From assembly GCA_017403955.1 (NCBI GenBank), contig JAFRDH010000024.1, positions 62,001 to 126,000 on the forward strand: a stretch of 64,000 bases of DNA. The letters run 5' to 3'. Shown in pieces: positions 1 through 64,000 of the stretch. A program made the position numbers and the translations under genes. How positions within the stretch are numbered: the first letter of the stretch is position 1; every line of letters begins with the position of its first letter. The notes below the pieces were generated by a model. It made no database searches, was not told the DNA's origin, and saw only the letters and a program-made list of their open reading frames with translations. The DNA comes from Mogibacterium sp. (GTDB lineage: Bacteria > Bacillota > Clostridia > Peptostreptococcales > Anaerovoracaceae).

Positions 1-11
1 AATCACTAATA

Positions 12-797
12 TCAGCTTGTTGCGGAGACTTTGGAGTCTACATGCATTCCCATACCTGCTGTGTGTGCGGATACTTCGGATGCGAGGTAGAGAACTGCGT
101 TAGCAACTTCTTCAGGCTTAGCATAACGCTTGTCCATAGCATAAGCGCCTGCAAGTGCTGCCATTGCTTCTTCATGAGGCATATCGCCAAAGAAGTCCTT
201 CTCGATTCTGAGCATCATCGGTGTATCTACAGGACCCGGGCATACATAGTTTACATTGATTCCGCATGGACCGAGTTCCATAGCAACGCACTTTGTGAGG
301 CCTGCAACTGCATACTTTGATGAAACATAAGCACTGTTGCCTGCAGTCGGTTCATATGCAGCTGCCGATGCGATAACTACTACAGCACCGGAACCCTTTT
401 CGATAAGTGTAGGTGCAGCATACTTCATTGTCAGCATTACCGCGAAAACGTTGAGCATATAAGTCTTCTCAAACAATTCAAGTGTCATATCCTGAACCGG
501 ATGAGCTTTGCCTTCATAGCCTGCGTTAGGAACAACGATGTCGATAGTTCCAAAATGTGCTTTAGCGCCTTCTACGAAGTTCTTGATATCTTCTTCATTG
601 TTCAGATCTGCTACAAAACCTGCGACCTGACCCTCTGCAGCTCCAAGTGTAGGGAGAAGTGCATCGATTTTTTCCTGTCTTGTTGATGAAAATGCTACCT
701 TTGCTCCTTCTGCAAGGAATCCTTTAACGATTGCAGTACCTATTCCGCCTGTTCCGCCGGTAACCAGTACGACTTTGTCTTTCAGTTTAAGATCCAT
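12..797 (-). CDS. SDR family NAD(P)-dependent oxidoreductase
   Basis: A classical short-chain dehydrogenase/reductase, cytoplasmic, 261 residues, which is the usual length. Visible motifs are the nucleotide-binding TGGTGGIG (13-20), NAG (91-93), catalytic Ser144, and YVSSK with Tyr157 and Lys161. The PGPVDTPM stretch after the active site is typical of the substrate lid. These establish a reversible NAD(P)-linked alcohol/ketone reaction; the substrate cannot be read from sequence. The ATG follows an AAGGAG-like site at proper distance. It is monocistronic, with its own promoter upstream (884-912) and a palindrome in the leader (856-876). Confidence 0.93.
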   Translation of the reverse strand: MDLKLKDKVVLVTGGTGGIGTAIVKGFLAEGAKVAFSSTRQEKIDALLPTLGAAEGQVAGFVADLNNEEDIKNFVEGAKAHFGTIDIVVPNAGYEGKAHPVQDMTLELFEKTYMLNVFAVMLTMKYAAPTLIEKGSGAVVVIASAAAYEPTAGNSAYVSSKYAVAGLTKCVAMELGPCGINVNYVCPGPVDTPMMLRIEKDFFGDMPHEEAMAALAGAYAMDKRYAKPEEVANAVLYLASEVSAHTAGMGMHVDSKVSATS

Positions 798-855
798 TTA
801 AGCTCCTTTCTGCGTGATTGACCGGGACAGACTGCAGTTTATGCAATTTGCCCCT

Positions 856-876
856 CATATAAAAATACCTTATATG
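856..876. promoter_or_regulatory. Inverted repeat in the SDR leader
   Basis: Perfect 7-bp arms CATATAA / TTATATG separated by 7 bp. It lies just downstream of the predicted -10 of the SDR promoter, where a repressor would block transcription. It could equally form a weak A/T-rich RNA hairpin. Confidence 0.4.
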
Positions 877-883
877 AATATAA

Positions 884-912
884 AGTCTAAGTTAAACTTA
901 TCGAATTGTCAA
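884..912 (-). promoter_or_regulatory. Sigma-A type promoter of the SDR gene
   Basis: TTGACA (907-912) and TAGACT (884-889) with a 17-bp spacer, about 90 bp upstream of the SDR start codon. Confidence 0.55.
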
Positions 913-951
913 CACAGGGTGAAAAAATGAACAAATCAGTGAAAAAGGAGG

Positions 952-2463
952 TCAAATATCTACTCCTTCTAATTCTTTGAGGATATCATTCTGTCTTTCG
1001 TAGAACAACAGCTCCTTATTATGCTGGAAGTACTTGGTGCAGCCGTGTCTGCTGATGTAATGTGCGGAATAGAACCCCTTTGTCAGTTCAGTCACGATTA
1101 TGAGCATTTCCTGGCCGTCAGCAAAGACTTCTTCCGCAAAGGTGAACATATTATCGAGCTTTGCGTTGATTTCTTCGACTTGTTCTTTGTAAGCAGCTCT
1201 TCTTGTATTGAAGTCTTTTCTGATTATGAAAAACGCTTCATCCCCGGAAGGATTTCCTGCCTGAGCCAGCGCTTTGACCATAGCTTCAAGGTCTTTGATG
1301 ATCCCGTGCAGGATCCTGCGTTTGTCATCCGAAAGTGAATTTGACTTTTTGCCGGTATCGAGGTCACGTTTCTTTTCAGCTATTGCGGCATTAAGCAGCT
1401 GCACCGCTGAGTCAGGAGATGCGCTGAGCTGTGTTTTGACATCACGAAGAAGAGTCAGTTCTTCTGTCAGGATCTGCTCGATATAATAGTTTTCTTTCAG
1501 ATCATTTCCTACCCTGTCAAGGATCAGGCCGAGAAGAGACAGTCTCTCATCGTATCTGGCTGCCTTCGCGCGATTCTTGATCTTATCACCGGCCGTACCT
1601 GCCAGAATATCGTCTATCTGGTAGTCGGACCTGTATTTATCGAACAGGTCATAATAATTGGAGAAAGACTTGGTAACACGCTTATCCTGCAGATACTGGC
1701 CAATCATTTTAGCGTCTACCTTGATATGATTTTCCTCGTACAATTTGATCATATCGGATAAATTCAGCCAGGCTCTCGCAGTTACGATCGTCTTTCCGTC
1801 AACGGACGATTCTACTCTATAGAAATCATTTGTCTTGATATCAAGATATGTTGAAATCGAAGGATGTACCCCACGGTCCAGAGCATATTCTTTCCAGATA
1901 CGGTAATCCGGTTCGATGTCAATACGCTTCATACGATCCCATGTAACAGTATCGAATTCGCGTACAGAATTGTTGTATTCAGGCGGGTTACCTGCTGTAA
2001 CCACGATCCACCCATCCGGCACACGATGTCTGCCGAAGATTTTGTACTGCAGGAACTGAAGCATCGCAGGCGCAAGAGTCTCTGACACACAGTTGATCTC
2101 ATCGAGGAACAGTATGCCTTCATGCACACCGGTTTCTTCCATCATGTCATATACTGACGCAATGATCTCAGACATCGTATATTCTGAAACACTGTACTCC
2201 TTACCTCCGTATGTTTTGGTCTGAATAAACGGAAGGCCGAGGGCAGACTGTCTTGTGTGATGTGTCATCGAATATGAAACCAGGCAGACCCCGAGTTCTG
2301 ATGCGATCTGCTGCATTATGGCGGTCTTGCCGATTCCCGGAGGCCCCATCAGAAAGACAGGTCTCTGGTCTTCGATAGAGATCTTATATTCGCCGAATTC
2401 ATCTTTTGTGAAATAAGCGATTATTGCATTTTTGATCTGTTCTTTTGCATCTTTGATATTCAC
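952..2463 (-). CDS. MoxR-type AAA+ ATPase
   Basis: A 503-residue AAA+ ATPase of the MoxR/RavA-like group. Walker A is GPPGIGKT (40-47), Walker B ILFLDE (117-122), and sensor 1 is the VTAGNPPEYN stretch around Asn159. The C-terminal ~200 residues are mostly predicted helical and of unknown function. The start codon is GTG, preceded by AAGGAG. It is the last gene of a tightly packed four-gene set (LRR, LRR, VWA, AAA+). MoxR ATPases usually act as chaperone-like remodellers with a VWA partner, and the adjacent VWA gene fits this. The target of the pair is unknown. Confidence 0.9.
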   Translation of the reverse strand: MNIKDAKEQIKNAIIAYFTKDEFGEYKISIEDQRPVFLMGPPGIGKTAIMQQIASELGVCLVSYSMTHHTRQSALGLPFIQTKTYGGKEYSVSEYTMSEIIASVYDMMEETGVHEGILFLDEINCVSETLAPAMLQFLQYKIFGRHRVPDGWIVVTAGNPPEYNNSVREFDTVTWDRMKRIDIEPDYRIWKEYALDRGVHPSISTYLDIKTNDFYRVESSVDGKTIVTARAWLNLSDMIKLYEENHIKVDAKMIGQYLQDKRVTKSFSNYYDLFDKYRSDYQIDDILAGTAGDKIKNRAKAARYDERLSLLGLILDRVGNDLKENYYIEQILTEELTLLRDVKTQLSASPDSAVQLLNAAIAEKKRDLDTGKKSNSLSDDKRRILHGIIKDLEAMVKALAQAGNPSGDEAFFIIRKDFNTRRAAYKEQVEEINAKLDNMFTFAEEVFADGQEMLIIVTELTKGFYSAHYISRHGCTKYFQHNKELLFYERQNDILKELEGVDI

Positions 2464-2487
2464 AGCGATTTCTCCTTAACAGTTTTG

Positions 2488-3993
2488 CTAAATGTCTTCG
2501 TCCTGAAGTACCAGTTTGATTGCCCATGGCGGTACATTCGGATTGTTGTATTCATTATCCAGAAATACAAATGCAGTATCATATGATGGTTTGCGTGCAG
2601 GGAACGTGCCGTATCCATCCGTAAAGTATATCAATCCCTTGAGATTGGTGAATTCACCTTCATCTATAAGTCTGTCGACAAAATCGAAAACCGGTCTGAA
2701 ATCCGTTCCCCCAAGGCCGTAGATCTTCATTGTTTTCATGTATTCTTCGTATTCTTCTTCAGATGTGATCTTGACATGCTCTTGTATTTCCGCATCGCAC
2801 TGTATTATGTGTATATTGATATGTGAAAAATAGCTTTGCGTTGATTTGAGGATGTTGTATGTTTTCTGAATGAATTTCTGCACCAGCGTGCCGGAAGTAC
2901 TTCCCGAAGTATCGATGGCGATGACAAATTCTCTGATACGCTTGACTTCTTTATATTCCAGCGGTTCTATAAGCGGCATGTTTTCATACAACTTGAGTCC
3001 GTATGTATAGAAGATATAGTCGAATTCTTCGTCATTTATGACCATAGCTTCCCCCAGTACGGAGAACTTTTTCAGGAACGTTTCATAGTCATATTTCTCG
3101 CGGTTGACTTCACTCAGATTCTGTATCATTCCGCCCGCGCTGTTTCCGTGTTCTCTGGAGAATGTCTCAAGGTCTTCCTGTATCTTTTCTGCTATCTCTT
3201 TCCATTCCTCCATCAGTTCTTCCTGCGTGCCTGAATCCGAAGCCGATGCTTCGCCGGCTTTTTCATCAGTTTGCAGATCTTTATTCCATCCGCTGTTTAC
3301 GCCTTCGCCAATGTCATCAGGCGACTCTTCGTCGGCTTGCCCTTCGTCATCAGCCTCATTCTTGCCGGGACCTTGATCTTCATCGTCAGCTTCGGCGCTA
3401 TCTCTATCTTTTGTATCGCGATCGCCTCCTGCCCCTCCAATGCCGTTCGGCCTCGAGGTATACCAGCATGAATGGTCATCCGCTTTGAACAACGCCGCGA
3501 TCTTACTGATTTCGGATTCAGATAATCGCTTATCCCGGAAGTAGTGATAAAGCTTCTCGGCGGTAAGCATTGATAATTCCTTCTTCAGTATAGCAAGCAT
3601 ATCCTTCTGAGCAGTTTGTCTTGAAGTGTTTGTCACGCGGATGCCCAGATCATTTATTGTATTCTCGACAGCGATATCACAAGCCATATCCCACAACTCC
3701 ACATTGATCGTTTCCCCAACGAACATATGGCTGAAGATGCAGTGTAATACGGCATGAAGATAATCACGCGTCAGGCTGTCATGCTCTTTTTTGAAGCACC
3801 TCAGAACATGCCTCGGATCATAGGAAAGCTGGTCGCCGTTTGTCGCCAGAGTCCCAGATTCATCCGGGATCAGTTGGAGCCTTGCCAGAGCGAGATCCAT
3901 AAACCTGAGATTGACCATCAGAGTGTTACGCGCCAGTGTGAGAACATCCAGAGCTGCTTTTTTGATTTTTTCTTCGTTGATCTGATCTTTCAT
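2488..3993 (-). CDS. VWA domain protein with N-terminal HxxxH-type region (DUF2201-like)
   Basis: A 501-residue protein with three visible parts. Residues 1-180 contain DYLHAVLHCIFSH, with His80, His84 and His89 resembling the degenerate metallopeptidase helix of VWA-like (DUF2201) proteins. Residues 187-260 are a strongly acidic Asp/Glu/Gly linker. Residues 350-501 form a von Willebrand A domain with MIDAS residues DTSGS (361-365), Thr430 and Asp459. Its start overlaps the stop of the LRR gene by 4 bp, and the MoxR gene starts 24 bp after its stop, so co-translation is likely. Family knowledge pairs such proteins with MoxR ATPases; the metal ligand set and any peptidase activity are unproven. 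Confidence 0.85.
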   Translation of the reverse strand: MKDQINEEKIKKAALDVLTLARNTLMVNLRFMDLALARLQLIPDESGTLATNGDQLSYDPRHVLRCFKKEHDSLTRDYLHAVLHCIFSHMFVGETINVELWDMACDIAVENTINDLGIRVTNTSRQTAQKDMLAILKKELSMLTAEKLYHYFRDKRLSESEISKIAALFKADDHSCWYTSRPNGIGGAGGDRDTKDRDSAEADDEDQGPGKNEADDEGQADEESPDDIGEGVNSGWNKDLQTDEKAGEASASDSGTQEELMEEWKEIAEKIQEDLETFSREHGNSAGGMIQNLSEVNREKYDYETFLKKFSVLGEAMVINDEEFDYIFYTYGLKLYENMPLIEPLEYKEVKRIREFVIAIDTSGSTSGTLVQKFIQKTYNILKSTQSYFSHINIHIIQCDAEIQEHVKITSEEEYEEYMKTMKIYGLGGTDFRPVFDFVDRLIDEGEFTNLKGLIYFTDGYGTFPARKPSYDTAFVFLDNEYNNPNVPPWAIKLVLQDEDI

Positions 3994-5258
3994 AATTCTT
4001 CAAGCAGCGGGTCATATTGCCCGTTAAGTTCTGACTGGCATTCGAGCAAAAACGCAGTACATTCTGAAGCAGAAAGCGAAATGGAATAATCTACTATCCC
4101 GCTGATATTGTCTTTACTGAACATACCGTTGTCATGCATGAACCTGAGAAGTTCGACATCTTTGTCCTCAACAGCCCGCCTGGCTATCCGGCGTGAATGT
4201 TTATCAAGGTAATCTATGTAACCTGCCCTGCAGGAATCGTCCAGTTCATAAGGGTGTCTGGAACGCATCACAGCAAGCCTGTCTTTGCCCCGCTGATTCC
4301 AGCCCATTCCCTCAAATAATACACTGTCGAGTACTGAATAATCAAACGAGTTATCAGTTCTGAATGCACCGGTAAGCGCCTCCCGCAAAGTTGAATTCAG
4401 GTCCGAGTACAGCGGCAGAAAGCCTACTGCATTGTCCGTCTGATCATCGAGAACTGTGACATCTATCGCACTTTCCCACAGGTAAAAATGATCTGCTTCA
4501 TCTATATAAGTTCTGTCGTCCCTGAAATAATTCCTGAATTCATGCAGGGATGACTTATATATGTTTATCTTCTTCTGCCTTTCTATCGGTCCGAAGCAGT
4601 CTTTGCCGATAGATCTGACGCTCTTCGGTACTGTTATTCCGTCGTGCACAAGGCTGAAGGCATCGTCTCCGATCTCCTCCAATGTATCCGGCAGACTGCT
4701 TATTTCGAGCATGCCGCATCTGTGAAAGGCTCTCGCGCCGATCTTGCGGACCGGTCCGAATCTGACGACCGATAGTGATACGCATCCGGCAAAAGCATCT
4801 TTTCCGATGATGCGGGCACTGCTGATGTCTGCATACTCAAGCGAAGTGCAGAAGCTCAGTATCGACGGCGGGATCTCACCCATCCAGTTCAGATCGACTC
4901 GCCTTATTGCAGTATGAGAGAATGCTCCCGCTCCGAGTTTTGTCACAGAACGAGGGATCGACGGAACATCGAGCATCCCGCAGAAAGAGAATGCCGCTTC
5001 GCCTATTTCCGTAACGTCACCGATAGTGATACTTCTGAGCGACTTGCAGAATTCGAAAGCTCTTGGCCCGATCACAACAGCGTTACTCATTGTGACTGAC
5101 TCAAGATTCGAACATTCACGAAATGCCCCTGCTCCGATGTATCTGACGTTGCTCAGGTCGGCATGTCTGAGTTCCTTGTTCTTCGCGAAGGCATCGTCTT
5201 TTATTTCTGTTATGTCTCCCGGCATCTCGAGATAGCCATTTATTATCAAGTCTCTCAT
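3990..5258 (-). CDS. BspA-like leucine-rich repeat protein (LRR_5), short paralogue
   Basis: About 422 residues. The first ~200 are consecutive ~23-residue LRR_5 repeats of the form IGxxAFxxCxxLxxIxI. A central region follows with the YKSSLHEFRNYFRDDRTYIDE type, and the C-terminal ~90 residues look ankyrin-like (ARRAVEDKDVELLRFMHDNGMF). There is no signal peptide, so it is presumably cytoplasmic, unlike secreted BspA proteins. The ATG at 5258 overlaps the TGA of the upstream LRR gene (TGATGA); a GTG one codon earlier is also possible. It is clearly paralogous to the C-terminal half of its larger neighbour, suggesting duplication inside the operon. Confidence 0.85.
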   Translation of the reverse strand: MRDLIINGYLEMPGDITEIKDDAFAKNKELRHADLSNVRYIGAGAFRECSNLESVTMSNAVVIGPRAFEFCKSLRSITIGDVTEIGEAAFSFCGMLDVPSIPRSVTKLGAGAFSHTAIRRVDLNWMGEIPPSILSFCTSLEYADISSARIIGKDAFAGCVSLSVVRFGPVRKIGARAFHRCGMLEISSLPDTLEEIGDDAFSLVHDGITVPKSVRSIGKDCFGPIERQKKINIYKSSLHEFRNYFRDDRTYIDEADHFYLWESAIDVTVLDDQTDNAVGFLPLYSDLNSTLREALTGAFRTDNSFDYSVLDSVLFEGMGWNQRGKDRLAVMRSRHPYELDDSCRAGYIDYLDKHSRRIARRAVEDKDVELLRFMHDNGMFSKDNISGIVDYSISLSASECTAFLLECQSELNGQYDPLLEEL

Positions 5259-8194
5259 CACAGTTCACCATCTACAGGATCACTCAGCACTCCGAGTTTC
5301 ATCCGGTACTCAAGCAGGTATGCTCTGCAGGCGATATCACCGGTGCCTGCACACTTGTCAATGATATCTGTTATATTCTTCTTATTGATAACGCCGTTTT
5401 CCACAAGAACCTTAATAGTATCTATATCCCCTTCCGCGGCAGCACTTGCGGATACAGACACCGCTTGTGATTTCAGATGATCTATATGTTTTTTTCTTGC
5501 ATCTCCGGTAAGACCATATGGATGTTTAAGTCTCTGAATAGCCAGCTTGTTGATCGCCCCGATCTCTTGCACCCATATAAAATCCCGTGATTTATCTTCA
5601 TCAAGAACTGAGTAGTCAAATGTATTATCCGGTCTGAAAGCCTCAATGAAATCCAGTTTCTTGTCTTCTCTTGTAGCATAGAACGGGATAAATCCTACGA
5701 TCTCGCCGGACTCGTCATCCAATATAGTGATCTCCACAAGAATTATTGACAAACCCCTGCCATCACCGAATTTTTTCCTTTTGGGTCTGGTAAAAATATT
5801 TCTGAACTCATACAGCAGTGATTTGTAAATAGTAACGCGCCTGATTGGCGTCTCCTGAAATGGCAGGCCCCGTTCATATCCGAAGCAATTCGTCCCTATT
5901 GTTCTGACACTTCGAGGAATAACCATTCCATCTCTGATACTGCTGAAAGCATTTTCTTCTATGACTTCCAGAGATTCAGGAAGGCTATCTATATCCAGTA
6001 AATCACACTGGTAGAATGCCTTCTTTCTGATCACACGCGCGTTACTGATATCCACATGTTTGAGGCGCTCTGAGACTGCAAACAATTCCTCCGGTATCTC
6101 CTCCATGTCGTGCAGATCGACACTCCGGACGCCGGCCCAGGCAAAGGCCCCTTTACCGATCGATTTCAGAGGATCCGGGAGAGCTTTGAAATCAAGGTTG
6201 CTGCAACTGTAAAATGCTCTTTCACCGATCTCCGACACATGATCCATCTTAACAAATCTCATTTCGGTACATCCTGAGAAGGCATTACCCCCGATGAATT
6301 CAACATTTTTCAGATCGATCCCTTTGATGTTTTTATTATCTTCGAATGCAGCAGCATCAATAACTGTCACATTATCCGGGATCTCCGGGTATTCCTCTGA
6401 CCCGTAGTACTTTTTCAGAACTGCTTGTCCGGGAAGGTCTTCTATGTTACATATGACAGCATCATATTCATTTTCAGGAGTTATGCGAATGACCATTGAA
6501 GAACGCACTGCCCCATCTTTCAACATAGCATCAAACTCTTCTGCGGAAACAGGGATCATATCAGGCGGATATTCCGGATCCTGATACATTGTATTGTTAT
6601 AGATCAGAAGAGCTTTGTAACGGATAAGCAGATCTCTGTCCGGCTTCATATAATATGTATTGCCGTTCAGCGCCGCTGTTGGGATTCTGACTCCGGCAAA
6701 ATCTATTTTCTTGCCTCCTGTATCTACCGCGTGTACTCCAAGTTGCTCTACCGAGAATGGCAGGACCAGCTTTTTCAGATGAAAATGGCTATTGAAGGCG
6801 TTACTTTCAAGACTTTTCAGCGACTCCGGAAAAGTCAGTTCTTCCAGCAAGTGTGCAGATTCCATTACGCCCTCGCCTATCTCAATAACAGAATCCGGTA
6901 TGACGAGCCGCCTGAGCCTCAGGTTTGCAAAGCAATGCGGTGCTATTGTTTCAAGTTTATCCGGCAAAGTCAGTTCCATAACCCTGTCAAACGGATCGAT
7001 ACAGGAACTGCCGAGACACCGCAAAGTATCCGGGAATTTGATGTGGTTGATATTATGCAGTGTGTTCCAGCTGAGATCTGTAGACATACTCTGCGCATAC
7101 ATACCTATGGATCCGACCCCTTCCGGTATGATCAGTGTATTATCAACTATGTTCAATTTGCCAAGCTGATACAACGTGTTGCCGATAACGATCTTAAAGC
7201 CGCGGAACTCCCTGATCCAGTCAAGACTATCTTCATAAACATCCTGCAATGCTTGAAGTGATTTGGGAAAGAGATATTCCGGCATATCCCCGCAATAGTT
7301 CCTCAGATAATCAAGCAATGCCGCAGGAAGCCACTCCGGAATGATGACAGAATTTGTAAATGTATGTCTGTTTTCCGGTATGAAAATAACGCTTCCGTAT
7401 GTTATATACCCGAATATCGCAATTGTTCTGTCATACCACTGCGTATAGAAGAAAGGAGCCCTGCTTAAAGAAAATCCTATAAAAGACACACTTGCGGATA
7501 TTCTGGCTTCTGTCAGCGAATTTGCCCAATAGAAGAAATCGCTTCTGAGTTCTTTGCACCCTTCTCCTACAGTGACAGTCTGTACAAAGCCATTATTGGA
7601 TCCGACATTCCTGCCTATCTTTAACGATCCCGGGATATCGATTCTTCTGGCGCGGCATTTATTGAATGCAGTCTTTTCATCATGTTGTGACCCGATACCT
7701 GTTACTTTGACTCCGTTTATTGACGACGGAACTATGATATGCTCCTTAGTGCCGTGATACTCTACGATCCAGAGCTCTGCTTCTTGGCAGGCATATTTAT
7801 AGTCATATCTCCATTCTACTTCCCAATCGTCTGCTTCAGCTCCACTTATATCTATTTCTTCCACTTCGTATACAGGAGCATCTGACCATGAATCTTTATA
7901 CTCATCGATCTTTATAACTCTGCGCCCGGGATCTGTGATCATGAAAAAATCATCAAGCGTGAGCACAGAAATAAGCTCACCTTTGTCGATAAGCGAGCGG
8001 ACAAAACGGACTTTGTCAGCGACTCCCTTTGCGTGAGGATCATAAACAAAGCATTCATAACTTCTGGCTGATCCCAGTTCAGCCTTTACAAGCCTTCCTC
8101 CATGCTTTTTAACGAGTCGCTTGACCTTATCCAGATTCTCCCGGTTCAGGCCCGCGGTGATCACATTCTGACCGCGAAATCGTTTGATACTCAT
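5258..8194 (-). CDS. Large BRCT-like / leucine-rich repeat protein
   Basis: 978 residues and first gene of the LRR-LRR-VWA-MoxR operon. Residues ~1-90 have a BRCT-like pattern: a VITAGL strand, then KVKRLVKKHGGRLVK, then a final helix near LTLDDFF. Two separate blocks of LRR_5 repeats follow (roughly 130-520 and 620-770). The C-terminal ~180 residues match the shorter paralogue, including an ankyrin-like tail. No signal peptide or membrane segment is visible. LRR and BRCT modules are protein-binding folds, so a sensor or adaptor role for the AAA+/VWA pair is plausible inference only. SD: AAGGAC before ATG. Confidence 0.82.
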   Translation of the reverse strand: MSIKRFRGQNVITAGLNRENLDKVKRLVKKHGGRLVKAELGSARSYECFVYDPHAKGVADKVRFVRSLIDKGELISVLTLDDFFMITDPGRRVIKIDEYKDSWSDAPVYEVEEIDISGAEADDWEVEWRYDYKYACQEAELWIVEYHGTKEHIIVPSSINGVKVTGIGSQHDEKTAFNKCRARRIDIPGSLKIGRNVGSNNGFVQTVTVGEGCKELRSDFFYWANSLTEARISASVSFIGFSLSRAPFFYTQWYDRTIAIFGYITYGSVIFIPENRHTFTNSVIIPEWLPAALLDYLRNYCGDMPEYLFPKSLQALQDVYEDSLDWIREFRGFKIVIGNTLYQLGKLNIVDNTLIIPEGVGSIGMYAQSMSTDLSWNTLHNINHIKFPDTLRCLGSSCIDPFDRVMELTLPDKLETIAPHCFANLRLRRLVIPDSVIEIGEGVMESAHLLEELTFPESLKSLESNAFNSHFHLKKLVLPFSVEQLGVHAVDTGGKKIDFAGVRIPTAALNGNTYYMKPDRDLLIRYKALLIYNNTMYQDPEYPPDMIPVSAEEFDAMLKDGAVRSSMVIRITPENEYDAVICNIEDLPGQAVLKKYYGSEEYPEIPDNVTVIDAAAFEDNKNIKGIDLKNVEFIGGNAFSGCTEMRFVKMDHVSEIGERAFYSCSNLDFKALPDPLKSIGKGAFAWAGVRSVDLHDMEEIPEELFAVSERLKHVDISNARVIRKKAFYQCDLLDIDSLPESLEVIEENAFSSIRDGMVIPRSVRTIGTNCFGYERGLPFQETPIRRVTIYKSLLYEFRNIFTRPKRKKFGDGRGLSIILVEITILDDESGEIVGFIPFYATREDKKLDFIEAFRPDNTFDYSVLDEDKSRDFIWVQEIGAINKLAIQRLKHPYGLTGDARKKHIDHLKSQAVSVSASAAAEGDIDTIKVLVENGVINKKNITDIIDKCAGTGDIACRAYLLEYRMKLGVLSDPVDGEL

Positions 8195-8257
8195 TGATCT
8201 GTCCTTTGCTGCTTCATAAACTCCGGAGTTATACTCTACATGTATTTCAACCGGACC

Positions 8258-8581
8258 TTACTCCAGCGTTTCTTTTACATAATATGACCTGATCCGGCTC
8301 TCAGTTATAAGAACGGACTCCTGATGGAAGAATACGCATAGGTCTTTTGCTATATTGTCTATAGTATCTTTCTCCGCATCGATCAAAATCAGTACAAGCG
8401 TCGTCTCTAACGTATAATCGCCATTCTCATGAATGTATCCGCCTTCTTCAACATCGAAAGAAAACGGCGTGTTGTAAGCAAAGCAGACATTTCGCAGTAC
8501 ACTAATATACTTTTCAGTTTCAAAGATCTGTTTCTTGGTAAGTGAATCATTCAGACCTACATATATTCTTGTCTCAATCAT
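8258..8581 (-). CDS. Conserved small hypothetical protein
   Basis: 107 residues, soluble, acidic. It starts MIETRIYVGLND, then has a helix with KKQIFETEKY and a predicted alternating strand/helix ferredoxin-like arrangement, with LVLILIDAEKD as a hydrophobic strand. I do not recognise a named family with confidence; short enzymes or regulators of the DUF3574 kind have a similar opening. It sits 63 bp upstream of the large LRR gene in the same direction, so it may be the leading gene of that operon, and 49 bp downstream of the CorA gene. Confidence 0.6.
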   Translation of the reverse strand: MIETRIYVGLNDSLTKKQIFETEKYISVLRNVCFAYNTPFSFDVEEGGYIHENGDYTLETTLVLILIDAEKDTIDNIAKDLCVFFHQESVLITESRIRSYYVKETLE

Positions 8582-8630
8582 CTCTATTAATATTGCATCT
8601 CCGTATGGATCTTTTTTTTCGATACCTTAA

Positions 8631-9554
8631 TTACAACCACTTTTTCCTTTTGAACAGGATCAGGCAGAATGTTGCGACGGCAACACATAATGCGATCACT
8701 GTCAGGTAACCGTAACGCCATTCAAGTTCAGGCATATATCGGAAGTTCATTCCATACCATCCCACGATCAGAGTCAGCGGCATAAAGATAGTTGTGACAA
8801 CAGTAAGCAGCGTCATGATTTTGTTCTGGCGTACATCTAACTGCGAGTTGTAAAGATCACGCACCTGCATCGTATAATCACGGATAGATACTGCAAAATC
8901 GTGACGCCTTGCCATCAAATTCATGAAAAGGTGGATATAACGAAGCTTATCCTCGCTGAAGAACCCGTTTTCGTTTTCCTCAAACTCCTGAGTCATATCT
9001 ATGATCTGTTCATAATGTATCAGGAGCTCACGGATATCGTTGCGTATCTCATTTACCCTCACAAGGTCTCCCTGCCCCTCAGAGGATAAAACCTCATCCT
9101 CTATTCTGTTAAGTTCTTTCTCAAATAGTTCCATGATCATAAGGTCATTACTCACGATCTGTTCCAGAAAATCATACAGGAAGCGTTCCAGAGAGGGTTC
9201 AAGCCAGCGTTTCGTACGGCTTATAGCATCTATCATCTGCTCTGCCTTACCGCTGTCATCTATAAAAATGATCCCTTTCTCGTCCAGTGCGAATGCGAAT
9301 CTGAAATCATTTTCCCTGAGATTATGCCGGTCAGGAATCATGAATGTACCGGTAAGCGAGTCATAATTGACCTCGGCCTTGGTACTATGAATATGCCTTG
9401 CATCCGGCTCGAGCTCGATTCCCATATCAAAACGGTCACGCTCCCGGACCCACTCAGGAGTGGTCAGAACTGCAACATACTGCTTAGTCATCCCTTCATG
9501 CAGATCCTCCGGATCGCAAGGACGTATTGTTTCCTCCAAAAGATAATAACTCAT
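8631..9554 (-). CDS. CorA family divalent cation (Mg2+) transporter
   Basis: 307 residues. It has the CorA layout: a soluble N-terminal domain (1-~245) with a long helix, two C-terminal membrane segments (about 247-267 and 281-301), and the signature GMN at 268-270 within GWYGMNF directly after TM1. CorA proteins are pentameric inner-membrane channels for Mg2+ (sometimes Co2+ or Ni2+). The short basic tail KRKKWL is typical. SD GAGGAG precedes the ATG. Ion selectivity cannot be decided from sequence. Confidence 0.9.
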   Translation of the reverse strand: MSYYLLEETIRPCDPEDLHEGMTKQYVAVLTTPEWVRERDRFDMGIELEPDARHIHSTKAEVNYDSLTGTFMIPDRHNLRENDFRFAFALDEKGIIFIDDSGKAEQMIDAISRTKRWLEPSLERFLYDFLEQIVSNDLMIMELFEKELNRIEDEVLSSEGQGDLVRVNEIRNDIRELLIHYEQIIDMTQEFEENENGFFSEDKLRYIHLFMNLMARRHDFAVSIRDYTMQVRDLYNSQLDVRQNKIMTLLTVVTTIFMPLTLIVGWYGMNFRYMPELEWRYGYLTVIALCVAVATFCLILFKRKKWL

Positions 9555-9580
9555 AGTTCTGTCTCCTCTGCTGGTCTGTT

Positions 9581-10276
9581 TCAGCTGTTATTGCTCTTCG
9601 AGAATGGGCATCGTTTTCCGATACACTGATTATTCTGAGACGAATGATGACATATCACCGTATCCTTTTCCATTTCTATACCGAAGTTTTCTCTGACGAA
9701 ATCTATTGCTTCGATTATCGACAGATATGAATCCCGCTTGCAACATCTCGGGCCGCCGATCTCACCGATTCTCCCAAGAGATCTGGATGTCATCTTGTGA
9801 GACAAAGCGAATGGTTCATTCTCAAGCGGAGTGGATCCGGATATGATTGAAATAAACATACCCGAACTTATGCCTGCACCGCAGGCGCCCCAGAAGCCAC
9901 ATGAGCCGCCAGGCACGTCCTTCCCACGATCCATCATTTCCAGCAATGAGCTATGAAGATCTATATCCCCGCCTGCATTATGGTAGGCTGTTAAGAGCGC
10001 TGCTCCAACCATGACATGATGTTCAGGTCCATGCATATGGCAGAACGGCATATCCATCATTTTCTGAATAATGTGTACAGGATCCCGTGATGTTTCATGC
10101 ATGCAAAGCCCGATGATGCTGTCCAGTCCCTGTGTATGACACTCGTTGCATACATAATGACCATTGATACATCTGGTTTTGCTGTTTTCCTTCTTATGGC
10201 ATATCTCGCATTCCATCAAAACAGCTTGTTCAAGATACTCAAGCGGTGCTTTGCATATAAGGCATTCTTCGTTCAT
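9581..10276 (-). CDS. DUF5714 Cys-rich protein
   Basis: 231 residues. The N-terminus has a zinc-finger-like array: CLIC, then CEIC, then CINGHYVCNECH. The middle contains HGPEHHVMVGAALL and the Gly-rich GGSCGFWGACGAG segment. The C-terminus has a further CC pair and a CIGKRCPF ending. This pattern matches the DUF5714 family as I remember it; members often lie near radical SAM or methyltransferase genes in anaerobes, and their function is unknown. The many Cys/His suggest metal or Fe-S binding. It starts 2 bp after the xylosidase stop with SD GGAGGG inside that gene's end. Confidence 0.72.
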   Translation of the reverse strand: MNEECLICKAPLEYLEQAVLMECEICHKKENSKTRCINGHYVCNECHTQGLDSIIGLCMHETSRDPVHIIQKMMDMPFCHMHGPEHHVMVGAALLTAYHNAGGDIDLHSSLLEMMDRGKDVPGGSCGFWGACGAGISSGMFISIISGSTPLENEPFALSHKMTSRSLGRIGEIGGPRCCKRDSYLSIIEAIDFVRENFGIEMEKDTVICHHSSQNNQCIGKRCPFSKSNNS

Positions 10277-10278
10277 GA

Positions 10279-12195
10279 TTATTTCCCTCCGCCTATCCTA
10301 AATTGTTCTAATTTGCTCTTCAATGTGCTCTTTTCTGCAAACGGACCGGGTATTATTTCACCGGCTCTCTTATGTCCATAGTAGTCTGTGTCGAATAATA
10401 TAGTAGATCCGTCAGTTGATTCAAAACGCTGTTCAGGTTCGAAGGCTTTTCCGAGTATGTCTGAATCGATGATCCTGCATTCTCTCTGCACCTCATGTCT
10501 GGAAGACTTTGCACCGTCCATATACAAGTTGCCTTCCATCCAGACAGGGAGTTTGCCAAAATGAGCCTTTTCAAGTTCACCCATATCTGCCGGCCTTGTG
10601 AAATCGAACTGCGCTGACCATTCATCATATGACGGATACTCATCGAACATCCAAGTACCTGCGAGGCGGTTCTCATATTCCTTTCCGTCATCATAATCAT
10701 GCTGGATCTCGGCATCTTCTGTCGGCCATCTCTGCACGAATATGTTGTTATAGAACCGGTCGTCTCCATGCAGTATCGTCATGAAGCCCATCACTTCCGT
10801 GCGATGCGGAATATGATACGGAGTATATCTCCAGTCTGTTCCTGCTCCGACACATGTAAAAGCACCGCATATCAGGTTGTGAACAAGTGCGACTCCTTGT
10901 GTTGCAAATCTGAGGCTGACATCAGAAAGAAGGATATTATTGTCTATAATAGTCGGTCCGTGGCTGACTTCAACGAACAGATCCTGTGACATCATGCCGC
11001 CCTTGAGCTGCTTCGCCCCCTCAGGCCGCTGGTTGTCGTGGAGATAATTCGAGCTGATCCTTGTTCCCTGCGCTTCCCAGTCACACCAGATACCCATAGT
11101 GCAGTGATGGATATGATTCTTACGGATCATTACATCAATAGCTGCGTGAAGTTTGATCCCTGCGATCTCAGCTCCTCCAAGTTCCATCATATTGTTGATA
11201 TGGTGGATGTGGTTATCTTCAATCGTACTGAAGACGCTTCCCATACGTCCTATGATGCCGCCCTGCTGGCAGTCGTGTATGTCATTCCGGCGTATGATAT
11301 GGCTGCCGATGTTCTCTTTGAACCATCCGTGATATTGTCCGCGGCAGACAGAGTCTCTCTCCATCTGCGTCGGACTCTTGACATATTTTGTCGAAAAATA
11401 ATTATCATTATCAGGGTCGTAGTATCTGCCGAGAGAGATGCCGGCACATTTACTGTTGCTGATCTCGCAGTCCTCAATGATCCAGCCTTTGCTCCAGTGC
11501 GGTCCGATCATCCCGTCCTGAAAAGCAGCCGGCGGAGCCCAGGTCGTTGCTGCCTTTTCTATTCTGAACCCCCTGACCGTGATATAGTCTCTGCCGGTTT
11601 GCGCAGGGAAAAAGCATTCTCTCCTGACATTGATCTCGACTTTCTCCGTATTCGGATCCATTCCCCGGAAGTTCGCGTATATGACGGTTTCGCCGCGCTC
11701 AGAGTCTTGCTCTGTGAACCATTTGAATACGGATTTTGCCGGATCCCAGCTGACAGCACTGACATCCCCTTTCATGCAGGCTTCGAGGCTTTCCGCCTCA
11801 TACATCGCATCGCCATTCAGATACACACAGCCGGTATGCTTGTCAGCCTTGGCAAAGTACCAGTCGCCATATACAAGTGTAGTATATGGATTGTAACCGC
11901 CAAACACAGCATTATCGATCCGGATGACCCATGTGTCTCCTTCATAATGCTCCCAGTTATCTGCCGGTTCAGCTCCTGTTATCACTGCCCCCAGAGGTTC
12001 GGTGCTTATATACTCGATCCTTCTGTCTTCAGTCCCTGCGTTCAGAGGATCGACTTTCTCACGGTAGATCCCCGGCGCGACCCATACGGTATCTCCGGGC
12101 ATTGCAACTGCAGCCGCGTCATTGATATGTCTGAACGGCCTTGTGATATCCCCGTCACCGTCTATTCCTGAATTGATGTTTACATAAATATCCAT
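10279..12195 (-). CDS. GH120-like beta-xylosidase, right-handed beta-helix
   Basis: 638 residues, the same length I recall for the GH120 enzyme XylC of Thermoanaerobacterium. Long segments match that family: PFRHINDAAAVAMPGDTV near the start, IGPHWSKGWIIED (230-242), GSHIIRRNDIHDC (297-309), and AGIKLHAAID (345-354). The GH120 nucleophile and acid/base correspond to Asp372 in GIWCDWEAQGTR and Glu409 in FVEVSHGP, both present. It would release xylose from xylo-oligosaccharides. There is no signal peptide, so it acts on imported oligomers. No xylan transporter is visible nearby, which is unusual for such a gene. Confidence 0.85.
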   Translation of the reverse strand: MDIYVNINSGIDGDGDITRPFRHINDAAAVAMPGDTVWVAPGIYREKVDPLNAGTEDRRIEYISTEPLGAVITGAEPADNWEHYEGDTWVIRIDNAVFGGYNPYTTLVYGDWYFAKADKHTGCVYLNGDAMYEAESLEACMKGDVSAVSWDPAKSVFKWFTEQDSERGETVIYANFRGMDPNTEKVEINVRRECFFPAQTGRDYITVRGFRIEKAATTWAPPAAFQDGMIGPHWSKGWIIEDCEISNSKCAGISLGRYYDPDNDNYFSTKYVKSPTQMERDSVCRGQYHGWFKENIGSHIIRRNDIHDCQQGGIIGRMGSVFSTIEDNHIHHINNMMELGGAEIAGIKLHAAIDVMIRKNHIHHCTMGIWCDWEAQGTRISSNYLHDNQRPEGAKQLKGGMMSQDLFVEVSHGPTIIDNNILLSDVSLRFATQGVALVHNLICGAFTCVGAGTDWRYTPYHIPHRTEVMGFMTILHGDDRFYNNIFVQRWPTEDAEIQHDYDDGKEYENRLAGTWMFDEYPSYDEWSAQFDFTRPADMGELEKAHFGKLPVWMEGNLYMDGAKSSRHEVQRECRIIDSDILGKAFEPEQRFESTDGSTILFDTDYYGHKRAGEIIPGPFAEKSTLKSKLEQFRIGGGK

Positions 12196-12205
12196 CTTGC
12201 TTCGA

Positions 12206-13081
12206 TCAACCTTTTTTACATCTTCCGCAATCGCTGCAGCCGTTACAAATGAGTTTCATCGCACATTCCCTGCAATTATCGCAATAATGCTTCACATAGA
12301 GCCTGTCTTCAGGAACAGGCAGGCCCCAGCTGTCTACCAGTTCAAACTCCATTGGTTTTCCCTGATAGTTCATGCCTGACTTCAGCGCCTGGCTGGTTTG
12401 CAGACGCTTCCCGTTAAGGATGTATTTCTTCCCGTCTTTGAGGAAGACTGTCCCGGTCTCCATGAAGCAGAATGTTATGTCACGGGATTCGCACTCTTCC
12501 CTGAGCGATCTGATCCAGTCAAAATCGCACGGTCTTCTGCCCCCGTAGTTCTCGCCCCCGCATACGACCTGCTCTATCTGTCCGCTGTCCAGATAACTGC
12601 CTAGTTTCACTGGTCCGAGGATCGGCGCTACATAGATGCCTTTGTGTTTGAAAGGCAGTTCCAGCAAAACAGGGATCCGTTCATCGGCTCTCTTCTGGTT
12701 TTCGGTCGTGACATTAAGGAATATGTTTTCCCATCCATTCCCCCAATCCGGAGGAAGACACTCCGCTATACGCTGAGGTCTCTTGGTGACCAGTATGAAT
12801 ATCACATCACTTCTGATCCTCATGATATCCCATGCCTCGCCGCGCCACTGATCTGCTTCAGGCAGGAAGAAATCCGACGTCATGCAGACACTGATTTTCT
12901 CCCCGCTCTGTATTTTGTACCTGCCTCTCCGGTCCTTGGCAAGCGGATATCTGGCGTTTGCAGTAAGATAAATCTCAGCGCCGTTCTTATCCCTCATATC
13001 GTCGAGGAAGTACATATAGCAATTCTCACAGCCCTCGCTGCACTTGACACAACCGTGCCATGGATTCCAAATATCATGCAT
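12206..13081 (-). CDS. Gp37/Gp68 family protein (DUF5131), radical-SAM-like
   Basis: About 291 residues when started at MHDIWNPW, the usual family N-terminus. The Cys motif C14-SEG-C18-EN-C21 has CxxxCxxC spacing and follows NPWHGC. Later motifs are VCMTSDFF, ILVTKRPQRI and VVCGGENYGGRRPCDFDW, and a C-terminal Cys cluster (CDNCRECAMKLICNGCSDCGRCKKG region) could hold another Fe-S site. Function is unproven; family members occur in phages and chromosomes. The frame stays open upstream to 13456 and includes a hydrophobic segment at about 13130-13200 with AGGAGG near 13230 but no standard start codon, so I prefer 13081. Confidence 0.78.
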   Translation of the reverse strand: MHDIWNPWHGCVKCSEGCENCYMYFLDDMRDKNGAEIYLTANARYPLAKDRRGRYKIQSGEKISVCMTSDFFLPEADQWRGEAWDIMRIRSDVIFILVTKRPQRIAECLPPDWGNGWENIFLNVTTENQKRADERIPVLLELPFKHKGIYVAPILGPVKLGSYLDSGQIEQVVCGGENYGGRRPCDFDWIRSLREECESRDITFCFMETGTVFLKDGKKYILNGKRLQTSQALKSGMNYQGKPMEFELVDSWGLPVPEDRLYVKHYCDNCRECAMKLICNGCSDCGRCKKG

Positions 13082-13504
13082 ATCAGTTCTTATCTTGTCT
13101 TTACAGAGCGGATCCGTGACCATGCCGAACAGGTCCTGTCCGGTCTCGAATTTCAGCTTGTATGGCATCATTGTTACGATCAGTGCCAGAATCAGGATCA
13201 CAGCCAGTCTTCTTAAAATCTTTCTTACAATTACCTCCTGCCGGAAATAATAACTGTATGAACAGAATTGTTGTATATATGATAACACAATGGCTGCCCC
13301 GAGAGCATCACTGTTCGATCCCGGTAAGCGCCTATGTGCTATCCTTTTCCAACCCCCTTTGAGAAATCTTGTGAAGACTGAAGTTCGGGCTGAATGTCCT
13401 AAATGGGATCTTCGACCATTTCTCAACATTCTGATACAAAATGTCCGAAGTCCCAAAGGCTCAAATGGAGCTTTCTCTGGAAGCTTCAGGCAGAATCTGT
13501 TTTT
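13082..13504. other. Stretch without a confident gene
   Basis: The reading frame of the Gp37-like gene continues upstream here and encodes a membrane-like stretch (LAVILILALIVTM) preceded by an AGGAGG site near 13230. A start there would need a rare ATT codon. Beyond this I see only shadow frames. The part from about 13380 shows faint similarity to DNA near 59460 and leads into the dispersed repeat. Confidence 0.4.
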
Positions 13505-13651
13505 ACGTATCAGGATGGCCGAATGATGTTATTGATCAAAGACTATTGCATCAGGGTACTTCGTCTGTTAAGACATCAAATCCGTGATTCTGTATGAAAT
13601 CTCTAATATCCCATGGTGTTCACATCCACAGACTTCGTCTATGATGACCCT
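13505..13651. repeat. Diverged dispersed repeat, copy 1
   Basis: Hand alignment with 59550-59697 gives about 77% identity over ~146 bp with one gap, in the same orientation. The best-conserved block starts TATCAGGATGGCC. Both copies lie in gene-free DNA. Translations in all frames are broken by stops in both copies, so neither encodes an intact protein now. The origin could be a decayed mobile element or a non-coding element. Confidence 0.65.
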
Positions 13652-13798
13652 GAAAAAGCGAAATTGGATGAAATAAGCGGACGAATGCAGGAGTTGTACC
13701 CCACTGATGCTCTCAGGAGCTGAAGCTCCCGGCGTCTGTTGACGGCGTCGCTCGCTCCAATCAAGCGAGCTTGTTGGAGCTTTGCTCCTGGTTGAATC

Positions 13799-13848
13799 AC
13801 AAAAAGAGCGCCTTGCTGCAGAGGATCAATTCTACGGCAACAGGCGCT
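13799..13848 (-). terminator. Terminator of the tRNA array
   Basis: On the minus strand, AGCGCCT...AGGCGCT arms, extended by TTGC/GCAA with mismatches, are followed by CTTTTT. It lies 28 bp beyond the last tRNA. Confidence 0.65.
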
Positions 13849-13875
13849 TTATTATCTGCTTCCGCAGACTTCTCT

Positions 13876-13953
13876 TGGTGCGCACTCGTGGATTCGAACC
13901 ACGGCATTCCCGCGTATCAGACGGGTACTCTGAACCAGCTGAGTTAAATGCGC
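13876..13953 (-). tRNA. tRNA-Ile (GAT)
   Basis: Full cloverleaf with encoded CCA. Acceptor GCGCATT pairs with AGTGCGC, discriminator A. The D-stem is ACTC/GAGT. The anticodon stem is CCCGT/GCGGG with loop CTGATAC, so the anticodon is GAT. The T-stem is CGTGG/CCACG with loop TTCGAAT. This is the most canonical member of the array and the last one transcribed. Confidence 0.9.
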
Positions 13954-13991
13954 ATGACACCCTGAAACAGACTTGGACTATCAGGGTAAAT

Positions 13992-14067
13992 TGGCGGTAA
14001 CGGCTGGATTCGAACCAGCGACCTCCCGGGCTTCAACCGGGCGCTCTACCAACTGGGCTACATTACC
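13992..14067 (-). tRNA. tRNA-Phe (GAA), slightly atypical
   Basis: Acceptor GGTAATG pairs with CGTTACC, with an encoded CCA. The anticodon stem CCCGG/CCGGG carries loop TTGAAGC, giving GAA. T-arm is GCTGG/CCAGC with TTCGAAT. Unusual for tRNA-Phe: discriminator is G rather than A, position 37 is G rather than A, and the D-stem GCCC/GAGC has a C-A mismatch. Confidence 0.82.
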
Positions 14068-14078
14068 ATATTGTTGTC

Positions 14079-14153
14079 TGGCAGCCCCTGCAAGACTTGA
14101 ACTCGCACCTCCGGAATCAGAATCCGGCATCCTTCCAATTAGACGAAAGGGCT
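14079..14153 (-). tRNA. tRNA-Gln (CTG)
   Basis: Acceptor AGCCCTT pairs with AGGGGCT, discriminator G, CCA encoded. The D-arm is the GTCT/GGAT type used by Glu/Gln/Lys-like tRNAs. The anticodon stem CCGGA/TCCGG holds loop TTCTGAT, so the anticodon is CTG. T-stem GCGAG/CTTGC has one G-T pair. Confidence 0.86.
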
Positions 14154-14156
14154 ATA

Positions 14157-14232
14157 TGGCGGTCTCTGCTGGACTCGAACCTGCAACCATCGCCTTAACT
14201 GGGCGCCACTCTCCCTATTGAGCTAAGAGACC
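14157..14232 (-). tRNA. tRNA-Asn-like (GTT) with A at position 33
   Basis: The acceptor GGTCTCT/AGAGACC is perfect, with discriminator G and CCA. The anticodon arm GCGCC-CAGTTAA-GGCGA puts GTT at 34-36, but position 33, normally U in nearly all tRNAs, is A. The stem ends in a G-A mismatch. The T-stem GCAGG/CCAGC contains an A-A mismatch. It is either a decaying gene or a deliberately non-canonical tRNA; amino acid assignment is therefore tentative. Confidence 0.7.
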
Positions 14233-14261
14233 GTTTCTATACCGTGGATTGTAAATAAATT

Positions 14262-14337
14262 TGGTGATCCCCGTGGGATTTGAACCCACATCTCCCGGAT
14301 TAAGAGTCCGGTGTCCTTCCTTTTAGACGAGAGAACC
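14262..14337 (-). tRNA. tRNA-Lys (CTT)
   Basis: Acceptor GGTTCTC pairs with GGGGATC through several G-T pairs, discriminator A, CCA encoded. The anticodon stem CCGGA/TCCGG with loop CTCTTAA gives CTT. T-stem GTGGG/CCCAC with TTCAAAT is good. Four bases separate it from the next tRNA upstream, so the array must be processed from one transcript. Confidence 0.84.
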
Positions 14338-14341
14338 ATGG

Positions 14342-14416
14342 TGGTATCCCTTAGAAGAATCAAACTTCTATCCTTCGCTTCGTAGGCGAGCGTTCTTTTC
14401 GTTGAACTAAAGGGAT
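14342..14416 (-). tRNA. tRNA-Arg (ACG), non-canonical D- and T-loops
   Basis: Acceptor ATCCCTT/AAGGGAT is perfect. The D-stem GTTC/GAAC is perfect, but the D-loop AACGAAAA lacks the G18-G19 pair. The anticodon stem CTCGC/GCGAA has a terminal C-A mismatch, and the loop CTACGAA gives ACG. The T-loop is TTTGATT instead of TTCRANY. Downstream the sequence reads ACCACCA, a tandem CCA before the next tRNA. Confidence 0.75.
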
Positions 14417-14420
14417 ATAT

Positions 14421-14499
14421 TGGTGCTCCAAACAGGATTCGAACCTGCACTGAACGGAATCTCATTCCGCCTCCTCTACCGGTATTGGGATACTGGAGC
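14421..14499 (-). tRNA. tRNA with Leu anticodon (GAG) but short variable loop
   Basis: Acceptor GCTCCAG/TTGGAGC, discriminator A, CCA encoded. Anticodon stem GCGGA/TCCGT with loop ATGAGAT gives GAG. T-arm GCAGG/CCTGT with TTCGAAT. Leucine tRNAs normally carry a long variable arm; here only about 5 bases separate the anticodon and T arms, so charging by LeuRS is doubtful. It is the first tRNA of the array. Confidence 0.72.
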
Positions 14500-14516
14500 A
14501 TATATGTTTTCCTATT

Positions 14517-14553
14517 AAAAAAACCGCTTATCCCGGTTCTGAGACAAGCGGTT
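14517..14553 (-). terminator. Rho-independent terminator of the 41-residue peptide unit
   Basis: On the minus strand AACCGCTT and AAGCGGTT form a perfect 8-bp stem closed by a 16-nt loop and followed by T7. It ends the small peptide unit and stands just before the tRNA array, so the tRNAs need read-through or a promoter I could not find. Confidence 0.8.
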
Positions 14554-14580
14554 GTGGAATCTGTATATTATGTCCGGCAT

Positions 14581-14706
14581 CTAACTCAAATGCCGCACAC
14601 TCACATTGCTTGTCTCACTTTTGCACACAAAGATCTTCTTCAGTTCGATTCCCTGAAGCTTGTTTGCCATATCGATTTCCTTAATTGAAAATTCGAAAAA
14701 CAACAT
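14581..14706 (-). CDS. 41-residue peptide of unknown function
   Basis: An open frame MLFFEFSIKEIDMANKLQGI... ending VSVRHLS, 41 codons plus TAG. An AAAAGGAG site lies about 10 bases before the ATG; an internal ATG (MANKLQ) has its own AAGGAA site. It is enclosed by a strong promoter (14809-14838) and a strong terminator (14517-14553), which argues that it is a real transcription unit. There is one Cys and no signal peptide. A regulatory RNA with an incidental frame is the main alternative. I recognise no homologue. Confidence 0.5.
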   Translation of the reverse strand: MLFFEFSIKEIDMANKLQGIELKKIFVCKSETSNVSVRHLS

Positions 14707-14808
14707 TCGTCTTGTGCTCCTTTTCCTTGAAAGATTTATTATTGCTATAAGTATTCTACCTGTATTCCGGAACCGGTCCGGGGAGAGGTGGTATTTTTCT
14801 CTGTAAAG

Positions 14809-14838
14809 AATATATCATGCCGGCAGGATGACTGTAAA
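14809..14838 (-). promoter_or_regulatory. Promoter of the 41-residue peptide unit
   Basis: TTTACA (14833-14838) and TATATT (14809-14814) with an 18-bp spacer. The predicted transcript has a leader of about 100 bases before the ATG, rich in G runs (GGGGAGAGG on the plus strand), which may be structured. Confidence 0.55.
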
Positions 14839-14856
14839 TTCAACTCGTAGTTGAAT
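14838..14856. promoter_or_regulatory. Palindromic operator candidate ATTCAACT-N3-AGTTGAAT
   Basis: A perfect 8-3-8 inverted repeat abutting the -35 box of the peptide unit and directly following the SPL radical SAM gene. Without a T-run it is a poor terminator, so a protein-binding site is favoured. Confidence 0.5.
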
Positions 14857-14861
14857 AACGG

Positions 14862-15749
14862 CTATTCGCCGCTCAGGTCGAAAATACTCATTTGTGTGGC
14901 TTTTTCCGGCAGTTCACGCATAAATGTGAAACAATCCTCCGGAGTCGACATAATATCGTTTTGCTTACAAAAGCTTCGAAATACGGCTTTCAGCTCTTTC
15001 GCTCCCGGGCTTGGGAGTTCATATGCATTTCCGTAACGCTGAATATACCGCTTCTTCATTCCCGGGAAATGCTTGTCCAGCGCTGCATAATAGTATTCAC
15101 GGTCTCCTTCACGAAGTGTAAGGCCCATGCCAAAATCAATGACTCCTTTCACGCCCACTCTGGCACATTCGTTCAGGATAGATGTGATGTTCTCTTCGGT
15201 ATCGTTGATGAAAGGAAGTATCGGGGTCAGCCAGACAACTGTCGGGATGCCTATCTCCTGCATCTTCTCAAGCACTTCGATCCTTCGCCGGGTGTTGCAC
15301 ACATTCGGCTCCAGTATCCGGCACAACTCATCGTCATAGGTAGTCAGGGTGATCTGCACGACACATTTTGCACTTCGGTTTATCTCTTCGAGAAGGTCTA
15401 TGTCCCTGAGAATACGGTCAGATTTTGTCTGGATCGCAACGCCAAAGCCGTATTTATGGATTATTTCAAGGCATTTTCTTGTGAGCCGCAGCTCTTCCTC
15501 GCAATGCATATAAGGATCAGACATCGCACCGGTTCCTATCATGCACTTTTTTCTTTTGGACTTTAACGCCTTCTCAAGAAGCTCCGGCGCGTTCTGCTTG
15601 ACCTCAATATCTTCAAAAGGATGCGTAAACTGATAGCACTTGCTCCTGCTGTCGCAATAAATACATCCGTGAGTGCACCCGCGGTAAATATTCATTCCAT
15701 AATAGCCACTATTTCCGGTAAGGATTCCTTTTGCGTCAACAAAATGCAT
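14862..15749 (-). CDS. SPL family radical SAM protein
   Basis: 295 residues with radical SAM cysteines C25, C29 and C32 in YRGCTHGCIYCDS, binding a [4Fe-4S] cluster for SAM cleavage. The N-terminal KGILTGNSGYYGMNIYRGC and the TGAMSDPYMHCEEELRLTR segment are characteristic of the SplB-related (Rv2578c/SPL) group. Classical spore photoproduct lyase is longer and carries an extra conserved Cys, so DNA repair is not assured. No RiPP-type SPASM Cys cluster is seen. SD AAGGAA precedes the ATG. Confidence 0.85.
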   Translation of the reverse strand: MHFVDAKGILTGNSGYYGMNIYRGCTHGCIYCDSRSKCYQFTHPFEDIEVKQNAPELLEKALKSKRKKCMIGTGAMSDPYMHCEEELRLTRKCLEIIHKYGFGVAIQTKSDRILRDIDLLEEINRSAKCVVQITLTTYDDELCRILEPNVCNTRRRIEVLEKMQEIGIPTVVWLTPILPFINDTEENITSILNECARVGVKGVIDFGMGLTLREGDREYYYAALDKHFPGMKKRYIQRYGNAYELPSPGAKELKAVFRSFCKQNDIMSTPEDCFTFMRELPEKATQMSIFDLSGE

Positions 15750-15768
15750 TTTCTCAGTTTTCCTTATG

Positions 15769-16056
15769 CTATCTTACTGTGCGAAAGCCACGTTCATTTT
15801 CGATCACAGGGATCGTTCTGGCATCCATATATTCGATCCTCACATAGGATCCCCGCTCGATTGCGATTATGACCTTATCTATCTGCTCTTCTCTCCCCTG
15901 TATCTCCATAGTAACAGAGCCGCCCGGGTCATTTCTCACCCAGCCGGTCGCTCCGTACAAGTCAGCTGCATGCCTGGCTCTGTATCTGAAACCGACGCCC
16001 TGCACCCAGCCGTAGAACACTATATGCTTACGGGTCATTTCGTCCGTTTTATGCAT
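15769..16056 (-). CDS. Acylphosphatase
   Basis: 95 residues. Carries the acylphosphatase signature GWVQGVGFRYRAR, with the phosphate-binding loop and catalytic Arg, followed by ATGWVRNDPGGSV with the catalytic Asn. It hydrolyses carboxyl-phosphate bonds such as acetyl phosphate. The start ATG overlaps the TAA of the upstream 47-residue gene, suggesting coupling; an internal ATG six codons on (MTRKHIV) is an alternative. Confidence 0.92.
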   Translation of the reverse strand: MHKTDEMTRKHIVFYGWVQGVGFRYRARHAADLYGATGWVRNDPGGSVTMEIQGREEQIDKVIIAIERGSYVRIEYMDARTIPVIENERGFRTVR

Positions 16057-16192
16057 CGTATTTGCTGAGTAGTTTTTTCACTATGAAATATGAGATCGTC
16101 ATATCAAAGGTGTACAGTCCAAGATAGACTGCTGTGCAGAACATAGCGTGCTTCTTATAATTCCAGTTTTTGAAAAAGTCTTCCTTGATCAT
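16049..16192 (-). CDS. 47-residue single-pass membrane protein
   Basis: A short gene starting MIKEDFFKNWNYKKHAMF, with a hydrophobic central stretch (FCTAVYLGLYTFDMTISYFIV) and a Lys-rich end. GGAGG stands six bases before the ATG, an excellent ribosome site. It lies between the VOC and acylphosphatase genes and overlaps the latter's start, which supports translation. Function unknown. Confidence 0.7.
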   Translation of the reverse strand: MIKEDFFKNWNYKKHAMFCTAVYLGLYTFDMTISYFIVKKLLSKYDA

Positions 16193-16204
16193 TTTGTACC
16201 TCCA

Positions 16205-16579
16205 TTACTTATACACTGCTATTTCTACGAGATTGCCGTCCGGATCGTACATGTATATGCTGTCCATAAGGCCCATAGCGCCGTATCTTTCGACCACGCC
16301 TTCGATGATCGTGATTCCCGCTCCCACCAGTTTCTCCTTAATGGAGTTGATATCGCCGTCAGCGATCAGGCAAAAGTCCTGGCTGCCATGAGTGACATTC
16401 GTTGCGGATGGATGAAATTCATGCGGACGCGTATGCAGATTGATTTTCTGATCGCCAAAGTGAAGCGCGTGCTGACCGCCCTGTACTTTATGCTCCATCC
16501 CCAGCAGGTCCTCATAGAAATGCAGACAAGCATCAAGATCTGCCGTCGTTATAACCATATGGTCTATAGATTTGATCAT
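16205..16579 (-). CDS. VOC (glyoxalase/dioxygenase) family protein
   Basis: 124 residues with the two-module VOC fold. Likely metal ligands are His7 in IDHMVITT, the His of QHALHFG or NLHTRP, and the late Glu in DPDGNLVEIAVY. The length and MGLMDSIYMYDPDGN motif resemble glyoxalase/fosfomycin-resistance-like members. The actual substrate is not deducible. SD is a G-rich run GGGGGG seven bases before ATG. Confidence 0.85.
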   Translation of the reverse strand: MIKSIDHMVITTADLDACLHFYEDLLGMEHKVQGGQHALHFGDQKINLHTRPHEFHPSATNVTHGSQDFCLIADGDINSIKEKLVGAGITIIEGVVERYGAMGLMDSIYMYDPDGNLVEIAVYK

Positions 16580-16634
16580 TTTACTGCCCCCCTTCAGCTA
16601 ATAGTTTGGCTGATTTTATCATATACATATACAT

Positions 16635-17510
16635 TTACCTTTGTATGTTATGGAGTATGATCCCGGTGATTATGAGAACTGCTCCGATCATGCTGGATAT
16701 GCCGAATGGTTCGTGGAGTATGAACGCTCCGAGGACAGCTGTTGTAAGCGGATTTATCGCAGTCATAAGGCCAGTCGTCTCTGAGCTTATTGTTCGCTGT
16801 GCTACAGGCTGCATGGCAAAACCAAAGCTTGAGCAAACTATCGCCAGCATGAGCAGCATCATCCACTGACTGGCAGTTGCAGGCAGATGCGGAGTTTCCG
16901 TGATAAAGGAACCTGCCATTCCGAACAATCCCATGAATCCGACATACAGTATGCCGACAACGAATGGCTCATATTTCTTGGCGCTTCTGTCCGTTTGGAT
17001 TATAGCCGCCGTGTATACGAATGCGCATATTGTGCAAAGCACTTCTCCTATTCCTATGCCGTTACTGAATCCTCTTGCTGCTATGAACCCGATTCCTGTG
17101 AGGCCGAGTACGCTGCACAGTATCGTTCTGCCGGAAAGCTTTGAATGCCCGGTAATTGCTTCTGCCAGCGGTACCAGTACAACAGCCGAATTTTCTATAA
17201 ATGAAGCTGTTGCCGTAGTCGTATACTTAAGTCCGTTCAGTTCCAGCACCATAACGATGAAGTAAGTAAAGCCTATGAGCGCACCGGCGTAAAGATTGCC
17301 TGCATCCTCCTTGACTGATGCGATGACCCTGCGTCCGAAAAATAGCATCAGGACCGCAAAAGCGATAAGCGAACGGATACCGAGCAGATTGAGCGGCTCC
17401 ATGGTATCAAGCAGCTGTTTGGAGAACATGAACGATGAGCCCCTGGCGATCGCCACGGCAGCCATCAGCAATATTGCGCTCCTCATAGATAATTGTGCTT
17501 TGGGTTTCAT
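16635..17510 (-). CDS. EamA family (DMT) exporter
   Basis: 291 residues with ten predicted membrane helices in two EamA repeats, typical of drug/metabolite transporters. The first repeat opens with ARGSSFMFSKQLLD and the second ends NPLTTAVLGAFILHEPFG, the classic conserved ends. Substrate unknown. It lies 47 bp downstream of the gamma-glutamyltransferase gene, so export of an amino-acid-like product is possible but only inference. Confidence 0.9.
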   Translation of the reverse strand: MKPKAQLSMRSAILLMAAVAIARGSSFMFSKQLLDTMEPLNLLGIRSLIAFAVLMLFFGRRVIASVKEDAGNLYAGALIGFTYFIVMVLELNGLKYTTTATASFIENSAVVLVPLAEAITGHSKLSGRTILCSVLGLTGIGFIAARGFSNGIGIGEVLCTICAFVYTAAIIQTDRSAKKYEPFVVGILYVGFMGLFGMAGSFITETPHLPATASQWMMLLMLAIVCSSFGFAMQPVAQRTISSETTGLMTAINPLTTAVLGAFILHEPFGISSMIGAVLIITGIILHNIQR

Positions 17511-17557
17511 TCTACTTCTTTTTTAACATCTCCTTTTGACCGGCAGCGAACACTCTA

Positions 17558-19195
17558 TCAATAACATGCGATATTACTGTCAGTACGCGATTCAGTGCCT
17601 CCGACCAGCGTACCGTTATCAAGACGTATTATTATCTGGCCGCGCCCGAAGGACGCCTTATCTGTATCTACTTTTATATCATGGCCCCTTTCTTTCAGAG
17701 CCTGAACAATATCCTTGTCAAAACTGTCTTCTACCGTGACGCTCCCGTCTCTCATCCACTGCCAGCGAGGCGCATCAAGTGCCTGCTGAGGATCCAAATC
17801 GAAATCTATCAGATTGGATACGACCTGAACATGTCCCTGCGGCTGCATATATCCGCCCATAACACCGAACGGTCCGACCGGTCTGCCATCTTTCATAAGA
17901 AATCCCGGGATTATTGTATGATAACTCCTTTTGCCCGGCTGCAGACAATTGACATCTGCCGGATCAAGAGAAAAATCCGCCCCGCGGTTCTGCAATGCTA
18001 TACCGGTGCCATCCACAACGATACCCGAGCCGAATCCCATATAATTTGACTGTATGAACGAGACCATATTCCCTTCATGATCGGCGCAGCAAAGGTATAC
18101 CGTTCCGCTTGCCGGTGGCGTCTTGTCGGTCCAAACCTGAGCCATATCCGTCATTTCAGCAGCTCTTTGCGCCCCGTACTCAGGCCGCAGCAGCTCATGA
18201 TGATCTGTTTTCATATATACCGGGTCAGTAACAGTACGGAATGCATCCGCAAAGCCCATCTTGATAGCCTCGATCTGGCGATGACATGTCTCGACTGATT
18301 CTTTCTCCGCAAAAGAGAATTCCTTCATTATATTAAGTGCGATCAATGCAACGATTCCCTGACCGTTAGGTGGGATCTCGCAAACATCGTATCCGCGGTA
18401 ATGAACACTTATCGGTTCTACCCACTCTGCCTCATGCGCTGCCAGATCTTCATATCGGAGGTATCCTCCGTATCTGATGCTCTCCTCTTCTATTCTGCGG
18501 GCGATCCTGCCTTTGTAAAAGCTCTCAGCGTTCGTGCGCCCTATCTCTTCAAGAGTAGCGGCATGGTCCGGAAGAACTACAAGTTCACCCGGCTTATAGA
18601 CCTTATCTCCCGGTGCGAAGGTTCTGAACCATGCATCATAGCACGGATCATTTAATTCTTTTCTGAATATCCCGGCAGCCCGGTTCCATTCATAGCTGAG
18701 ATTTGCTGCGCAAGGATATCCGTCAGCAGCATATCTTACAGCCGGTGACAGGACCTCTGAAAGTGACAATTTCCCGAATCGTTCATTTACGGCAGCCCAT
18801 GCTTTCACTGCTCCCGGTACTGTTACCGGAGCCCATCCCCGCCTGGGCATTTTGCTTCCGGATACAGAATGATCTGCGCGGATCCTTTCGATCGAAGCCA
18901 GCTTCGGTGACCTGCCGCTGGAGTTCAGGCCAAACAGCTTATGGTCTTTCTCTGACCATATCAATGCAAAAGCATCAGAACCAAGCCCGTTCGAAGTCGG
19001 CTCTACAACAGTAAGTGCCGCAGCTGCAGCAACTGCGGCATCCATTGCGTTTCCGCCTTTACGGAGAGTCTCAAGTCCTGCGGCAGCTGCCTGGGGACTT
19101 GAACAATTGACCATTCCGCCTTTGGCATAGACCGGATATCTTATGGAGTTATATTTGTGCGCAAGAGGATCAAAATCAATGCTCATTTTTGCCAA
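17558..19195 (-). CDS. Gamma-glutamyltransferase family protein
   Basis: 545 residues, Ntn-hydrolase of the GGT family. The N-terminal GGNAMDAAVAAAAALTVVEP and LFGLNSSGRSP segments are diagnostic. The auto-processing nucleophile is predicted as Thr365 in PASGTVYLCC, followed by GSGIVVDGTGIALQNRG. GGT cleaves gamma-glutamyl bonds as in glutathione. It lacks a signal peptide, resembling cytoplasmic YwrD-type members. Nine bases separate it from the upstream ABM gene, so both belong to an operon with the nitroreductase. Confidence 0.9.
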   Translation of the reverse strand: MAKMSIDFDPLAHKYNSIRYPVYAKGGMVNCSSPQAAAAGLETLRKGGNAMDAAVAAAAALTVVEPTSNGLGSDAFALIWSEKDHKLFGLNSSGRSPKLASIERIRADHSVSGSKMPRRGWAPVTVPGAVKAWAAVNERFGKLSLSEVLSPAVRYAADGYPCAANLSYEWNRAAGIFRKELNDPCYDAWFRTFAPGDKVYKPGELVVLPDHAATLEEIGRTNAESFYKGRIARRIEEESIRYGGYLRYEDLAAHEAEWVEPISVHYRGYDVCEIPPNGQGIVALIALNIMKEFSFAEKESVETCHRQIEAIKMGFADAFRTVTDPVYMKTDHHELLRPEYGAQRAAEMTDMAQVWTDKTPPASGTVYLCCADHEGNMVSFIQSNYMGFGSGIVVDGTGIALQNRGADFSLDPADVNCLQPGKRSYHTIIPGFLMKDGRPVGPFGVMGGYMQPQGHVQVVSNLIDFDLDPQQALDAPRWQWMRDGSVTVEDSFDKDIVQALKERGHDIKVDTDKASFGRGQIIIRLDNGTLVGGTESRTDSNIACY

Positions 19196-19204
19196 ACTTC
19201 CTTG

Positions 19205-19501
19205 TTATATTCTATTCTCAGTGTAATATTTTTCCAGAATAGTTTCCTCTACGAATTCGTTCTTGAGTTCTCCGAGTCTCTTGAAATGTGCCTGTGCCTG
19301 ATGCGCGGAAAGAGCATCTGCGTCACGCCACTTCTCAACGAGGAGCATCTCGTTTTCGTCTCCGGCAGCCATGTAATAATCATATTTGAAGTTCCCGTCT
19401 TCCGCCCTGCAGGCAACATCGATCCCTTCTGCCATAATCGCTTCAAGGAACTCTTCCCTCATGTCAGTTTTGCACTTATATGTTACATTCAGTACTATCA
19501 T
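19205..19501 (-). CDS. ABM domain protein (quinol monooxygenase-like)
   Basis: 98 residues, a single dimeric alpha-beta barrel (antibiotic biosynthesis monooxygenase) domain. The pattern is an MIVLNVTYKCK strand, a helix EEFLEAI, then FKYDYYMAAGDENEMLLVEKWRDADAL and a terminal LSAHQAQAHFK helix. Such proteins oxidise quinols or act as small stress enzymes without cofactor. Part of the nitroreductase-ABM-GGT set. Confidence 0.86.
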   Translation of the reverse strand: MIVLNVTYKCKTDMREEFLEAIMAEGIDVACRAEDGNFKYDYYMAAGDENEMLLVEKWRDADALSAHQAQAHFKRLGELKNEFVEETILEKYYTENRI

Positions 19502-19519
19502 TTCTGTCCTCCCATTTTA

Positions 19520-20287
19520 TTACAATGTTATTGATTGCAGCGGTTTTCTTGGTACGATCCGGTGATATTTTACAGCCGGATATCCGATCACCATACAGGT
19601 TATTACTTTATGGCCTTTAGGAATCCTGATCAGCCGGCGCAGCTTCCTGCTGAATCTGGTGCAGGCTACGAAAAACCCGCTGTAGAGTACGCCAAGGCCA
19701 AGACTTTCAGCCATGATCTCCATGTATGAGCTTGCCAGTCCGGCATTCACATCGCTCTTGCTGGTAACAAGGATGACCAGCGGTGCTCCTTTGAAAAAGA
19801 AATCATCTGTTATTTTGAACCTCTCGGAAAATGATGCAAAACGGCTCGGAAGGCTTGTACCTTTGCGGAAAAGATCGACACATAAAGCTTCTGCTTCTTT
19901 CTGCTTGCTGCCAAGGATGATATATGAAACATTCTGGCTGTTACCTCCTGTCGGGCTGTATCTGCCTGCCTCAAGGATCTTCTGTATCTTTTCCTGTTCT
20001 ACAGTCTGATCTGTGAATTGTCTTATAGACCTTCTGCTCCTCATTGCGGCAAGAAGCGTATCTGAAGGCAGCTCTGTCATCGGAACTGCAGCCTCTTCCG
20101 GGCAATCATAGTTTGTCATTACGACAGCCCCCTGCGGGCAGATGGCATAACAATGTCCACACTCCAGGCAGCTTCCGGTATTCGTATGCGCTTTGCCGTC
20201 TTCTATATATAGATAGCTGCTCGGGCAGTCATTCACGCACAGTGCACATCCTATGCACTTATCTTCTTTTATAACTATCGGATTCAT
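19520..20287 (-). CDS. Ferredoxin-nitroreductase fusion
   Basis: 255 residues from MNPIVIKEDKC. Residues 1-60 hold two CxxCxxCxxxC motifs (CIGCALCVNDC and CLECGHCYAIC) for two [4Fe-4S] clusters. The rest is an FMN nitroreductase with SRRSIRQF and SPTGGNSQNV. Electrons from the ferredoxin part presumably feed the flavin. GGGGGA precedes the ATG at good distance. The promoter with a perfect TATAAT lies at 20324-20352. Confidence 0.9.
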   Translation of the reverse strand: MNPIVIKEDKCIGCALCVNDCPSSYLYIEDGKAHTNTGSCLECGHCYAICPQGAVVMTNYDCPEEAAVPMTELPSDTLLAAMRSRRSIRQFTDQTVEQEKIQKILEAGRYSPTGGNSQNVSYIILGSKQKEAEALCVDLFRKGTSLPSRFASFSERFKITDDFFFKGAPLVILVTSKSDVNAGLASSYMEIMAESLGLGVLYSGFFVACTRFSRKLRRLIRIPKGHKVITCMVIGYPAVKYHRIVPRKPLQSITL

Positions 20288-20323
20288 GGTTTCCCCCTTT
20301 GCTATGTTTCCCAATGTGATTAG

Positions 20324-20352
20324 ATTATACAAGAGAATCCTGATTTCATAAA
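20324..20352 (-). promoter_or_regulatory. Promoter of the nitroreductase-ABM-GGT operon
   Basis: TTTATG (20347-20352), 17 bp, TATAAT (20324-20329), about 40 bp ahead of the start codon. Confidence 0.55.
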
Positions 20353-20394
20353 TAGAAAAGGGAGCTCTGCTTTACTACTAAGCTGCGCTCCCTT
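20353..20394 (-). terminator. Terminator of the MerR-YbjQ unit
   Basis: AAGGGAGC / GCTCCCTT 8-bp stem with a 21-nt loop, followed on the minus strand by TTCTATTT. It abuts the next promoter. Confidence 0.7.
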
Positions 20395-20416
20395 GATGTT
20401 CACTTATTGCACTATA

Positions 20417-20737
20417 CTATTTCTTGCCAATGATTTTTACTGCTGTCCCGTATGCAAGGACTTCAGCCGCTCCGTCCATGACCTGCGATGATCCGTATCT
20501 GAGGCCGACAACAGCATCCGCTCCGAGTTCCTCGGCTTCATCTACCATGCGCTTTGTCGCAAGCTGCCTGGCCTCAACGAGCATCTCCGTGTAACCTTTG
20601 ATCTCTCCTCCTACAAGAGTCTTCATTCCTGCCATAAAATCTCTTCCGATATTCTTGCTCTGGACTATCGTCCCCTTTACTACTCCAAGCACCTCGAACT
20701 CTGTGCCCGGTATATAATCAATACTTAGAAGCTTCAT
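20417..20737 (-). CDS. YbjQ/UPF0145 family protein
   Basis: 106 residues from MKLLSIDYIPG. Signature segments are GVVKGTIVQSKNIGRD, VEARQLATKRM and GADAVVGLRYGSSQV. The family forms pentamers and is called a putative heavy-metal-binding domain, without a proven role. AAAGGAG stands before the ATG. Its start lies inside the last codons of the MerR gene (20-bp overlap), so the two are translated together. Confidence 0.88.
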   Translation of the reverse strand: MKLLSIDYIPGTEFEVLGVVKGTIVQSKNIGRDFMAGMKTLVGGEIKGYTEMLVEARQLATKRMVDEAEELGADAVVGLRYGSSQVMDGAAEVLAYGTAVKIIGKK

Positions 20738-21359
20738 CGATTTCTCCTTTCTTGACCTCATCGATCCGTTGTTTCAAAACATACCCTACTGCAATGGCTA
20801 TTATTGCAAATGCAATGATAAAGAACGCTATCACTCCTTTCGGTGCCGGATCTGATGCGTTGAAATAAAGCATAGCTCCGAGGACCAATATCAGGAATGA
20901 AATCACGACTATAGCTGATATTATTGCTCCTGTCTTTCTTTTTCTCATATCCGTCATTCGTGCGTTCACGAATTTCGCACCTCCCTTCTCAAGTTCCTTC
21001 ATTCTCTCGAGATATACGGAAGCTTTGATATCTGACAGACTGTCGGCCTCATCTCTCAGCACTATGCACATGGTCTTCATATGCTCGATATTGCTGCTGG
21101 TCTTATCAAGTTCTGCAACATGATCATCCATGCATCTGTCAAAATCAAGTTCACCGGCCTGAAGCTTGCGAATGTTCTCACAGGATATCCCCAGCATGCG
21201 GAGAAGCTTGATCCTGCAGAGCTGCTCGACATCTTCCATCGAATAATCTCTGTATCCGTTGCCGGCATCACGCGCCGGAGTTATCAGTCCCTGATCTTCA
21301 TAGAACCTTATATTCTTGCTCGTAATGCCTGCCAGCTCGGCAGCCTGGTTGATTTTCAC
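20718..21359 (-). CDS. MerR family regulator with membrane anchor
   Basis: 213 residues from a GTG start with GGAGG six bases ahead. Residues 1-70 form the MerR winged helix-turn-helix (INQAAELAGITSKNIRFYEDQGLI), followed by a coiled dimerisation helix. Two hydrophobic segments near the end (SAIVVISFLILVLGAMLYF and IAFFIIAFAIIAIAVGYV) should anchor it in the membrane, unusual for MerR proteins. It probably controls itself and ybjQ through the 19-bp-spacer promoter at 21393-21423. Confidence 0.88.
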   Translation of the reverse strand: MKINQAAELAGITSKNIRFYEDQGLITPARDAGNGYRDYSMEDVEQLCRIKLLRMLGISCENIRKLQAGELDFDRCMDDHVAELDKTSSNIEHMKTMCIVLRDEADSLSDIKASVYLERMKELEKGGAKFVNARMTDMRKRKTGAIISAIVVISFLILVLGAMLYFNASDPAPKGVIAFFIIAFAIIAIAVGYVLKQRIDEVKKGEIDEASKY

Positions 21360-21392
21360 TTCATGCCTCCGCTTTTCCGTTTCTCTGCCATG

Positions 21393-21423
21393 AGAGTAGT
21401 CCTTCCACAAAGTGGAAGGTCAA
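21393..21423 (-). promoter_or_regulatory. MerR-type promoter with 19-bp spacer
   Basis: TTGACC (21418-21423) and TACTCT (21393-21398) are separated by 19 bp, the over-long spacer that MerR activators correct by twisting DNA. The spacer is filled by CCTTCCAC-TTT-GTGGAAGG, a perfect inverted repeat. Confidence 0.75.
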
Positions 21424-21458
21424 AAGGTTTTTCAAATTATTTCGAAAAATGTCAGTTT

Positions 21459-22004
21459 TTATACAATTTTACTGATGCCTATTGAGATCATGGCGATCAC
21501 ACCTGTAAGAACCGCCATCCATATCACAGTTGCTGCTTTACTTTGCTCATGAACTCTGAAGAACGGATACGGACCATCGAATCTACCTTTTGCATTCATC
21601 GCCAGCATAGTTATGCCATAGATGAAAGTCAGTATAGTAGGCAGCATCCATAGATGCGAATGACCTTCGAGCAAAATATATGATGTGACCGACAGGATCG
21701 GGCAAAGCGTATGATGGTAAAGCCCGTTTCCTGAAAGCATCATCCTTTTAAACCCCGCCCCCATCGGAACAAGCACAAAAAGTGTGATCAGAAAAGTCAT
21801 CGTTAGCATGCAGGAGCTGAGATATCGCAATATGACAGAGATACCGCTGCTTCCCGCCATAACAAATACAATCGAAGAGACCAGAGTTATGATATTCGAT
21901 ATCTGTGTATAGTAAGCGAAAATCGCCCACTTCCTGTCCGATATGCTTATCCACAGCCCTATTATTTCAAGAATGATAACAGCAATATTGATCGTTATAC
22001 TCAT
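21459..22004 (-). CDS. Pr6Pr-like six-helix membrane protein
   Basis: 181 residues with about six hydrophobic helices. The opening IIGLWISISDRKWAIFAYYTQISNIITLVSS and the central LYHHTLCPILSVTSYILLEGH resemble Pr6Pr/FAR-17a-like proteins, including a Thr nucleophile-like spot and a conserved His. Family members include androgen-dependent fatty acid ester hydrolases in animals; bacterial function is unknown. It begins 1-2 bp after the YoaP-like gene. Confidence 0.65.
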   Translation of the reverse strand: MSITINIAVIILEIIGLWISISDRKWAIFAYYTQISNIITLVSSIVFVMAGSSGISVILRYLSSCMLTMTFLITLFVLVPMGAGFKRMMLSGNGLYHHTLCPILSVTSYILLEGHSHLWMLPTILTFIYGITMLAMNAKGRFDGPYPFFRVHEQSKAATVIWMAVLTGVIAMISIGISKIV

Positions 22005-22005
22005 A

Positions 22006-22749
22006 TCATTTGATCAATTTCAGGAACTTTTTGTCGTTCATCTGCTCGTTCGTCAGATACTCACCGTTACAGAACAAAGCATATGTTGTGACCGGGGTCG
22101 GTGCATTCTGCGCTTCTTCTCTGCTGACGATATGGATCACTTTGAACGGGATATCGTTATCCTTTGCCGTTTGCTCTACAATAGGAACATATTTTGCATT
22201 GAACGGACACTGGTTCGTATAGTAAAGGACATAACCCGGTTCATCTATATGCGGGTTCCCGGCGCATTCTTTGAAGCGCGGCTTTTCTGCATCAGGTATG
22301 AACGGCAGATACCATAACTGGATCCCGTTGCTTGCCTCATCACACACTTCAAACCCCTTGTACTTCAGATATTTGGGGTCCGCAAGGAAAGGCTTTTTCT
22401 TTGATGAAGAAAGAATGCAAAGTCCTTTTCTGCTTTTCTCTTTGCTGTCTCTGATGCATTCGCCGAGAAGGTCATTTGAATAACCGTGCCCCTTGAATGA
22501 TCCTGAGACCCACAGGCAATCTATATACATGTATCCGTCTGCTACGATCGGATTCCATGCATTTTCAGCCGGAATGTATTCAATGAAGCATTTTCCGCGC
22601 TCAACACTTTTGAGGAAAACCAGCCCGTCATCGAATCGCTCAGAGAGCCATTTTTTCTTTGAAGCGACCTGTACATCAGTATTCTTGGAGATCGCACAGC
22701 AGATGTGTTCGCTGTCCAGATTCTCTTTCGTTACACGAATATATTCCAT
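22006..22749 (-). CDS. GNAT acetyltransferase with YoaP-like C-terminal domain
   Basis: 247 residues from MEYIRVTKEN, chosen because GGAGG stands eight bases upstream. The N-terminal half is a GNAT fold: LWVSGSFKGHGYSNDLLGECI is the acetyl-CoA site. The C-terminal half (YVLYYTNQCPFNAKYVPIVEQTAKDN) is thioredoxin-like with a Cys, as in YoaP. Substrate unknown. It is the middle gene of a three-gene run. Confidence 0.85.
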   Translation of the reverse strand: MEYIRVTKENLDSEHICCAISKNTDVQVASKKKWLSERFDDGLVFLKSVERGKCFIEYIPAENAWNPIVADGYMYIDCLWVSGSFKGHGYSNDLLGECIRDSKEKSRKGLCILSSSKKKPFLADPKYLKYKGFEVCDEASNGIQLWYLPFIPDAEKPRFKECAGNPHIDEPGYVLYYTNQCPFNAKYVPIVEQTAKDNDIPFKVIHIVSREEAQNAPTPVTTYALFCNGEYLTNEQMNDKKFLKLIK

Positions 22750-22766
22750 ATCATATACCTCCGGTA

Positions 22767-23168
22767 CTAACAACCATCACTTCCGCAGAACCTCATTGCT
22801 TCAGTTCCGTACACTTTTTCTATTACTTTTCTTAACGCTGTGACTCTATCCATATATTCAGAACTGTGTCCGGGACGTCCTTCCCCGTTACAGTATACAT
22901 ATGTTGCCAGAGTTGAAAGCAGGGAAAGCTGATCGAATTCTTCTGTAACGGTTCCGTCAATAAGATATTGATCCATCAGAAGCGTACTTTCTATATTAGC
23001 AGGATATCCTGCAGCCTTGATCTCGTCCGGCGTGATGGTTTTCATGATATCCAGCAGGTGAAAGAGAGCTTCGATATATCGTTCCGCCTCTGCTTTATTG
23101 CTCAGGACCTCCGAGCCGGCAATGCCGCACTGCCCGATGAATTCTTTTAGCATCTGTGTATTATTCAT
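22767..23168 (-). CDS. Hypothetical soluble protein, 133 residues
   Basis: All-helical prediction with a conserved-looking late motif YVYCNGEGRPGHSSEYMDRV and C-terminal Cys residues (FCGSDGC). There are no membrane segments or signal peptide. I cannot assign a family. It overlaps no gene and precedes the YoaP-like gene by 17 bp, so it is probably co-transcribed with it. Confidence 0.6.
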   Translation of the reverse strand: MNNTQMLKEFIGQCGIAGSEVLSNKAEAERYIEALFHLLDIMKTITPDEIKAAGYPANIESTLLMDQYLIDGTVTEEFDQLSLLSTLATYVYCNGEGRPGHSSEYMDRVTALRKVIEKVYGTEAMRFCGSDGC

Positions 23169-23172
23169 TTCT

Positions 23173-23952
23173 TTATCTCTTCTCTATTAATGGTAATAAT
23201 GGTCGTGCAGGATGATAGTTTCTTTTCCAGAGCACTGCCCCGTAAAGGAACAGAGAACAGTAATATACCTCAAGAGCCATGATCTTCATCAGCATTGTGC
23301 CATGCCCGAATACATTGGCGATCATGAAGCAATCACTGAATGCGAAGACCAGGGCAGCGGCAAATACAATTTTCCGCAATGACCATGAGAATACAACTGT
23401 GGAAATAAGAACTGTAAGATAGAGCCATCCGCCTATACAGTAGAGTGAAGAACCGATTTGCGCCCGGAAGACATACAGTGGGATGATCAGCAAAGCACTC
23501 AATGCGATCCACAGCATGATCTGTCTTCGCGAAGGCTTCTTTTCACTCAAGAAAGCAAAGTCATACAGCAGATGCCCGGCCAGGAAAACGACCCCTCCTA
23601 TCGCAGGATTCATATTGATCACAATATCCGCAACCAATCCGATCCCAATGGCAAGAACGATACATCTGCCGAATCTGGTCGGGCGGATCAGGTATCCTTT
23701 CAGCGCGAAAAGCACAGTTGGCAGTGAAGCTGCGAATTTAAGCAAAGCCAGGGCGGTCTTTGCACCGTGACCTGTCTGATGGAAAAAACGTGCAGAAACC
23801 GCAGCCAGTATGGTTATCAAAAGATAATAGATAAGTACCTTCAGTAACGAATCATTATTTCTGATCACCCTGCCACTATAAATATAGGTCAGAACAGAAC
23901 ATGCAGTCAGTATAAGTCCTATATATGCGGGATATGCGTTGAATCCAGTCAT
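23173..23952 (-). CDS. YhhN family membrane protein
   Basis: 259 residues from MTGFNAYPAYIG, with AAGGA upstream; a longer frame overlapping the XRE gene is unlikely. Eight hydrophobic helices with the YhhN/TMEM86 pattern (VADIVINMNPAIGGVVFLAGHLLYDFAF, later FAFSDCFMIANVF). Animal members are lysoplasmalogenases, so a lipid hydrolase role is possible; the Asp residues in VADIV and SDC are the likely active site. Confidence 0.8.
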   Translation of the reverse strand: MTGFNAYPAYIGLILTACSVLTYIYSGRVIRNNDSLLKVLIYYLLITILAAVSARFFHQTGHGAKTALALLKFAASLPTVLFALKGYLIRPTRFGRCIVLAIGIGLVADIVINMNPAIGGVVFLAGHLLYDFAFLSEKKPSRRQIMLWIALSALLIIPLYVFRAQIGSSLYCIGGWLYLTVLISTVVFSWSLRKIVFAAALVFAFSDCFMIANVFGHGTMLMKIMALEVYYCSLFLYGAVLWKRNYHPARPLLPLIEKR

Positions 23953-23981
23953 AGCCTGCGGCTTCCTTTCTCGTGATATAA

Positions 23982-24971
23982 CTATTTTGATTTTACGATC
24001 GCTTTCATTACTTCCCGGTATGCGGCGAAGATCACTCCGGCAATCGGCCATACTATCCAGGTGAATTCCCAGCGCATGGTCACAAAACTCCATCCGAGGT
24101 ATATAGCAGTTGCGATCGCCCAGTAGATACCGTCATACTTACCTGCTTTCTTGTTGAGCCTTGTATAGTCGCCCTCTTCAAGAAGTCTGTCGTATCCGCC
24201 TTGTCTTATGCATGTCAGAACGATCAGCTTGACTCCGGCGGCAATTATGATTAGCATCAGAACTACTCCGGCGATTGGTAACAGATCGGAATTGTTTGAA
24301 TAATTTGTCATTTCCAGAAGCAGCATCGGAACAGCTCCAATGATGCACATCATGATCCCGATGATAAGAAGTCTGCTGTGCTTCTCTGCATAATCATCTC
24401 TGCGGGTCCTGGCCATGCCGCTTACGCCGTATTCTGTATCTATATCTGTAGTTTCAAGGTATTCGTATCTCTTGCCCCGCATGCCTTCTCTAATGAACAT
24501 CCCGACTGCGCTCGCTACTATTATAATAAGGATCGCAGTTCCTGCCGCTTCAGCTGCCTGAGAACTGACAGATAACATGCCGGCTTCAGCCAGTCCTGTA
24601 AGAGCGATCAGAAGTACAGGGGACAATATGCACATCATCACTCCTGTAGATATACGCGTTGCTGCTCTCTCGTTATTTTCCAGGAACGAGGATGCCTCCT
24701 CCATAGATACACTTATTACTGTTTCTTCCAGTCCGCTGTCGATCGGTGCTGTATCTGCCGGCGCAGCGATCTCGATCTCATCTCTGAGGAGATAATCTGT
24801 GCTCACTCCGAACAACTCTGACATCATCACGATTTTCTTCATGTCAGGTACAGCCTGAGCTCCTTCCCATTTGGAGACTGACTGCCTTGAAACTCCAAGC
24901 TTATCTGCCAGTTCTTCCTGGGACCATCCGTTTTTCTTTCTGTTTTCAATAATCTTGTCTGCTAATATCAT
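23982..24971 (-). CDS. XRE-type regulator with membrane domain
   Basis: 329 residues from MILADKIIENRKK, with GGAGG and good spacing. Residues 1-65 are a Cro/CI helix-turn-helix (WSQEELADKLGVSRQSVSKWEGAQAVPD). The rest holds six or more hydrophobic helices. HTH-membrane fusions of this type are common in Clostridia and often sense envelope stress or peptides; the signal here is unknown. A TTGACA box at 25066-25071 may be its promoter. Confidence 0.88.
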   Translation of the reverse strand: MILADKIIENRKKNGWSQEELADKLGVSRQSVSKWEGAQAVPDMKKIVMMSELFGVSTDYLLRDEIEIAAPADTAPIDSGLEETVISVSMEEASSFLENNERAATRISTGVMMCILSPVLLIALTGLAEAGMLSVSSQAAEAAGTAILIIIVASAVGMFIREGMRGKRYEYLETTDIDTEYGVSGMARTRRDDYAEKHSRLLIIGIMMCIIGAVPMLLLEMTNYSNNSDLLPIAGVVLMLIIIAAGVKLIVLTCIRQGGYDRLLEEGDYTRLNKKAGKYDGIYWAIATAIYLGWSFVTMRWEFTWIVWPIAGVIFAAYREVMKAIVKSK

Positions 24972-25109
24972 TTCAATTCCTCCTGACTTAAGAGCATTCC
25001 GTTTTTCTTTCACCTGTAATCTACAGTATTTACGGGTTGCGCTCTACCAATCAGGCTTTTCAATCTGTCAACCTGCGGTTGCATATCTGTTCCTGAGGCT
25101 CCTTTACTC

Positions 25110-25646
25110 TCAATACATCAGTATTTTGGCCAGTATCCCGGCGATCTCATGCGGAGACTCCCTGTTATCTTTGTTCAACCATAAGTATACTACCCGGTAT
25201 GCCCCATAGGTCATATAGTTGTAAAGATAATCAAGTTCATTCTCGTCATGCCGGTCACTGCATTTTTTAAGGACTGCCTCTTTGACAGCCTCCATGGAGA
25301 AGACTTTCTGCGGAAATGCCGGATCCACATTATTGTTGAATATCAGTCTGGCGAATTCCAGATGATTTTCAAGATAAGAGCAGGCCGTCTCTATGGCTTT
25401 TATAGTATCTGATTCAAGTTCTCTGATCACATCTGCAAGAAAAACCAGCAGATCTTTCTCCATATCCGAAAGAAGATCAAACTGGCTCCCATAGTACTTA
25501 TAGAAAGTTGTTCGATTGACATCAGCCCTTTCGCAAAGTTCACGGATAGAGACATGATAGATGTCCTTTTCCTTCAGAATTTCTGTCAATGCGTCTTTCA
25601 TCATACGCTTTGACATTGCAGTTCTGCGGTCTTCCCTCTTCTCCAC
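25110..25646 (-). CDS. TetR family regulator
   Basis: 178 residues from a GTG start (VEKREDRRTAMSKRMM) with AAGGAGG six bases upstream. The helix-turn-helix is SIRELCERADVNRTTFYKYYGSQFDLL; the C-terminal ligand domain is short, of the TetR_C_7-like type. It is divergent from the TauE-lipid-kinase gene, and a palindrome in the shared region (25742-25753) sits in the promoter spacer of that gene, so it is probably its repressor. Confidence 0.87.
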   Translation of the reverse strand: MEKREDRRTAMSKRMMKDALTEILKEKDIYHVSIRELCERADVNRTTFYKYYGSQFDLLSDMEKDLLVFLADVIRELESDTIKAIETACSYLENHLEFARLIFNNNVDPAFPQKVFSMEAVKEAVLKKCSDRHDENELDYLYNYMTYGAYRVVYLWLNKDNRESPHEIAGILAKILMY

Positions 25647-25732
25647 GAGCAGCCTCCTTAACAATTTCTGCACATTTATCAACACTATGACGCAGTATGT
25701 TGGAAAACAATCCGTTCATGAAAATCTGTCGG

Positions 25733-25761
25733 TTGTAACCTCAACACGTGTTGATTATAAT
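25733..25761 (+). promoter_or_regulatory. Promoter and TetR operator of the TauE-fusion gene
   Basis: TTGTAA (25733-25738), 17 bp, TATAAT (25756-25761). The spacer holds the perfect palindrome CAACACGTGTTG (25742-25753). A weaker related repeat with CAACA/TGTTG ends lies at 25680-25702, close to the tetR start, consistent with dual control. Confidence 0.65.
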
Positions 25762-25806
25762 TATGTGCACTATGAAAAACTATGTCAAGCAGAGGTTTGA
25801 GTCTTT

Positions 25807-27336
25807 ATGGAGTATTTCTGGTATATCCTTGCTGCTGCAGGTGCCGGCATCGGAACCGGGCTTGCAGGTCTCTCCGCAGCAACTGTTATGGTTCCTATAC
25901 TGATCGTTTTATGCCCGTCTTTCAGCGGCGAAACAGGCGCTTATCAGGCTACCGCTATTGCCCTCGCGTCAGATATTCTCGGCTCTGCTGTAACAACTTA
26001 TACCTACGCGAAACATAAGAATATCGATCTCAAGCGTGGCTGGATCATGCTTGTTTGTATTCTTGCTATGTGTACAGTCGGCAGCTATGTTGCTTTTATC
26101 GTTGGGAATGTCGTTCTTGGCGGATTCACTCTTTTCCTCACCTTCTTCATCGGTATCCGTTTTCTTGTCAAGCCGGATACCAGCCGTAAGGATCAGGCTG
26201 CCAAAGGGGAAAAGCTCGACTTAAAGGGGATCATCATTTCCCTGTTCTTCGGACTTACGATAGGCTTTGGCACAGGATTTGTAGGAACGGGCGGAGGAAT
26301 GATGATGCTGGTCGTTTTTACAGCATTTCTTGGGATGGAACTAAAAACCGCAGTCGGAACAAGCACCTTTATTATGACGTTCACAGCTCTGATAGCTTCT
26401 GTGAGCCATATCCTGATCCATCCTGCGATCGTTCTGGAAAAATGAAATGTGATGCTGATCTGTATCGTCACAGCAACAGCTGCGAGTCTGGTTTCCGCAC
26501 GCTTTGCAAACAAAGTACAGAGCCGTACAGTCGGCCTTGTGACGGGCTGTGTACTGACTCTGCTTGGCGCCTCTATGCTGATCCTGAATTATTGGGGTTT
26601 CCTTTCAGGATTCGATCTGTTCGTTGAGATCCTTCACTGCATAGGCACGCTAGTTGCCTTTATCATTCCTTGTCTGATCATTCTGCTGCCGGTCCGCTTC
26701 CTGACAAATATCCCGTCCTTTGTATTCCGCAAGCTCCTGCATATTGTTGCCGTTACCTGCGTGTCTCTGACGATCCTGACATCAAAAAGCTGGCAGGCAG
26801 CCTCAATGACCTGCGTTATTTTTGCTGTCATTATTTATCCGCTTTTAACTCTTGTTGAAAAAGAAGGCTGGTATCCTAAGCTGTTCGTGGAGAAAACCAA
26901 AGGAGAGATCAGACGCAGTCTTCTGATGTTATTCTTTATGGTTGCGTTTCTGATCATGGTTTGCTGGGGGTTCTTCAACGAGCCGAATTTGTGTGCTGCT
27001 TCAATTCTCATGTGGGGCACGGGAGATGCGGCAGCTGCACTGTTCGGTATTCCATATGGAAAACATAAGATCAAAACAAGATGGACTGACGGAAAAAAGT
27101 CCTGGGAAGGCAGCCTGTCGATGTTTGTTGTCTCTTTTGCGAGCGGACTGTTGATGCTTCTCTTAACTCATGATTCAGGCTTAGGATATGTGCTTCTTTC
27201 TGCCTTATCCGGGGCGCTTCTTGGTGCGATGACAGAACTATTCTCTCCGAGCGAATATGATACGATCACTGTACCTGCTGTTATCGCGGCAGTATTGCTC
27301 ATCATTAACAGCACTGTCCACGTACTGCACTTTTAG
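25807..27336 (+). pseudogene. TauE/SafE transporter - dolichol/phytol kinase-like fusion, interrupted by TGA
   Basis: One frame runs through 25807-27336 except for a single TGA at 26443-26445. Before it: 212 residues of a TauE/SafE anion exporter (GTGLAGLSAATVMVPIL, then the second repeat GFGTGFVGTGGGMMMLVVF). After it: the missing last TauE helices (MLICIVTATAASLVSARFA, then TVGLVTGCVLTLLGASML), then a ~215-residue CTP-dependent polyprenol/phytol kinase-like domain with GDAAAALFGIPYGKHKI and GKKSWEGS. TGG (Trp) to TGA is the simplest change. It may be a pseudogene, two polypeptides by re-initiation (GTG/ATG follow at once), or a read-through product. Confidence 0.75.
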
Positions 27337-28052
27337 TTGTTTCCGGCGGTCGGATCATACATCCAGCCATTATCATCATGATATATCATCTGCCTGGTCA
27401 TGCCGCAGTCTATGCATATGTTTTCTCCGGTGATGAATCCTGCTTTATCTGAGCAGAGATACATCACCATATTCGCGATATCCATCGGATCACCTACGCG
27501 GCCGGCAGGCTGCTGGAGAGCATCCGGTCCTTCATAGACAATGTAATCTGTATCGATCCATCCCGGTGAAATAGAGTTGACTCTTACTTTGCCGGCAAAA
27601 CTTACGGCAAGTGCGTGCGTCAGCGCGGCTATACCGCCTTTCGCTGCTGTATAGCTTTCAGTCTGAGGCTGACTCATTCTGTCTCTCGATGAAGAAATAT
27701 TGACGATCGATGCTCCTTCTCTGAAATATGGCGAGAAAAGCTTTGCCAGATAAAACGGCGCTGTTACGCCTACGGCAAGAGCATACTGAAATTCTTCATA
27801 GCTGCAATCGTCTATCCCCTTCATCAATGGCAGCGCGTTGTTGATCAGATAGATGACCCCTCCGGATTCTCTGATCACAGTATCAGCAAATGCTTCCAGA
27901 ACACTTTTGTCAGATACATCTCCGACATAATGATCTCCTTCAGCAATATCTATAACATATACCTTGACTCCAGCCTTCCGGAATTCCTCAGCGATGCATT
28001 TACCTATCCCATGCGCACCGCCTGTGACAACTGCAGTTTTGTTTTCACTCAT
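27333..28052 (-). CDS. SDR family oxidoreductase
   Basis: 239 residues from MSENKTAVVTGG. Nucleotide motif TGGAHGIG, active-site SSSRD region and YTAAK. The usual NNAG is NNAL, a mild departure. The C-terminus ends with the family's ITGENICIDCGMT. A GTG three codons upstream, nearer the GAGAGG site, is an alternative start. Its end overlaps the convergent lipid-kinase gene by 4 bp. Substrate unknown; a ketolipid is conceivable from the neighbourhood. Confidence 0.88.
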   Translation of the reverse strand: MSENKTAVVTGGAHGIGKCIAEEFRKAGVKVYVIDIAEGDHYVGDVSDKSVLEAFADTVIRESGGVIYLINNALPLMKGIDDCSYEEFQYALAVGVTAPFYLAKLFSPYFREGASIVNISSSRDRMSQPQTESYTAAKGGIAALTHALAVSFAGKVRVNSISPGWIDTDYIVYEGPDALQQPAGRVGDPMDIANMVMYLCSDKAGFITGENICIDCGMTRQMIYHDDNGWMYDPTAGNN

Positions 28053-28093
28053 GGCATTCACGTTTCCTCTCTTTGTGTTTTTCAAAAGGTCTG

Positions 28094-28942
28094 TCAGCTT
28101 ACGTTCTGGCGCCATTTCAATATGGCCATCGCAATAATAATTATGTATCCGCAGAGGCTCAGTGCATCCGGTAATTCACCAAACGCGATCAGTCCCCAAA
28201 TCGAGGTGAACAGTATATTTGTGTAGTCGTATACCGAGATTTCCTTAGCAGGAGCAAAAGTATATGCGGCAGTTATGGTGAGCTGCCCACCCATCGCAGA
28301 CATTCCTGCCCCCATAAGTATCAGCAACTGCGCTGTAGTCATAGGGTGATAATCAAACAACATAAAAGGCAGACACACTATGCACGAGAAAAGTGAGAAT
28401 ACCATTATTATGACAGGTCCGCGCTCACCGCTTATGCCGAGTTTGCGCACATATGTGTATGCCGCTCCGGCGCCGAATCCTGACAGCAGTCCTGCGAAAG
28501 CCGGAATGCTTGCGATCCCTGCAGTCGGTTTGATCACGAGCACCGCTCCTAAGAACGCGACAGCCACGATAGTCCATTCTCTCTTTGTCGCTTTCTCCTT
28601 AAGAATGATTGCTGACATTATTATCGCGAAGAATGGAGACATTTTATTTAACACGCTAGCGTCAGCTATCGTTATATGGTCTATTGCCCAGAAGTTAAGG
28701 ATCACGCCCATCGTACCGTACAGCGAACGGCGTATAAGATCCGGCCAGCTCTCTTTTCTGATATAAAACTTCTCAGGTGTACGTGAAAGCAGGGCGATGG
28801 CAAACATAGCCGCTATCGCATTCCTGAAGAACGCTTTCTGCATTGTCGGAAGGTCACCGGCCATTCTTACGAACAGCGACATAAGTGAAAAGAAAAATGC
28901 CGATGCTATTATACAAATTATCCCTTTGGTTTTATTATTCAA
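28094..28942 (-). CDS. EamA family (DMT) exporter with regulated leader
   Basis: 282 residues, ten membrane helices, two EamA repeats (FFFSLMSLFVRMAGDLP, then NILFTSIWGLIAFGELPD). I choose the TTG at 28942 because AGGAG stands about ten bases upstream; the frame also continues to an ATG at 29026, but a strong terminator-like hairpin (28971-29000) lies between. The leader suggests attenuation. Substrate unknown. Confidence 0.85.
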   Translation of the reverse strand: MNNKTKGIICIIASAFFFSLMSLFVRMAGDLPTMQKAFFRNAIAAMFAIALLSRTPEKFYIRKESWPDLIRRSLYGTMGVILNFWAIDHITIADASVLNKMSPFFAIIMSAIILKEKATKREWTIVAVAFLGAVLVIKPTAGIASIPAFAGLLSGFGAGAAYTYVRKLGISGERGPVIIMVFSLFSCIVCLPFMLFDYHPMTTAQLLILMGAGMSAMGGQLTITAAYTFAPAKEISVYDYTNILFTSIWGLIAFGELPDALSLCGYIIIIAMAILKWRQNVS

Positions 28943-28970
28943 GTCCTCTCCTGCGTTCGGAACATAATTT

Positions 28971-29000
28971 AAAAAAAGCCGGCTGATATGCGGCGCCGGC
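28971..29000 (-). terminator. Attenuator-like terminator in the EamA leader
   Basis: Perfect 6-bp GCCGGC/GCCGGC arms around an 11-nt loop, followed by T7 on the minus strand, between the EamA promoter and its preferred start codon. The flanking hairpin at 29021-29053 may be the sensing or antiterminating partner. Confidence 0.7.
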
Positions 29001-29020
29001 CCGTTCTTCTTATCTATCTG

Positions 29021-29053
29021 AGCCATTCCTGCCTGATCTCAGAAAGAATGGCT
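29021..29053 (-). promoter_or_regulatory. Leader hairpin upstream of the EamA attenuator
   Basis: AGCCATTC and GAATGGCT form a perfect 8-bp stem with a 17-nt loop in the 5' leader. I could not match it to a known riboswitch class. Confidence 0.5.
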
Positions 29054-29064
29054 GTTGATTTTTA

Positions 29065-29093
29065 ATATTATAATCAGATGTCACGGTTGTCAA
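29065..29093 (-). promoter_or_regulatory. Promoter of the EamA gene
   Basis: Perfect TTGACA (29088-29093), 17 bp, TAATAT (29065-29070); a TATAAT overlaps at 29067-29072 with a shorter spacer. Confidence 0.65.
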
Positions 29094-29202
29094 TCTATTA
29101 TTCTATGTGTAATTACACTAATTAACCCTTGTTATTTCCACTACATTATGTTAAAAGTTAACAATATATGATTAATTGCAAAAAGGTTATTGGAGAAATG
29201 TA

Positions 29203-30396
29203 ATGGATATTTTTGCTAAATGTTATGAGACATCGATAGCAGATGAGATTCGTGAAAAAGATATATACCCGTATTTCCATGCGCTTGAGTCCAGACAGGC
29301 TCCGGAAGTCATAATGGAGGAAAAGAGCCGCATCATGCTCGGTTCTAACAACTATCTCGGGCTGACAACACATCCCGAAGTTATAGAAGCCGGAGTCCGG
29401 GCTTTTGAGGAATACGGTTCCGGTTGCTCAGGTTCACGCTTTCTGAACGGTACGTTAAAGCTTCATCTCCAGCTTGAAGAAGTGCTGGCCGAATTCCTGC
29501 GAAAAGAAGCAGTTATGACCTTCTCTACAGGATTCCAATCTAATCTCGGTATTATAAGTTCTATTGCCGGCCGCAATGATTACATCATCATGGACAGGGA
29601 AAACCATGCCAGTCTGTATGACGCATGCCGTCTTTCTTTCGGAAAGATGCTCCGATTCCGCCACAATGATATGGAAGACCTTGAACGGAAGCTCGAGAAA
29701 ATTCCGGAAAGCGCGGGACGCCTGATCGTCACTGACGGCGTCTTCTCCATGGGCGGCGATATCGCGAATCTTCCTGAGATCTGCAGACTGGCAAAGCAAT
29801 ATGATGCGCGTGTTATGGTTGACGATGCTCATGGGCTGGGTGTTATCGGTGAAGGGGGACGCGGAACAGCCAGTTATTACGGTCTGGAAGATGAAGTGGA
29901 TATCTATATGGGGACTTTCTCAAAATCTCTGGCTTCTCTGGGCGGATATATGGCTGCATCAAGCCGTATCGTAGACTATGTGAAGCATTCATCGAGGCCG
30001 TTTATCTTCTCAGCTTCGATCACGCCGGCGAGTTGCGCTTCGGCTCTGACCGCACTCAGGATCCTGAAAGAACACCCTGAACTTCCGGAAACTCTGCAGG
30101 AAAGAGCATTGTTCATGCGCGAAAAACTACATGAGGCTAATATCCGGACTAAGGAAACTAACGGTGAGAGGATCCCTATCATTCCGATCTACACTTACGA
30201 GCCGTTCACTACGCTGACCATCGCTAAGGAGCTTTTTGAGCACGGTGTCTATGTAAATCCATCTTTGCCGCCTGCTACGGCGCCAAACGAATGCCTTCTG
30301 CGGACAAGCCTGATGGCAACACACACAGAAGAACAGATAGAAAGAGCCGTCGCCATTATCGCTGAAGTTCTTCACGAACACAAAATCGGAATTTAG
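29203..30396 (+). CDS. Alpha-oxoamine synthase, serine palmitoyltransferase-like
   Basis: 397 residues from MDIFAKCYET, GGAG upstream. PLP-dependent alpha-oxoamine synthase: GSNNYLGLT (47-55), GSGCSGSRFLNGT (72-84), DDAHGLGVIGEGGRG (207-221) and PLP Lys241 in GTFSKSLAS. The IYPYFHALES start, the NDMEDLE stretch and the late LMATHT match bacterial serine palmitoyltransferases as I remember them more closely than KBL or BioF. It would condense an amino acid with an acyl-CoA. The family is certain; the substrate is inferred. Divergent from the EamA gene. Confidence 0.85.
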   Translation: MDIFAKCYETSIADEIREKDIYPYFHALESRQAPEVIMEEKSRIMLGSNNYLGLTTHPEVIEAGVRAFEEYGSGCSGSRFLNGTLKLHLQLEEVLAEFLRKEAVMTFSTGFQSNLGIISSIAGRNDYIIMDRENHASLYDACRLSFGKMLRFRHNDMEDLERKLEKIPESAGRLIVTDGVFSMGGDIANLPEICRLAKQYDARVMVDDAHGLGVIGEGGRGTASYYGLEDEVDIYMGTFSKSLASLGGYMAASSRIVDYVKHSSRPFIFSASITPASCASALTALRILKEHPELPETLQERALFMREKLHEANIRTKETNGERIPIIPIYTYEPFTTLTIAKELFEHGVYVNPSLPPATAPNECLLRTSLMATHTEEQIERAVAIIAEVLHEHKIGI

Positions 30397-30435
30397 GCAC
30401 GCCATTTACCAAAGAGATAATCAAATGCAAAAGAC

Positions 30436-30495
30436 CGCAGGGACGATTCTCATTGACACACTCCGGATTCTGTCAGTGAGGACGATTCTCCTGCG
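30436..30495. repeat. Compound REP-like element bounded by CGCAGG / CCTGCG
   Basis: Two same-strand pieces, GGGACGATTCTC...TGACACA and TGTCAGTGAGGACGATTCTC, match parts of the 31-bp elements at 45728 and 60326. Outer CGCAGG/CCTGCG arms close a 60-bp hairpin. Confidence 0.55.
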
Positions 30496-30499
30496 ATTT

Positions 30500-30644
30500 A
30501 CTGTAAAAGTTGGCTGGAATCAGGCAAATTGTCATGAAACAACAAGAAAAACAGGCTTTTCGGAGCCCGTTTTTATGTTTTTACTGTAAATATCGCTCTC
30601 TACTTCTGAGTTTGTCATGAAAAACCGCCATTTTTCATGACAAA
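30500..30644. repeat. Two diverged tandem units ending in a long palindrome
   Basis: ACTGTAAA is followed exactly 29 bases later by TTGTCATGAAA at both 30500/30529 and 30583/30612. In the second unit this becomes a perfect 14-bp inverted repeat TTTGTCATGAAAAA-N6-TTTTTCATGACAAA (30611-30644). Confidence 0.5.
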
Positions 30645-30744
30645 GGACTATTTATCAAGAGTTTTTTACATTAAACCCTAAATGCTGTTGCCACTCAGAG
30701 AAAACTGTAAAATGAGAAAAGAATACACGTAAAAGTCTGACTAT

Positions 30745-30780
30745 GGGGGCACCTCTATATGCGGTAGCCCCCCTTTCTTT
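30745..30780 (+). terminator. Terminator downstream of the SPT-like gene
   Basis: GGGGGC/GCCCCC stem with a 16-nt loop and TTTCTTTT tail on the plus strand. It separates the converging SPT-like and lipoprotein genes. Confidence 0.75.
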
Positions 30781-30814
30781 TGTTGTCTTTTGCGTGTTCG
30801 CCTGTCAAGCAGTT

Positions 30815-31273
30815 CTAATAGTCAGCTACTTCCAGTAGTTTTTTCTCTATTCTGGCTGTCACTTCCAGATAGTAAGCAAGTTCTGCCGCATTCATCTCTG
30901 ACTCATCCATGTTCTCCATTTGTTCAAACATTTCTGTCTCCTCTGCCAGCAACTCACTCATCTCACTCAGCAGCTCCAGGTCTGATGGATCCTCCTGATA
31001 TCCCTTCATTACTTCGCAGTAATGATCAAACCAGGCCTCATAATCATCCATAGTCTTCTTGAACTCCGGCGAGAGAATTTCTGGATCATCGGACTCTTCC
31101 TCCGGTTCTTGCTCAGTTTCAGTTTCTTCTTCATCCCCGGTAACTACCTCAGTCTTCGGTTCCTCGGATGCTTCATTCGCAGATCCAGATTCTTTGTTTC
31201 CTCCGCACGCCATGCATAGGAGTACCACCACCACAAACACGATCAGTATCGGTTTTTTCTTTTTCTTCTTCAT
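30815..31273 (-). CDS. Putative acidic lipoprotein
   Basis: 152 residues from MKKKKKKPILIVFVVVVLLCMACGG. A basic start, a hydrophobic core and a lipobox-like CMAC predict a lipoprotein with Cys22 or so as the first mature residue. An Asp/Glu-rich linker follows, then a helical domain of Met/Glu-rich helices (SDLELLSEMSELLAEETEMFEQ). AGGAG precedes the ATG. It starts 5 bp after the MerR stop, so MerR probably controls it. Function unknown. Confidence 0.75.
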   Translation of the reverse strand: MKKKKKKPILIVFVVVVLLCMACGGNKESGSANEASEEPKTEVVTGDEEETETEQEPEEESDDPEILSPEFKKTMDDYEAWFDHYCEVMKGYQEDPSDLELLSEMSELLAEETEMFEQMENMDESEMNAAELAYYLEVTARIEKKLLEVADY

Positions 31274-31277
31274 ATTC

Positions 31278-31691
31278 CTATTCTCCTCTTTCAGTACATA
31301 TTTTCTCAAAGACCTTATCCAACAGATCATCCTTGACTTCCTCATCTGCAGAAAGTTCGTCGACCAGAAGCAACATACCTGCTACGGTGATTTGCTCATC
31401 TATTAATTCCCGCTCTTTACGCAATTCTTCAAGTCTCGTTCTGAGTACTATTTCATCCATTCCATCCACGTTGTCTATAACTAAAGCTATTTTTTCAACA
31501 GGTATCCCTATCCTTCTCAGCAATAGTATTCTCTTAGCCCGTCTTACAGCCTCGTCATCATACAGCCACTCCTTCCGTCCGTCAGAATTGCGCACTGTAG
31601 GATGCAGAAGGCCCTTGCTGTCGTAATATCTTAATGCATTCACTGTAATTCCTGTGATTTCAGTGACTTCCCGGATCGTATTCAATGACAT
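31278..31691 (-). CDS. MerR family regulator
   Basis: 137 residues from MSLNTIREVTEITGITVNALRYYDSKGLL, a standard MerR helix-turn-helix, then a coiled helix (RTRLEELRKERELIDEQI) and a short effector region without Cys, so a metal sensor is unlikely. AGAGG lies upstream. It is transcribed from its own 19-bp-spacer promoter and leads into the lipoprotein gene, suggesting envelope or drug sensing. Confidence 0.88.
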   Translation of the reverse strand: MSLNTIREVTEITGITVNALRYYDSKGLLHPTVRNSDGRKEWLYDDEAVRRAKRILLLRRIGIPVEKIALVIDNVDGMDEIVLRTRLEELRKERELIDEQITVAGMLLLVDELSADEEVKDDLLDKVFEKICTERGE

Positions 31692-31709
31692 TGCATACCT
31701 CTCTTTCCA

Positions 31710-31740
31710 ACTATACATCTCGTTGTAACGACGAGGTCAA
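31710..31740 (-). promoter_or_regulatory. MerR-type promoter with 19-bp spacer
   Basis: TTGACC (31735-31740) and TATAGT (31710-31715), 19-bp spacer containing the near-palindrome CTCGTCGTTACAACGAG. Autoregulation of the adjacent merR gene is expected. Confidence 0.7.
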
Positions 31741-31802
31741 TGCCATATTTGAAACACTTTATCCGCTTGTAATTACACCTCTTTTCTGCACAGCACCTCG
31801 TC

Positions 31803-31821
31803 ATAAGAAAATGTTTCTTAT
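31803..31821. promoter_or_regulatory. 8-3-8 palindrome ATAAGAAA-ATG-TTTCTTAT
   Basis: Perfect inverted repeat in the gap between the LysR remnant and the merR gene, immediately followed on the plus strand by TATAAT (31819-31824). No gene lies close downstream on the plus strand. It might be an orphan operator left from the degraded locus. Confidence 0.35.
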
Positions 31822-31867
31822 AATAGGCGTTGTAAATTTTGCGAATTCTGATTCGGTATCAGCCAAA

Positions 31868-31898
31868 AGAAAAACCGGGGACTTAGGTTTGTCCCCGG
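31868..31898 (-). terminator. Terminator after the LysR remnant
   Basis: CCGGGGAC/GTCCCCGG, 8-bp GC-rich stem, 8-nt loop, then TTTTTC on the minus strand. Confidence 0.75.
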
Positions 31899-31914
31899 AT
31901 TACGGATCAAGCTG

Positions 31915-32360
31915 TTATATGCTGCCTTTATCGAAAATTTGTCTCAGAAGTTTCATATATATCCGCTCTTCTTCGGTTATTTTCCTTTCATTTCTGTATA
32001 TGTATGCAGTTTTGATCGTATATGGATAGTCCAGCACAGGAATGCTCACGCTATTCTCAAGGCCAAGCAATTCGCACTGAGCGTTATTGCCAAGATAGTA
32101 CCCGTCAGAATTCAGTATCAGACTTCGAAGTGCTCCTCTGCTGTTGGTCAGGATCCGTTTATTCTGTGATCTCCAGTCGAAAGCATGGATATTTGAACAG
32201 TAATTGATACCTGAAAGATCTTCGTCTGAAAAAGAGATATGCAGATATGGTTTCATGTTAACATATGTTATTTGTTTGCAGTTATCATGGTCGCGTATAG
32301 CGCTATTCGCAATATACATAAGTGAGTCCTGCAGGCTTTTGGTAAAATCTGATACAGGAA
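31915..32360 (-). pseudogene. LysR family regulator remnant (effector domain only)
   Basis: The frame encodes about 145 residues resembling the C-terminal half of a LysR substrate-binding domain: MKPYLHISFSDEDL, SRGALRSLILNSDGYYLGN, VSIPVLDYPYTIKTAYIYRNER and a final LLRQIF helix. The N-terminal winged helix and the first half of the effector domain are missing, and the plus-strand gene at 32387 occupies the place where they should be. A truncated relic is the best explanation. Confidence 0.6.
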
Positions 32361-32386
32361 CACGCGGGCATACAAAGGAGATACAC

Positions 32387-33064
32387 ATGCATTCAAAAGT
32401 AATAACAACCATTGTCTTATCAGTAGTACTGATCGTTTTGACTTCAGCGCACTCTTTTGCTGTCGATACAGAAGGTGGCCTTCATTTTGATGTTCACGAC
32501 GGCTGGGAACAGACAGAATTGGGTAAAAAAGAAAAGGATCTTATATTTCATGGAGAATCAAAGTCTCTTGGACTGGAGCTGGGAGTCTTTACTCATCGAA
32601 CCATCCAGACCAATCTTGAAAACAACTGGATCGATCTCTCTGAAGCTGAACTTGAAGCTAAAGCAGAGGATGTTATAAACAGCCAGAAAGAAAATGGTGA
32701 TATCATCGTTAACGATTATTCGATTCTGAATACTGATCAAATGAGGTTTATAGTATTTAACGGGATAGTAAAGAATAAAGAATCGAAAGAAAAGAATTTC
32801 ATCCAATATTTAACTATAGTCAACGGAGAATCTCTGCATTTCAGCTTTTACAGTGACACCCCTTTGACTAAGGAGCAACTTGCCGCATCAGAAGCTATAG
32901 TACACAGCGCAAGAGTGGATGCTCTCACCGAAAAGAAGATTGACAATGCTCTGATCATAAAGCTTGCCGGTCTTGCATTAGTATTAATTCTGATGATTGC
33001 TTCCGTGATCTGGCATGTGCGTCATTATCGCAAAAAAACAATGAAAAAAGGCGATTTTCGCTAA
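32387..33064 (+). CDS. Secreted, membrane-anchored hypothetical protein
   Basis: 225 residues from MHSKVITTIVLSVV, with AAAGGAG six bases before the ATG. Signal peptide of ~25 residues (cleavage after SFA), an extracellular ~180-residue domain opening GGLHFDVHDGWEQTEL, then one membrane helix near the C-terminus (IIKLAGLALVLILMIASVIW) and a basic tail. The pattern of strand-rich domain plus TM resembles PsbP/DcrB-like surface proteins, but this is not certain. The last codons overlap the terminator of the convergent gene. Confidence 0.75.
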   Translation: MHSKVITTIVLSVVLIVLTSAHSFAVDTEGGLHFDVHDGWEQTELGKKEKDLIFHGESKSLGLELGVFTHRTIQTNLENNWIDLSEAELEAKAEDVINSQKENGDIIVNDYSILNTDQMRFIVFNGIVKNKESKEKNFIQYLTIVNGESLHFSFYSDTPLTKEQLAASEAIVHSARVDALTEKKIDNALIIKLAGLALVLILMIASVIWHVRHYRKKTMKKGDFR

Positions 33065-33081
33065 AAACTGCAAAAATCGCC
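33044..33081 (-). terminator. Terminator of the Gfo/Idh/MocA gene
   Basis: GGCGATTTTTGC/GCGAAAATCGCC stem then T6 on the minus strand. It lies over the final codons of the converging plus-strand gene, so it does double duty. Confidence 0.75.
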
Positions 33082-33134
33082 AAATCTTGAAGACCTTCTT
33101 TTTCAGAGATCATGGATCGATCCCGATAACTCAA

Positions 33135-34097
33135 TCAGCTGAACTGTTTTCTGATGATTTCCACCTGTCGCATTATCTCAAGTGTCTGTGCGTGCGGCAT
33201 CTCCGGGCACTCTGTCAGTCCGTCTTTTATCGCCCTGGCACATGCCTCGACTTCATACTCGTATCCCGTTATCTGCTCCGGAACTTTGATCTCCTTCACA
33301 AGCGCAGGCCCCGGATCTCTCAGGTCTGACCAGACCCTGATATATTCCGGGTTGTTAATATTCTGCACTTCGATCATTCCGTTCCGTCCGTATATCATGC
33401 CTCTTCTGTCCGTCAAAGTGTAGATAGTTGTATAAAGAGCAGCAAACTTGCCGTCAGGATAACGTATGGTGACATTGTTCTGTGCATCCACTCCGGTTTC
33501 TGTCATGCTGCATACCGCATCGATCGAGTCGAATCCGTCTCCAAGTATCATCGAGGCAAAATTCAGTGGATATACTGTAAGATCGAGAAGAGATCCGCCT
33601 GCGAGTTCAGGTCTGACGATGCGCTCATTCATATCTATCTTGTAGCCAAGGTTGGCTGTTATACTCATGATCTCACCGATGATACCACTGTTTATCAGGT
33701 CACTTATGATCTGCCTCGAAGGCATGTACCTCGTCCACATAGCTTCCGCAAGCAAAAGACCTTTTTCTTCCGCCAGTTCTGTCATCTGCCGGGACTGCTC
33801 TTCATTGACCGCAAGAGGCTTCTCGCAAAGCACATGCTTGCCGGCATTGAGTGCATTGATCGTCCACTCACAGTGATGCGAATGCGGGATCGCTATGTAT
33901 ACAAGTTCCACGTCCGGATCTGCCAGCAATTCATCATACGATCCATATGCTCTGTCAAAGCCAAATTCCTCAGCGAACGTCTGCGCACGCTCAAGATCTC
34001 TCGCAGCTATCGCCGTGCATTCTACATCGTCCATTTTGCTTATGGTACCTGCCATTACTCTGGCAATACCGCCTGCCCCGATAATACCCATTTTCAT
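33135..34097 (-). CDS. Gfo/Idh/MocA family oxidoreductase
   Basis: 320 residues. N-terminal Rossmann motif MGIIGAGGIARVMAGTI binds NAD(P). The CEKPLAVNEEQ motif carries the conserved EKP lysine, and AGGSLLDLTVYPLNFASMILG is the usual substrate-domain motif with Asp/Tyr. Members oxidise sugars, inositols or dihydrodiols. It resembles the trans-1,2-dihydrobenzenediol dehydrogenase-like subgroup. Own promoter with an operator-like palindrome upstream. Confidence 0.9.
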   Translation of the reverse strand: MKMGIIGAGGIARVMAGTISKMDDVECTAIAARDLERAQTFAEEFGFDRAYGSYDELLADPDVELVYIAIPHSHHCEWTINALNAGKHVLCEKPLAVNEEQSRQMTELAEEKGLLLAEAMWTRYMPSRQIISDLINSGIIGEIMSITANLGYKIDMNERIVRPELAGGSLLDLTVYPLNFASMILGDGFDSIDAVCSMTETGVDAQNNVTIRYPDGKFAALYTTIYTLTDRRGMIYGRNGMIEVQNINNPEYIRVWSDLRDPGPALVKEIKVPEQITGYEYEVEACARAIKDGLTECPEMPHAQTLEIMRQVEIIRKQFS

Positions 34098-34143
34098 ATC
34101 AATAACACTACTTCCTTTCTATCTAAATCTCAGTATATATACC

Positions 34144-34162
34144 ATTATACGGATCGATCCGT
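34144..34162 (-). promoter_or_regulatory. -10 box and palindromic operator of the Gfo/Idh/MocA gene
   Basis: TATAAT (34144-34149) abuts the perfect 14-bp palindrome ACGGATCGATCCGT (34149-34162), which occupies the -10/-35 spacer. No clear -35 box, as expected for an activated or repressed promoter. Confidence 0.5.
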
Positions 34163-34186
34163 CTGTAAGAAAAATTTTTTCTAGAT

Positions 34187-34217
34187 AAAAATACCGGCAA
34201 GATTGTTTCTTGCCGGT
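34187..34217 (-). terminator. Terminator of the dap operon
   Basis: ACCGGCAAG/CTTGCCGGT, 9-bp stem, 7-nt loop, then ATTTTT on the minus strand. Confidence 0.8.
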
Positions 34218-34225
34218 AAATGTCA

Positions 34226-34325
34226 TCATTCGGTAAATCTTATAACAGACGCAGGATGTCCGCCTCCGGTGCGTCCGAAGATCACGCCTGCTCCTGTTCC
34301 GGTTCCAAGTGGTGAATCAAAATCT
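34226..34325 (-). pseudogene. Short [FeFe]-hydrogenase-like relic
   Basis: A frame different from the M20 gene reads ETDFDSPLGTGTGAGVIFGR, then TGG and a stop 12 codons later. The FDSPLGxxTGAGVIFGxTGG string is a hallmark of the H-cluster domain of [FeFe] hydrogenases as I recall it. Nothing else of such a gene is present. It sits between the M20 stop and the operon terminator, so it looks like the scar of a deletion. The match is short, so chance cannot be excluded. Confidence 0.4.
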
Positions 34326-35486
34326 GTCTCTTCTTTTAAGATATGCCATGACAACCGCTGCATGCATCTCCGCCAACTTTGTCACGACATCTTGCTGAGG
34401 CAGGAAGCTTTCGCTGTGAAGCGGCATTTCGCAGCCGGCTCCTATGTGATAAAAAGATCCCGGCGCTTCATCGATAAAATAGCCGAAATCCTCTGTGGTC
34501 ATAATCGGCTCATCGATTCTGCACACTTTGTCTGCTCCGAACAGCGCGATCGCTGTCTGTTCTGCTAGTGAAGTCATCTCATCGTTATTAACGACTCCCG
34601 GATAGCTGTGAATATAGTCTATCGATACTTCAGTTCCTGTTCTTTCAGCGATCTCATGAACTGTCCTGTGGAAAGCTTTTTCCATCGCCGCGCGCGTATC
34701 AGGGCCGAGCGTCCGTATGATCCCTTCAAACTCAGCTGATCCCGGCATTATGTTTCCTGCTGTACCCGAAATCATCCTGCCAACCGTCAGCACACATTTA
34801 TCATCCGTGATCTGCCGCGGCAACTTCAGAAGCGCTGTTACCATTTCAGCATCTGCACCCAGCGCATCTACACCCTTCTCGCGCATAGCGCCGTGAGAAG
34901 ACCTGCCTGTGACAACTACAGTAAACATATCTGAAGCAGCGTAGAACTTTCCGTACCTCACGCCTATCCTGTATACAGGCAGATCAGGTGAAACATGCGC
35001 TCCAAAAACTGCATCTACACCTTCCATACAGCCTTCTTTTATCATTCTCTCTGCTCCGCCGTTTCCTTCTTCATCAGGCTGAAAAAGAAATACGACAGTT
35101 CCATCAAGGTGATCTCTCATTTCCGAGAGTATCCTGGCGGCTCCAAGTACGGCTGCTGTATGAACATCATGGCCGCAGGCATGCATTACTCCAGACACTT
35201 CGGAGGCAAAAGCTGCCCCGGTAGCCTCATCTACCGGTAAAGCATCCATGTCTGCTCTCAGCGCGACAGTCCGGCCCCCGCAATTTCCTCGCAGTACGCC
35301 TTTCACCGCTGTATCCGTTAACCGCTCTGTCTCGATTTCCAGACTCCCGAGATAACTTTCTATCAGTTCAGCAGTCCTGTATTCTTTATTTCCCATTTCC
35401 GGATGCCTGTGGATAGTTTCCCTCAGGCCCATGATCTCTTCAGAGTATTCAGAGACCAGTTCCTTAATCTTTTTTTCTTCACTCAT
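34317..35486 (-). CDS. M20 family amidohydrolase, probable N-acetyldiaminopimelate deacetylase
   Basis: 389 residues. M20D metallopeptidase pattern: ADMDALPVDE, HACGHDVHTAAVLGAA (metal His/Asp), LFQPDEEGNGGAERMI with the catalytic Glu pair, and the late EDFGYF metal Glu. Fold relatives are hippurate and IAA-amino-acid hydrolases, but linkage with dapF, dapH and an aminotransferase makes it the likely third step of the acetylated lysine/DAP branch. Its start overlaps the aminotransferase stop by 4 bp. Confidence 0.85.
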   Translation of the reverse strand: MSEEKKIKELVSEYSEEIMGLRETIHRHPEMGNKEYRTAELIESYLGSLEIETERLTDTAVKGVLRGNCGGRTVALRADMDALPVDEATGAAFASEVSGVMHACGHDVHTAAVLGAARILSEMRDHLDGTVVFLFQPDEEGNGGAERMIKEGCMEGVDAVFGAHVSPDLPVYRIGVRYGKFYAASDMFTVVVTGRSSHGAMREKGVDALGADAEMVTALLKLPRQITDDKCVLTVGRMISGTAGNIMPGSAEFEGIIRTLGPDTRAAMEKAFHRTVHEIAERTGTEVSIDYIHSYPGVVNNDEMTSLAEQTAIALFGADKVCRIDEPIMTTEDFGYFIDEAPGSFYHIGAGCEMPLHSESFLPQQDVVTKLAEMHAAVVMAYLKRRDRF

Positions 35487-36625
35487 ATTGTTTTCAGGAA
35501 TTTTTCCAGTCTGTCAATGCCTTCTCTAATAGCGTCCATGCTGCAGCAGTAAGATATTCTTATATGCCTGTCCGAACCGAATGCTATACCGGGAGTCACT
35601 GCGACCCCGCCTTCGTTCAAAAGGCGTGTTGCGAAAGTCATTGAGTCTGTCCCATACTTTGATATTGATGGGAATACATAAAAAGCACCGTCAGGGATCT
35701 CCAGTTCCATTCCCATCTCCCTGAGTCTTCCGATCACATAGTCTCTGCGCTTTTTATACTCCGCGACCATCTTAGACGGGTCTGTCTGAAGTGCAGCTAT
35801 GCCCGCCTTCTGGAACATGGACGGAGTAGAAACAACATCGAACTGGTGGATAAGCTCCAGCCTTTCCTTTACCGGACCGTCCGCCATCAGATATCCCATA
35901 CGCCACCCCGTCATGGCATAAGGTTTTGAAAAACTCTGTACCACAAGGATCTGCTCTCTGAGGTCTCTGTTTTCTGCAAAGCTGTGATAGTTGTCTGTAT
36001 AGCAAAGCTGCCTGTATACATCATCACATATCACGAATATGCTCTTTCCACTGACCGCATCACGCACAGCACGTAGGCTTTCCTCATCGTACACACATCC
36101 TGTCGGATTGTTCGGTGAATTAAGTATTACCGCCTTGGTCCTGTCAGTAATAAGGGCGTCTATTGCTTCCCGCCTTATCTGAAAGCCGTTCCCTGTAGTA
36201 TCAAGAAATACGGGAACCCCTCTTGCCAGATGCACTATCTCTTCATACAGAACAAATGCAGGGACAGGTATTATAACCTCATCTCCCGGATTGATGATCC
36301 CCAGGAGTGATACAAACAGTGCTTCAGTAGCTCCGGAAGTGACTATGATCTCATCTGCGTCATAGTCCATTCCATTTTTATCCCGCTCATATTCCGCAAT
36401 TTTAATGCGGAGATCTTTTGCACCGTTATTCTCAATGTAGTGTGTATCGCCTGCTTGCAATGATGCTGCCGCAGCATTGCACACAGCATCAGGTGTCGCA
36501 AAATCAGGCTCGCCAAGAGTAAGCTTTACACAGTTCTCCCTTGCAGCTGCCATTCTGGAGAACTCCCTTATCGCACTTCTCCTTAGACTATACGTTGCTT
36601 CATTCAGATGGTCTCTCATAGCCAT
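35483..36625 (-). CDS. Class I aminotransferase, probable N-acetyl-L,L-DAP aminotransferase (PatA-like)
   Basis: 380 residues. Fold-type I PLP enzyme with the pattern LGEPDFATP (38-46), NSPNNPTG (169-176), DDVY (201-204) and PLP Lys234 in SFSKPYAMTGWRMGY. It belongs to the AspC/PatA subgroup; the neighbourhood assigns it to transamination of N-acetyl-2-amino-6-oxopimelate. Thirteen bases separate it from dapH upstream. Confidence 0.85.
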   Translation of the reverse strand: MAMRDHLNEATYSLRRSAIREFSRMAAARENCVKLTLGEPDFATPDAVCNAAAASLQAGDTHYIENNGAKDLRIKIAEYERDKNGMDYDADEIIVTSGATEALFVSLLGIINPGDEVIIPVPAFVLYEEIVHLARGVPVFLDTTGNGFQIRREAIDALITDRTKAVILNSPNNPTGCVYDEESLRAVRDAVSGKSIFVICDDVYRQLCYTDNYHSFAENRDLREQILVVQSFSKPYAMTGWRMGYLMADGPVKERLELIHQFDVVSTPSMFQKAGIAALQTDPSKMVAEYKKRRDYVIGRLREMGMELEIPDGAFYVFPSISKYGTDSMTFATRLLNEGGVAVTPGIAFGSDRHIRISYCCSMDAIREGIDRLEKFLKTI

Positions 36626-36638
36626 ATCGTCACCAAAT

Positions 36639-37331
36639 TCATATATTCCTCAGAGCGGACTCCAGAGCTGTCTTCATCGTTGTTTTCTCGTCTTTCTGCT
36701 TGATGACCTTGGCCGGGCATCCGGCCACAACAGTGTTCTCAGGCACATCTCCGGTTACTATAGCACCTGCAGCGACGACAGCACCTCTGCCTACATGAAC
36801 GCCTTCAATGATCACAGCATTTGCTCCAACGAGCACATCATCCTCAATGATAACGGGAACAGCGGAAGCTGGTTCTACTACTCCGGCAAGTACCGCACCG
36901 GCCCCAATGTGACAGTTGCATCCGACCTCCGCGCGTCCTCCAACAACAGCGCCCATATCTATCATGGTCCCGGACCCTATCACAGCTCCTATATTGACAA
37001 CAGCGCCCATCATGATAACAGCATTTTGACCTATCTCGACATGCTCTCTTATGAATGCGCCGGGCTCTATTCTGGCATGCAGGTCCTTGATGTCAAGCAG
37101 ATGCACAGCGCTGTTCCTGCAGTCATTCTCGATCACTATATCTTCGATACTGTCAGCATTGTCTCTGACTATCCCTGACAACTCCTTCCAGTCCCCGAAT
37201 ACGATCTTATCCCCTGCTCCGAAGACCCTGGCGCTGCCGTAGTCTATCGGATTCTTTTCCTTTACGAACATCCTGACGGGTGTCTTCTTCTCTGCATTCC
37301 CTATGAACTGTATTATTTCCTGAGCATTCAT
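36639..37331 (-). CDS. dapH: Tetrahydrodipicolinate N-acetyltransferase
   Basis: 230 residues. N-terminal DapH domain ([31 protein letters not shown]), then left-handed beta-helix hexapeptide repeats ([22 protein letters not shown], and [22 protein letters not shown]). Acetylates L-2,3,4,5-tetrahydrodipicolinate in meso-DAP/lysine synthesis. SD AGGGGGG before the ATG. Length matches the family. Confidence 0.95.
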
Positions 37332-37354
37332 ATTCCCCCCCTTTTATGATAACC

Positions 37355-38224
37355 TCAGATCTGTATATCACCTGTGAACACTTCCACGGCAGGTCCCGTC
37401 ATATAGCATCTTCCGGTCTGCTCATCATATCTTATGACAAGATCTCCCCCTTTCAGATGTACGAGCACCTCTTTTTCAAGTCTGCCAAGCATTATCCCTG
37501 CATATACCGACGCTGTTGCCCCCGTTCCGCATGCAAGCGTCTCTCCCGAGCCTCTTTCCCAGACTCTCATACATATCTCTTTTCTGCTGACGATACATAT
37601 GAACTCTGTATTGACGCCGTCCGGGAATCTTTCACTTTGCTCCATGGCTCTTCCGGGTTTCTCTATGCCCAGACCTGCAAGGAATGAACGCAGATCACCT
37701 GAGATGGTTTCACATTTCGAAAAAGGCTCTAGCGACACATTATTATCCTCAAGGAAAACAACGGCGTGAGGGTTACCGGTATCGACACCTGTGAATCTTA
37801 TATCCTTTCCACATATCATGACTGTCTCAGTATGTAGACCGGTCAGCTGCGGAATGCCCATATCTACCGTTACAGAGGAAACCCTTTCCCCGCACACATC
37901 AAAGCTGACCTCTTTCAGCCCGGATAAAGTATCTATCACAGCATTCCTTCTGTCCGGATGGATCAACGCGTGATCATATATATATTTTGTTACACATCTG
38001 ACGCCGTTGCCGCACATTCTTCCCTCTGAACCGTCAATGTTGAACATGTGCATATAAGCATCCGCCTTTGCCGATGGCTCAATAAGAATAAGCCCGTCGC
38101 TTCCGATTCCGTAATGCCTGTCGGACAGTCTGACAGCAAGAGCTGACGGATCGCTGATTTTCTCTTCAAAGCAATTGACATATATATAATCATTGCCGCA
38201 TCCCTGCATCTTGGTGAATCTCAT
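37355..38224 (-). CDS. dapF: Diaminopimelate epimerase
   Basis: 289 residues from MRFTKMQGCGNDYIYVNCFE, the canonical DapF start with GAGGA upstream; a longer frame to 38422 reads through a hairpin-rich leader and is rejected. The two catalytic Cys are in MCGNGVRC and ETLACGTGA. It interconverts L,L- and meso-DAP. First gene of the dap operon dapF-dapH-patA-M20. Confidence 0.95.
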   Translation of the reverse strand: MRFTKMQGCGNDYIYVNCFEEKISDPSALAVRLSDRHYGIGSDGLILIEPSAKADAYMHMFNIDGSEGRMCGNGVRCVTKYIYDHALIHPDRRNAVIDTLSGLKEVSFDVCGERVSSVTVDMGIPQLTGLHTETVMICGKDIRFTGVDTGNPHAVVFLEDNNVSLEPFSKCETISGDLRSFLAGLGIEKPGRAMEQSERFPDGVNTEFICIVSRKEICMRVWERGSGETLACGTGATASVYAGIMLGRLEKEVLVHLKGGDLVIRYDEQTGRCYMTGPAVEVFTGDIQI

Positions 38225-38283
38225 GGTGTTCCTCTTCAATTCCCATTCCCCTGCCGGGGAGCACTGAAATGTTACATAATAAC

Positions 38284-38306
38284 AATAGCCCTTGCGAAGA
38301 GCTATT
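38284..38306 (-). promoter_or_regulatory. Long hairpin in the dapF leader
   Basis: AATAGCTCTT/AAGGGCTATT on the minus strand, a 10-bp stem (one G-U pair) capped by a 3-nt loop, with no T-run behind it. Possible mRNA-stability or regulatory hairpin of the dap operon. Confidence 0.4.
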
Positions 38307-38392
38307 TGTAATACATATATAATTGCAATTAACATATTATTTGCATATAGCGCAGCTGATGAGGTCTTCTTTTTCTTGGGTAAGAATATGAA

Positions 38393-38416
38393 AGAGCAGG
38401 CTTCATTGCCTGCTCT
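38393..38416 (-). terminator. Terminator after the recombinase remnant
   Basis: AGAGCAGGC/GCCTGCTCT perfect 9-bp stem with a 6-nt loop, short T-run (TTC). Confidence 0.55.
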
Positions 38417-38473
38417 GTTCATCTTATTACATACACCGTTCCTGATTGAAACTTTGAATAATGAAATGCTTAC

Positions 38474-38944
38474 TCAGTTGTTCATCTCCGGTGGGCGATC
38501 ATACATCTGCATCTGCATCTTCATTTCTTCTTTGGATGGGCGCGGAATGAACGGTTCACATGCCCTTCGGTTGTCCTCGCCGATAACAAGGCACTCACTC
38601 TCGTCCCAACGGGCAAACACTTCATATATGGCATCAACTGTATTTCTGGCAAGTCTGCTTATCGACTTGGTCAGGATCAGGTCGATCTTGCCCTTTTCTG
38701 CCTGCCTAAGCATCTTTGCCAATCCTTTTCGTTGTTCCGTCCTTAATCCGCTGCCGACATCATAGTAAACACCGCGATAGAGCCAGCTCTTATTACTTTT
38801 GATCTTACGCTCATAGTAATAAACCTGTGATTCCAGGCTTGCAATCTGCTCCGGGTCTGCGGAGCTGACTCTGCAATACGCTGCAACCCTCAGTTTCTGC
38901 TTTTTTACTTCTTTTGGTTTTGCTGGTATAAGAATAACTTCCAT
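38474..38944 (-). pseudogene. Truncated serine recombinase
   Basis: About 156 residues from MEVILIPAKP. The resolvase catalytic domain is clear: KLRVAAYCRVSSADPEQIASLESQ with the nucleophilic Ser, YYDVGSG, and the LILTKSISRLARNT core. After RLARNTVDAIYEVF the protein diverges and stops with MQMQMYDRPPEMNN. The recombinase and zinc-ribbon domains of large serine integrases (normally ~500 residues) are absent, so it is a relic of a mobile element. No attachment site or cargo genes are visible. Confidence 0.7.
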
Positions 38945-39063
38945 AAAACAAAAGTAAGACATGCCATTTGACACATCTTACTATAGTCATTATGTATTTT
39001 ATTGTATTTCCTTGCTCCAGGTGCGCTTTTCAACATTGCCCTGTAAGCCTTTAATTTCAAGTC

Positions 39064-40494
39064 TTACAGCCTCTTGAGGAGAGTTGTCACCTCACAATGT
39101 GTGGTCCATGGGAATTGGTCTACGGGTGTGGCTTCGATGAATTCGTATCCGTTTGCGGTCAGATATTTGATGTCGCGTGCAAGTGTTCCCGGGTCGCAGG
39201 ATACATAAACTATTCTCGCAGGTTCTGCTTTTACTACAGCTTCCAGCAAAGCTTCTTCGCAGCCTGCTCTAGGCGGATCGAGCACAGCAACATCGACTTT
39301 ATCTATCCTTATTTCAGGTTCGCGTTCTACGCGCTCGTTGACCTCATTCCATTTATAGAGCTTGGCAAGGCCCATCATTCCAGGGAGCTCTTCTTCTGCC
39401 TTACCACATATATATCTGGTATTGACCACTCCATTGATAACAGAGTTCCTGTTGGCATCAAGAACAGCCGGTTTGACCGATTCGATGCCGATCACTTTTG
39501 TCTTTTCGAATGCAGTGATATCCTTCTGTCTCAGTCCTTCGAGAAGCCAAAGTCCGATAGTTCCGGCTCCGCAGTAGAGATCAAGAACAGTCTCCCCTCC
39601 TTCGAGAGCCGCATATTCCGCTGCTTTATCGTATAATCTCACCATTTGCTCAGGGTTCACCTGATAGAATGACTGCGGACTGATCTCGTAGTTCAGGGTC
39701 CGTCCGTCATCAGTTATCACTTCCTCGGTGATAGTCGGCTTTCCTGCAATTATCCTGCATTTTCCCTTATGGATGACCGCAACTGACTCCAGGCTGAACG
39801 CCATAGAATCGTCTGAGTCAGCGCTGAGGCTGTAAACAGCATCATCGAACATTTCAACCAGAGTCTCGACTTGCGGGATTTCCTTCTTGTCGGATTCTAC
39901 TACCGCCATGACTTCCCCGGTTCCGAATGCTGTTTTGACTGTCAGCTGAGTGATGCAGCTGACACGTGTCTTGCGAAGAAATGCTCTCAGCGCATCCGCG
40001 CAGACCACCGCAGCGTCGGTCTGGAGCATGCAATCCTCGATATCAATAACAAAATGGCTCTTGTTTTTGACAAAACCGACTTCGCCGTGCGGGCCGACTG
40101 CAAAAACAGCTTTATTCCTGTAATACTCAAGTGTGTCCGCTCCGATTATGTCATTCACCTTTGGATCGTCAAGGCCTCCCAGCCTTGTCAGCTTGGCTTT
40201 GACCTGAGTTGTCTTGAGTCTCTTTTGCGCATCATACGACAGCTCCTGAAGCGCGCATCCGCCGCACCTACCTGCAAACGGGCATTTCGCACTGATCCGG
40301 TCAGGCGATGGTTCTATGACCTCCTCGAGGACTGCTTCTGCCGAAGATTTCTTCGCTTTCGTCACTCTGGCCCTGACTGTGTCGCCCGGAACTCCGCAGC
40401 TTACAAATACGGCACAGCCTTCGGACCTGCCGAAAGCTCTGCCATCTTCGAGCATATCTTCTATTTTGATTTCTATGATCTGATTCTTCTCCAT
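39064..40494 (-). CDS. rlmD: 23S rRNA (uracil-C5)-methyltransferase
   Basis: 476 residues. N-terminal TRAM domain (IEIKIEDMLEDGRAFGRSEG), Fe-S cysteines around CPFAGRCGGCALQEL, SAM motif VLDLYCGAGTIGLWL, then VLDPPRAGCEEALL and the catalytic Cys motif YVSCDPGTLARDIKYL. Methylates U1939 (or a nearby uracil) in 23S rRNA. RlmCD-like in Gram-positives, so the exact target is less sure than the family. Confidence 0.88.
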   Translation of the reverse strand: MEKNQIIEIKIEDMLEDGRAFGRSEGCAVFVSCGVPGDTVRARVTKAKKSSAEAVLEEVIEPSPDRISAKCPFAGRCGGCALQELSYDAQKRLKTTQVKAKLTRLGGLDDPKVNDIIGADTLEYYRNKAVFAVGPHGEVGFVKNKSHFVIDIEDCMLQTDAAVVCADALRAFLRKTRVSCITQLTVKTAFGTGEVMAVVESDKKEIPQVETLVEMFDDAVYSLSADSDDSMAFSLESVAVIHKGKCRIIAGKPTITEEVITDDGRTLNYEISPQSFYQVNPEQMVRLYDKAAEYAALEGGETVLDLYCGAGTIGLWLLEGLRQKDITAFEKTKVIGIESVKPAVLDANRNSVINGVVNTRYICGKAEEELPGMMGLAKLYKWNEVNERVEREPEIRIDKVDVAVLDPPRAGCEEALLEAVVKAEPARIVYVSCDPGTLARDIKYLTANGYEFIEATPVDQFPWTTHCEVTTLLKRL

Positions 40495-40495
40495 T

Positions 40496-41551
40496 TTATT
40501 CTGCTTCTTCGATTCTGTCCGCGATCGCTTTGATTTTATTGAATCTTTTGCTTATTGCAGCTTTGCCGACCGCAGGACTTAGTGCTTCGCCAATATCTGT
40601 CAGACTTGCTTCCGGATTCTGTAATCTGAGAATAGCGACTTCACGAAGCGGGAGCGGAAGATGTCCAAGTCCCGCGCCGCTTTCGAGAATAATTCTCAGC
40701 TCCTCAGCCGCGGCAAGGTCCTTATCATCTATATCTACTTTATATCCCTGGCTCCTGAGCACAGCGAGCTGTATCTTCCTGATCCATCCTCTCTGCTCCT
40801 CTGCAGCCTTGATGCTTCTGTCGACGTTAGCGTTATCGCAGTTCATCATCCTTCTGATCTCACCATGCAGGCTTTTGCTCGCGCGGATACTCTCAAAATC
40901 GAGCATCGCATTGTCAGCACCCATGAGCGCAAGCATATCACTTATATATGAGCCTTTCTTGAGATAAACGATATAGTGCTCCCCTCTCTTGGTGATATTT
41001 GCTGACAGATCGACAAAAGTCCCAATCAGTTTCTTGAGGTCTCCGGCACTTTGTTCTTTGTCGAGGACAAACTCCATATGATAGCTCTTGTTCGGATCGG
41101 AGATCGTTCCGCAGCTCAGGAAGAGACCTCTGAGATATGATTTGCGGCAGCATTTGGATTTGACGATCGGCTGGTATATGCCGTCACTGAAATAGTCGTC
41201 TCCCTCTCTGATGAGAATCATTCCGGTCTCTCTGAGGATATGCATCGATTTCTGCTCAGGACTGATGTTGAGATAATATCTGTTCCGGCTTTTCTTCCTG
41301 TTCGTTCCCGGCATCTGTGATGCGCCAACAGACATTTCGACATTACTCTTGAAATAATCACGGATGAGTTTCTTGAAATGTCTTGCTATCGCTGCGCTTT
41401 CTGTCGTTGCAACGATACCGAACTTCCCCCCGCCTGCAAGTCTCAGAGATGCGGACATTCGAAGAAAGCCGGCGATTTCCGCCAGCTGACAGCATTTCTT
41501 CTTATTCTCTAGACGGGCAAGTTCGCCCTTGACATCTGATGAAAAAGACAT
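40496..41551 (-). CDS. whiA: DNA-binding protein WhiA
   Basis: 351 residues. Start MSFSSDVKGELARLE is typical of WhiA. The N-terminal two-thirds form a degenerate LAGLIDADG endonuclease-like domain, and the C-terminal helix-turn-helix reads LPLPLREVAILRLQNPEASLTDIGEAL. WhiA controls sporulation in actinobacteria and cell division in Bacillota. Directly after rapZ, the usual rapZ-whiA pairing. Confidence 0.93.
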   Translation of the reverse strand: MSFSSDVKGELARLENKKKCCQLAEIAGFLRMSASLRLAGGGKFGIVATTESAAIARHFKKLIRDYFKSNVEMSVGASQMPGTNRKKSRNRYYLNISPEQKSMHILRETGMILIREGDDYFSDGIYQPIVKSKCCRKSYLRGLFLSCGTISDPNKSYHMEFVLDKEQSAGDLKKLIGTFVDLSANITKRGEHYIVYLKKGSYISDMLALMGADNAMLDFESIRASKSLHGEIRRMMNCDNANVDRSIKAAEEQRGWIRKIQLAVLRSQGYKVDIDDKDLAAAEELRIILESGAGLGHLPLPLREVAILRLQNPEASLTDIGEALSPAVGKAAISKRFNKIKAIADRIEEAE

Positions 41552-41554
41552 GCT

Positions 41555-42427
41555 CTATCTCTTCTTATTCTGGAGTTCGAGGTCTCTGTGGTTGACCCTT
41601 ACTCTCATTCCGTCCTTTTTGAACTTTTCGGCTACCGCATTTGCGATTGCGACCGATCTGTGGTGTCCGCCTGTGCATCCGAAAGCAATATTCAGATGGT
41701 ATTTGCCTTCATTGATATAACCTTTGACCATAGACCTGAGCAGGATATGTACCGAGTCAACGAACTGACTGGCGATCTCGTGTCTGAAAATAAAGTCAAC
41801 GACTCTTTTGTTATTCCCCGTCAGCCTCTTGAGGCTCTGAACGTAATATGGATTCGGTATGAATCTCACGTCAAACATGACATCCGCTTCGCTCGGGATC
41901 CCGTATTTAAATCCGAATGAAGAAATATTGATCGCAAAATTCGATGCGCCTCTGCCTCCGAAGATGAGGTTATCGAGTTCAGCATACAGTTCCGGGACTT
42001 TGAGATTTGTCGTATCCAGAAAGAAATCTGCTTTCTTGCGGATCTCTGACAGCTTGTTTTTCTCTTCTTCGATTACTTCAATAGTCGCTTCTGCTCCGGT
42101 GAGCGGATGATTTCTTCTGACCTCATTGTATCTTCTGACGATCTCCGCCGGTGCAGCCTCCATATAGAGCACTGTCAGATCTATGTTCTTTCGCGCCTTG
42201 AGATCATCGATGACTTCGGAAAGTTTGGAAAAGAAGCTTCCGCTTCTGAGATCTGTTACGAATGCGACCTTATCGATGCGTTTGGTATCTACTGCAGCCA
42301 TTTCGAGAAAGCTGTGTATCAGCGCGGGCGGCATATTGTCCACGCAATAGTATCCCTGATCCTCGAACCAGTTCGCAGCCCTGCTCCTGCCTGCACCGGA
42401 CATCCCGGTAATAATCACAACTTTCAT
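41555..42427 (-). CDS. rapZ: RNase adapter RapZ / YvcJ nucleotide-binding protein
   Basis: 290 residues from MKVVIITGMSGAGRSRA; an extra ATG stands one codon upstream. P-loop kinase-like N-domain, with FEDQGYYCVDNMPP and the C-domain motif FGCTGGHHRSVAIANA. The P-loop GMSGAGRS has Arg where the family usually has Lys. In Bacillota it is a GTPase/ATPase that may bind UDP-GlcNAc, fitting its place beside murB. Overlap-level spacing to whiA. Confidence 0.92.
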   Translation of the reverse strand: MKVVIITGMSGAGRSRAANWFEDQGYYCVDNMPPALIHSFLEMAAVDTKRIDKVAFVTDLRSGSFFSKLSEVIDDLKARKNIDLTVLYMEAAPAEIVRRYNEVRRNHPLTGAEATIEVIEEEKNKLSEIRKKADFFLDTTNLKVPELYAELDNLIFGGRGASNFAINISSFGFKYGIPSEADVMFDVRFIPNPYYVQSLKRLTGNNKRVVDFIFRHEIASQFVDSVHILLRSMVKGYINEGKYHLNIAFGCTGGHHRSVAIANAVAEKFKKDGMRVRVNHRDLELQNKKR

Positions 42428-42432
42428 CACTT

Positions 42433-43218
42433 CTATTCACTCCGCAATTCTTCAATATTTACTATTCTGTCAGGCGAGATGCCTGCAGAAATCGCAAGCG
42501 CGAGGCTCTTTACATACCTGCCTACTTTGTCAGGCGAATGAGCGTCACTGTCAATAATATACTTTACATCATATGATGCGTATATTTTGAGGTCTTCGAG
42601 ATTCGGGTGCCTGTGTCTTACGTTGACTTCTACAAGTGTCCCGGTCTCTTCGCATGCCTTAGCAACAGCATGTTCATCGATAAATGCTTTGTCGCCCGGA
42701 TGCGTCAGGATCCTGATGTTGTTGCTCTTCAGGGCTCTGACGATCCGCTCAGTGTTCATCCTTCTGAGCTTCTCCCTGCCTGCCGCAGGATAAGGAAGAT
42801 GGAAAGCTATCCAGTTCGCTATCATGTGGCAGTTAGGCACATAGTGATAACCTGCGTTGACAAAGTCATACAGGCCAAAATCCTCCGGTGATACATCGAG
42901 TCCGTTTGGTGTGTCGACAATATCCGCCTCAACTCCGAGGTAGATCTTCAGATCCGGATATGCCTGCACTGCATTTTTGATGTCTTCCCTCATCTGAGGG
43001 ATCTTCTTCTGATCCAGTCCATAGAAATCCGTCGGGCCGTGATCAGTGATCGCAAGCTCTTCGAGTCCTTTCGCCGAAGCTGCGGCAGCATTGTCGATTA
43101 TCCGGCCTTTGCCATGCAAATACGGGCCGACTTTCGAATATACCGTATGAGTATGATAGTCGCCCTTTATTCTGAATTTCTTTCCGAGTTCTTCAAGTGT
43201 TAATTCTTTGAGATTCAT
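42433..43218 (-). CDS. PHP domain metal-dependent phosphatase
   Basis: 261 residues. PHP motifs GDYHTHTVYS, ITDHGPTDFY, GVEADIVDTPNG, TNNIRILTHPG-like region (NIRILTHPGDKAF), and DSDAHSPDKVG complete the metal-binding set of a YcdX/histidinol-phosphatase-like protein. Catalyses phosphoester hydrolysis; substrate unknown. It is commonly found in the murB-rapZ-whiA cluster. Confidence 0.9.
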   Translation of the reverse strand: MNLKELTLEELGKKFRIKGDYHTHTVYSKVGPYLHGKGRIIDNAAAASAKGLEELAITDHGPTDFYGLDQKKIPQMREDIKNAVQAYPDLKIYLGVEADIVDTPNGLDVSPEDFGLYDFVNAGYHYVPNCHMIANWIAFHLPYPAAGREKLRRMNTERIVRALKSNNIRILTHPGDKAFIDEHAVAKACEETGTLVEVNVRHRHPNLEDLKIYASYDVKYIIDSDAHSPDKVGRYVKSLALAISAGISPDRIVNIEELRSE

Positions 43219-43233
43219 TGCCTTGATTGCAGA

Positions 43234-44160
43234 TCACAAACTGCAGTTGATAAGTCTTACTTCAGGCTCGAGCATCGTGCCTGAATTCTTGTATACTTCA
43301 CTTCTTATATGACGCATGACTGCAAGAACATCCTCTGCCGTAGCTCCTCCGGCATTTATTACAAATCCGGCGTGTTTCTCGGAGACCATTGCTCCGCCGA
43401 CCCGGTATCCTTTGAGTCCTGCCTCATCGATAAGCGCAGCAGCATAACCGACTTTCGGTCTTTTGAACGTACTGCCTGCGCTCGGATAATTCACAGGCTG
43501 CTTCGCATTCCGTTTTGCCTGAAGTTCAGCCACTCTCGCTGAAATAGCCTTAGGATCGTCTTTTGTCAGTTCGAGCACTGCCGCAAGGGCGAGCCAGCCA
43601 TTATCTTCAAGCACACTGTGCCTGTAGCTGAATTCCATCTTATCTCCGGCGACCTCTTTGATCTCCGATCCATCCGGACGCATAACACGGACAGATCTGA
43701 CTACGTCCTTCATCTCTCCGCCGTATGCACCGGCATTCATGAATACTGCACCGCCGATACTTCCCGGGATGCCGCTTGCGAACTCAAAACCCGAGAGACC
43801 TTGCTCTGTCAGGAAAGCACTTGTCGAGGAAAGCAGTCTGGCCGTTCCAACTATGACTTTGCACTCATCTTCAGGATCCTGTCTGATAGAATCAAAGTCT
43901 CCTCCCAGTTTGATCATGATCCCCGGATATCCCTCGTCAGATACGAGGAAATTCGATCCGTTGCCTATGATAAGATGTTCCGCTGCGTCTTCTGTGCATA
44001 TCCGCAACACCGCTCCGAGTTCTTCTTCATTTTCTGCGATCACCAGCGCAGCCGCCGGACCGCCTATCCTGAAAGACGTATGTCTGCTCATTGGCTCGTC
44101 GACAAGCAGTCTGTCCTCAGGTATTACTTTTGCTATTTTAGTCAGTGTTTCTTTGATCAC
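43234..44160 (-). CDS. murB: UDP-N-acetylenolpyruvoylglucosamine reductase
   Basis: 308 residues. FAD-binding motifs HTSFRIGGPA and IGNGSNFLVSDEGYPG, FASGIPGSIGGAVFMNAGAYGGEM, SYRHS, catalytic Ser in YPSAGSTFKRP, and the terminal Glu in GTMLEPEV. Reduces the enolpyruvyl group to make UDP-MurNAc for peptidoglycan. Its start overlaps the AI-2E gene's end by 4 bp. Confidence 0.95.
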   Translation of the reverse strand: MIKETLTKIAKVIPEDRLLVDEPMSRHTSFRIGGPAAALVIAENEEELGAVLRICTEDAAEHLIIGNGSNFLVSDEGYPGIMIKLGGDFDSIRQDPEDECKVIVGTARLLSSTSAFLTEQGLSGFEFASGIPGSIGGAVFMNAGAYGGEMKDVVRSVRVMRPDGSEIKEVAGDKMEFSYRHSVLEDNGWLALAAVLELTKDDPKAISARVAELQAKRNAKQPVNYPSAGSTFKRPKVGYAAALIDEAGLKGYRVGGAMVSEKHAGFVINAGGATAEDVLAVMRHIRSEVYKNSGTMLEPEVRLINCSL

Positions 44161-45662
44161 TCTTTATCTCCATCTATGTGTGAATAAACTTTTGGCGATT
44201 TATGTCTCGGTTCTCCGACCGGGTGCTCTACAGACCATAGTTCATCCATATCTTCACTTTCTTCGTCAGGCTTTACTGATGATGTTTTTTTGTCCTGCTC
44301 CTGCTCCAGTTTTCTCTTGATCTTGACGAAAATCGATTCCTGTTTCTTTTTCTCCGGTTCGAGTTCGATCTCATCATCATTGATACCGAATTGCTCCAGG
44401 CTCATGTAGCTCACCGAATGAATTTCTTTGTTCTTCTTCTTGAGGCTTCTGGTGGTGATCTTGTTCACGTATCTGTAGAAGACCGCGAAGACCGGCACGC
44501 CGAGGGCCATGCCACCGAATCCGAAAACGCCGCCTCCGATAAGTACCGCCACAAGTACCCAGAAACTGCTGATGCCGATCGCATTTCCTACGATCTTCGG
44601 GCCGATGATGTTGCCGTCGATCTGCTGGATGATAATGATAATAATTATGAAATACAGTGCCTGTACCGGCTCTTCCAGAAGAAGGATCAGCACTGACGGT
44701 ATTGCTCCGATGAAAGGTCCGAAGAAAGGTATGATGTTAGTTATACCTACGATAACACTTATCATCAGCGCAAACTGAATTCCGCAGATCTTGAGTGTAA
44801 GGAAAGTCAGAACACCTATTATGAATGAGTCGATTATTCTGCCGACTATGAAGCCGATGAATGTTTCATTGACTATATCAGCAAACTCATACAGGTTCTC
44901 CTGGCGTCTCTGTCCGCATGTTGCTGCTACGAGCTTGCGGCAGATAGCGAAAAGCTTCTCTTTGTAGTTGAGAAGGTACACCATGATCAGGAGCCCGATG
45001 AAAGCATTTGTTACATACTTTACAGCTGTAAGAACTCCGGTGGAAATCATGGTCGCGAGTGTCATCGCATTACCCGCAAGTATATGCTCCTGCACCCACT
45101 TGATAATGTCATTGGTCCCGGCATTTGCAATATTGTCCACCCATTTTGCAAGGAGCGGGAATCTTGAGAAATGTGTGTCCAGCCAGTCTGAGAATACAGC
45201 CAGTCTTTCCGGCAAAGTATTAGCAAGATTGATACCGTTCTGAACTACCGTCGGCACTACGAAATAGATCAGCAAGCCTACGAGTCCTACGACCAGTACA
45301 ACACAGATCATAGTAGAAAATGCCCTTGCAGCAGTCAATATCCTTCGTTTGTCTTCGGATGTGACCGGAAGTTCCCCCTCTGCATGATGAACGATCGTTG
45401 ATCCAAGCGAAAAGCCTTTCCTTCCGGCACCTTTGACCATCTTTTTATAGAAGAACTTGACGCACTCGTTGTACACAGGGCACAGAATAAATGCGAAGAT
45501 TATTCCGATATAGAACGGGGCAAGTGTACTATTGACTGTTTCAAATCCAACTGAGAATTTGGTATTACTCACCCAGTTATGGAACATTATAAGAAGAGCA
45601 CCGCACAGCAGCACCATTAATGCGATTTTCGTATACGGACTCTCTCTGAATTTCCTGAACAT
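44157..45662 (-). CDS. AI-2E family transporter
   Basis: 501 residues from MFRKFRES; GGAGG is seven bases before this ATG, while a first ATG two codons earlier is too close. Seven to eight membrane helices with the family motif INIIPFFGPFIGAIPS-like (TNIIPFFGPFIGAIPSVLI) and a long charged cytoplasmic tail (~100 residues) rich in Lys and Glu. Family members export quorum molecules or Na+/Li+; the function here is undetermined. First gene of the murB-PHP-rapZ-whiA-rlmD run. Confidence 0.88.
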   Translation of the reverse strand: MFRKFRESPYTKIALMVLLCGALLIMFHNWVSNTKFSVGFETVNSTLAPFYIGIIFAFILCPVYNECVKFFYKKMVKGAGRKGFSLGSTIVHHAEGELPVTSEDKRRILTAARAFSTMICVVLVVGLVGLLIYFVVPTVVQNGINLANTLPERLAVFSDWLDTHFSRFPLLAKWVDNIANAGTNDIIKWVQEHILAGNAMTLATMISTGVLTAVKYVTNAFIGLLIMVYLLNYKEKLFAICRKLVAATCGQRRQENLYEFADIVNETFIGFIVGRIIDSFIIGVLTFLTLKICGIQFALMISVIVGITNIIPFFGPFIGAIPSVLILLLEEPVQALYFIIIIIIIQQIDGNIIGPKIVGNAIGISSFWVLVAVLIGGGVFGFGGMALGVPVFAVFYRYVNKITTRSLKKKNKEIHSVSYMSLEQFGINDDEIELEPEKKKQESIFVKIKRKLEQEQDKKTSSVKPDEESEDMDELWSVEHPVGEPRHKSPKVYSHIDGDKE

Positions 45663-45727
45663 ATCCATCCCTCCGTCCTGCCCATAGTTAGTTTAATAAT
45701 ATCACACTCCCGCGAAAGTGTCACGAC

Positions 45728-45758
45728 TGTGTCACCGGGGACGGTTCTTTCTGACACA
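45728..45758. repeat. 31-bp REP-like element TGTGTCA-N17-TGACACA
   Basis: Inverted 7-bp ends around a core containing GGGGACGGTTCTTT. The same element stands in the opposite orientation at 60326-60356, also 31 bp. Located in the gap between the AI-2E operon promoter region and the next gene cluster. Confidence 0.7.
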
Positions 45759-45783
45759 CCCGAAAAGCACGAAAAAGCACCGC

Positions 45784-46326
45784 TTATGACAAGCAGTGCT
45801 TTGGTTTAATCAGGAATGATGTCGCTATCAGAAGTGCGCCCGCGACCGGATATGCAATTGTCAGGCTGTTCGTCGTGCCATAGATATCAAGGACGCCTTT
45901 CATGATGCTTCCAACTGTGAGTGTAGCCAGGCCGGCATGATACATCCATGGAGTACGGATGAGCATCGTGAATTTGCTGCCTCCGGATCCTCCGTGCGAT
46001 GCAGCTGTGCGGAGTCGTCTGATGTAGTCAGTCATATATGGCAGCGCGCCACCCAGAAGCGGAATTGCAAATGCGTATATCATGTAAAACGAGAATACTC
46101 CGTGGCCAAAATATTCATATACTGCGCCGAAGAGCATTAGCGCGATCGAAATTATGAGATATGTAACCGCGGTCTGCAGGCTCCGGACTTCTTTGACCGC
46201 TACCCTGTGAGAGCTTGCCACACCTTCTTCATCTTCGATGATCTCGTAAGAATCTAAAACCAGAGTTTTGTGTTTTTTGTCTTGATACTTGCTGCTGTCA
46301 ATGTATTCAGTATCCGATGTAAACAA
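45784..46326 (-). CDS. Hypothetical membrane protein
   Basis: About 180 residues: a polar N-terminus of ~45, then four to five hydrophobic helices (AVTYLIISIALMLFGAVYEYF, FYMIYAFAIPLLGGALPYM, then two C-terminal helices). No family recognised. The start is uncertain: the open frame begins with TTG inside the end of the glycosidase gene (20-bp overlap) and has no good SD there. Last gene of the envelope cluster. Confidence 0.6.
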   Translation of the reverse strand: MFTSDTEYIDSSKYQDKKHKTLVLDSYEIIEDEEGVASSHRVAVKEVRSLQTAVTYLIISIALMLFGAVYEYFGHGVFSFYMIYAFAIPLLGGALPYMTDYIRRLRTAASHGGSGGSKFTMLIRTPWMYHAGLATLTVGSIMKGVLDIYGTTNSLTIAYPVAGALLIATSFLIKPKHCLS

Positions 46327-47449
46327 TGTCGCTCACGCTCCTTTCTTTGATATTACCGCCCGAAGTCGGGTTGTTGACTACTGAGCCTTTGAAATACATA
46401 GTTGATGATCCGCCGCCATCGAGATTGTATGCTGTTTCGACACCAAGTGATTCCATGAATTCGGCGAGTTCATAAAGTGAAAGTCCTTCGCTCGCGTCGG
46501 ATCTGCCATCGCTGACTACGAATACATAGTGACAGTCGTCAATTATACCGATAGCCGTACGCGGGTTGCTCGCCATCGCTTTGCCGACCTCTTCATCAGC
46601 CGTCACAGCGATCGAACCGTTCTCTATAAGAGCCGGTCCGAATGAAAGCGTCTGCACCGCGCCTTTAGCAACCAGCTGCTCAGCGGTCACTTCGCTTTCG
46701 TTGATTATTTCGAAAGATCCATCTTTGTAAATGACCAGATCTTCGCTTCCGTTTGAGGCAGCGCTTCTGTAGAGCTGCCCGTTCCTGATCACGTACCCCT
46801 TTTCCTGAGTACCGTAAAAATCGCCATTTATTGCCAGGATCGCACTCACATCCGATGCAATCGAGGAGGTCTTGTCGGTGACATTCTTGCCGTAAACACC
46901 TTGAGCCAAAGCTGTTTTGAGGTATTCAGGCGAGCTCAGAGTGACATCTGCAACATAAATGGTCGTGTCATTTTGCCTATATTCCTTGAGCGAGATGCTG
47001 ATGTTGCTGTCACTATAGGAATCTGATGCGGTAGATACTGCCGACGAACTGTTTGAACTATCGGAGTCACTGCTGCCGGCGCTTCCGGATGACCCGGACT
47101 GGTCAGATGAACCGGTTGATACGGACTTCTTGTGAGAGCCAGGTCCATGGCTTCCGTCCGGCTTATGCTTACCCCCATGTTTATGTTCTGATGATTCCTG
47201 AGAAGAAGTCTCGTCTTCGCCGGAGTTCGTATCAGGCAATTCGATATTTTCACTTCCCTGAATGTCAGAATCTGACCCACTTTGTGCAGAATCATTTTCC
47301 TGCTCACTGCTTAGGTTCGCTGCGTCTCCGTATACTCTCGTGATCACGAATGTGTCAAGTGCGACATAGGTGGTGAACACAAGGAGCAATGCCATGTATG
47401 CGGCAAGAATCCTTTGCTTCGGGAATTGTTTCTTATTATTTCTTTTCAT
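46307..47449 (-). CDS. Phosphodiester glycosidase (NAGPA domain) family protein
   Basis: 380 residues. One N-terminal membrane helix (ILAAYMALLLVFTTYVALDTF), then a ~100-residue Ser/Gly/Asp/His linker that should span the wall, then the NAGPA domain: AINGDFYGTQEKGYVIRNGQLY, NPRTAIGI, and YNLDGGGSSTMYFKG. The NAGPA family removes GlcNAc-1-phosphodiester caps. It is coupled to the GT2-GtrA gene by a 4-bp overlap, suggesting work on a polysaccharide or teichoic-like polymer. Confidence 0.88.
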   Translation of the reverse strand: MKRNNKKQFPKQRILAAYMALLLVFTTYVALDTFVITRVYGDAANLSSEQENDSAQSGSDSDIQGSENIELPDTNSGEDETSSQESSEHKHGGKHKPDGSHGPGSHKKSVSTGSSDQSGSSGSAGSSDSDSSNSSSAVSTASDSYSDSNISISLKEYRQNDTTIYVADVTLSSPEYLKTALAQGVYGKNVTDKTSSIASDVSAILAINGDFYGTQEKGYVIRNGQLYRSAASNGSEDLVIYKDGSFEIINESEVTAEQLVAKGAVQTLSFGPALIENGSIAVTADEEVGKAMASNPRTAIGIIDDCHYVFVVSDGRSDASEGLSLYELAEFMESLGVETAYNLDGGGSSTMYFKGSVVNNPTSGGNIKERSVSDIVYIGY

Positions 47450-48666
47450 TTGCGACCTCCTTCCGGGGTCGTTTCATTCGTATAAGCCGTCCGGACATAT
47501 GCGGATCTGAGTGCAGGTTTCCTGCTCCTGAGTTCAGCCGGTCTGTGGGCTCCGCATACTGATGCGCTGTTCCTGCCCGGTGGGAGTGCCATCACCGCCT
47601 GTTTTTGCTCATCGTTATAGAAAATCACATATCTCTGGACGAGCCAACTTATCGAGAAAAGAATCACTTCCGTGAGCACCTTCGCTATCATACTGCCCAC
47701 CCCAAGCACACTTGTCAGTGCGGTGAGGATCGCAGTGTTGCCTGCAAGTATCAGTGCTGCCAGTGCGAAATACTGTAAAGCCGATTTTCCTGCGCTTTTG
47801 TTGCTGTTGAAAACGAATCTGCGGTTGATCGAGTAATTCACGGTCGCGCTTACGATCCTCGCCCCGACATTCGAGATGATCAGGGCATTAGCGAGTGCAA
47901 ATTTTGCCGTCAAAGCCAGAAGCAAAGCGTACATCCCGTAATCGACCAGAAAGCCTATGAACGAAGATGCAGAGAATTTGAGTATTTCCTTGTAGATCCT
48001 GGCAGAATCCCGCAAAGTGTTGAAGTGCGAGGTTTTGTTGCCATTGAGGTAGACAGTCTCGATTTCTTCTTCAATGATCGGTATCCCTTTTCGCGCAAAT
48101 GTCATGAGCATGTTGATCTCATATTCATATCGTTCGCCTTCGATCTCCAGAAGATCGGGGATCAGGTCAGCGGTAAAAGCCCTTAGGCCTGTCTGTGTAT
48201 CGTGCACCGGGGTTCCGGCGGCAAGTCTGAATACATATCTGGTCACAGTGTTACCGAACCTGCTCCTCAGAGGGACATTCTCTTTAAGGCCTCTGCTGCC
48301 GAGGATCAGCGAACCCGGACAAGCTGCGGCTTTGACCGCGATCCTGAATGCATCTTTGGCCAGATGCTGCCCGTCAGCGTCGACTGTTACAACGACTACA
48401 TTTTCAGGTGCAGCACCGCCGCAGATCTTGTACTTGTATATGTGGGCAAGGCCTGTCCTGAGCGCAGCGCCTTTGCCCTTGTTTGCATTGTGAGTCAGAA
48501 CTGACGCGTCCTCTGATGCTTTCAGGAAATGTTCTTCGTATTCTCTTCCGCTGCCATCGTCAACGACTACTATTTCGAAGCCTTTTGCTTTCATATCTTT
48601 TACTACTTTCAGCAGATTCGCGTCTGGTTCATAAGCGGGAATCAGCGCAATGTATTCTGATGCCAT
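47446..48666 (-). CDS. GT2 glycosyltransferase - GtrA fusion
   Basis: 406 residues. N-terminal GT2 domain of the DPM-synthase type: ALIPAYEPDANLL, VVVDDGSG, VTVDADGQH (DxD-like) and GSRGLKENVP. C-terminal ~150 residues carry four membrane helices of the GtrA flippase family. Such fusions make and flip polyprenyl-phosphate sugars used to decorate surface polymers. The last ~50 residues are an Arg/Pro/Ala-rich tail of lower complexity. AAAGGAGG before the ATG. Confidence 0.9.
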   Translation of the reverse strand: MASEYIALIPAYEPDANLLKVVKDMKAKGFEIVVVDDGSGREYEEHFLKASEDASVLTHNANKGKGAALRTGLAHIYKYKICGGAAPENVVVVTVDADGQHLAKDAFRIAVKAAACPGSLILGSRGLKENVPLRSRFGNTVTRYVFRLAAGTPVHDTQTGLRAFTADLIPDLLEIEGERYEYEINMLMTFARKGIPIIEEEIETVYLNGNKTSHFNTLRDSARIYKEILKFSASSFIGFLVDYGMYALLLALTAKFALANALIISNVGARIVSATVNYSINRRFVFNSNKSAGKSALQYFALAALILAGNTAILTALTSVLGVGSMIAKVLTEVILFSISWLVQRYVIFYNDEQKQAVMALPPGRNSASVCGAHRPAELRSRKPALRSAYVRTAYTNETTPEGGRK

Positions 48667-48699
48667 GTTCCTGCCTCCTTTCTGTGATCAGCGGTTTTC

Positions 48700-50466
48700 T
48701 TATGCCGGATCTCCATCACCGAGGAGCTGTGTTGCGCCGGTCTGTGCGTCAGGCTGTCCGGTCTGACCCTCATGTTCCATACCGGGACCGCGTCCTCTTC
48801 CGCCCATGCCGTTTCCGTGCATTCCGCCTCCGTTCATTCCGTTACCGTTTTCGGAGCCATTCGGCCCTCCGAATCCGTTCTGTCCGTTATCTCCGGTCAT
48901 GCCCCGGGGACCGCGGCCCCCTGCGCCGCCAAGCGTTCCGTAAACAGATTCAGTTATTTCAAGAGTTTCGCTGTAATTTCCTGCAGTCAGGGTGTATGTG
49001 CTGCCCTGCTGCACATCAGGTGAGCTTATGTATACAACAGCGTAATCAAGTTCAGGTGTACATTCCGCTACTGTGTTGCCGGAAGAATCCTTGAGTGTGA
49101 CCGTCGATCCTGCGCTTTGGTTGCCGGCACTTACAGCGATGATCGCCTGATTCTCCGCACCGCTGAAGTTGGATGCCATGCCTGCTCCACCTGTTCCGAT
49201 AAATGTTCCTCCGGTTACAGTTGCTGTCGTGTTGTAATCGAGTACAGATGTGTCTCCTTGTGTCGGTCCGTTCACTACAGTGTAACCACCGCTTATCTCG
49301 ACCGATCCGTTCGAATCGATCCCGTCTCCGCCTGCCTGGATATATGTGCTGCCGCCGCTGATCACAATCGAACCGTCAGAACCGCCATCGCTGAATCCTC
49401 CGCCGCCCGGGAATCCGCCTTTTCCTCCGGACCAGTCATCGCTTCCGAATGTATCGGAATTGTTAGATGTTGTATTTCCTCCTGCTGCATTGAGTCCGTC
49501 ATCCTGAGCTGTGACTTTGACGTCACCGCCCTTGAGTTCTATAGCAAGAGCTTCGATCCCCTCGTATGACTCGGTAATGTTTATTGTTCCGCCTTCGATC
49601 TGCGCCTTGGCATCTGCATGGATACCGTCATCTCCTGCTGAGATCGTAAGTGTGCCGTCAGCAATGTAGAAGTAGCTGTCTGAAGCTGTGCCTTCCTCTG
49701 CATCAGCATCGTCCGAAACATGGACGCCGTCTGTTCCGGCCTTGATAGTTACATTTGCTTCTGCAAACCTTGCACTGTCATTTGCCTGGATCCCGTGTTT
49801 TGCAGCAGTGATCTCGATGTCCCCTCCTGCGATCTTGACATCATCCTTGCCTGCGATGCCGTGTCCTGCAGGCGATGTGATCGTGAGTGAGCCACTTCCG
49901 TTGAAAGTGATGTCATCCTTGGCGAATACTGCTGCGTCTATATTGTTGTCATCGATCGCCGTGAAAGTCCCGCCGTTTGCGAGGGTATTAGTCGTTCCTG
50001 CCGCCGTAGTCACGAAGACTTTGTCAGCGGATTTTACGTACAAAGCTGCTGAAGTGCTGCTCGTGATGCTTGCGTCTTTGAGAACGATCTGTACTTTGGC
50101 GGCGTCATCCGCATCAACGATGATCATTCCGTCTGTCAATGTCCCGGATACCACATAAACGCCTTCCTGTGTGATGGTGATCGTGCTTCCGTCAGCTTCT
50201 GCTCCGCTCCCGTTCACGCTCGCAGAATTTCCGCTCAATGTGATCGAAACTGCACTCGATTCATCGTAATCTCCGGAAAGATCACGTTCCGTGAACATCT
50301 CCGATTTGCTTTCTACTGTTACAGTCTCCTGCGAAGTTGTAATTGTCCCGGACTCGTTTGTCTGAGCACTTGCCGCATTGGCGCTGCATCCTGTAAAAAC
50401 AAGCATGATCGCGGCCAGTACAGCTATGGTTTTCAATCTGTATTTCTTTATTACGTTCTTGTTCAT
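48700..50466 (-). CDS. Cthe_2159-type beta-helix carbohydrate-binding lipoprotein
   Basis: 588 residues from MNKNVIKKYRLKTI, with AAAGGAAAC upstream; the longer frame runs into the DUF4956 gene. Lipobox MLVFTGC. The mature part is a long right-handed beta-helix of repeated short Gly/Asp-rich rungs (DGIHADAKAQIEGGTINI, DGVHVSDDADAEEG), matching the carbohydrate-binding domain family typified by Cthe_2159 of C. thermocellum, a polygalacturonate and cellulose binder. The C-terminus is Gly/Asn/Met-rich and likely disordered. Confidence 0.85.
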   Translation of the reverse strand: MNKNVIKKYRLKTIAVLAAIMLVFTGCSANAASAQTNESGTITTSQETVTVESKSEMFTERDLSGDYDESSAVSITLSGNSASVNGSGAEADGSTITITQEGVYVVSGTLTDGMIIVDADDAAKVQIVLKDASITSSTSAALYVKSADKVFVTTAAGTTNTLANGGTFTAIDDNNIDAAVFAKDDITFNGSGSLTITSPAGHGIAGKDDVKIAGGDIEITAAKHGIQANDSARFAEANVTIKAGTDGVHVSDDADAEEGTASDSYFYIADGTLTISAGDDGIHADAKAQIEGGTINITESYEGIEALAIELKGGDVKVTAQDDGLNAAGGNTTSNNSDTFGSDDWSGGKGGFPGGGGFSDGGSDGSIVISGGSTYIQAGGDGIDSNGSVEISGGYTVVNGPTQGDTSVLDYNTTATVTGGTFIGTGGAGMASNFSGAENQAIIAVSAGNQSAGSTVTLKDSSGNTVAECTPELDYAVVYISSPDVQQGSTYTLTAGNYSETLEITESVYGTLGGAGGRGPRGMTGDNGQNGFGGPNGSENGNGMNGGGMHGNGMGGRGRGPGMEHEGQTGQPDAQTGATQLLGDGDPA

Positions 50467-50480
50467 TGCTGTTTCCTTTC

Positions 50481-51176
50481 TTACAGTTCTGATGGGGTCG
50501 TGCCCTGTCTTGAAACGTTGATCTCGAGGTTGCCGTTTCGGCAGCGTATTTTGTCGATCATTTCTTTTTCTTTCGACGGGTCTTTGAGCGTTATGTCGTA
50601 TGTGAGTTTGAACATGCTTCCCATGTTGGTCGTCTTGACCTGGACCAGTTCGCATAATGATGTATATTCTCTGAATACGTCCTCGAATACTCCTGTGTAG
50701 TCGAGGTCCTCGGGAACGACAACTTTGATCGTTTTGTATCTGTCCGCGTTTCTCTTTGCGCCGAAGTCGAGTTTGCCGTAAAGCATGAATATGAGGCACA
50801 TTGCCAAAGTGAAGATCGCTGCGAGTGCGAGGTATCCCATGCCTGTTATCAGTCCGGTCGCCATCGCCAGGAAGATCATACAGATCTCTTTTGCTGTTCC
50901 CGGAACGGACCTGAATCTGACGAGGCTGAACGCTCCTGCGACCGCGACTCCTGTTCCCACGCTTCCGTTGACCATTATGATGATCACGCTTATGATCGCC
51001 GGAAGAAGTGCCAGTGTTACGACGAAGCTCTTGGTGTATCTGGTGCCCCGCATGTATGTAAGGGCTATTATGAGTCCCAGCAGCACCGCGGCTCCCATTG
51101 CCGCGCCGAACTGAGCGAGACTCAGTGATGAAACTATTTGTGTATCGTAAATGCTAGTGATCAGACTATCCAGCAT
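50481..51176 (-). CDS. DUF4956 membrane protein
   Basis: 231 residues from MLDSLITSIYDTQIV, with AGGAGGT six bases before the ATG. Four hydrophobic helices (LAQFGAAMGAAVLLGLIIALTYM; SFVVTLALLPAIISVIIIMV; the third with AGAFSLVRFRSVPGTAKEI; LAALAIFTLAMCLIFML-like), then a cytoplasmic ferredoxin-like end. DUF4956 genes very often accompany VTC-domain and CotH/Cthe_2159-like genes; function unknown. Its promoter shares the TTTAAG signature of the VTC and regulator genes. Confidence 0.88.
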   Translation of the reverse strand: MLDSLITSIYDTQIVSSLSLAQFGAAMGAAVLLGLIIALTYMRGTRYTKSFVVTLALLPAIISVIIIMVNGSVGTGVAVAGAFSLVRFRSVPGTAKEICMIFLAMATGLITGMGYLALAAIFTLAMCLIFMLYGKLDFGAKRNADRYKTIKVVVPEDLDYTGVFEDVFREYTSLCELVQVKTTNMGSMFKLTYDITLKDPSKEKEMIDKIRCRNGNLEINVSRQGTTPSEL

Positions 51177-51219
51177 ATCTGTACCTCCTGTGTTGCTTTC
51201 TCTCATAACTTACGGGCAT

Positions 51220-51252
51220 ATGATAACCGGCTTAACTTAAACGAAAATTAAA
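51220..51252 (-). promoter_or_regulatory. TTTAAG-type regulated promoter of the DUF4956 gene
   Basis: TATCAT (51220-51225), 10 bp, TTTAAG (51236-51241), with a TTTAA half-site 11 bp further upstream (51242-51252). The same spacing is seen at the VTC gene. Confidence 0.55.
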
Positions 51253-51265
51253 GGGATTTGATTAT

Positions 51266-52105
51266 TTACAGTACTGCTGCTTTGCTTCCGATGAAGCTGA
51301 GCAAGCCCCTGCTCAGAACCGGCATTCTTTGAGCAGGCTGCGATGAACCGCTTTGAGGAGAGCGGGCAGCTGCATGAGCTCCTGCTTGTGATACGGTGAG
51401 TTCCGGGAAAATAAGATCGGTGTAAGCAGTGCCGTATTTGGAGAATGAAGTCTTGTATATTTTCTCCTCCGACAGTATTCTGACCATCCACATCGGGATG
51501 CAGCCTGAGCACTTGAGTTCCATAAGGATCCTGCCAGGCTCCAGCACAGGAGTGCCGTAAACCGGCGAAGTAAGCGAGATGTCAAAATCCCTGCAAAGCA
51601 CATTTTCATCGAAAGTCACACGGAAGTCGCTGCCGTCTTTCATCTTATATGCTTCCCGGTCATAACTGAGGAAAACAGCCGGTCTCAGGTTTCTGTAGTA
51701 TGAAAGGAAGTAATCGATCTCGTCTTTCATCTGGGCAGAGCCTTCAAGCTCAGTAATTCTGCCTGAAGCACCGGTGGTCCATGCCATCGCTTCGTGTTCA
51801 GGAAGAGCGACTCTCCGTTTGTATACGACATGATCGTATTTGCGCTTCAGTTCTACGAAAACTTTGTCCCCTGCACTTGCCTGTGAATAGCTCCTGACCC
51901 TGAGTTTTTCCTTGAAGTCAGGTTTGGCGATCGAATGCCGTGCTAGAATATAGTCATCTGTATCGAAATATATGTTGCGGATAGTCGATCTGCCAAAACG
52001 GTCCATCGTCATGTAAGGTTCTATCGCTTCGATGATCCGTTCCTTCTGCGCCTGCGTCAGCATATATTTAAGTTCATATCTTTTGAAAACTTTCTGATAA
52101 GCCAC
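51266..52105 (-). CDS. VTC domain protein (polyphosphate polymerase-like)
   Basis: 279 residues. VTC/CYTH-type tunnel fold: FKRYELKYMLT, IYFDTDDYILARHS, KEKLRVRSYS, VFVELKRKYDHVVYKRR and ILMELKCSGCIP supply the alternating Lys/Arg/Glu residues of the nucleotide and phosphate tunnel. Yeast VTC4 makes polyphosphate; bacterial stand-alone VTC proteins are uncharacterised. A disordered C-terminal tail of ~40 residues follows. No membrane helix, so DUF4956 may be the membrane partner. Confidence 0.88.
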   Translation of the reverse strand: MAYQKVFKRYELKYMLTQAQKERIIEAIEPYMTMDRFGRSTIRNIYFDTDDYILARHSIAKPDFKEKLRVRSYSQASAGDKVFVELKRKYDHVVYKRRVALPEHEAMAWTTGASGRITELEGSAQMKDEIDYFLSYYRNLRPAVFLSYDREAYKMKDGSDFRVTFDENVLCRDFDISLTSPVYGTPVLEPGRILMELKCSGCIPMWMVRILSEEKIYKTSFSKYGTAYTDLIFPELTVSQAGAHAAARSPQSGSSQPAQRMPVLSRGLLSFIGSKAAVL

Positions 52106-52140
52106 AATACTACCTCCTTAAGCTCGTATCTTACGCTGAC

Positions 52141-52162
52141 ATGATATGACCCGAAACTTAAA
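52141..52162 (-). promoter_or_regulatory. TTTAAG-type regulated promoter of the VTC gene
   Basis: TATCAT (52141-52146), 10 bp, TTTAAG (52157-52162), followed upstream by TTTGG repeats. Beyond the -10 both this and the DUF4956 promoter continue with a similarly placed GTAAG. Confidence 0.55.
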
Positions 52163-52242
52163 CCAAACCAAAAAGAAAAAGACTGCCGCAATTTTTTGCG
52201 AAACAGTCTCATTCATATCATTCAGTTTGATGGATCTTGGGA

Positions 52243-53583
52243 TCAATTCGCGGGCATGACCGCGGCGACAATAAACTCCGACCCGTCGCCGCTGCGAGCG
52301 CTGATCTTTCCGCCGTGAGCACTGACAATAGCGCTCGCCATCGACAGGCCGATGCCATGCCCGCCCGCGGCAGAATTCCTCGACTTATCCGTCCTGTAGA
52401 ATCTCTCGAAAACATGCTCGAGATCTTCATCTGCAACAGGCGTGAGGGTCTTATTCCTTACTTCCAACACAACATTCTTGTTTTCCCTGCGGAGCGATAC
52501 ACCAATACTATCCCCCTCAGGCGAATACTTAAGCGCATTCTCCATCAGGATCGAAACCAGCTTTTCAAGCTCTTTGGTGCTGCCGCGGATAGAGAGGAGC
52601 GGGATTATATCAGCAAGGATAGTCTTGCCTCGTTCCTTAGCGACCGGTTCGAAAGAATCGACGGTCTCCGCGACTATTTCTGAAAGCGGTACATCTGTCA
52701 TAGTCAGAGAACCGCCGCCCTCTTCCATTCTTGACAGATACACAAGATCATTGGTAAGAGTTGTAAGCCTGTCGACCTGTGTGCCTATATCATCGATACT
52801 CTCACCGAGGCTTTCCGTCAGATCTCTGACTATTTCGTTTCCGGATCCGCTTTCGTCTGCATCCGCAGCCTCAAGCGCATCCTCTGTGTCCATCCGTATA
52901 ACATCCAGATTAGCCTTGATGATCGTAAGAGGAGTCTTTATCTCATGACCTGCGTCCGTAATGAACCTCTTCTGTTTCTCATAGCTCTCCCAGACCGGTT
53001 TCACTATCCTTCCCGCGAAGTAGCATATGACGCCGAAAACCGCAGCCAGCCCCACAAGTGACATGATGATACTTGCATACAGGAACCGGCGGAAAGCCCC
53101 AAGCGTCCTTCCGCAGTCAAGGAATATGATTCTCGTAAAGTAGCTCTCTTCGTCAACAATGTACCTCATGTCATTGATGAAGCCTGCAGTATTGCCTTTT
53201 GCGAGAGCCTCTTTCGCATACGTTGCCGCTGCATCCTGGTCAACAGAGAATATTCGATCAGTATTTGCGCCTATGACATTACCTTCACTATCTGCAAGCA
53301 CTGTAAAGAAGCGGGTCTCTTCAGCCTCGTCTCTTGACATCCACGAAGGAGCATGCCCTCCGCGTCCGCCCATGCCGCCCTCATCTATACGGTAATCGAG
53401 TCCGTCATCAAAAAATATAAAGAGCCTGCCCTGGTTTGAAGACAGGGCTTCCAGTTTTTCGTCTGCTTCAGTCAGCACGGAATTATAGTTGATCAAATTC
53501 ATTCCGGCTACGATCACTGTCAGGAGGATCGTAAGAGACGTCATGGCGAGTATTATGAATCTTCTCTTGAGTCTTGTAATCAT
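52243..53583 (-). CDS. Sensor histidine kinase
   Basis: 446 residues. Two membrane helices (about 9-30 and 169-191) flank an extracytoplasmic sensor of ~140 residues containing a Gly/His patch (EGGMGGRGGHAP). The dimerisation helix has His213 in FITDAGHEIKTPL; N box LMENALKYSPEG; F/G boxes VFERFYRTDKSRN and GHGIGLSMASAIV. No HAMP-like linker is clear. Paired with the response regulator 1 bp upstream; probably controls the VTC/DUF4956 genes. Confidence 0.92.
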   Translation of the reverse strand: MITRLKRRFIILAMTSLTILLTVIVAGMNLINYNSVLTEADEKLEALSSNQGRLFIFFDDGLDYRIDEGGMGGRGGHAPSWMSRDEAEETRFFTVLADSEGNVIGANTDRIFSVDQDAAATYAKEALAKGNTAGFINDMRYIVDEESYFTRIIFLDCGRTLGAFRRFLYASIIMSLVGLAAVFGVICYFAGRIVKPVWESYEKQKRFITDAGHEIKTPLTIIKANLDVIRMDTEDALEAADADESGSGNEIVRDLTESLGESIDDIGTQVDRLTTLTNDLVYLSRMEEGGGSLTMTDVPLSEIVAETVDSFEPVAKERGKTILADIIPLLSIRGSTKELEKLVSILMENALKYSPEGDSIGVSLRRENKNVVLEVRNKTLTPVADEDLEHVFERFYRTDKSRNSAAGGHGIGLSMASAIVSAHGGKISARSGDGSEFIVAAVMPAN

Positions 53584-53584
53584 A

Positions 53585-54256
53585 TCACTCTTCGACTTCT
53601 AATGAATAACCCGCATTGCGGAATGCTTTTATCTTTACATTTGCGCCAATAGCAGCCATTTTCTTTCTCAGATAGGAAACGTACACCCACACGACATTGC
53701 TCTCGGTGTCGCTGTCGTATCCCCAGATCCTGTCCATGAAACTCTCGACAGAAATGACATTCTTCGGGTTTGCCATCATCATCTCGAGCATCTGATATTC
53801 TTTGTTGGTCAGGCGGGTGCTTCCCGTAGGTGAAGCGAGCTCGAATGACGTACGGTCAAGCGTGAGATTGCCGACCGCGAGTTTGGTATCCACCTCGGAA
53901 TGGCTTCTTGTAATAGCACGGACTGCCGCAAGCAGCTCTTTGCTGTCAAATGGTTTTGTCAGGTAATAGTTCGCGCCGCTGTCAAGACCGAGGACCTTAT
54001 CATCGATCTCGGATTTGGCCGTGAGCATCAGAACCGGGATAGTATCCCCCGCTGCCCGGATCTTCTTAAGAACAGTGATGCCGTCTACTTTTGGCATCAT
54101 GATGTCCAGGATCGCTGCATCATAATTACCTGTCTCGAGATAGTCGAGCGCGTCTTCACCGTTGTGTACAGCATCTATTGAATAATTATTCTTCTCAAAG
54201 ATTTTTACAACAGCTCTTGCCAGAGCCTTCTCATCTTCTGCGAGCAGTATTCTCAT
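53585..54256 (-). CDS. OmpR/PhoB-type response regulator
   Basis: 223 residues from MRILLAEDEKALARAV. Phospho-acceptor Asp51 in DAAILDIMMPKVDG, conserved Thr/Lys in LMLTAKSE, and a C-terminal winged helix with LTNKEYQMLEMMMANPKNVIS and VVWVYVSYLRKKM. A GGGGGA site precedes the ATG. The direct TTTTAAG repeats in its own promoter suggest autoregulation. Confidence 0.93.
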   Translation of the reverse strand: MRILLAEDEKALARAVVKIFEKNNYSIDAVHNGEDALDYLETGNYDAAILDIMMPKVDGITVLKKIRAAGDTIPVLMLTAKSEIDDKVLGLDSGANYYLTKPFDSKELLAAVRAITRSHSEVDTKLAVGNLTLDRTSFELASPTGSTRLTNKEYQMLEMMMANPKNVISVESFMDRIWGYDSDTESNVVWVYVSYLRKKMAAIGANVKIKAFRNAGYSLEVEE

Positions 54257-54299
54257 CTGATTTTCCCCCTGCAGGTCACTATATTTCATGTTCACACGC

Positions 54300-54332
54300 A
54301 ATATAGCAGGCGAACTTAAAACTGTCCTTAAA
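54300..54332 (-). promoter_or_regulatory. TTTAAG-type promoter of the two-component genes
   Basis: TATATT (54300-54305), 9 bp, TTTAAG (54315-54320) and a second TTTAAG 12 bp further (54327-54332). Tandem sites about one helical turn apart are typical for OmpR-family dimers. Confidence 0.55.
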
Positions 54333-54351
54333 AACTATTTAAAAAAGCATC

Positions 54352-55011
54352 TTAAAGGTCAGGCAACTCGATAAAATATTTTTCATTTCCGTTTATCAGC
54401 TTGGCTCCTGACGGATGATCGATCACCCTCTTGAAATTGCCGTATTCCTGATGGATATGTCCATAGCAGAGAGCCTTCGGCTTCCATTCGTCAAGAAGGT
54501 CATTGAAACACATGAAACCCGAGTGCGGCAGATCATCCATATCCCCATAACCTTTGCACGGAGCATGCGTCAGAATTATGTCTACCCTGCTTCCCGGATC
54601 CCTCTTTGCAGAGTCTCCGCCACGCAAACGGTTCTTCATTTCAGTACGTCTGAGAGCTCTCCTGAGACGGGATATTTTCTTCTGCATTTCCCTCTCAGTG
54701 TACATATCCTTACCTTCTTTGTACCTCTTCGAGCCTCCAAGTCCCGCGATCCTGATGCCATTGTATTCGTAGATCTGTTCGTCGATGTTCAGGCATCCTT
54801 CAGGCGCATGAGTATCGTACTGGCTGTCGTGATTCCCCCTGATATACAGAAGCGGAACATTTGTCATCGTTACAAGGAATTCAAGATAGTACGGGCTGAG
54901 ATCGCCCGCTGACAAAATAAGATCGACTCCTTCGAGTTTGTTCGCTCCGTAAGAAGACCATTTGTCCCAAAGCCATTTATCTTCGTGATCTGATATAAGA
55001 AGGATTTTCAT
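54352..55011 (-). CDS. Metallophosphoesterase
   Basis: 219 residues. Calcineurin-like fold motifs: LLISDHEDKWLW, LILSAGDLSPYYLEFL, RGNHDSQYD, LTHAPCKGYGD, and CYGHIHQEYG supply the dinuclear metal site. The first motif is SDHE rather than the usual DxH, so one ligand may differ. Soluble; substrate unknown. Last gene of the GH20-BMP operon. Confidence 0.88.
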   Translation of the reverse strand: MKILLISDHEDKWLWDKWSSYGANKLEGVDLILSAGDLSPYYLEFLVTMTNVPLLYIRGNHDSQYDTHAPEGCLNIDEQIYEYNGIRIAGLGGSKRYKEGKDMYTEREMQKKISRLRRALRRTEMKNRLRGGDSAKRDPGSRVDIILTHAPCKGYGDMDDLPHSGFMCFNDLLDEWKPKALCYGHIHQEYGNFKRVIDHPSGAKLINGNEKYFIELPDL

Positions 55012-55031
55012 TGCCGCCTGCTGTCTGTTCT

Positions 55032-57020
55032 TTACTTAACTCCGCTGACACTTACAGTTGATTTGGCTTCTTCGCTCAAAGACTCCTTTTCAGGGATCTC
55101 TCCGACGACATTTTCATTCAGCCAATTCATGGTAATAATATCTTTGCTGGTAAGAAGCGGATCTCCGTCATGTCTGATCCAGCCGTCCTGGCTTCGGAGC
55201 TCGCCGTCAAAAGGATTCATGCTTCCGCTCATGATGTCGGATTTCATCACTTCAACCAGTCGTTTTGTATATGAAGACAGTTCATCACTCAGCTTGATAT
55301 CTACTACGCCGGAGATCATTCCCCACCAGTAGTTCGTAGCCTGGTCTTTTTTGTCCATAATACTGGCATGATATGTGCCTTCGAGTATCGTTTTGAGTAT
55401 TATCTCGTAGAGTTTGCCCCACTTCCAGATTGGAGCGGCAAGGTTGCGGACCGTGCCCGGGGAACCGGCTTCGCCTCTTTCGATCCTGAAAACTCCGTAG
55501 ACATTACTGCCGTCTATGCGGTGAGTCGAATCGAATGCGGAAATAATATCGATCCCGCGTTCTTCCATATCCCGCCACCAGTCATTATCCTGCTTTGTCG
55601 TCCACTGCAGATAGATCTCAGCCTCAGGATCGATCATTGCCGCACCTATGGCAAAAGCATTTATGCACGAGATCGTTCCATAGATCGGGTAGTCCGAACA
55701 GTAGCCGATGGTGTGGCTCCCAAGCCGTCTCGCCTCGATCGCCGCGACCATTCCCGCAAGGAATTTTGCCTCATAAAGCTTGGCATAATAAGTTCTTACG
55801 GCCTGATGCGCCAGATTGATCGAACAGTTCAGGAAAATGATGTCTTTGTATTTGATAGCCGCGCGGAGTGTTTCGGTCATTTGTCTCGGTGACACCGTGA
55901 AAACCACGTCCGCTTTCCAAAGAGCCGCTTCATCTATAAGCCGTTCTGTCTCGTCTATACCGCCAACGAAACTCTTAGTCTTTACGATCCCACCGTATGA
56001 CTTTTCGACTCTGAGCCTTCCCGCTTCGTGATTGTATACCCAGTCAGAGTCCGCAGGACTTTTGTCATAAATGAACGCCGCTCTGAGAGGATGCTTCTCT
56101 GAATATGAGATCGCCGGGATGACCTTCCCGATAAGTGAACCCGGCTTGGTTATCAGGCTTCCGGTCTTAGTCAGGAGCCCTCCGGCATTTATAGCATCGT
56201 CTGATGACTCGACAAGTGCTACGCTGTCACTGTTCGCAGCAGTCAAAAGTTCTTTTCGAATGGTCCTGAGTCTCTTGTCGAGTTCCTTGTCAGCAGAATT
56301 GTTGAGCGCATCTCTCGCGTATATCCTGAGATAGATCGCAAAAGCATCCCCTGTGCTCATGTCAGGGATGAAATCGCCCAGCTCCGCTCTGATCTTGCTG
56401 AATCTCCAGTATACCGACTTGAGTGACTTGACCAGATCTTCAGGCCAAGGTTCCGCGCCAGGACCGATTTTTCTTCCCAGAAGTTCCGCGATCTCTGTAT
56501 ACGAGCCCGGTCTGGTGCAGTCGATATCGTACAGAGGAACCGCCATATAGAAATCCAGGAATTCAGTATATTCAGGATGTTCCCTGAGTGTTTTCTCAGG
56601 CGGAATGATCCTGGTGACATCCGCCATAATTGTAGGCATATCAAGGAATCTGCTCACCGAAACTCTTTTGTTGCCCTCGAGCACATAGAATCTGTGCAGA
56701 TATTCATATACTTTGATCGCGCTGTTGAACCCTTCATCCATTTGCGCATTATATAGATTGCTCCATTTCATCGCGAATTCAGTATCCGGCTCAAGGAGCG
56801 GCATGAAATTCGGTGCAAATGAATTCTGTCTGGCGCGTGTCTTGGTACCTGCGATCAGCTCGACCGGGATCTCCATCATCCCCAGATTCTGCTGAGTCAG
56901 CAAGCCATTTTCCGGCACCAGATCATCAAGAGCCGGCAGAAACGGATACTTTCCTGCAGCCAGTCTGGATTTATATTCACGATCTCCCGCTTTGCGGGCC
57001 ATTAAATATTCATCAATCAA
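55032..57020 (-). CDS. ParB-like / BMP (Med) domain fusion
   Basis: 662 residues, no signal peptide. Residues ~1-150 contain FYVLEGNKRVSVSRFLDMP, the phosphate-binding-like motif of ParB-type nuclease domains. A linker (~150-330) follows, and residues ~330-620 form a BMP/Med periplasmic-binding-like domain (AAFIYDKSPADSDWVYNHEAGR and the GMISGVVDIKLSD end), normally a nucleoside-binding lipoprotein. A cytoplasmic binding protein fused to a ParB-like part suggests an intracellular nucleoside-type sensor; this is inference. Overlaps the GH20 stop by 4 bp. Confidence 0.78.
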   Translation of the reverse strand: MIDEYLMARKAGDREYKSRLAAGKYPFLPALDDLVPENGLLTQQNLGMMEIPVELIAGTKTRARQNSFAPNFMPLLEPDTEFAMKWSNLYNAQMDEGFNSAIKVYEYLHRFYVLEGNKRVSVSRFLDMPTIMADVTRIIPPEKTLREHPEYTEFLDFYMAVPLYDIDCTRPGSYTEIAELLGRKIGPGAEPWPEDLVKSLKSVYWRFSKIRAELGDFIPDMSTGDAFAIYLRIYARDALNNSADKELDKRLRTIRKELLTAANSDSVALVESSDDAINAGGLLTKTGSLITKPGSLIGKVIPAISYSEKHPLRAAFIYDKSPADSDWVYNHEAGRLRVEKSYGGIVKTKSFVGGIDETERLIDEAALWKADVVFTVSPRQMTETLRAAIKYKDIIFLNCSINLAHQAVRTYYAKLYEAKFLAGMVAAIEARRLGSHTIGYCSDYPIYGTISCINAFAIGAAMIDPEAEIYLQWTTKQDNDWWRDMEERGIDIISAFDSTHRIDGSNVYGVFRIERGEAGSPGTVRNLAAPIWKWGKLYEIILKTILEGTYHASIMDKKDQATNYWWGMISGVVDIKLSDELSSYTKRLVEVMKSDIMSGSMNPFDGELRSQDGWIRHDGDPLLTSKDIITMNWLNENVVGEIPEKESLSEEAKSTVSVSGVK

Positions 57021-59260
57021 TTATCTTTTACCTCCTGCGGTACAAAATGGATCCACCAGTCTTCTCCCGAGAGCGGTTTGCCCGATCCATTCAGGATCCT
57101 GTTCTCACCGGTGAACCACTTGTAATCGTTTTTATCTCTTGCCAGTCCCGCAAAATACTCCAGCTCATTGTAGCTGCACTTTTGTTCATTCTCTTCTGTC
57201 CCGTATTCTCTGCTGACCGGATAGCCGTCTTCCGTATACTCTCTGCGGAGGGCATTCCAGAGCCTCGCTGAGTTCGCCCAGGTACGCATCTCGACTTCCT
57301 CCCAGATCGTTTCCTCCGACTTGTAATCCGGCTCGTCACACCAGATGCAGAAATATCCGCCGGCAGCCATTTCTTCTGGGACCGGTTTCGGGTTCATTGT
57401 CGTACTGGTAAACGCAAGCGAGTCCCAGTTCTCATATATATTAGGGCTGTTGACCGAATAGTATTTTCCATTCATTATGTCAACGCCATCTACTCTGCCT
57501 GACGCGAAATAGCACCAGCGGGATACGCAGTTATACACTTTATGCCCTGTCTCCGCAAAATGCTTTGCGCTGCGTCTGCCCGCATTCCAGTAGGATAACT
57601 CGACCGCCGGGAGCAGTCTGAAATGTTGGTCTGTATTGACGTCTATTTCATCATTGAACACTCTGCATGTGTATCCCATTCTCATGAGCCTGAGCGCGGT
57701 CCTGTTCAGATAATGTATGAACGTATCCGACGGACTTCCGCCCGGGATCTTCATGACGCCTTGCGCATAATCGCCCCAGTGTTCCACGAAATCCCACCGG
57801 TTCTCATGTATAAGAGTGTCGCCGCCTATATTGAAGCTCGCATATCCGAGGACCTCGTCACCGCCCATATCAAAATCCGTGCATCCGAGATCCTTGAAGA
57901 AATATGCATAATCATCGATCATCGCGTCAAGGAAAGCGACCGCATGCTCTTTGGTCAGGTCGATCCCGATCGAGTTCGACTCAACAGTCACACCATTGTG
58001 AGTATAGTGATTCGCAATAGACGCAAAATCATTATCTTCTGCCGCGCCTTCCGAATTCTCTCCATCCTCATCTGCCGTATCTGCCGGACCTTCATCCGCC
58101 GGAGCTGCCGGCCCGTATGTTTTGCCGCCGTACTCAAAAGTGAAATCCGGATGCTCGCTCACATAGCTTTCATACTTGTCAATTATGAATTTGTTATGGC
58201 CAGGCACATCGAACGAAGGGATCACCTTCATATGATATTTCCCGGCAAAGCTGACGATATCCGCCATCTCGGTCATGCTCAGAGAGTCAATGTCCTCCGT
58301 CAGCCACGGGAACACTCTCGAATCAAGCCGCAGGCCCTGCGCTTCAGAGAAATGAAGGATCAAGGTGTTATATCTCTGGAATGAAGCCCTGCGGATGAGA
58401 TTCTTGATCCACTCAGTCGTGAAATACTTGCGCCCACAATCAAGGAATATCGCGCGCTCCTCAAGATCCGGGCCATCTTCAATAGTCATTTTGCCGATCG
58501 TTACAGGACCTGCCGCATCGTTCTCACCGGATCCGTCTTCATCCTGCGCACCATCCTGATATCCATATGAATAGCTGTATGAATTGTAATATGCATCCTC
58601 CATGCTCGGGGCATGCGTCTTGAGCGCGATCTCAAGCAAAGTGATCAGTCCGTAATAGACCCCGTCATTTCCGGCACCTGTGATCACCGCCCTGTCAGTG
58701 ATGTCTATCTTATACGACTGATTTGCCTTGCCCGGGATCAACTTGATGACAATGTCCCCCGGAAGCGTATATTCTTCGGAACCATAGAAAACCAGAAGCG
58801 GTTCATTCGAAGGAATTCCATAACGCGCAAACTGCGCTGCCATCAGCGCAACAGTATCGTACAGCTCATTTTCTTCAGACGGATCAGCGTCTTGCGGATC
58901 AGCCTCCGCCTTATCTGCGTCTGCTTTGTTTGAGTCAGCTTTTTTTGCGTCTGCGGTCTGCCCGCCGTCCTCCTGCTCGCTTTCTGTTTCGTCCGTTACT
59001 ATATAGAATCTCGACGACTCCGAAATCACGAAGCCGTCCTTGTTTTCTTTTGATTTCTTTTCTTCAGACTGATCGCTCTCTGACTGATCGTTTTCGTCCT
59101 GATAAAACTGATCCGCCAGAACATCCGGATATCTGAGCGTCTCCGCATCAGATTCCTCACTTGCTGCTCTGACCTGCATCGGGGAACCCATCGAGAACAC
59201 CATGCAGGCAACCATAAGAAGAGCTATTATTCTGATTTTCCTGTTAGCAAAACGTATCAT
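57017..59260 (-). CDS. GH20 beta-N-acetylhexosaminidase, secreted
   Basis: 747 residues from MIRFANRKIRIIALLMVAC, with AGAGGTGA upstream. Signal peptide ending VRAAS, an acidic Asp/Glu/Lys linker of ~110 residues, a GH20 N-terminal domain, then the catalytic barrel with the Asp-Glu pair in DFDMGGDEVLGYASF and FDVPGHNKFIIDKY. It releases GlcNAc/GalNAc from glycans, mucin or murein fragments. No sorting motif was found. Two acidic inserts in the barrel (GPADTADEDGENSEGAAE) are unusual. Confidence 0.9.
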   Translation of the reverse strand: MIRFANRKIRIIALLMVACMVFSMGSPMQVRAASEESDAETLRYPDVLADQFYQDENDQSESDQSEEKKSKENKDGFVISESSRFYIVTDETESEQEDGGQTADAKKADSNKADADKAEADPQDADPSEENELYDTVALMAAQFARYGIPSNEPLLVFYGSEEYTLPGDIVIKLIPGKANQSYKIDITDRAVITGAGNDGVYYGLITLLEIALKTHAPSMEDAYYNSYSYSYGYQDGAQDEDGSGENDAAGPVTIGKMTIEDGPDLEERAIFLDCGRKYFTTEWIKNLIRRASFQRYNTLILHFSEAQGLRLDSRVFPWLTEDIDSLSMTEMADIVSFAGKYHMKVIPSFDVPGHNKFIIDKYESYVSEHPDFTFEYGGKTYGPAAPADEGPADTADEDGENSEGAAEDNDFASIANHYTHNGVTVESNSIGIDLTKEHAVAFLDAMIDDYAYFFKDLGCTDFDMGGDEVLGYASFNIGGDTLIHENRWDFVEHWGDYAQGVMKIPGGSPSDTFIHYLNRTALRLMRMGYTCRVFNDEIDVNTDQHFRLLPAVELSYWNAGRRSAKHFAETGHKVYNCVSRWCYFASGRVDGVDIMNGKYYSVNSPNIYENWDSLAFTSTTMNPKPVPEEMAAGGYFCIWCDEPDYKSEETIWEEVEMRTWANSARLWNALRREYTEDGYPVSREYGTEENEQKCSYNELEYFAGLARDKNDYKWFTGENRILNGSGKPLSGEDWWIHFVPQEVKDN

Positions 59261-59549
59261 CTTCACCTCTAAAAACAAGGCAGCAAACTGCAACAATTCC
59301 GCCACAGAACGCTGTCCCACACATCATATTATACGTCATCAAAACACCACTATGTGAGATGTTTTTGATTTTTAAGAAACCGCAACAATCTGCCGCGGGG
59401 CTCCTTGAGCAGACCGGAACATTTAGCTGAAGGCACTGCACTTTCATTTCAATTCCAGGACTTCGGGCAGAAATGGGTTTTTGAGGTCAAGATGGACGAA
59501 GCGCTATAGATAGAGTGTGCCCCTCAGCGCAGATATTCGTACTAAATAT

Positions 59550-59697
59550 GACTTTTGATATCAGGATGGCCCAATGATGTTATTGTTCAAAGACTCTTGC
59601 ATCTGTGCACTTCGGCCATCAAGGCATCGAATTCGTGATCCTGGATGAAGACTCTCATATCTCATAGTGTTTCACATCGGCACATTTCATACATTGT
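59550..59697. repeat. Diverged dispersed repeat, copy 2
   Basis: About 77% identical by hand to 13505-13651, same orientation, single-base gap near the end. Also non-coding. A short stretch upstream (around 59460) is faintly similar to 13385, suggesting the original unit was longer. Confidence 0.65.
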
Positions 59698-59889
59698 GAC
59701 ATCGAAACCTCGGATCTGGCCCAATGATCACATTAATTCTACCTGAAGAAGTCAGCCGGAGGCTCAACTAAGCACGCGCGAGAGTACCACACATGTCAAG
59801 GCTCCATATCTCGCCCGCGCTATAAACCGCATAGTCTGCACGCGATGCATAATTATACTTATTCCTGTTTTGCGTATTGTCCGATTTTT

Positions 59890-59913
59890 GGCATAAAGAA
59901 TTATGCCTTTTTT
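59890..59913 (+). terminator. Orphan plus-strand terminator
   Basis: GGCATAA/TTATGCC stem, 4-nt loop, then T6. No plus-strand gene precedes it within about 29 kb of minus-strand genes, which hints at a small RNA. Confidence 0.6.
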
Positions 59914-60172
59914 GTTATTGGGCATGATTTTATGCGCTGTTTATCCCTCTAATTGTGACTTTAGGTGGCTGAAAAGGCCTTCATTTTGAACTAGATCAGG
60001 TCATAGTAGCATCTTGCCAATATGGATCTTGCTTTGTCTGATGAAAATCTTGCTCGAACGAAGGCGTAGGCGCCGTTAGGACGAATGCTTATTCTCGCTC
60101 GCTTATATTTATGCAAAATCAAGCAGTGCCGCGACAGGGCAGTATTCCTGAAATCGGATTATTTCGAAAAAC

Positions 60173-60195
60173 GGCATAAAAACGTATGCCTTTTT
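60173..60195 (+). terminator. Second orphan plus-strand terminator
   Basis: GGCATA/TATGCC stem, 6-nt loop, T5. Same arm sequence as the hairpin at 59890, so the two are related. Confidence 0.55.
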
Positions 60196-60250
60196 GCTTA
60201 CAAAATTGAATCTTTGCAAAGAGAACGGAAAATCCTTCCAACATCCTGCA

Positions 60251-60293
60251 TAAAAAATAGAGAGCCGAAACTGTGATATTCCGACTCCCTATT
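60251..60293 (-). terminator. Terminator of the rnf operon
   Basis: AATAGGGAGTCG/CGGCTCTCTATT, a 12-bp stem with two G-U pairs, 14-nt loop, then TTTT on the minus strand, 64 bp after the rnfB stop. Confidence 0.8.
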
Positions 60294-60325
60294 GTTTTGT
60301 TTCTGTTGTTGCCTTTCCGGCTATG

Positions 60326-60356
60326 TGTGTCAAAGAGAACCGTCCCCAGTGACACA
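60326..60356. repeat. 31-bp REP-like element TGTGTCA-N17-TGACACA
   Basis: Same length and ends as 45728-45758 but in reverse orientation (core AGAACCGTCCCC). It directly abuts the rnfB stop codon. Confidence 0.7.
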
Positions 60357-61238
60357 TTATGCCTGTGCAGCTTTTTCCTTTTCAGCTTTTGCTTTTGCGG
60401 CCTTTGCTGCGATCGTCTTTTCAACTACTTCCTTCTTAGGAAGTTTCTTGAAGCTGTTGAGGGCTCCGGTCGGACATACTGCAGCGCACATTCCGCAGGA
60501 TTTGCACTTATCATAGTCAATTCTTGCGAGATTGTCTTCAACGTGGATAGCGTCGAAGTTGCAGGCCTTCATGCACTTCATGCAGCCGATACATGCATTG
60601 TCACAGTTCTTGCGTGCAACGCCGCCCTTGTCTGTGGATGAGCACAGAACGTGTACCTGGCTCTTCTTAGGTACGAGCTTAACGACCTTCTGCGGGCAGG
60701 TACCAACGCAAGCACCACAAGCCACGCAGTTTTCTCTGTTGACCTTTGCAACGCCGTCTACGATACCGATCGCATCGAACTGGCAAGCCTTGACGCAGTC
60801 GCCGAGACCGATACAACCATACATGCATGCATTTGGTGAAGAGAACCAGCCCTTAGCGCCTTTGCAGGATTCCATCCCCTGCCACTCAAGGACAGTTCTT
60901 CTTGCATCGCATGTTCCGTTACACATTACCTGTGCTATCTGTGGCTCTGCTGCGCCAGCGGATCTGCCGAGGATCTCAGCGATCTGTGCGGCAACAGCGG
61001 CTCCGCCAGGAGAACACTTTGTGCAAGGAATTGATTCATCTCCTACCAGGTTGGAAGCGTAGTCATCGCATCCTGCGAATCCGCATCCACCGCAGTTAGC
61101 GCCCGGCAGACATTCTCTTACCTTTGTAACTCTTTCATCAACTGCTACATGGAACACCTTGGAAGCGAATACCAGGAGTCCTGCGCAGACAAAACCGATT
61201 ACTGCTACGAGCAGTACAGGTGTCATAACATTACTCAT
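60357..61238 (-). CDS. rnfB: Rnf complex subunit B, ferredoxin-like
   Basis: 293 residues. One N-terminal membrane helix, then the RnfB Fe-S domain with CLPGANCGGCGFAGC, then three or more further ferredoxin-type CxxCxxCxxxC groups (CVACGACVGTC, CIGCMKCMKAC, CKSCGMCAAVC) and an Ala/Lys-rich tail. RnfB accepts electrons from reduced ferredoxin. Last gene of rnfDGEAB here. Confidence 0.95.
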   Translation of the reverse strand: MSNVMTPVLLVAVIGFVCAGLLVFASKVFHVAVDERVTKVRECLPGANCGGCGFAGCDDYASNLVGDESIPCTKCSPGGAAVAAQIAEILGRSAGAAEPQIAQVMCNGTCDARRTVLEWQGMESCKGAKGWFSSPNACMYGCIGLGDCVKACQFDAIGIVDGVAKVNRENCVACGACVGTCPQKVVKLVPKKSQVHVLCSSTDKGGVARKNCDNACIGCMKCMKACNFDAIHVEDNLARIDYDKCKSCGMCAAVCPTGALNSFKKLPKKEVVEKTIAAKAAKAKAEKEKAAQA

Positions 61239-61250
61239 CTCTCCACCTCC

Positions 61251-61832
61251 TTACTGGAACATACCGGTGAAGCCCATGAATGAAAGTGCCATGATGGAAG
61301 CTGCTACGAGGATGAGGCCTACGCCCTTGAACGGAGTAGGAACGCCCTCTGTGTTGTAGAGTTTCTCTTCACGGATGCCTGCGAAGAGGACCATTGCTAC
61401 CATGTAGCCGACTCCTGCTCCGAAAGCATACACAACGGACTGCACATATGTATAACCAAAACTAATTGCGTTGATCGTTGCACCGAGAATAGCGCAGTTT
61501 GTAGTGATCAGCGGGAGGAAGATACCAAGTGCCTTCTGGAGAGCAGGCAGGTACTTCTTCATGAACATTTCTACGAACTGTACGAGTGCAGCGATTACGA
61601 GAATGAATACTACAGTCTGCAGATATCCGATCTCGAATTTGTTGAGGAGCTGCATTACAGGCCAGGTTACGAGCTCTGCGATAACCATTACGAAGACTAC
61701 CGCGCCGCCCATACCTACAGCTGAGCTCATCTTATTGGATACTCCGAGGAATGAACAGATTCCCAGGAACTGCGACAGTACGAAGTTGTTAACGAGCACT
61801 ATCGCCATAAAGATTACTATTAAGTTTACCAT
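61251..61832 (-). CDS. rnfA: Rnf complex subunit A
   Basis: 193 residues with six membrane helices. Family motifs near the start (VNNFVLSQFLGICSFLGVS, with the membrane Cys) and in the middle (PLITTNCAILGATI, second Cys). RnfA and RnfE together bind an intramembrane Fe-S centre between these cysteines. Overlaps rnfE by 1 bp. Confidence 0.95.
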   Translation of the reverse strand: MVNLIVIFMAIVLVNNFVLSQFLGICSFLGVSNKMSSAVGMGGAVVFVMVIAELVTWPVMQLLNKFEIGYLQTVVFILVIAALVQFVEMFMKKYLPALQKALGIFLPLITTNCAILGATINAISFGYTYVQSVVYAFGAGVGYMVAMVLFAGIREEKLYNTEGVPTPFKGVGLILVAASIMALSFMGFTGMFQ

Positions 61833-62551
61833 TATGCCTGTGCTCCTTTCTGTGCTACAGCACCTGCTTTAGCAGCAGCGATTTCCTCGTTTGCCTCAGC
61901 AGTGTTGCACGAATTGTACATTGGGCAGAGACCGCAGCTGAAACTCTTAGCCTTCAGTGCTTTGCCCTTTGTTGCAGCCTGGATGATTGCGATCAGGACA
62001 CCGTAAACGAAGAATCCACCAGGAGGCAGGTTGAAGAATCCGATCGAGAAGTTCGGAATGATCGTCATGCCGAGGAGGCATCCTGTTCCGAGAAGTTCTC
62101 TGATAGCGCCCATGCAAGCAAGAGCAAGGGTGAATCCGAGGCCCATTCCAATACCGTCAAGAAGTGAATCGAAAACGGAGTTCTTGTTAGCAAATGCCTC
62201 AGCTCTTCCGAGGATGATGCAGTTTACTACGATCAGCGGAATGAATACTCCAAGTGCCTTGTTGATGTCCGGTGCATAAGCCTGAAGTACGAACTGTACC
62301 AGTGTTACGAAGCCGGCGATTACTACGATGTAGCACGGGATTCTTACTTTGTCAGGAATGACCTTACGCAGAATCGAGATTACGATGTTGGAACAGATCA
62401 ATACAGCTGTTGCTGAAAGTCCCATTCCCAGCGCGTTGATCAGCGATGAAGATGTAGCAAGGAACGGGCATGTTCCGAGGAGAAGTACCAGTGTAGGGTT
62501 CTCCTTGATGATTCCATTAGTCAGAATCGCGAGTTTGCTTTTCTTTTCCAT
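61832..62551 (-). CDS. rnfE: Rnf complex subunit E
   Basis: 239 residues, six membrane helices, homologous to RnfA. Conserved LVLLLGTCPFLATSSSLINALGMG and PLIVVNCIILGRAEAFA segments. The C-terminus has a Cys-containing tail (CGLCPMYNSCNTAE) beyond the usual length. Start overlaps the rnfG stop by 1 bp. Confidence 0.95.
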   Translation of the reverse strand: MEKKSKLAILTNGIIKENPTLVLLLGTCPFLATSSSLINALGMGLSATAVLICSNIVISILRKVIPDKVRIPCYIVVIAGFVTLVQFVLQAYAPDINKALGVFIPLIVVNCIILGRAEAFANKNSVFDSLLDGIGMGLGFTLALACMGAIRELLGTGCLLGMTIIPNFSIGFFNLPPGGFFVYGVLIAIIQAATKGKALKAKSFSCGLCPMYNSCNTAEANEEIAAAKAGAVAQKGAQA

Positions 62552-63129
62552 TATTTTACACCTCCCATCGCTTTGAACTGCTCAAGTGCGCAGTATACAG
62601 CTTTGTGGATAGCGCCTGAGGATACGGAAGCACCTGTAACCTCTACAACGCTGTCGGCGTGAGCCTTGATGGTATCACTGCCGAGCTCTGTGAGGCCAAC
62701 ATACTGCTTGAGGTGATCCTCAGCCTGTGCCTTGGTTCCTACACCCGGAGTGTCGGCATGTTCTGTGACCTTGACACCAGTGATAGCTCCATCTTTGTCG
62801 ATACCTACCATTGCTGTCAGAAGTCCGCCGTATGAGTTGGACTTAACTGTAACTACCATACCTGTGCCGTTATCTGCTGTGTAAGCGTCAACTGCAAATA
62901 CTTTGCCAGGCTCATATTCAACAAGATCAGCACCGCTGTCTGTGAAGTTATCAGCATCAGCAAGGAGTTCCATTCTTGCTGCACTTGCTGCCTTAGCAGT
63001 GTTCTCGTCAATGATAGGCTTTGTGATACCGTAAGTGAATGCCAGCAGGAAAGTAACTACGAAGCAAATTACTACGAGTACCAGAATAGGCGAGATGTAT
63101 TCCTTGAATGCACTGTTCTTATTTTCCAT
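62551..63129 (-). CDS. rnfG: Rnf complex subunit G, FMN-binding
   Basis: 192 residues from MENKNSAFKEY; GGGAGG is eight bases upstream, better than the GTG three codons earlier. One membrane helix and an FMN-binding domain. The covalent flavin motif, usually SGATxT-like, reads VTGASVSSGA here, with Ser at the attachment position. Carries electrons through the Na+/H+-pumping complex. Confidence 0.92.
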   Translation of the reverse strand: MENKNSAFKEYISPILVLVVICFVVTFLLAFTYGITKPIIDENTAKAASAARMELLADADNFTDSGADLVEYEPGKVFAVDAYTADNGTGMVVTVKSNSYGGLLTAMVGIDKDGAITGVKVTEHADTPGVGTKAQAEDHLKQYVGLTELGSDTIKAHADSVVEVTGASVSSGAIHKAVYCALEQFKAMGGVK

Positions 63130-64000
63130 TCTTGGCACCTCCCTCTTTCAGATAGAACTTGTAGGACAGGTTGTTCAGGAGCGGTGTGCAGATGTTCATC
63201 AGCAGGATCGAGAACGAAACACCTTCCGGATATGATCCGAAGAGTCTGATGCTCATTGTGATGATTCCGCAGCCGATACCGAAGATCAGCTGTCCAAGCG
63301 GCAGCTTAGGTGATGTTACATAGTCAGTTGCCATGAAGAATGCACCGAGAAGAACACCGCCTGCGAGAACGTGGAACAGAGCCATCTGCAGGCTGCCTGT
63401 CGCGATAAATCCGAATACGAATACTGTTCCGATGAATGCACATGGAATGATCGGGCTGATGACCTTGCGGATGATCAGGAAGACTCCGCCGATGATCAGT
63501 GCGAGTGCGCAAACTTCACCGGTTGAACCGCCGTGGAATCCAAGGAAGAGTGTTCCGAGGGTCGGCAGCTGGTCCATGCTTCCCTCTGCATAAATAGCAA
63601 GAGGTGTAGCTCCTGTCACAGCATCTGCTGTTACCTGCATTCTCGGGAGCGGCCATGTTGACATGTTAGCTGCGAACGAGATGAACAGGAAAATTCTTGC
63701 TGTGATAGCAGGGTTCGAGAAGTTCCTTCCGATTCCGCCGAAAAGCTGCTTAACAACGATGATCGCGAAGAAGCATCCGATGATAGCCTGCCAGAGCGGG
63801 AAGCTTGAAGGAACGTTGAAAGCGATCAGAAGGCCTGTCAGAGCAGCTGAAAGATCGCTTACTGTCTGTTTCTTGTGCATGAACATGTTGTAGAGATACT
63901 CAAAGAGTACACTTGCAGCTACACATACAACAGAAAGCAGAAGTGCTCTGAATCCGAAGATGTATACGCTTGCTGCCCATGCAGGAACGAGTGCAAGAAT
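63119..64000 (-). CDS. rnfD: Rnf complex subunit D (start outside the window)
   Basis: At least 293 residues; the frame is open to the window edge, so the true start is beyond 64000. Several membrane helices, with GRNFSNPAITARIFLFISFAANM and the flavin-attachment-like VTGATPLAIYAEGS (Thr in SGAT/TGAT context, covalent FMN in RnfD). It forms the ion path with RnfG. Overlaps rnfG by about 11 bp. Confidence 0.93.
   Translation of the reverse strand: MLALVPAWAASVYIFGFRALLLSVVCVAASVLFEYLYNMFMHKKQTVSDLSAALTGLLIAFNVPSSFPLWQAIIGCFFAIIVVKQLFGGIGRNFSNPAITARIFLFISFAANMSTWPLPRMQVTADAVTGATPLAIYAEGSMDQLPTLGTLFLGFHGGSTGEVCALALIIGGVFLIIRKVISPIIPCAFIGTVFVFGFIATGSLQMALFHVLAGGVLLGAFFMATDYVTSPKLPLGQLIFGIGCGIITMSIRLFGSYPEGVSFSILLMNICTPLLNNLSYKFYLKEGGAKNGK

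Follow-up and report, generated by a model that had tools for sequence, protein, structure and literature searches.

Introduction

Several described systems resemble the locus reported here, and they are given as the available parts of their sources present them. In Anabaena PCC 7120, the trn operon and rtcB are co-repressed by TrcR and are freed by translation stress (PMC10272220). Dense and redundant tRNA clusters, the tRNA array units, occur on chromosomes, plasmids and phages (Morgado and Vicente, PMC5966550; Tran et al. therein); RtcB has no occurrence in the main text of PMC5966550. In the Salmonella rsr-yrlBA-rtcBA operon, rtcBA responds to damaged tRNAs (PMC7790460), and in E. coli toiL is a multipurpose upstream ORF that senses translation stress through stalling (PMC12121999). 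ROOL RNA occurs near phage tRNA islands (PMC12286853, where RtcB likewise does not occur). A search of the open-licence literature, with subscription papers outside its scope, turned up no report in which tRNA arrays, RtcB and a leader attenuator come together.

The locus examined here lies in a Mogibacterium sp. genome, within a stretch of 64,000 nucleotides referred to below as the window. Like the Anabaena system, as far as the available parts of that report describe it, it appears to combine a large redundant tRNA operon and rtcB under joint control with release by translation stress, the control being read here from the genes alone. In Anabaena the control is exerted in trans by a ribbon-helix-helix repressor, on an operon carried by a megaplasmid and on an rtcB in the chromosome, whereas here a common cis leader, made up of ORF, antiterminator and terminator, stands before each unit, and RtcB adjoins the array in eight relatives. 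The density and redundancy described for tRNA array units are also seen in the arrays of the genus, which differ in the small copy found in the window, the class I Leu tRNAs and the common attenuator. The Salmonella operon also sets RtcB alongside a Ro protein, the candidate here being only possibly Ro-like; it is controlled by the activator RtcR, and no tRNA array is mentioned in the available parts of its description. With toiL, similarly as described in part, the locus shares a short ORF, ribosome stalling and an altered downstream RNA structure, all predicted here from sequence, but toiL works through a ribosome-binding site and Rho, whereas here an intrinsic terminator would be the gate and the tRNA genes one output. 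ROOL RNAs lie inside arrays of the genus, much as the excerpted account places them near phage islands, and occur twice in the genome under study, yet none adjoins the seven-gene array. Arrays and attenuators are known kinds of element; neither Rfam nor the open-licence literature yielded a common switch that ties both to RNA repair. The reading favored here, with a probability of roughly 0.6, makes the array a member of a translation-stress regulon in which a leader-peptide attenuator would switch spare tRNAs and RNA repair on jointly.

Results

Composition of the tRNA array

Seven tRNA genes were called on the minus strand between positions 13876 and 14499, in agreement between ARAGORN and Rfam RF00005 (45-67 bits, cut-off 29). 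They are separated by 3-38 nt and all seven encode CCA, which bore out the preliminary description of seven close-packed, CCA-encoding genes. The features of the region, in the direction of transcription, are as follows.

14809..14838, minus strand: promoter-like site TTTACA-18-TATATT with TG ahead of the second hexamer (consensus scan; no proof of function)
14581..14706, minus strand: leader ORF of 41 codons plus TAG, MLFFEFSIKEIDMANKLQGIELKKIFVCKSETSNVSVRHLS, starting with ATG and with AAGGAG upstream
14517..14676, minus strand: attenuator RNA (covariance model R1), 142 bits, the window leader being among the 22 training leaders
14609..14617, minus strand: TGAGACAAG, predicted antiterminator 5′ strand within the leader ORF, complementary to the terminator 5′ arm
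14522..14553, minus strand: intrinsic terminator with a 13-bp stem and T-run, immediately 5′ of tRNA-Leu (terminator scan, alignment)
14421..14499, minus strand: tRNA-Leu(GAG), class I, short variable loop
14342..14416, minus strand: tRNA-Arg(ACG), A19-U56 replacing G19-C56, body closest to array Arg(TCT)
14262..14337, minus strand: tRNA-Lys(CTT) (ARAGORN and Rfam)
14157..14232, minus strand: tRNA-Asn(GTT), A33 and an additional T-stem mismatch
14079..14153, minus strand: tRNA-Gln(CTG) (ARAGORN and Rfam)
13992..14067, minus strand: tRNA-Phe(GAA), G73 and a single D-stem mismatch
13876..13953, minus strand: tRNA-Ile(GAT), the sole Ile-GAT gene detected in the assembly
13800..13850, minus strand: terminator-like hairpin 3′ of the array, GCGCCT..AGGCGC with T-run and long loop, found by eye and absent from the terminator scan output

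The consensus scan returned five promoter-like sites in the region, against 2.4 expected.

The genome (2.2 Mb in 25 contigs, 95% complete) gave 46 tRNA matches, among which the anticodons of six of the seven array genes (Phe, Gln, Asn, Lys, Arg and Leu) were found again elsewhere. A genome-wide tRNA search detected no second Ile-GAT gene. Ile-GAT genes usually reside in rRNA operons, and since the assembly yielded no 16S rRNA, an rRNA-linked copy is probably merely missing. The suggestion that the array is supernumerary was thus supported for six anticodons and not for Ile-GAT, and, Ile-GAT aside, the array genes are not the only normally scoring copies in the genome, the finding that would have told against it. 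The array shows the high density and the redundancy with housekeeping tRNAs that characterize a tRNA array unit; its seven genes fall short of the usual number, about 20 or more, which is reached in relatives (up to 28).

Structure of the leader

The small peptide unit mentioned in the preliminary description is the 41-codon leader ORF; the conserved attenuator around it, shared with RNA-repair genes, had gone unnoticed. A tblastn search of the fetched loci with the last 29 residues of the ORF located homologues that precede RtcB, DUF2828 and array segments. The ATG leader ORF was intact in all 24 leaders inspected, and an AGGA-like ribosome site was recognized by eye in each of them except L280. 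In an alignment of 22 leaders, from which L092 and L090 were excluded for an atypical terminator and an insertion, TGAGACAAG in the ORF pairs with CTTGTCTCA in the terminator in 193 of 198 cells, compared with 109 of 188 at the best register of a slid-register control. The antiterminator pairing covaries (GAGATAAG/CTTATCTC) in two leaders, and the terminator stem also covaries among leaders. A short ORF with a ribosome site is present, its translation being predicted, and complementarity and covariation support an intrinsic terminator with a mutually exclusive antiterminator that overlaps the ORF; judged by these features, the element has the layout of a transcription attenuator with a translated leader.

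No Rfam family matched the leader at gathering cut-offs in the window scan. A search of 14480-14860 at E up to 1 returned two hits of 15-16 bits, against cut-offs of 50 and 58, and the leader fits no family model of a T-box or other known Rfam cis-regulator. Folding with RNAalifold predicted a further helix, GUGUGC/GCAUA, that encloses TGAGACAAG and could act as a competitor of the antiterminator. No stall site masking a competing strand was evident in the leader.

Co-distribution of leader, arrays and RtcB in the genus

R1 matched at E up to 1e-5 in 17 of 47 genus genomes, 15 of them strongly, namely the 14 genomes with an array and G025. R1 was built on leaders of 14 of these genomes, and high scores in those 14 arise by construction; G001 and the 30 genomes without a match are free of this effect. 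Strong leaders were present in 14/14 array genomes and 1/33 others (Fisher; the genomes are related and the values overstate independence). RtcB of any kind was found in 15 of the 47 genomes, 13/14 with an array and 2/33 without (Fisher; related genomes), and close RtcB (72% identity or more) in 12/14 and 2/33, respectively. The two array-less genomes with RtcB are G025 and G028, the latter having close RtcB yet no leader match; the array genome G026 carries a distant RtcB alone (47% identity), and the RtcB gene of G009 contains an in-frame TAG.

The first unit within 900 nt of the 37 strong leaders was RtcB in 13 cases, tRNAs in 21, and in the other three a phosphoesterase, PF04308 or DUF2828. 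With one switch upstream of arrays and repair genes, spare tRNAs and RNA-repair enzymes would be induced together. A small HTH_3 gene often lies between a strong leader and the tRNAs, and HTH_3 occurs in many units; its products could be true regulators, or could supply an added repressor. The anatomy, conservation, complementarity and co-distribution of the leader are established at the level of sequence.

Occurrence of the leader outside the genus

The outside sample comprised the 80 RtcB loci from named genomes that stood closest among the matches listed, 79 of which were placed by motif. A tRNA lay within 1 kb of RtcB in 25 of these loci; without L105-L107 the count is 22 of 76, and in those no tRNA lay 4-10 kb from RtcB on either side. 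Among the carriers in culture, [Clostridium] aminophilum KH1P1 (L137) has five tRNAs behind RtcB, and Eubacterium ruminantium FB3002 (L165) has RtcB with a weak leader match and no detected tRNA. R1 gave 62 matches at E up to 0.1 on these closest listed loci. Outside L105-L110, 43 of 50 matches fell on the coding strand at most 350 nt before RtcB or its tRNAs, a target zone of about 1% of the searched sequence, with low scores of 21-53 bits. In 36 of the 40 examined among these 43 loci a leader ORF reached 37 codons or more, four of these ORFs starting with GTG or TTG; the same length was reached in 126 of 2000 block shuffles and in 0 of 40 reverse complements. The terminator finder, which overlooked the L108 terminator that R1 detects, reported a terminator in 41 of the 76 loci L108-L184, with CCGCTT in the 5′ arm of 29. 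The antiterminator changes along with the terminator in L141, L148 and L165, and only 12 of the 41 terminators outside L105-L110 reach a P of 0.05 in the complement test.

Adjacency of tRNAs to RtcB as a general RtcB trait was rejected, since in an even class sample ARAGORN found same-strand tRNAs within 1 kb in one of 40 loci (L284). Rfam, applied to 14 of the 40 regions, added one partial tRNA that ARAGORN had missed, roughly 290 nt ahead of RtcB in L283, and ARAGORN may therefore undercount elsewhere too. R1 gave two marginal matches in the 40 class-sample loci, neither of them before RtcB.

Related arrays and the insertion site

Strong matches to the array DNA (several hits, best E below 1e-10) were found in 14 of the 47 genus genomes, including the genome under study, and seven others had one or two weak matches. 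The relatives' loci hold packed tRNAs covering 19-20 amino acids in six of them, and all 20 in L084 and L085. By homology, the window array is a shortened relative of the larger arrays in 13 other genus genomes. Six of its seven tRNAs share 0.90-0.97 identity with relatives' array tRNAs of the same isoacceptor, Lys(CTT) being equally close to Lys-TTT in those arrays. The exception, Arg(ACG), has its best match (0.76) to array Arg(TCT), which suggests an anticodon switch. Derivation of the array as a recent copy of the genome's own housekeeping tRNAs was rejected, the best matches there being 0.67-0.73 compared with 0.90-0.97 in the relatives' arrays; window Leu stands outside the general range, at 0.84 to the odd Leu of L048. 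Six of the seven window genes stand in the same order as in L081, and those present in L084 likewise follow the order found there; no collinearity was seen with L082, L086, L087 or L089.

For the insertion site, the surroundings of the radical SAM gene were compared in 19 short loci from relatives. In the array-less genome G002 (L332), radical SAM, DUF5714 and CorA stand in the window order with 34 nt between the flanks, whereas in the window a block of about 4.6 kb (10279-14860; array, DUF5131 and GH120) separates radical SAM from DUF5714. This comparison indicates that the block with the array was probably a gain. CorA lies directly beside radical SAM in L330 and L331, and the rest of the 19 loci have none of the tested neighbors, save L326, with two farther off. 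Window positions 13700-13800, 3′ of the array, are rich in inverted repeats and are the decayed repeat of the preliminary description. A large BspA-type leucine-rich repeat protein gene lies close to the array, at window positions 5258-8194. DUF5131, the array neighbor, is presumably a name once given for phage proteins.

ROOL RNA was found in seven of the 47 genus genomes, and its role as a constant partner of the arrays was rejected, as only six of the 14 array genomes carry it. It lies within big arrays at L086:8272-8846 and L089:9198-9772, with RtcB units on the same contigs. In the genome under study ROOL RNA occurs as a tandem pair (306 and 347 bits) at G000:C13:11840-13060 (L276), and ARAGORN found no tRNA in the surrounding 19.9 kb.

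The arrays might be phage- or plasmid-type supplementary tRNAs, RtcB included, that serve a mobile element by codon supply or by escape from a host tRNA-cutting defense. This is quite conceivable, at somewhat less than even odds, and it is compatible with the stress-regulon reading. The kinship to mobile-type arrays proposed earlier gained support from the patchy presence of homologous arrays, the integrase gene that lies some 2 kb away from a relative's array, the array-less L332 junction and the short-armed Leu tRNAs of 76-79 nt in phage tRNA islands, and the ROOL RNAs inside arrays have the phage-island counterparts noted in the Introduction. Service to a mobile element is opposed by the ten window neighbor proteins scanned, none of which matched a Pfam phage or mobile-element family, and by the viruses, since R1 matched none of 80 viral RtcB loci and its exact consensus pattern is absent from the viral collection.

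Leader-associated units in the genome under study

The genome carries five R1 copies, three strong and two weak. The strong copies precede the array (142 bits), a Leu(CAG)-PF04308 unit (133 bits) and a DUF2828-RtcB unit (132 bits). The tRNA of the second unit (G000:C12:261123-261196, L104) is a second class I Leu tRNA with its own leader, and overlaps the predicted start of the PF04308 gene. The genome's rtcB lies on contig C12, away from the window array and not adjacent to it as in an RtcB RNA-repair operon. A second RtcB stands immediately upstream of the DUF2828-RtcB unit, and RlaP (PF10127) farther downstream on the same strand. The invariant columns of RtcB include DIGCG, GGGNHF and PHGAGR, which we take to be its catalytic motifs. 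The DUF2828/DUF7788 protein is possibly Ro-like; a below-cut-off TROVE match lies in the protein of an adjoining gene and not in that protein itself. A relative of solved structure was sought for the DUF2828/DUF7788 protein in a single-sequence search, and none was found at E up to 0.1.

Both weak copies (43 and 30 bits), at G000:C5:53128-53282 (L375) and G000:C7:20400-20546 (L376), stand ahead of methyltransferase genes, behind one of which follows an acetyltransferase gene, and similar weak leader matches occur in G023 and G044. These units would fit a leader that senses ribosome-targeting antibiotics generally and not tRNA loss, the array being one output of antibiotic tolerance. An upstream ORF responding to several antibiotic classes has been published (PMC12121999, as far as its available parts describe it). 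Among the 37 strong leaders, however, 36 precede tRNA, RtcB, PF04308 or DUF2828, and the remaining one precedes the phosphoesterase at an array; general antibiotic sensing is held here as a tentative alternative, with the odds against it.

Conserved and window-specific tRNA features

At least four of the tRNAs had been said to break general rules, which proved about right in number and uneven in kind. Of eight near-universal tRNA features tested, at least one fails in two of the seven window tRNAs, Asn with its A33 and Arg, in which both G19 and C56 are missing, compared with 0 of 38 housekeeping tRNAs of the same genome, a count that excludes the odd Leu(CAG) of L048. Leu and Phe are odd otherwise, Leu being without a long variable arm and Phe having discriminator G73.

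Some of these features are shared with relatives. A short variable loop is common to all 33 Leu tRNAs called across the 19 array loci; three of the 33 are tRNA-like genes that end without CCA. At the array ends, tRNA-like genes lacking CCA (L089:11336-11410, L086:7019-7094 and L082:7458-7532) directly precede DUF2828/DUF7788 genes or homologues and could be Y-RNA-like. Array Arg(ACG) carries G18-C19 and G56 in each of 13 arrays, a swapped G19-C56 elbow pair, where window Arg has A19-U56. In viral contigs A19-U56 occurs in five tRNAs, and in L238, L248, L253 and L203 viral tRNAs of several isotypes show either A19-U56 or C19-G56 instead of G19-C56.

The proposal that the 19-56 swap is always compensated was rejected. 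With D-loops read by eye, a Watson-Crick 19-56 pair was retained in 16 of 20 window and genus-array tRNAs with non-C56, 13 of the 16 being one Arg family; the four that fail to pair are L086 Pro and Gly, L096 Pro and L098 Leu. Three Pro tRNAs have C19 together with C56, and in the remaining loci with an altered position 56 the pair is retained in six of eight. The double changes indicate folded array tRNA kept by selection, though four other non-C56 tRNAs fail to pair.

Other features are confined to the window. U33 is present in 13 of 13 array relatives of Asn, and position 73 of the Phe relatives is A in eight and T in one; Asn A33 and Phe G73, along with a single stem mismatch in each of the two tRNAs (T-stem and D-stem, respectively), were found only in the window among the copies compared. 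These changes suggest that part of the window copy is decaying. By extension, the whole array might be the decaying remnant of a mobile array, functionless now, with a leader merely not lost yet. Only seven of about 28 genes are left, and the genome's own repair genes sit on other contigs of the draft. This extension is nevertheless unlikely, given that the leader ORF, antiterminator and terminator are all intact, that the Arg elbow pair was retained through a double change, and that Ile, Gln, Lys and Leu show no mismatch over the 20 stem pairs counted in each. That array tRNAs are decoys absorbing tRNA nucleases instead of translation adaptors is very improbable, for although U33 is retained in 270 of 297 anticodon loops while some bodies are unusual, CCA is encoded in 292 of the 297 and, as noted, 19-20 amino acids are covered in six loci.

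Discussion

The translation-stress regulon favored above would work as follows. Transcription would begin upstream and pass through the 41-codon leader ORF and then the intrinsic terminator. Normal translation of the leader would let the terminator fold and keep the array tRNAs off. When a ribosome stalls in the leader, for want of a usable tRNA or under ribosome-targeting drugs, TGAGACAAG would pair with the 5′ arm of the terminator, the terminator would be blocked and RNA polymerase would enter the array. The same switch, standing before the RtcB RNA ligase, the DUF2828/DUF7788 protein, the PF04308 protein and the array, would serve to replace and to repair. Ribosome stalling is the likely signal; we infer the direction of the switch, the expression and charging of the array and the benefit to the cell.

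A broader version of this regulon would make the leader a sensor of pan-tRNA integrity. Because its peptide contains nearly every amino acid, loss of almost any tRNA would stall the ribosome and free the spare set, the RNA ligase and their partners; the altered 19-56 elbow and the missing variable arm of Leu would let the spares evade the cutter, and ROOL cages would belong to the kit. Taken whole, this version is doubtful. The number of distinct amino acids per leader peptide averaged 18.4 in 21 peptides, three near-identical leaders having been dropped, compared with about 16 in protein stretches of equal length. Three of the 21 contain all 20 amino acids, and most are without Trp. A column shuffle gave a P of 0.0006 over 20 leader peptides, which are related and whose kinship is uncorrected in this value. 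The window leader peptide has 17 distinct amino acids (P 0.37), and outside the genus the mean was 17.5 compared with 16.3 (15 of 36 leader ORFs). These counts lend weak support to pan-amino-acid sensing as a possible property of the leader.

At issue are the reason bacteria keep redundant arrays of odd tRNAs and the function of the ROOL RNA that lies in some of them. A common attenuator tying arrays to RtcB and other RNA-linked proteins makes the role of the array cheaply testable, and model R1 provides a sequence tag by which further members of the regulon could be located among gut Clostridia. If the regulon reading is true, the array and the repair genes would be a backup kit for damaged translation or tRNAs.
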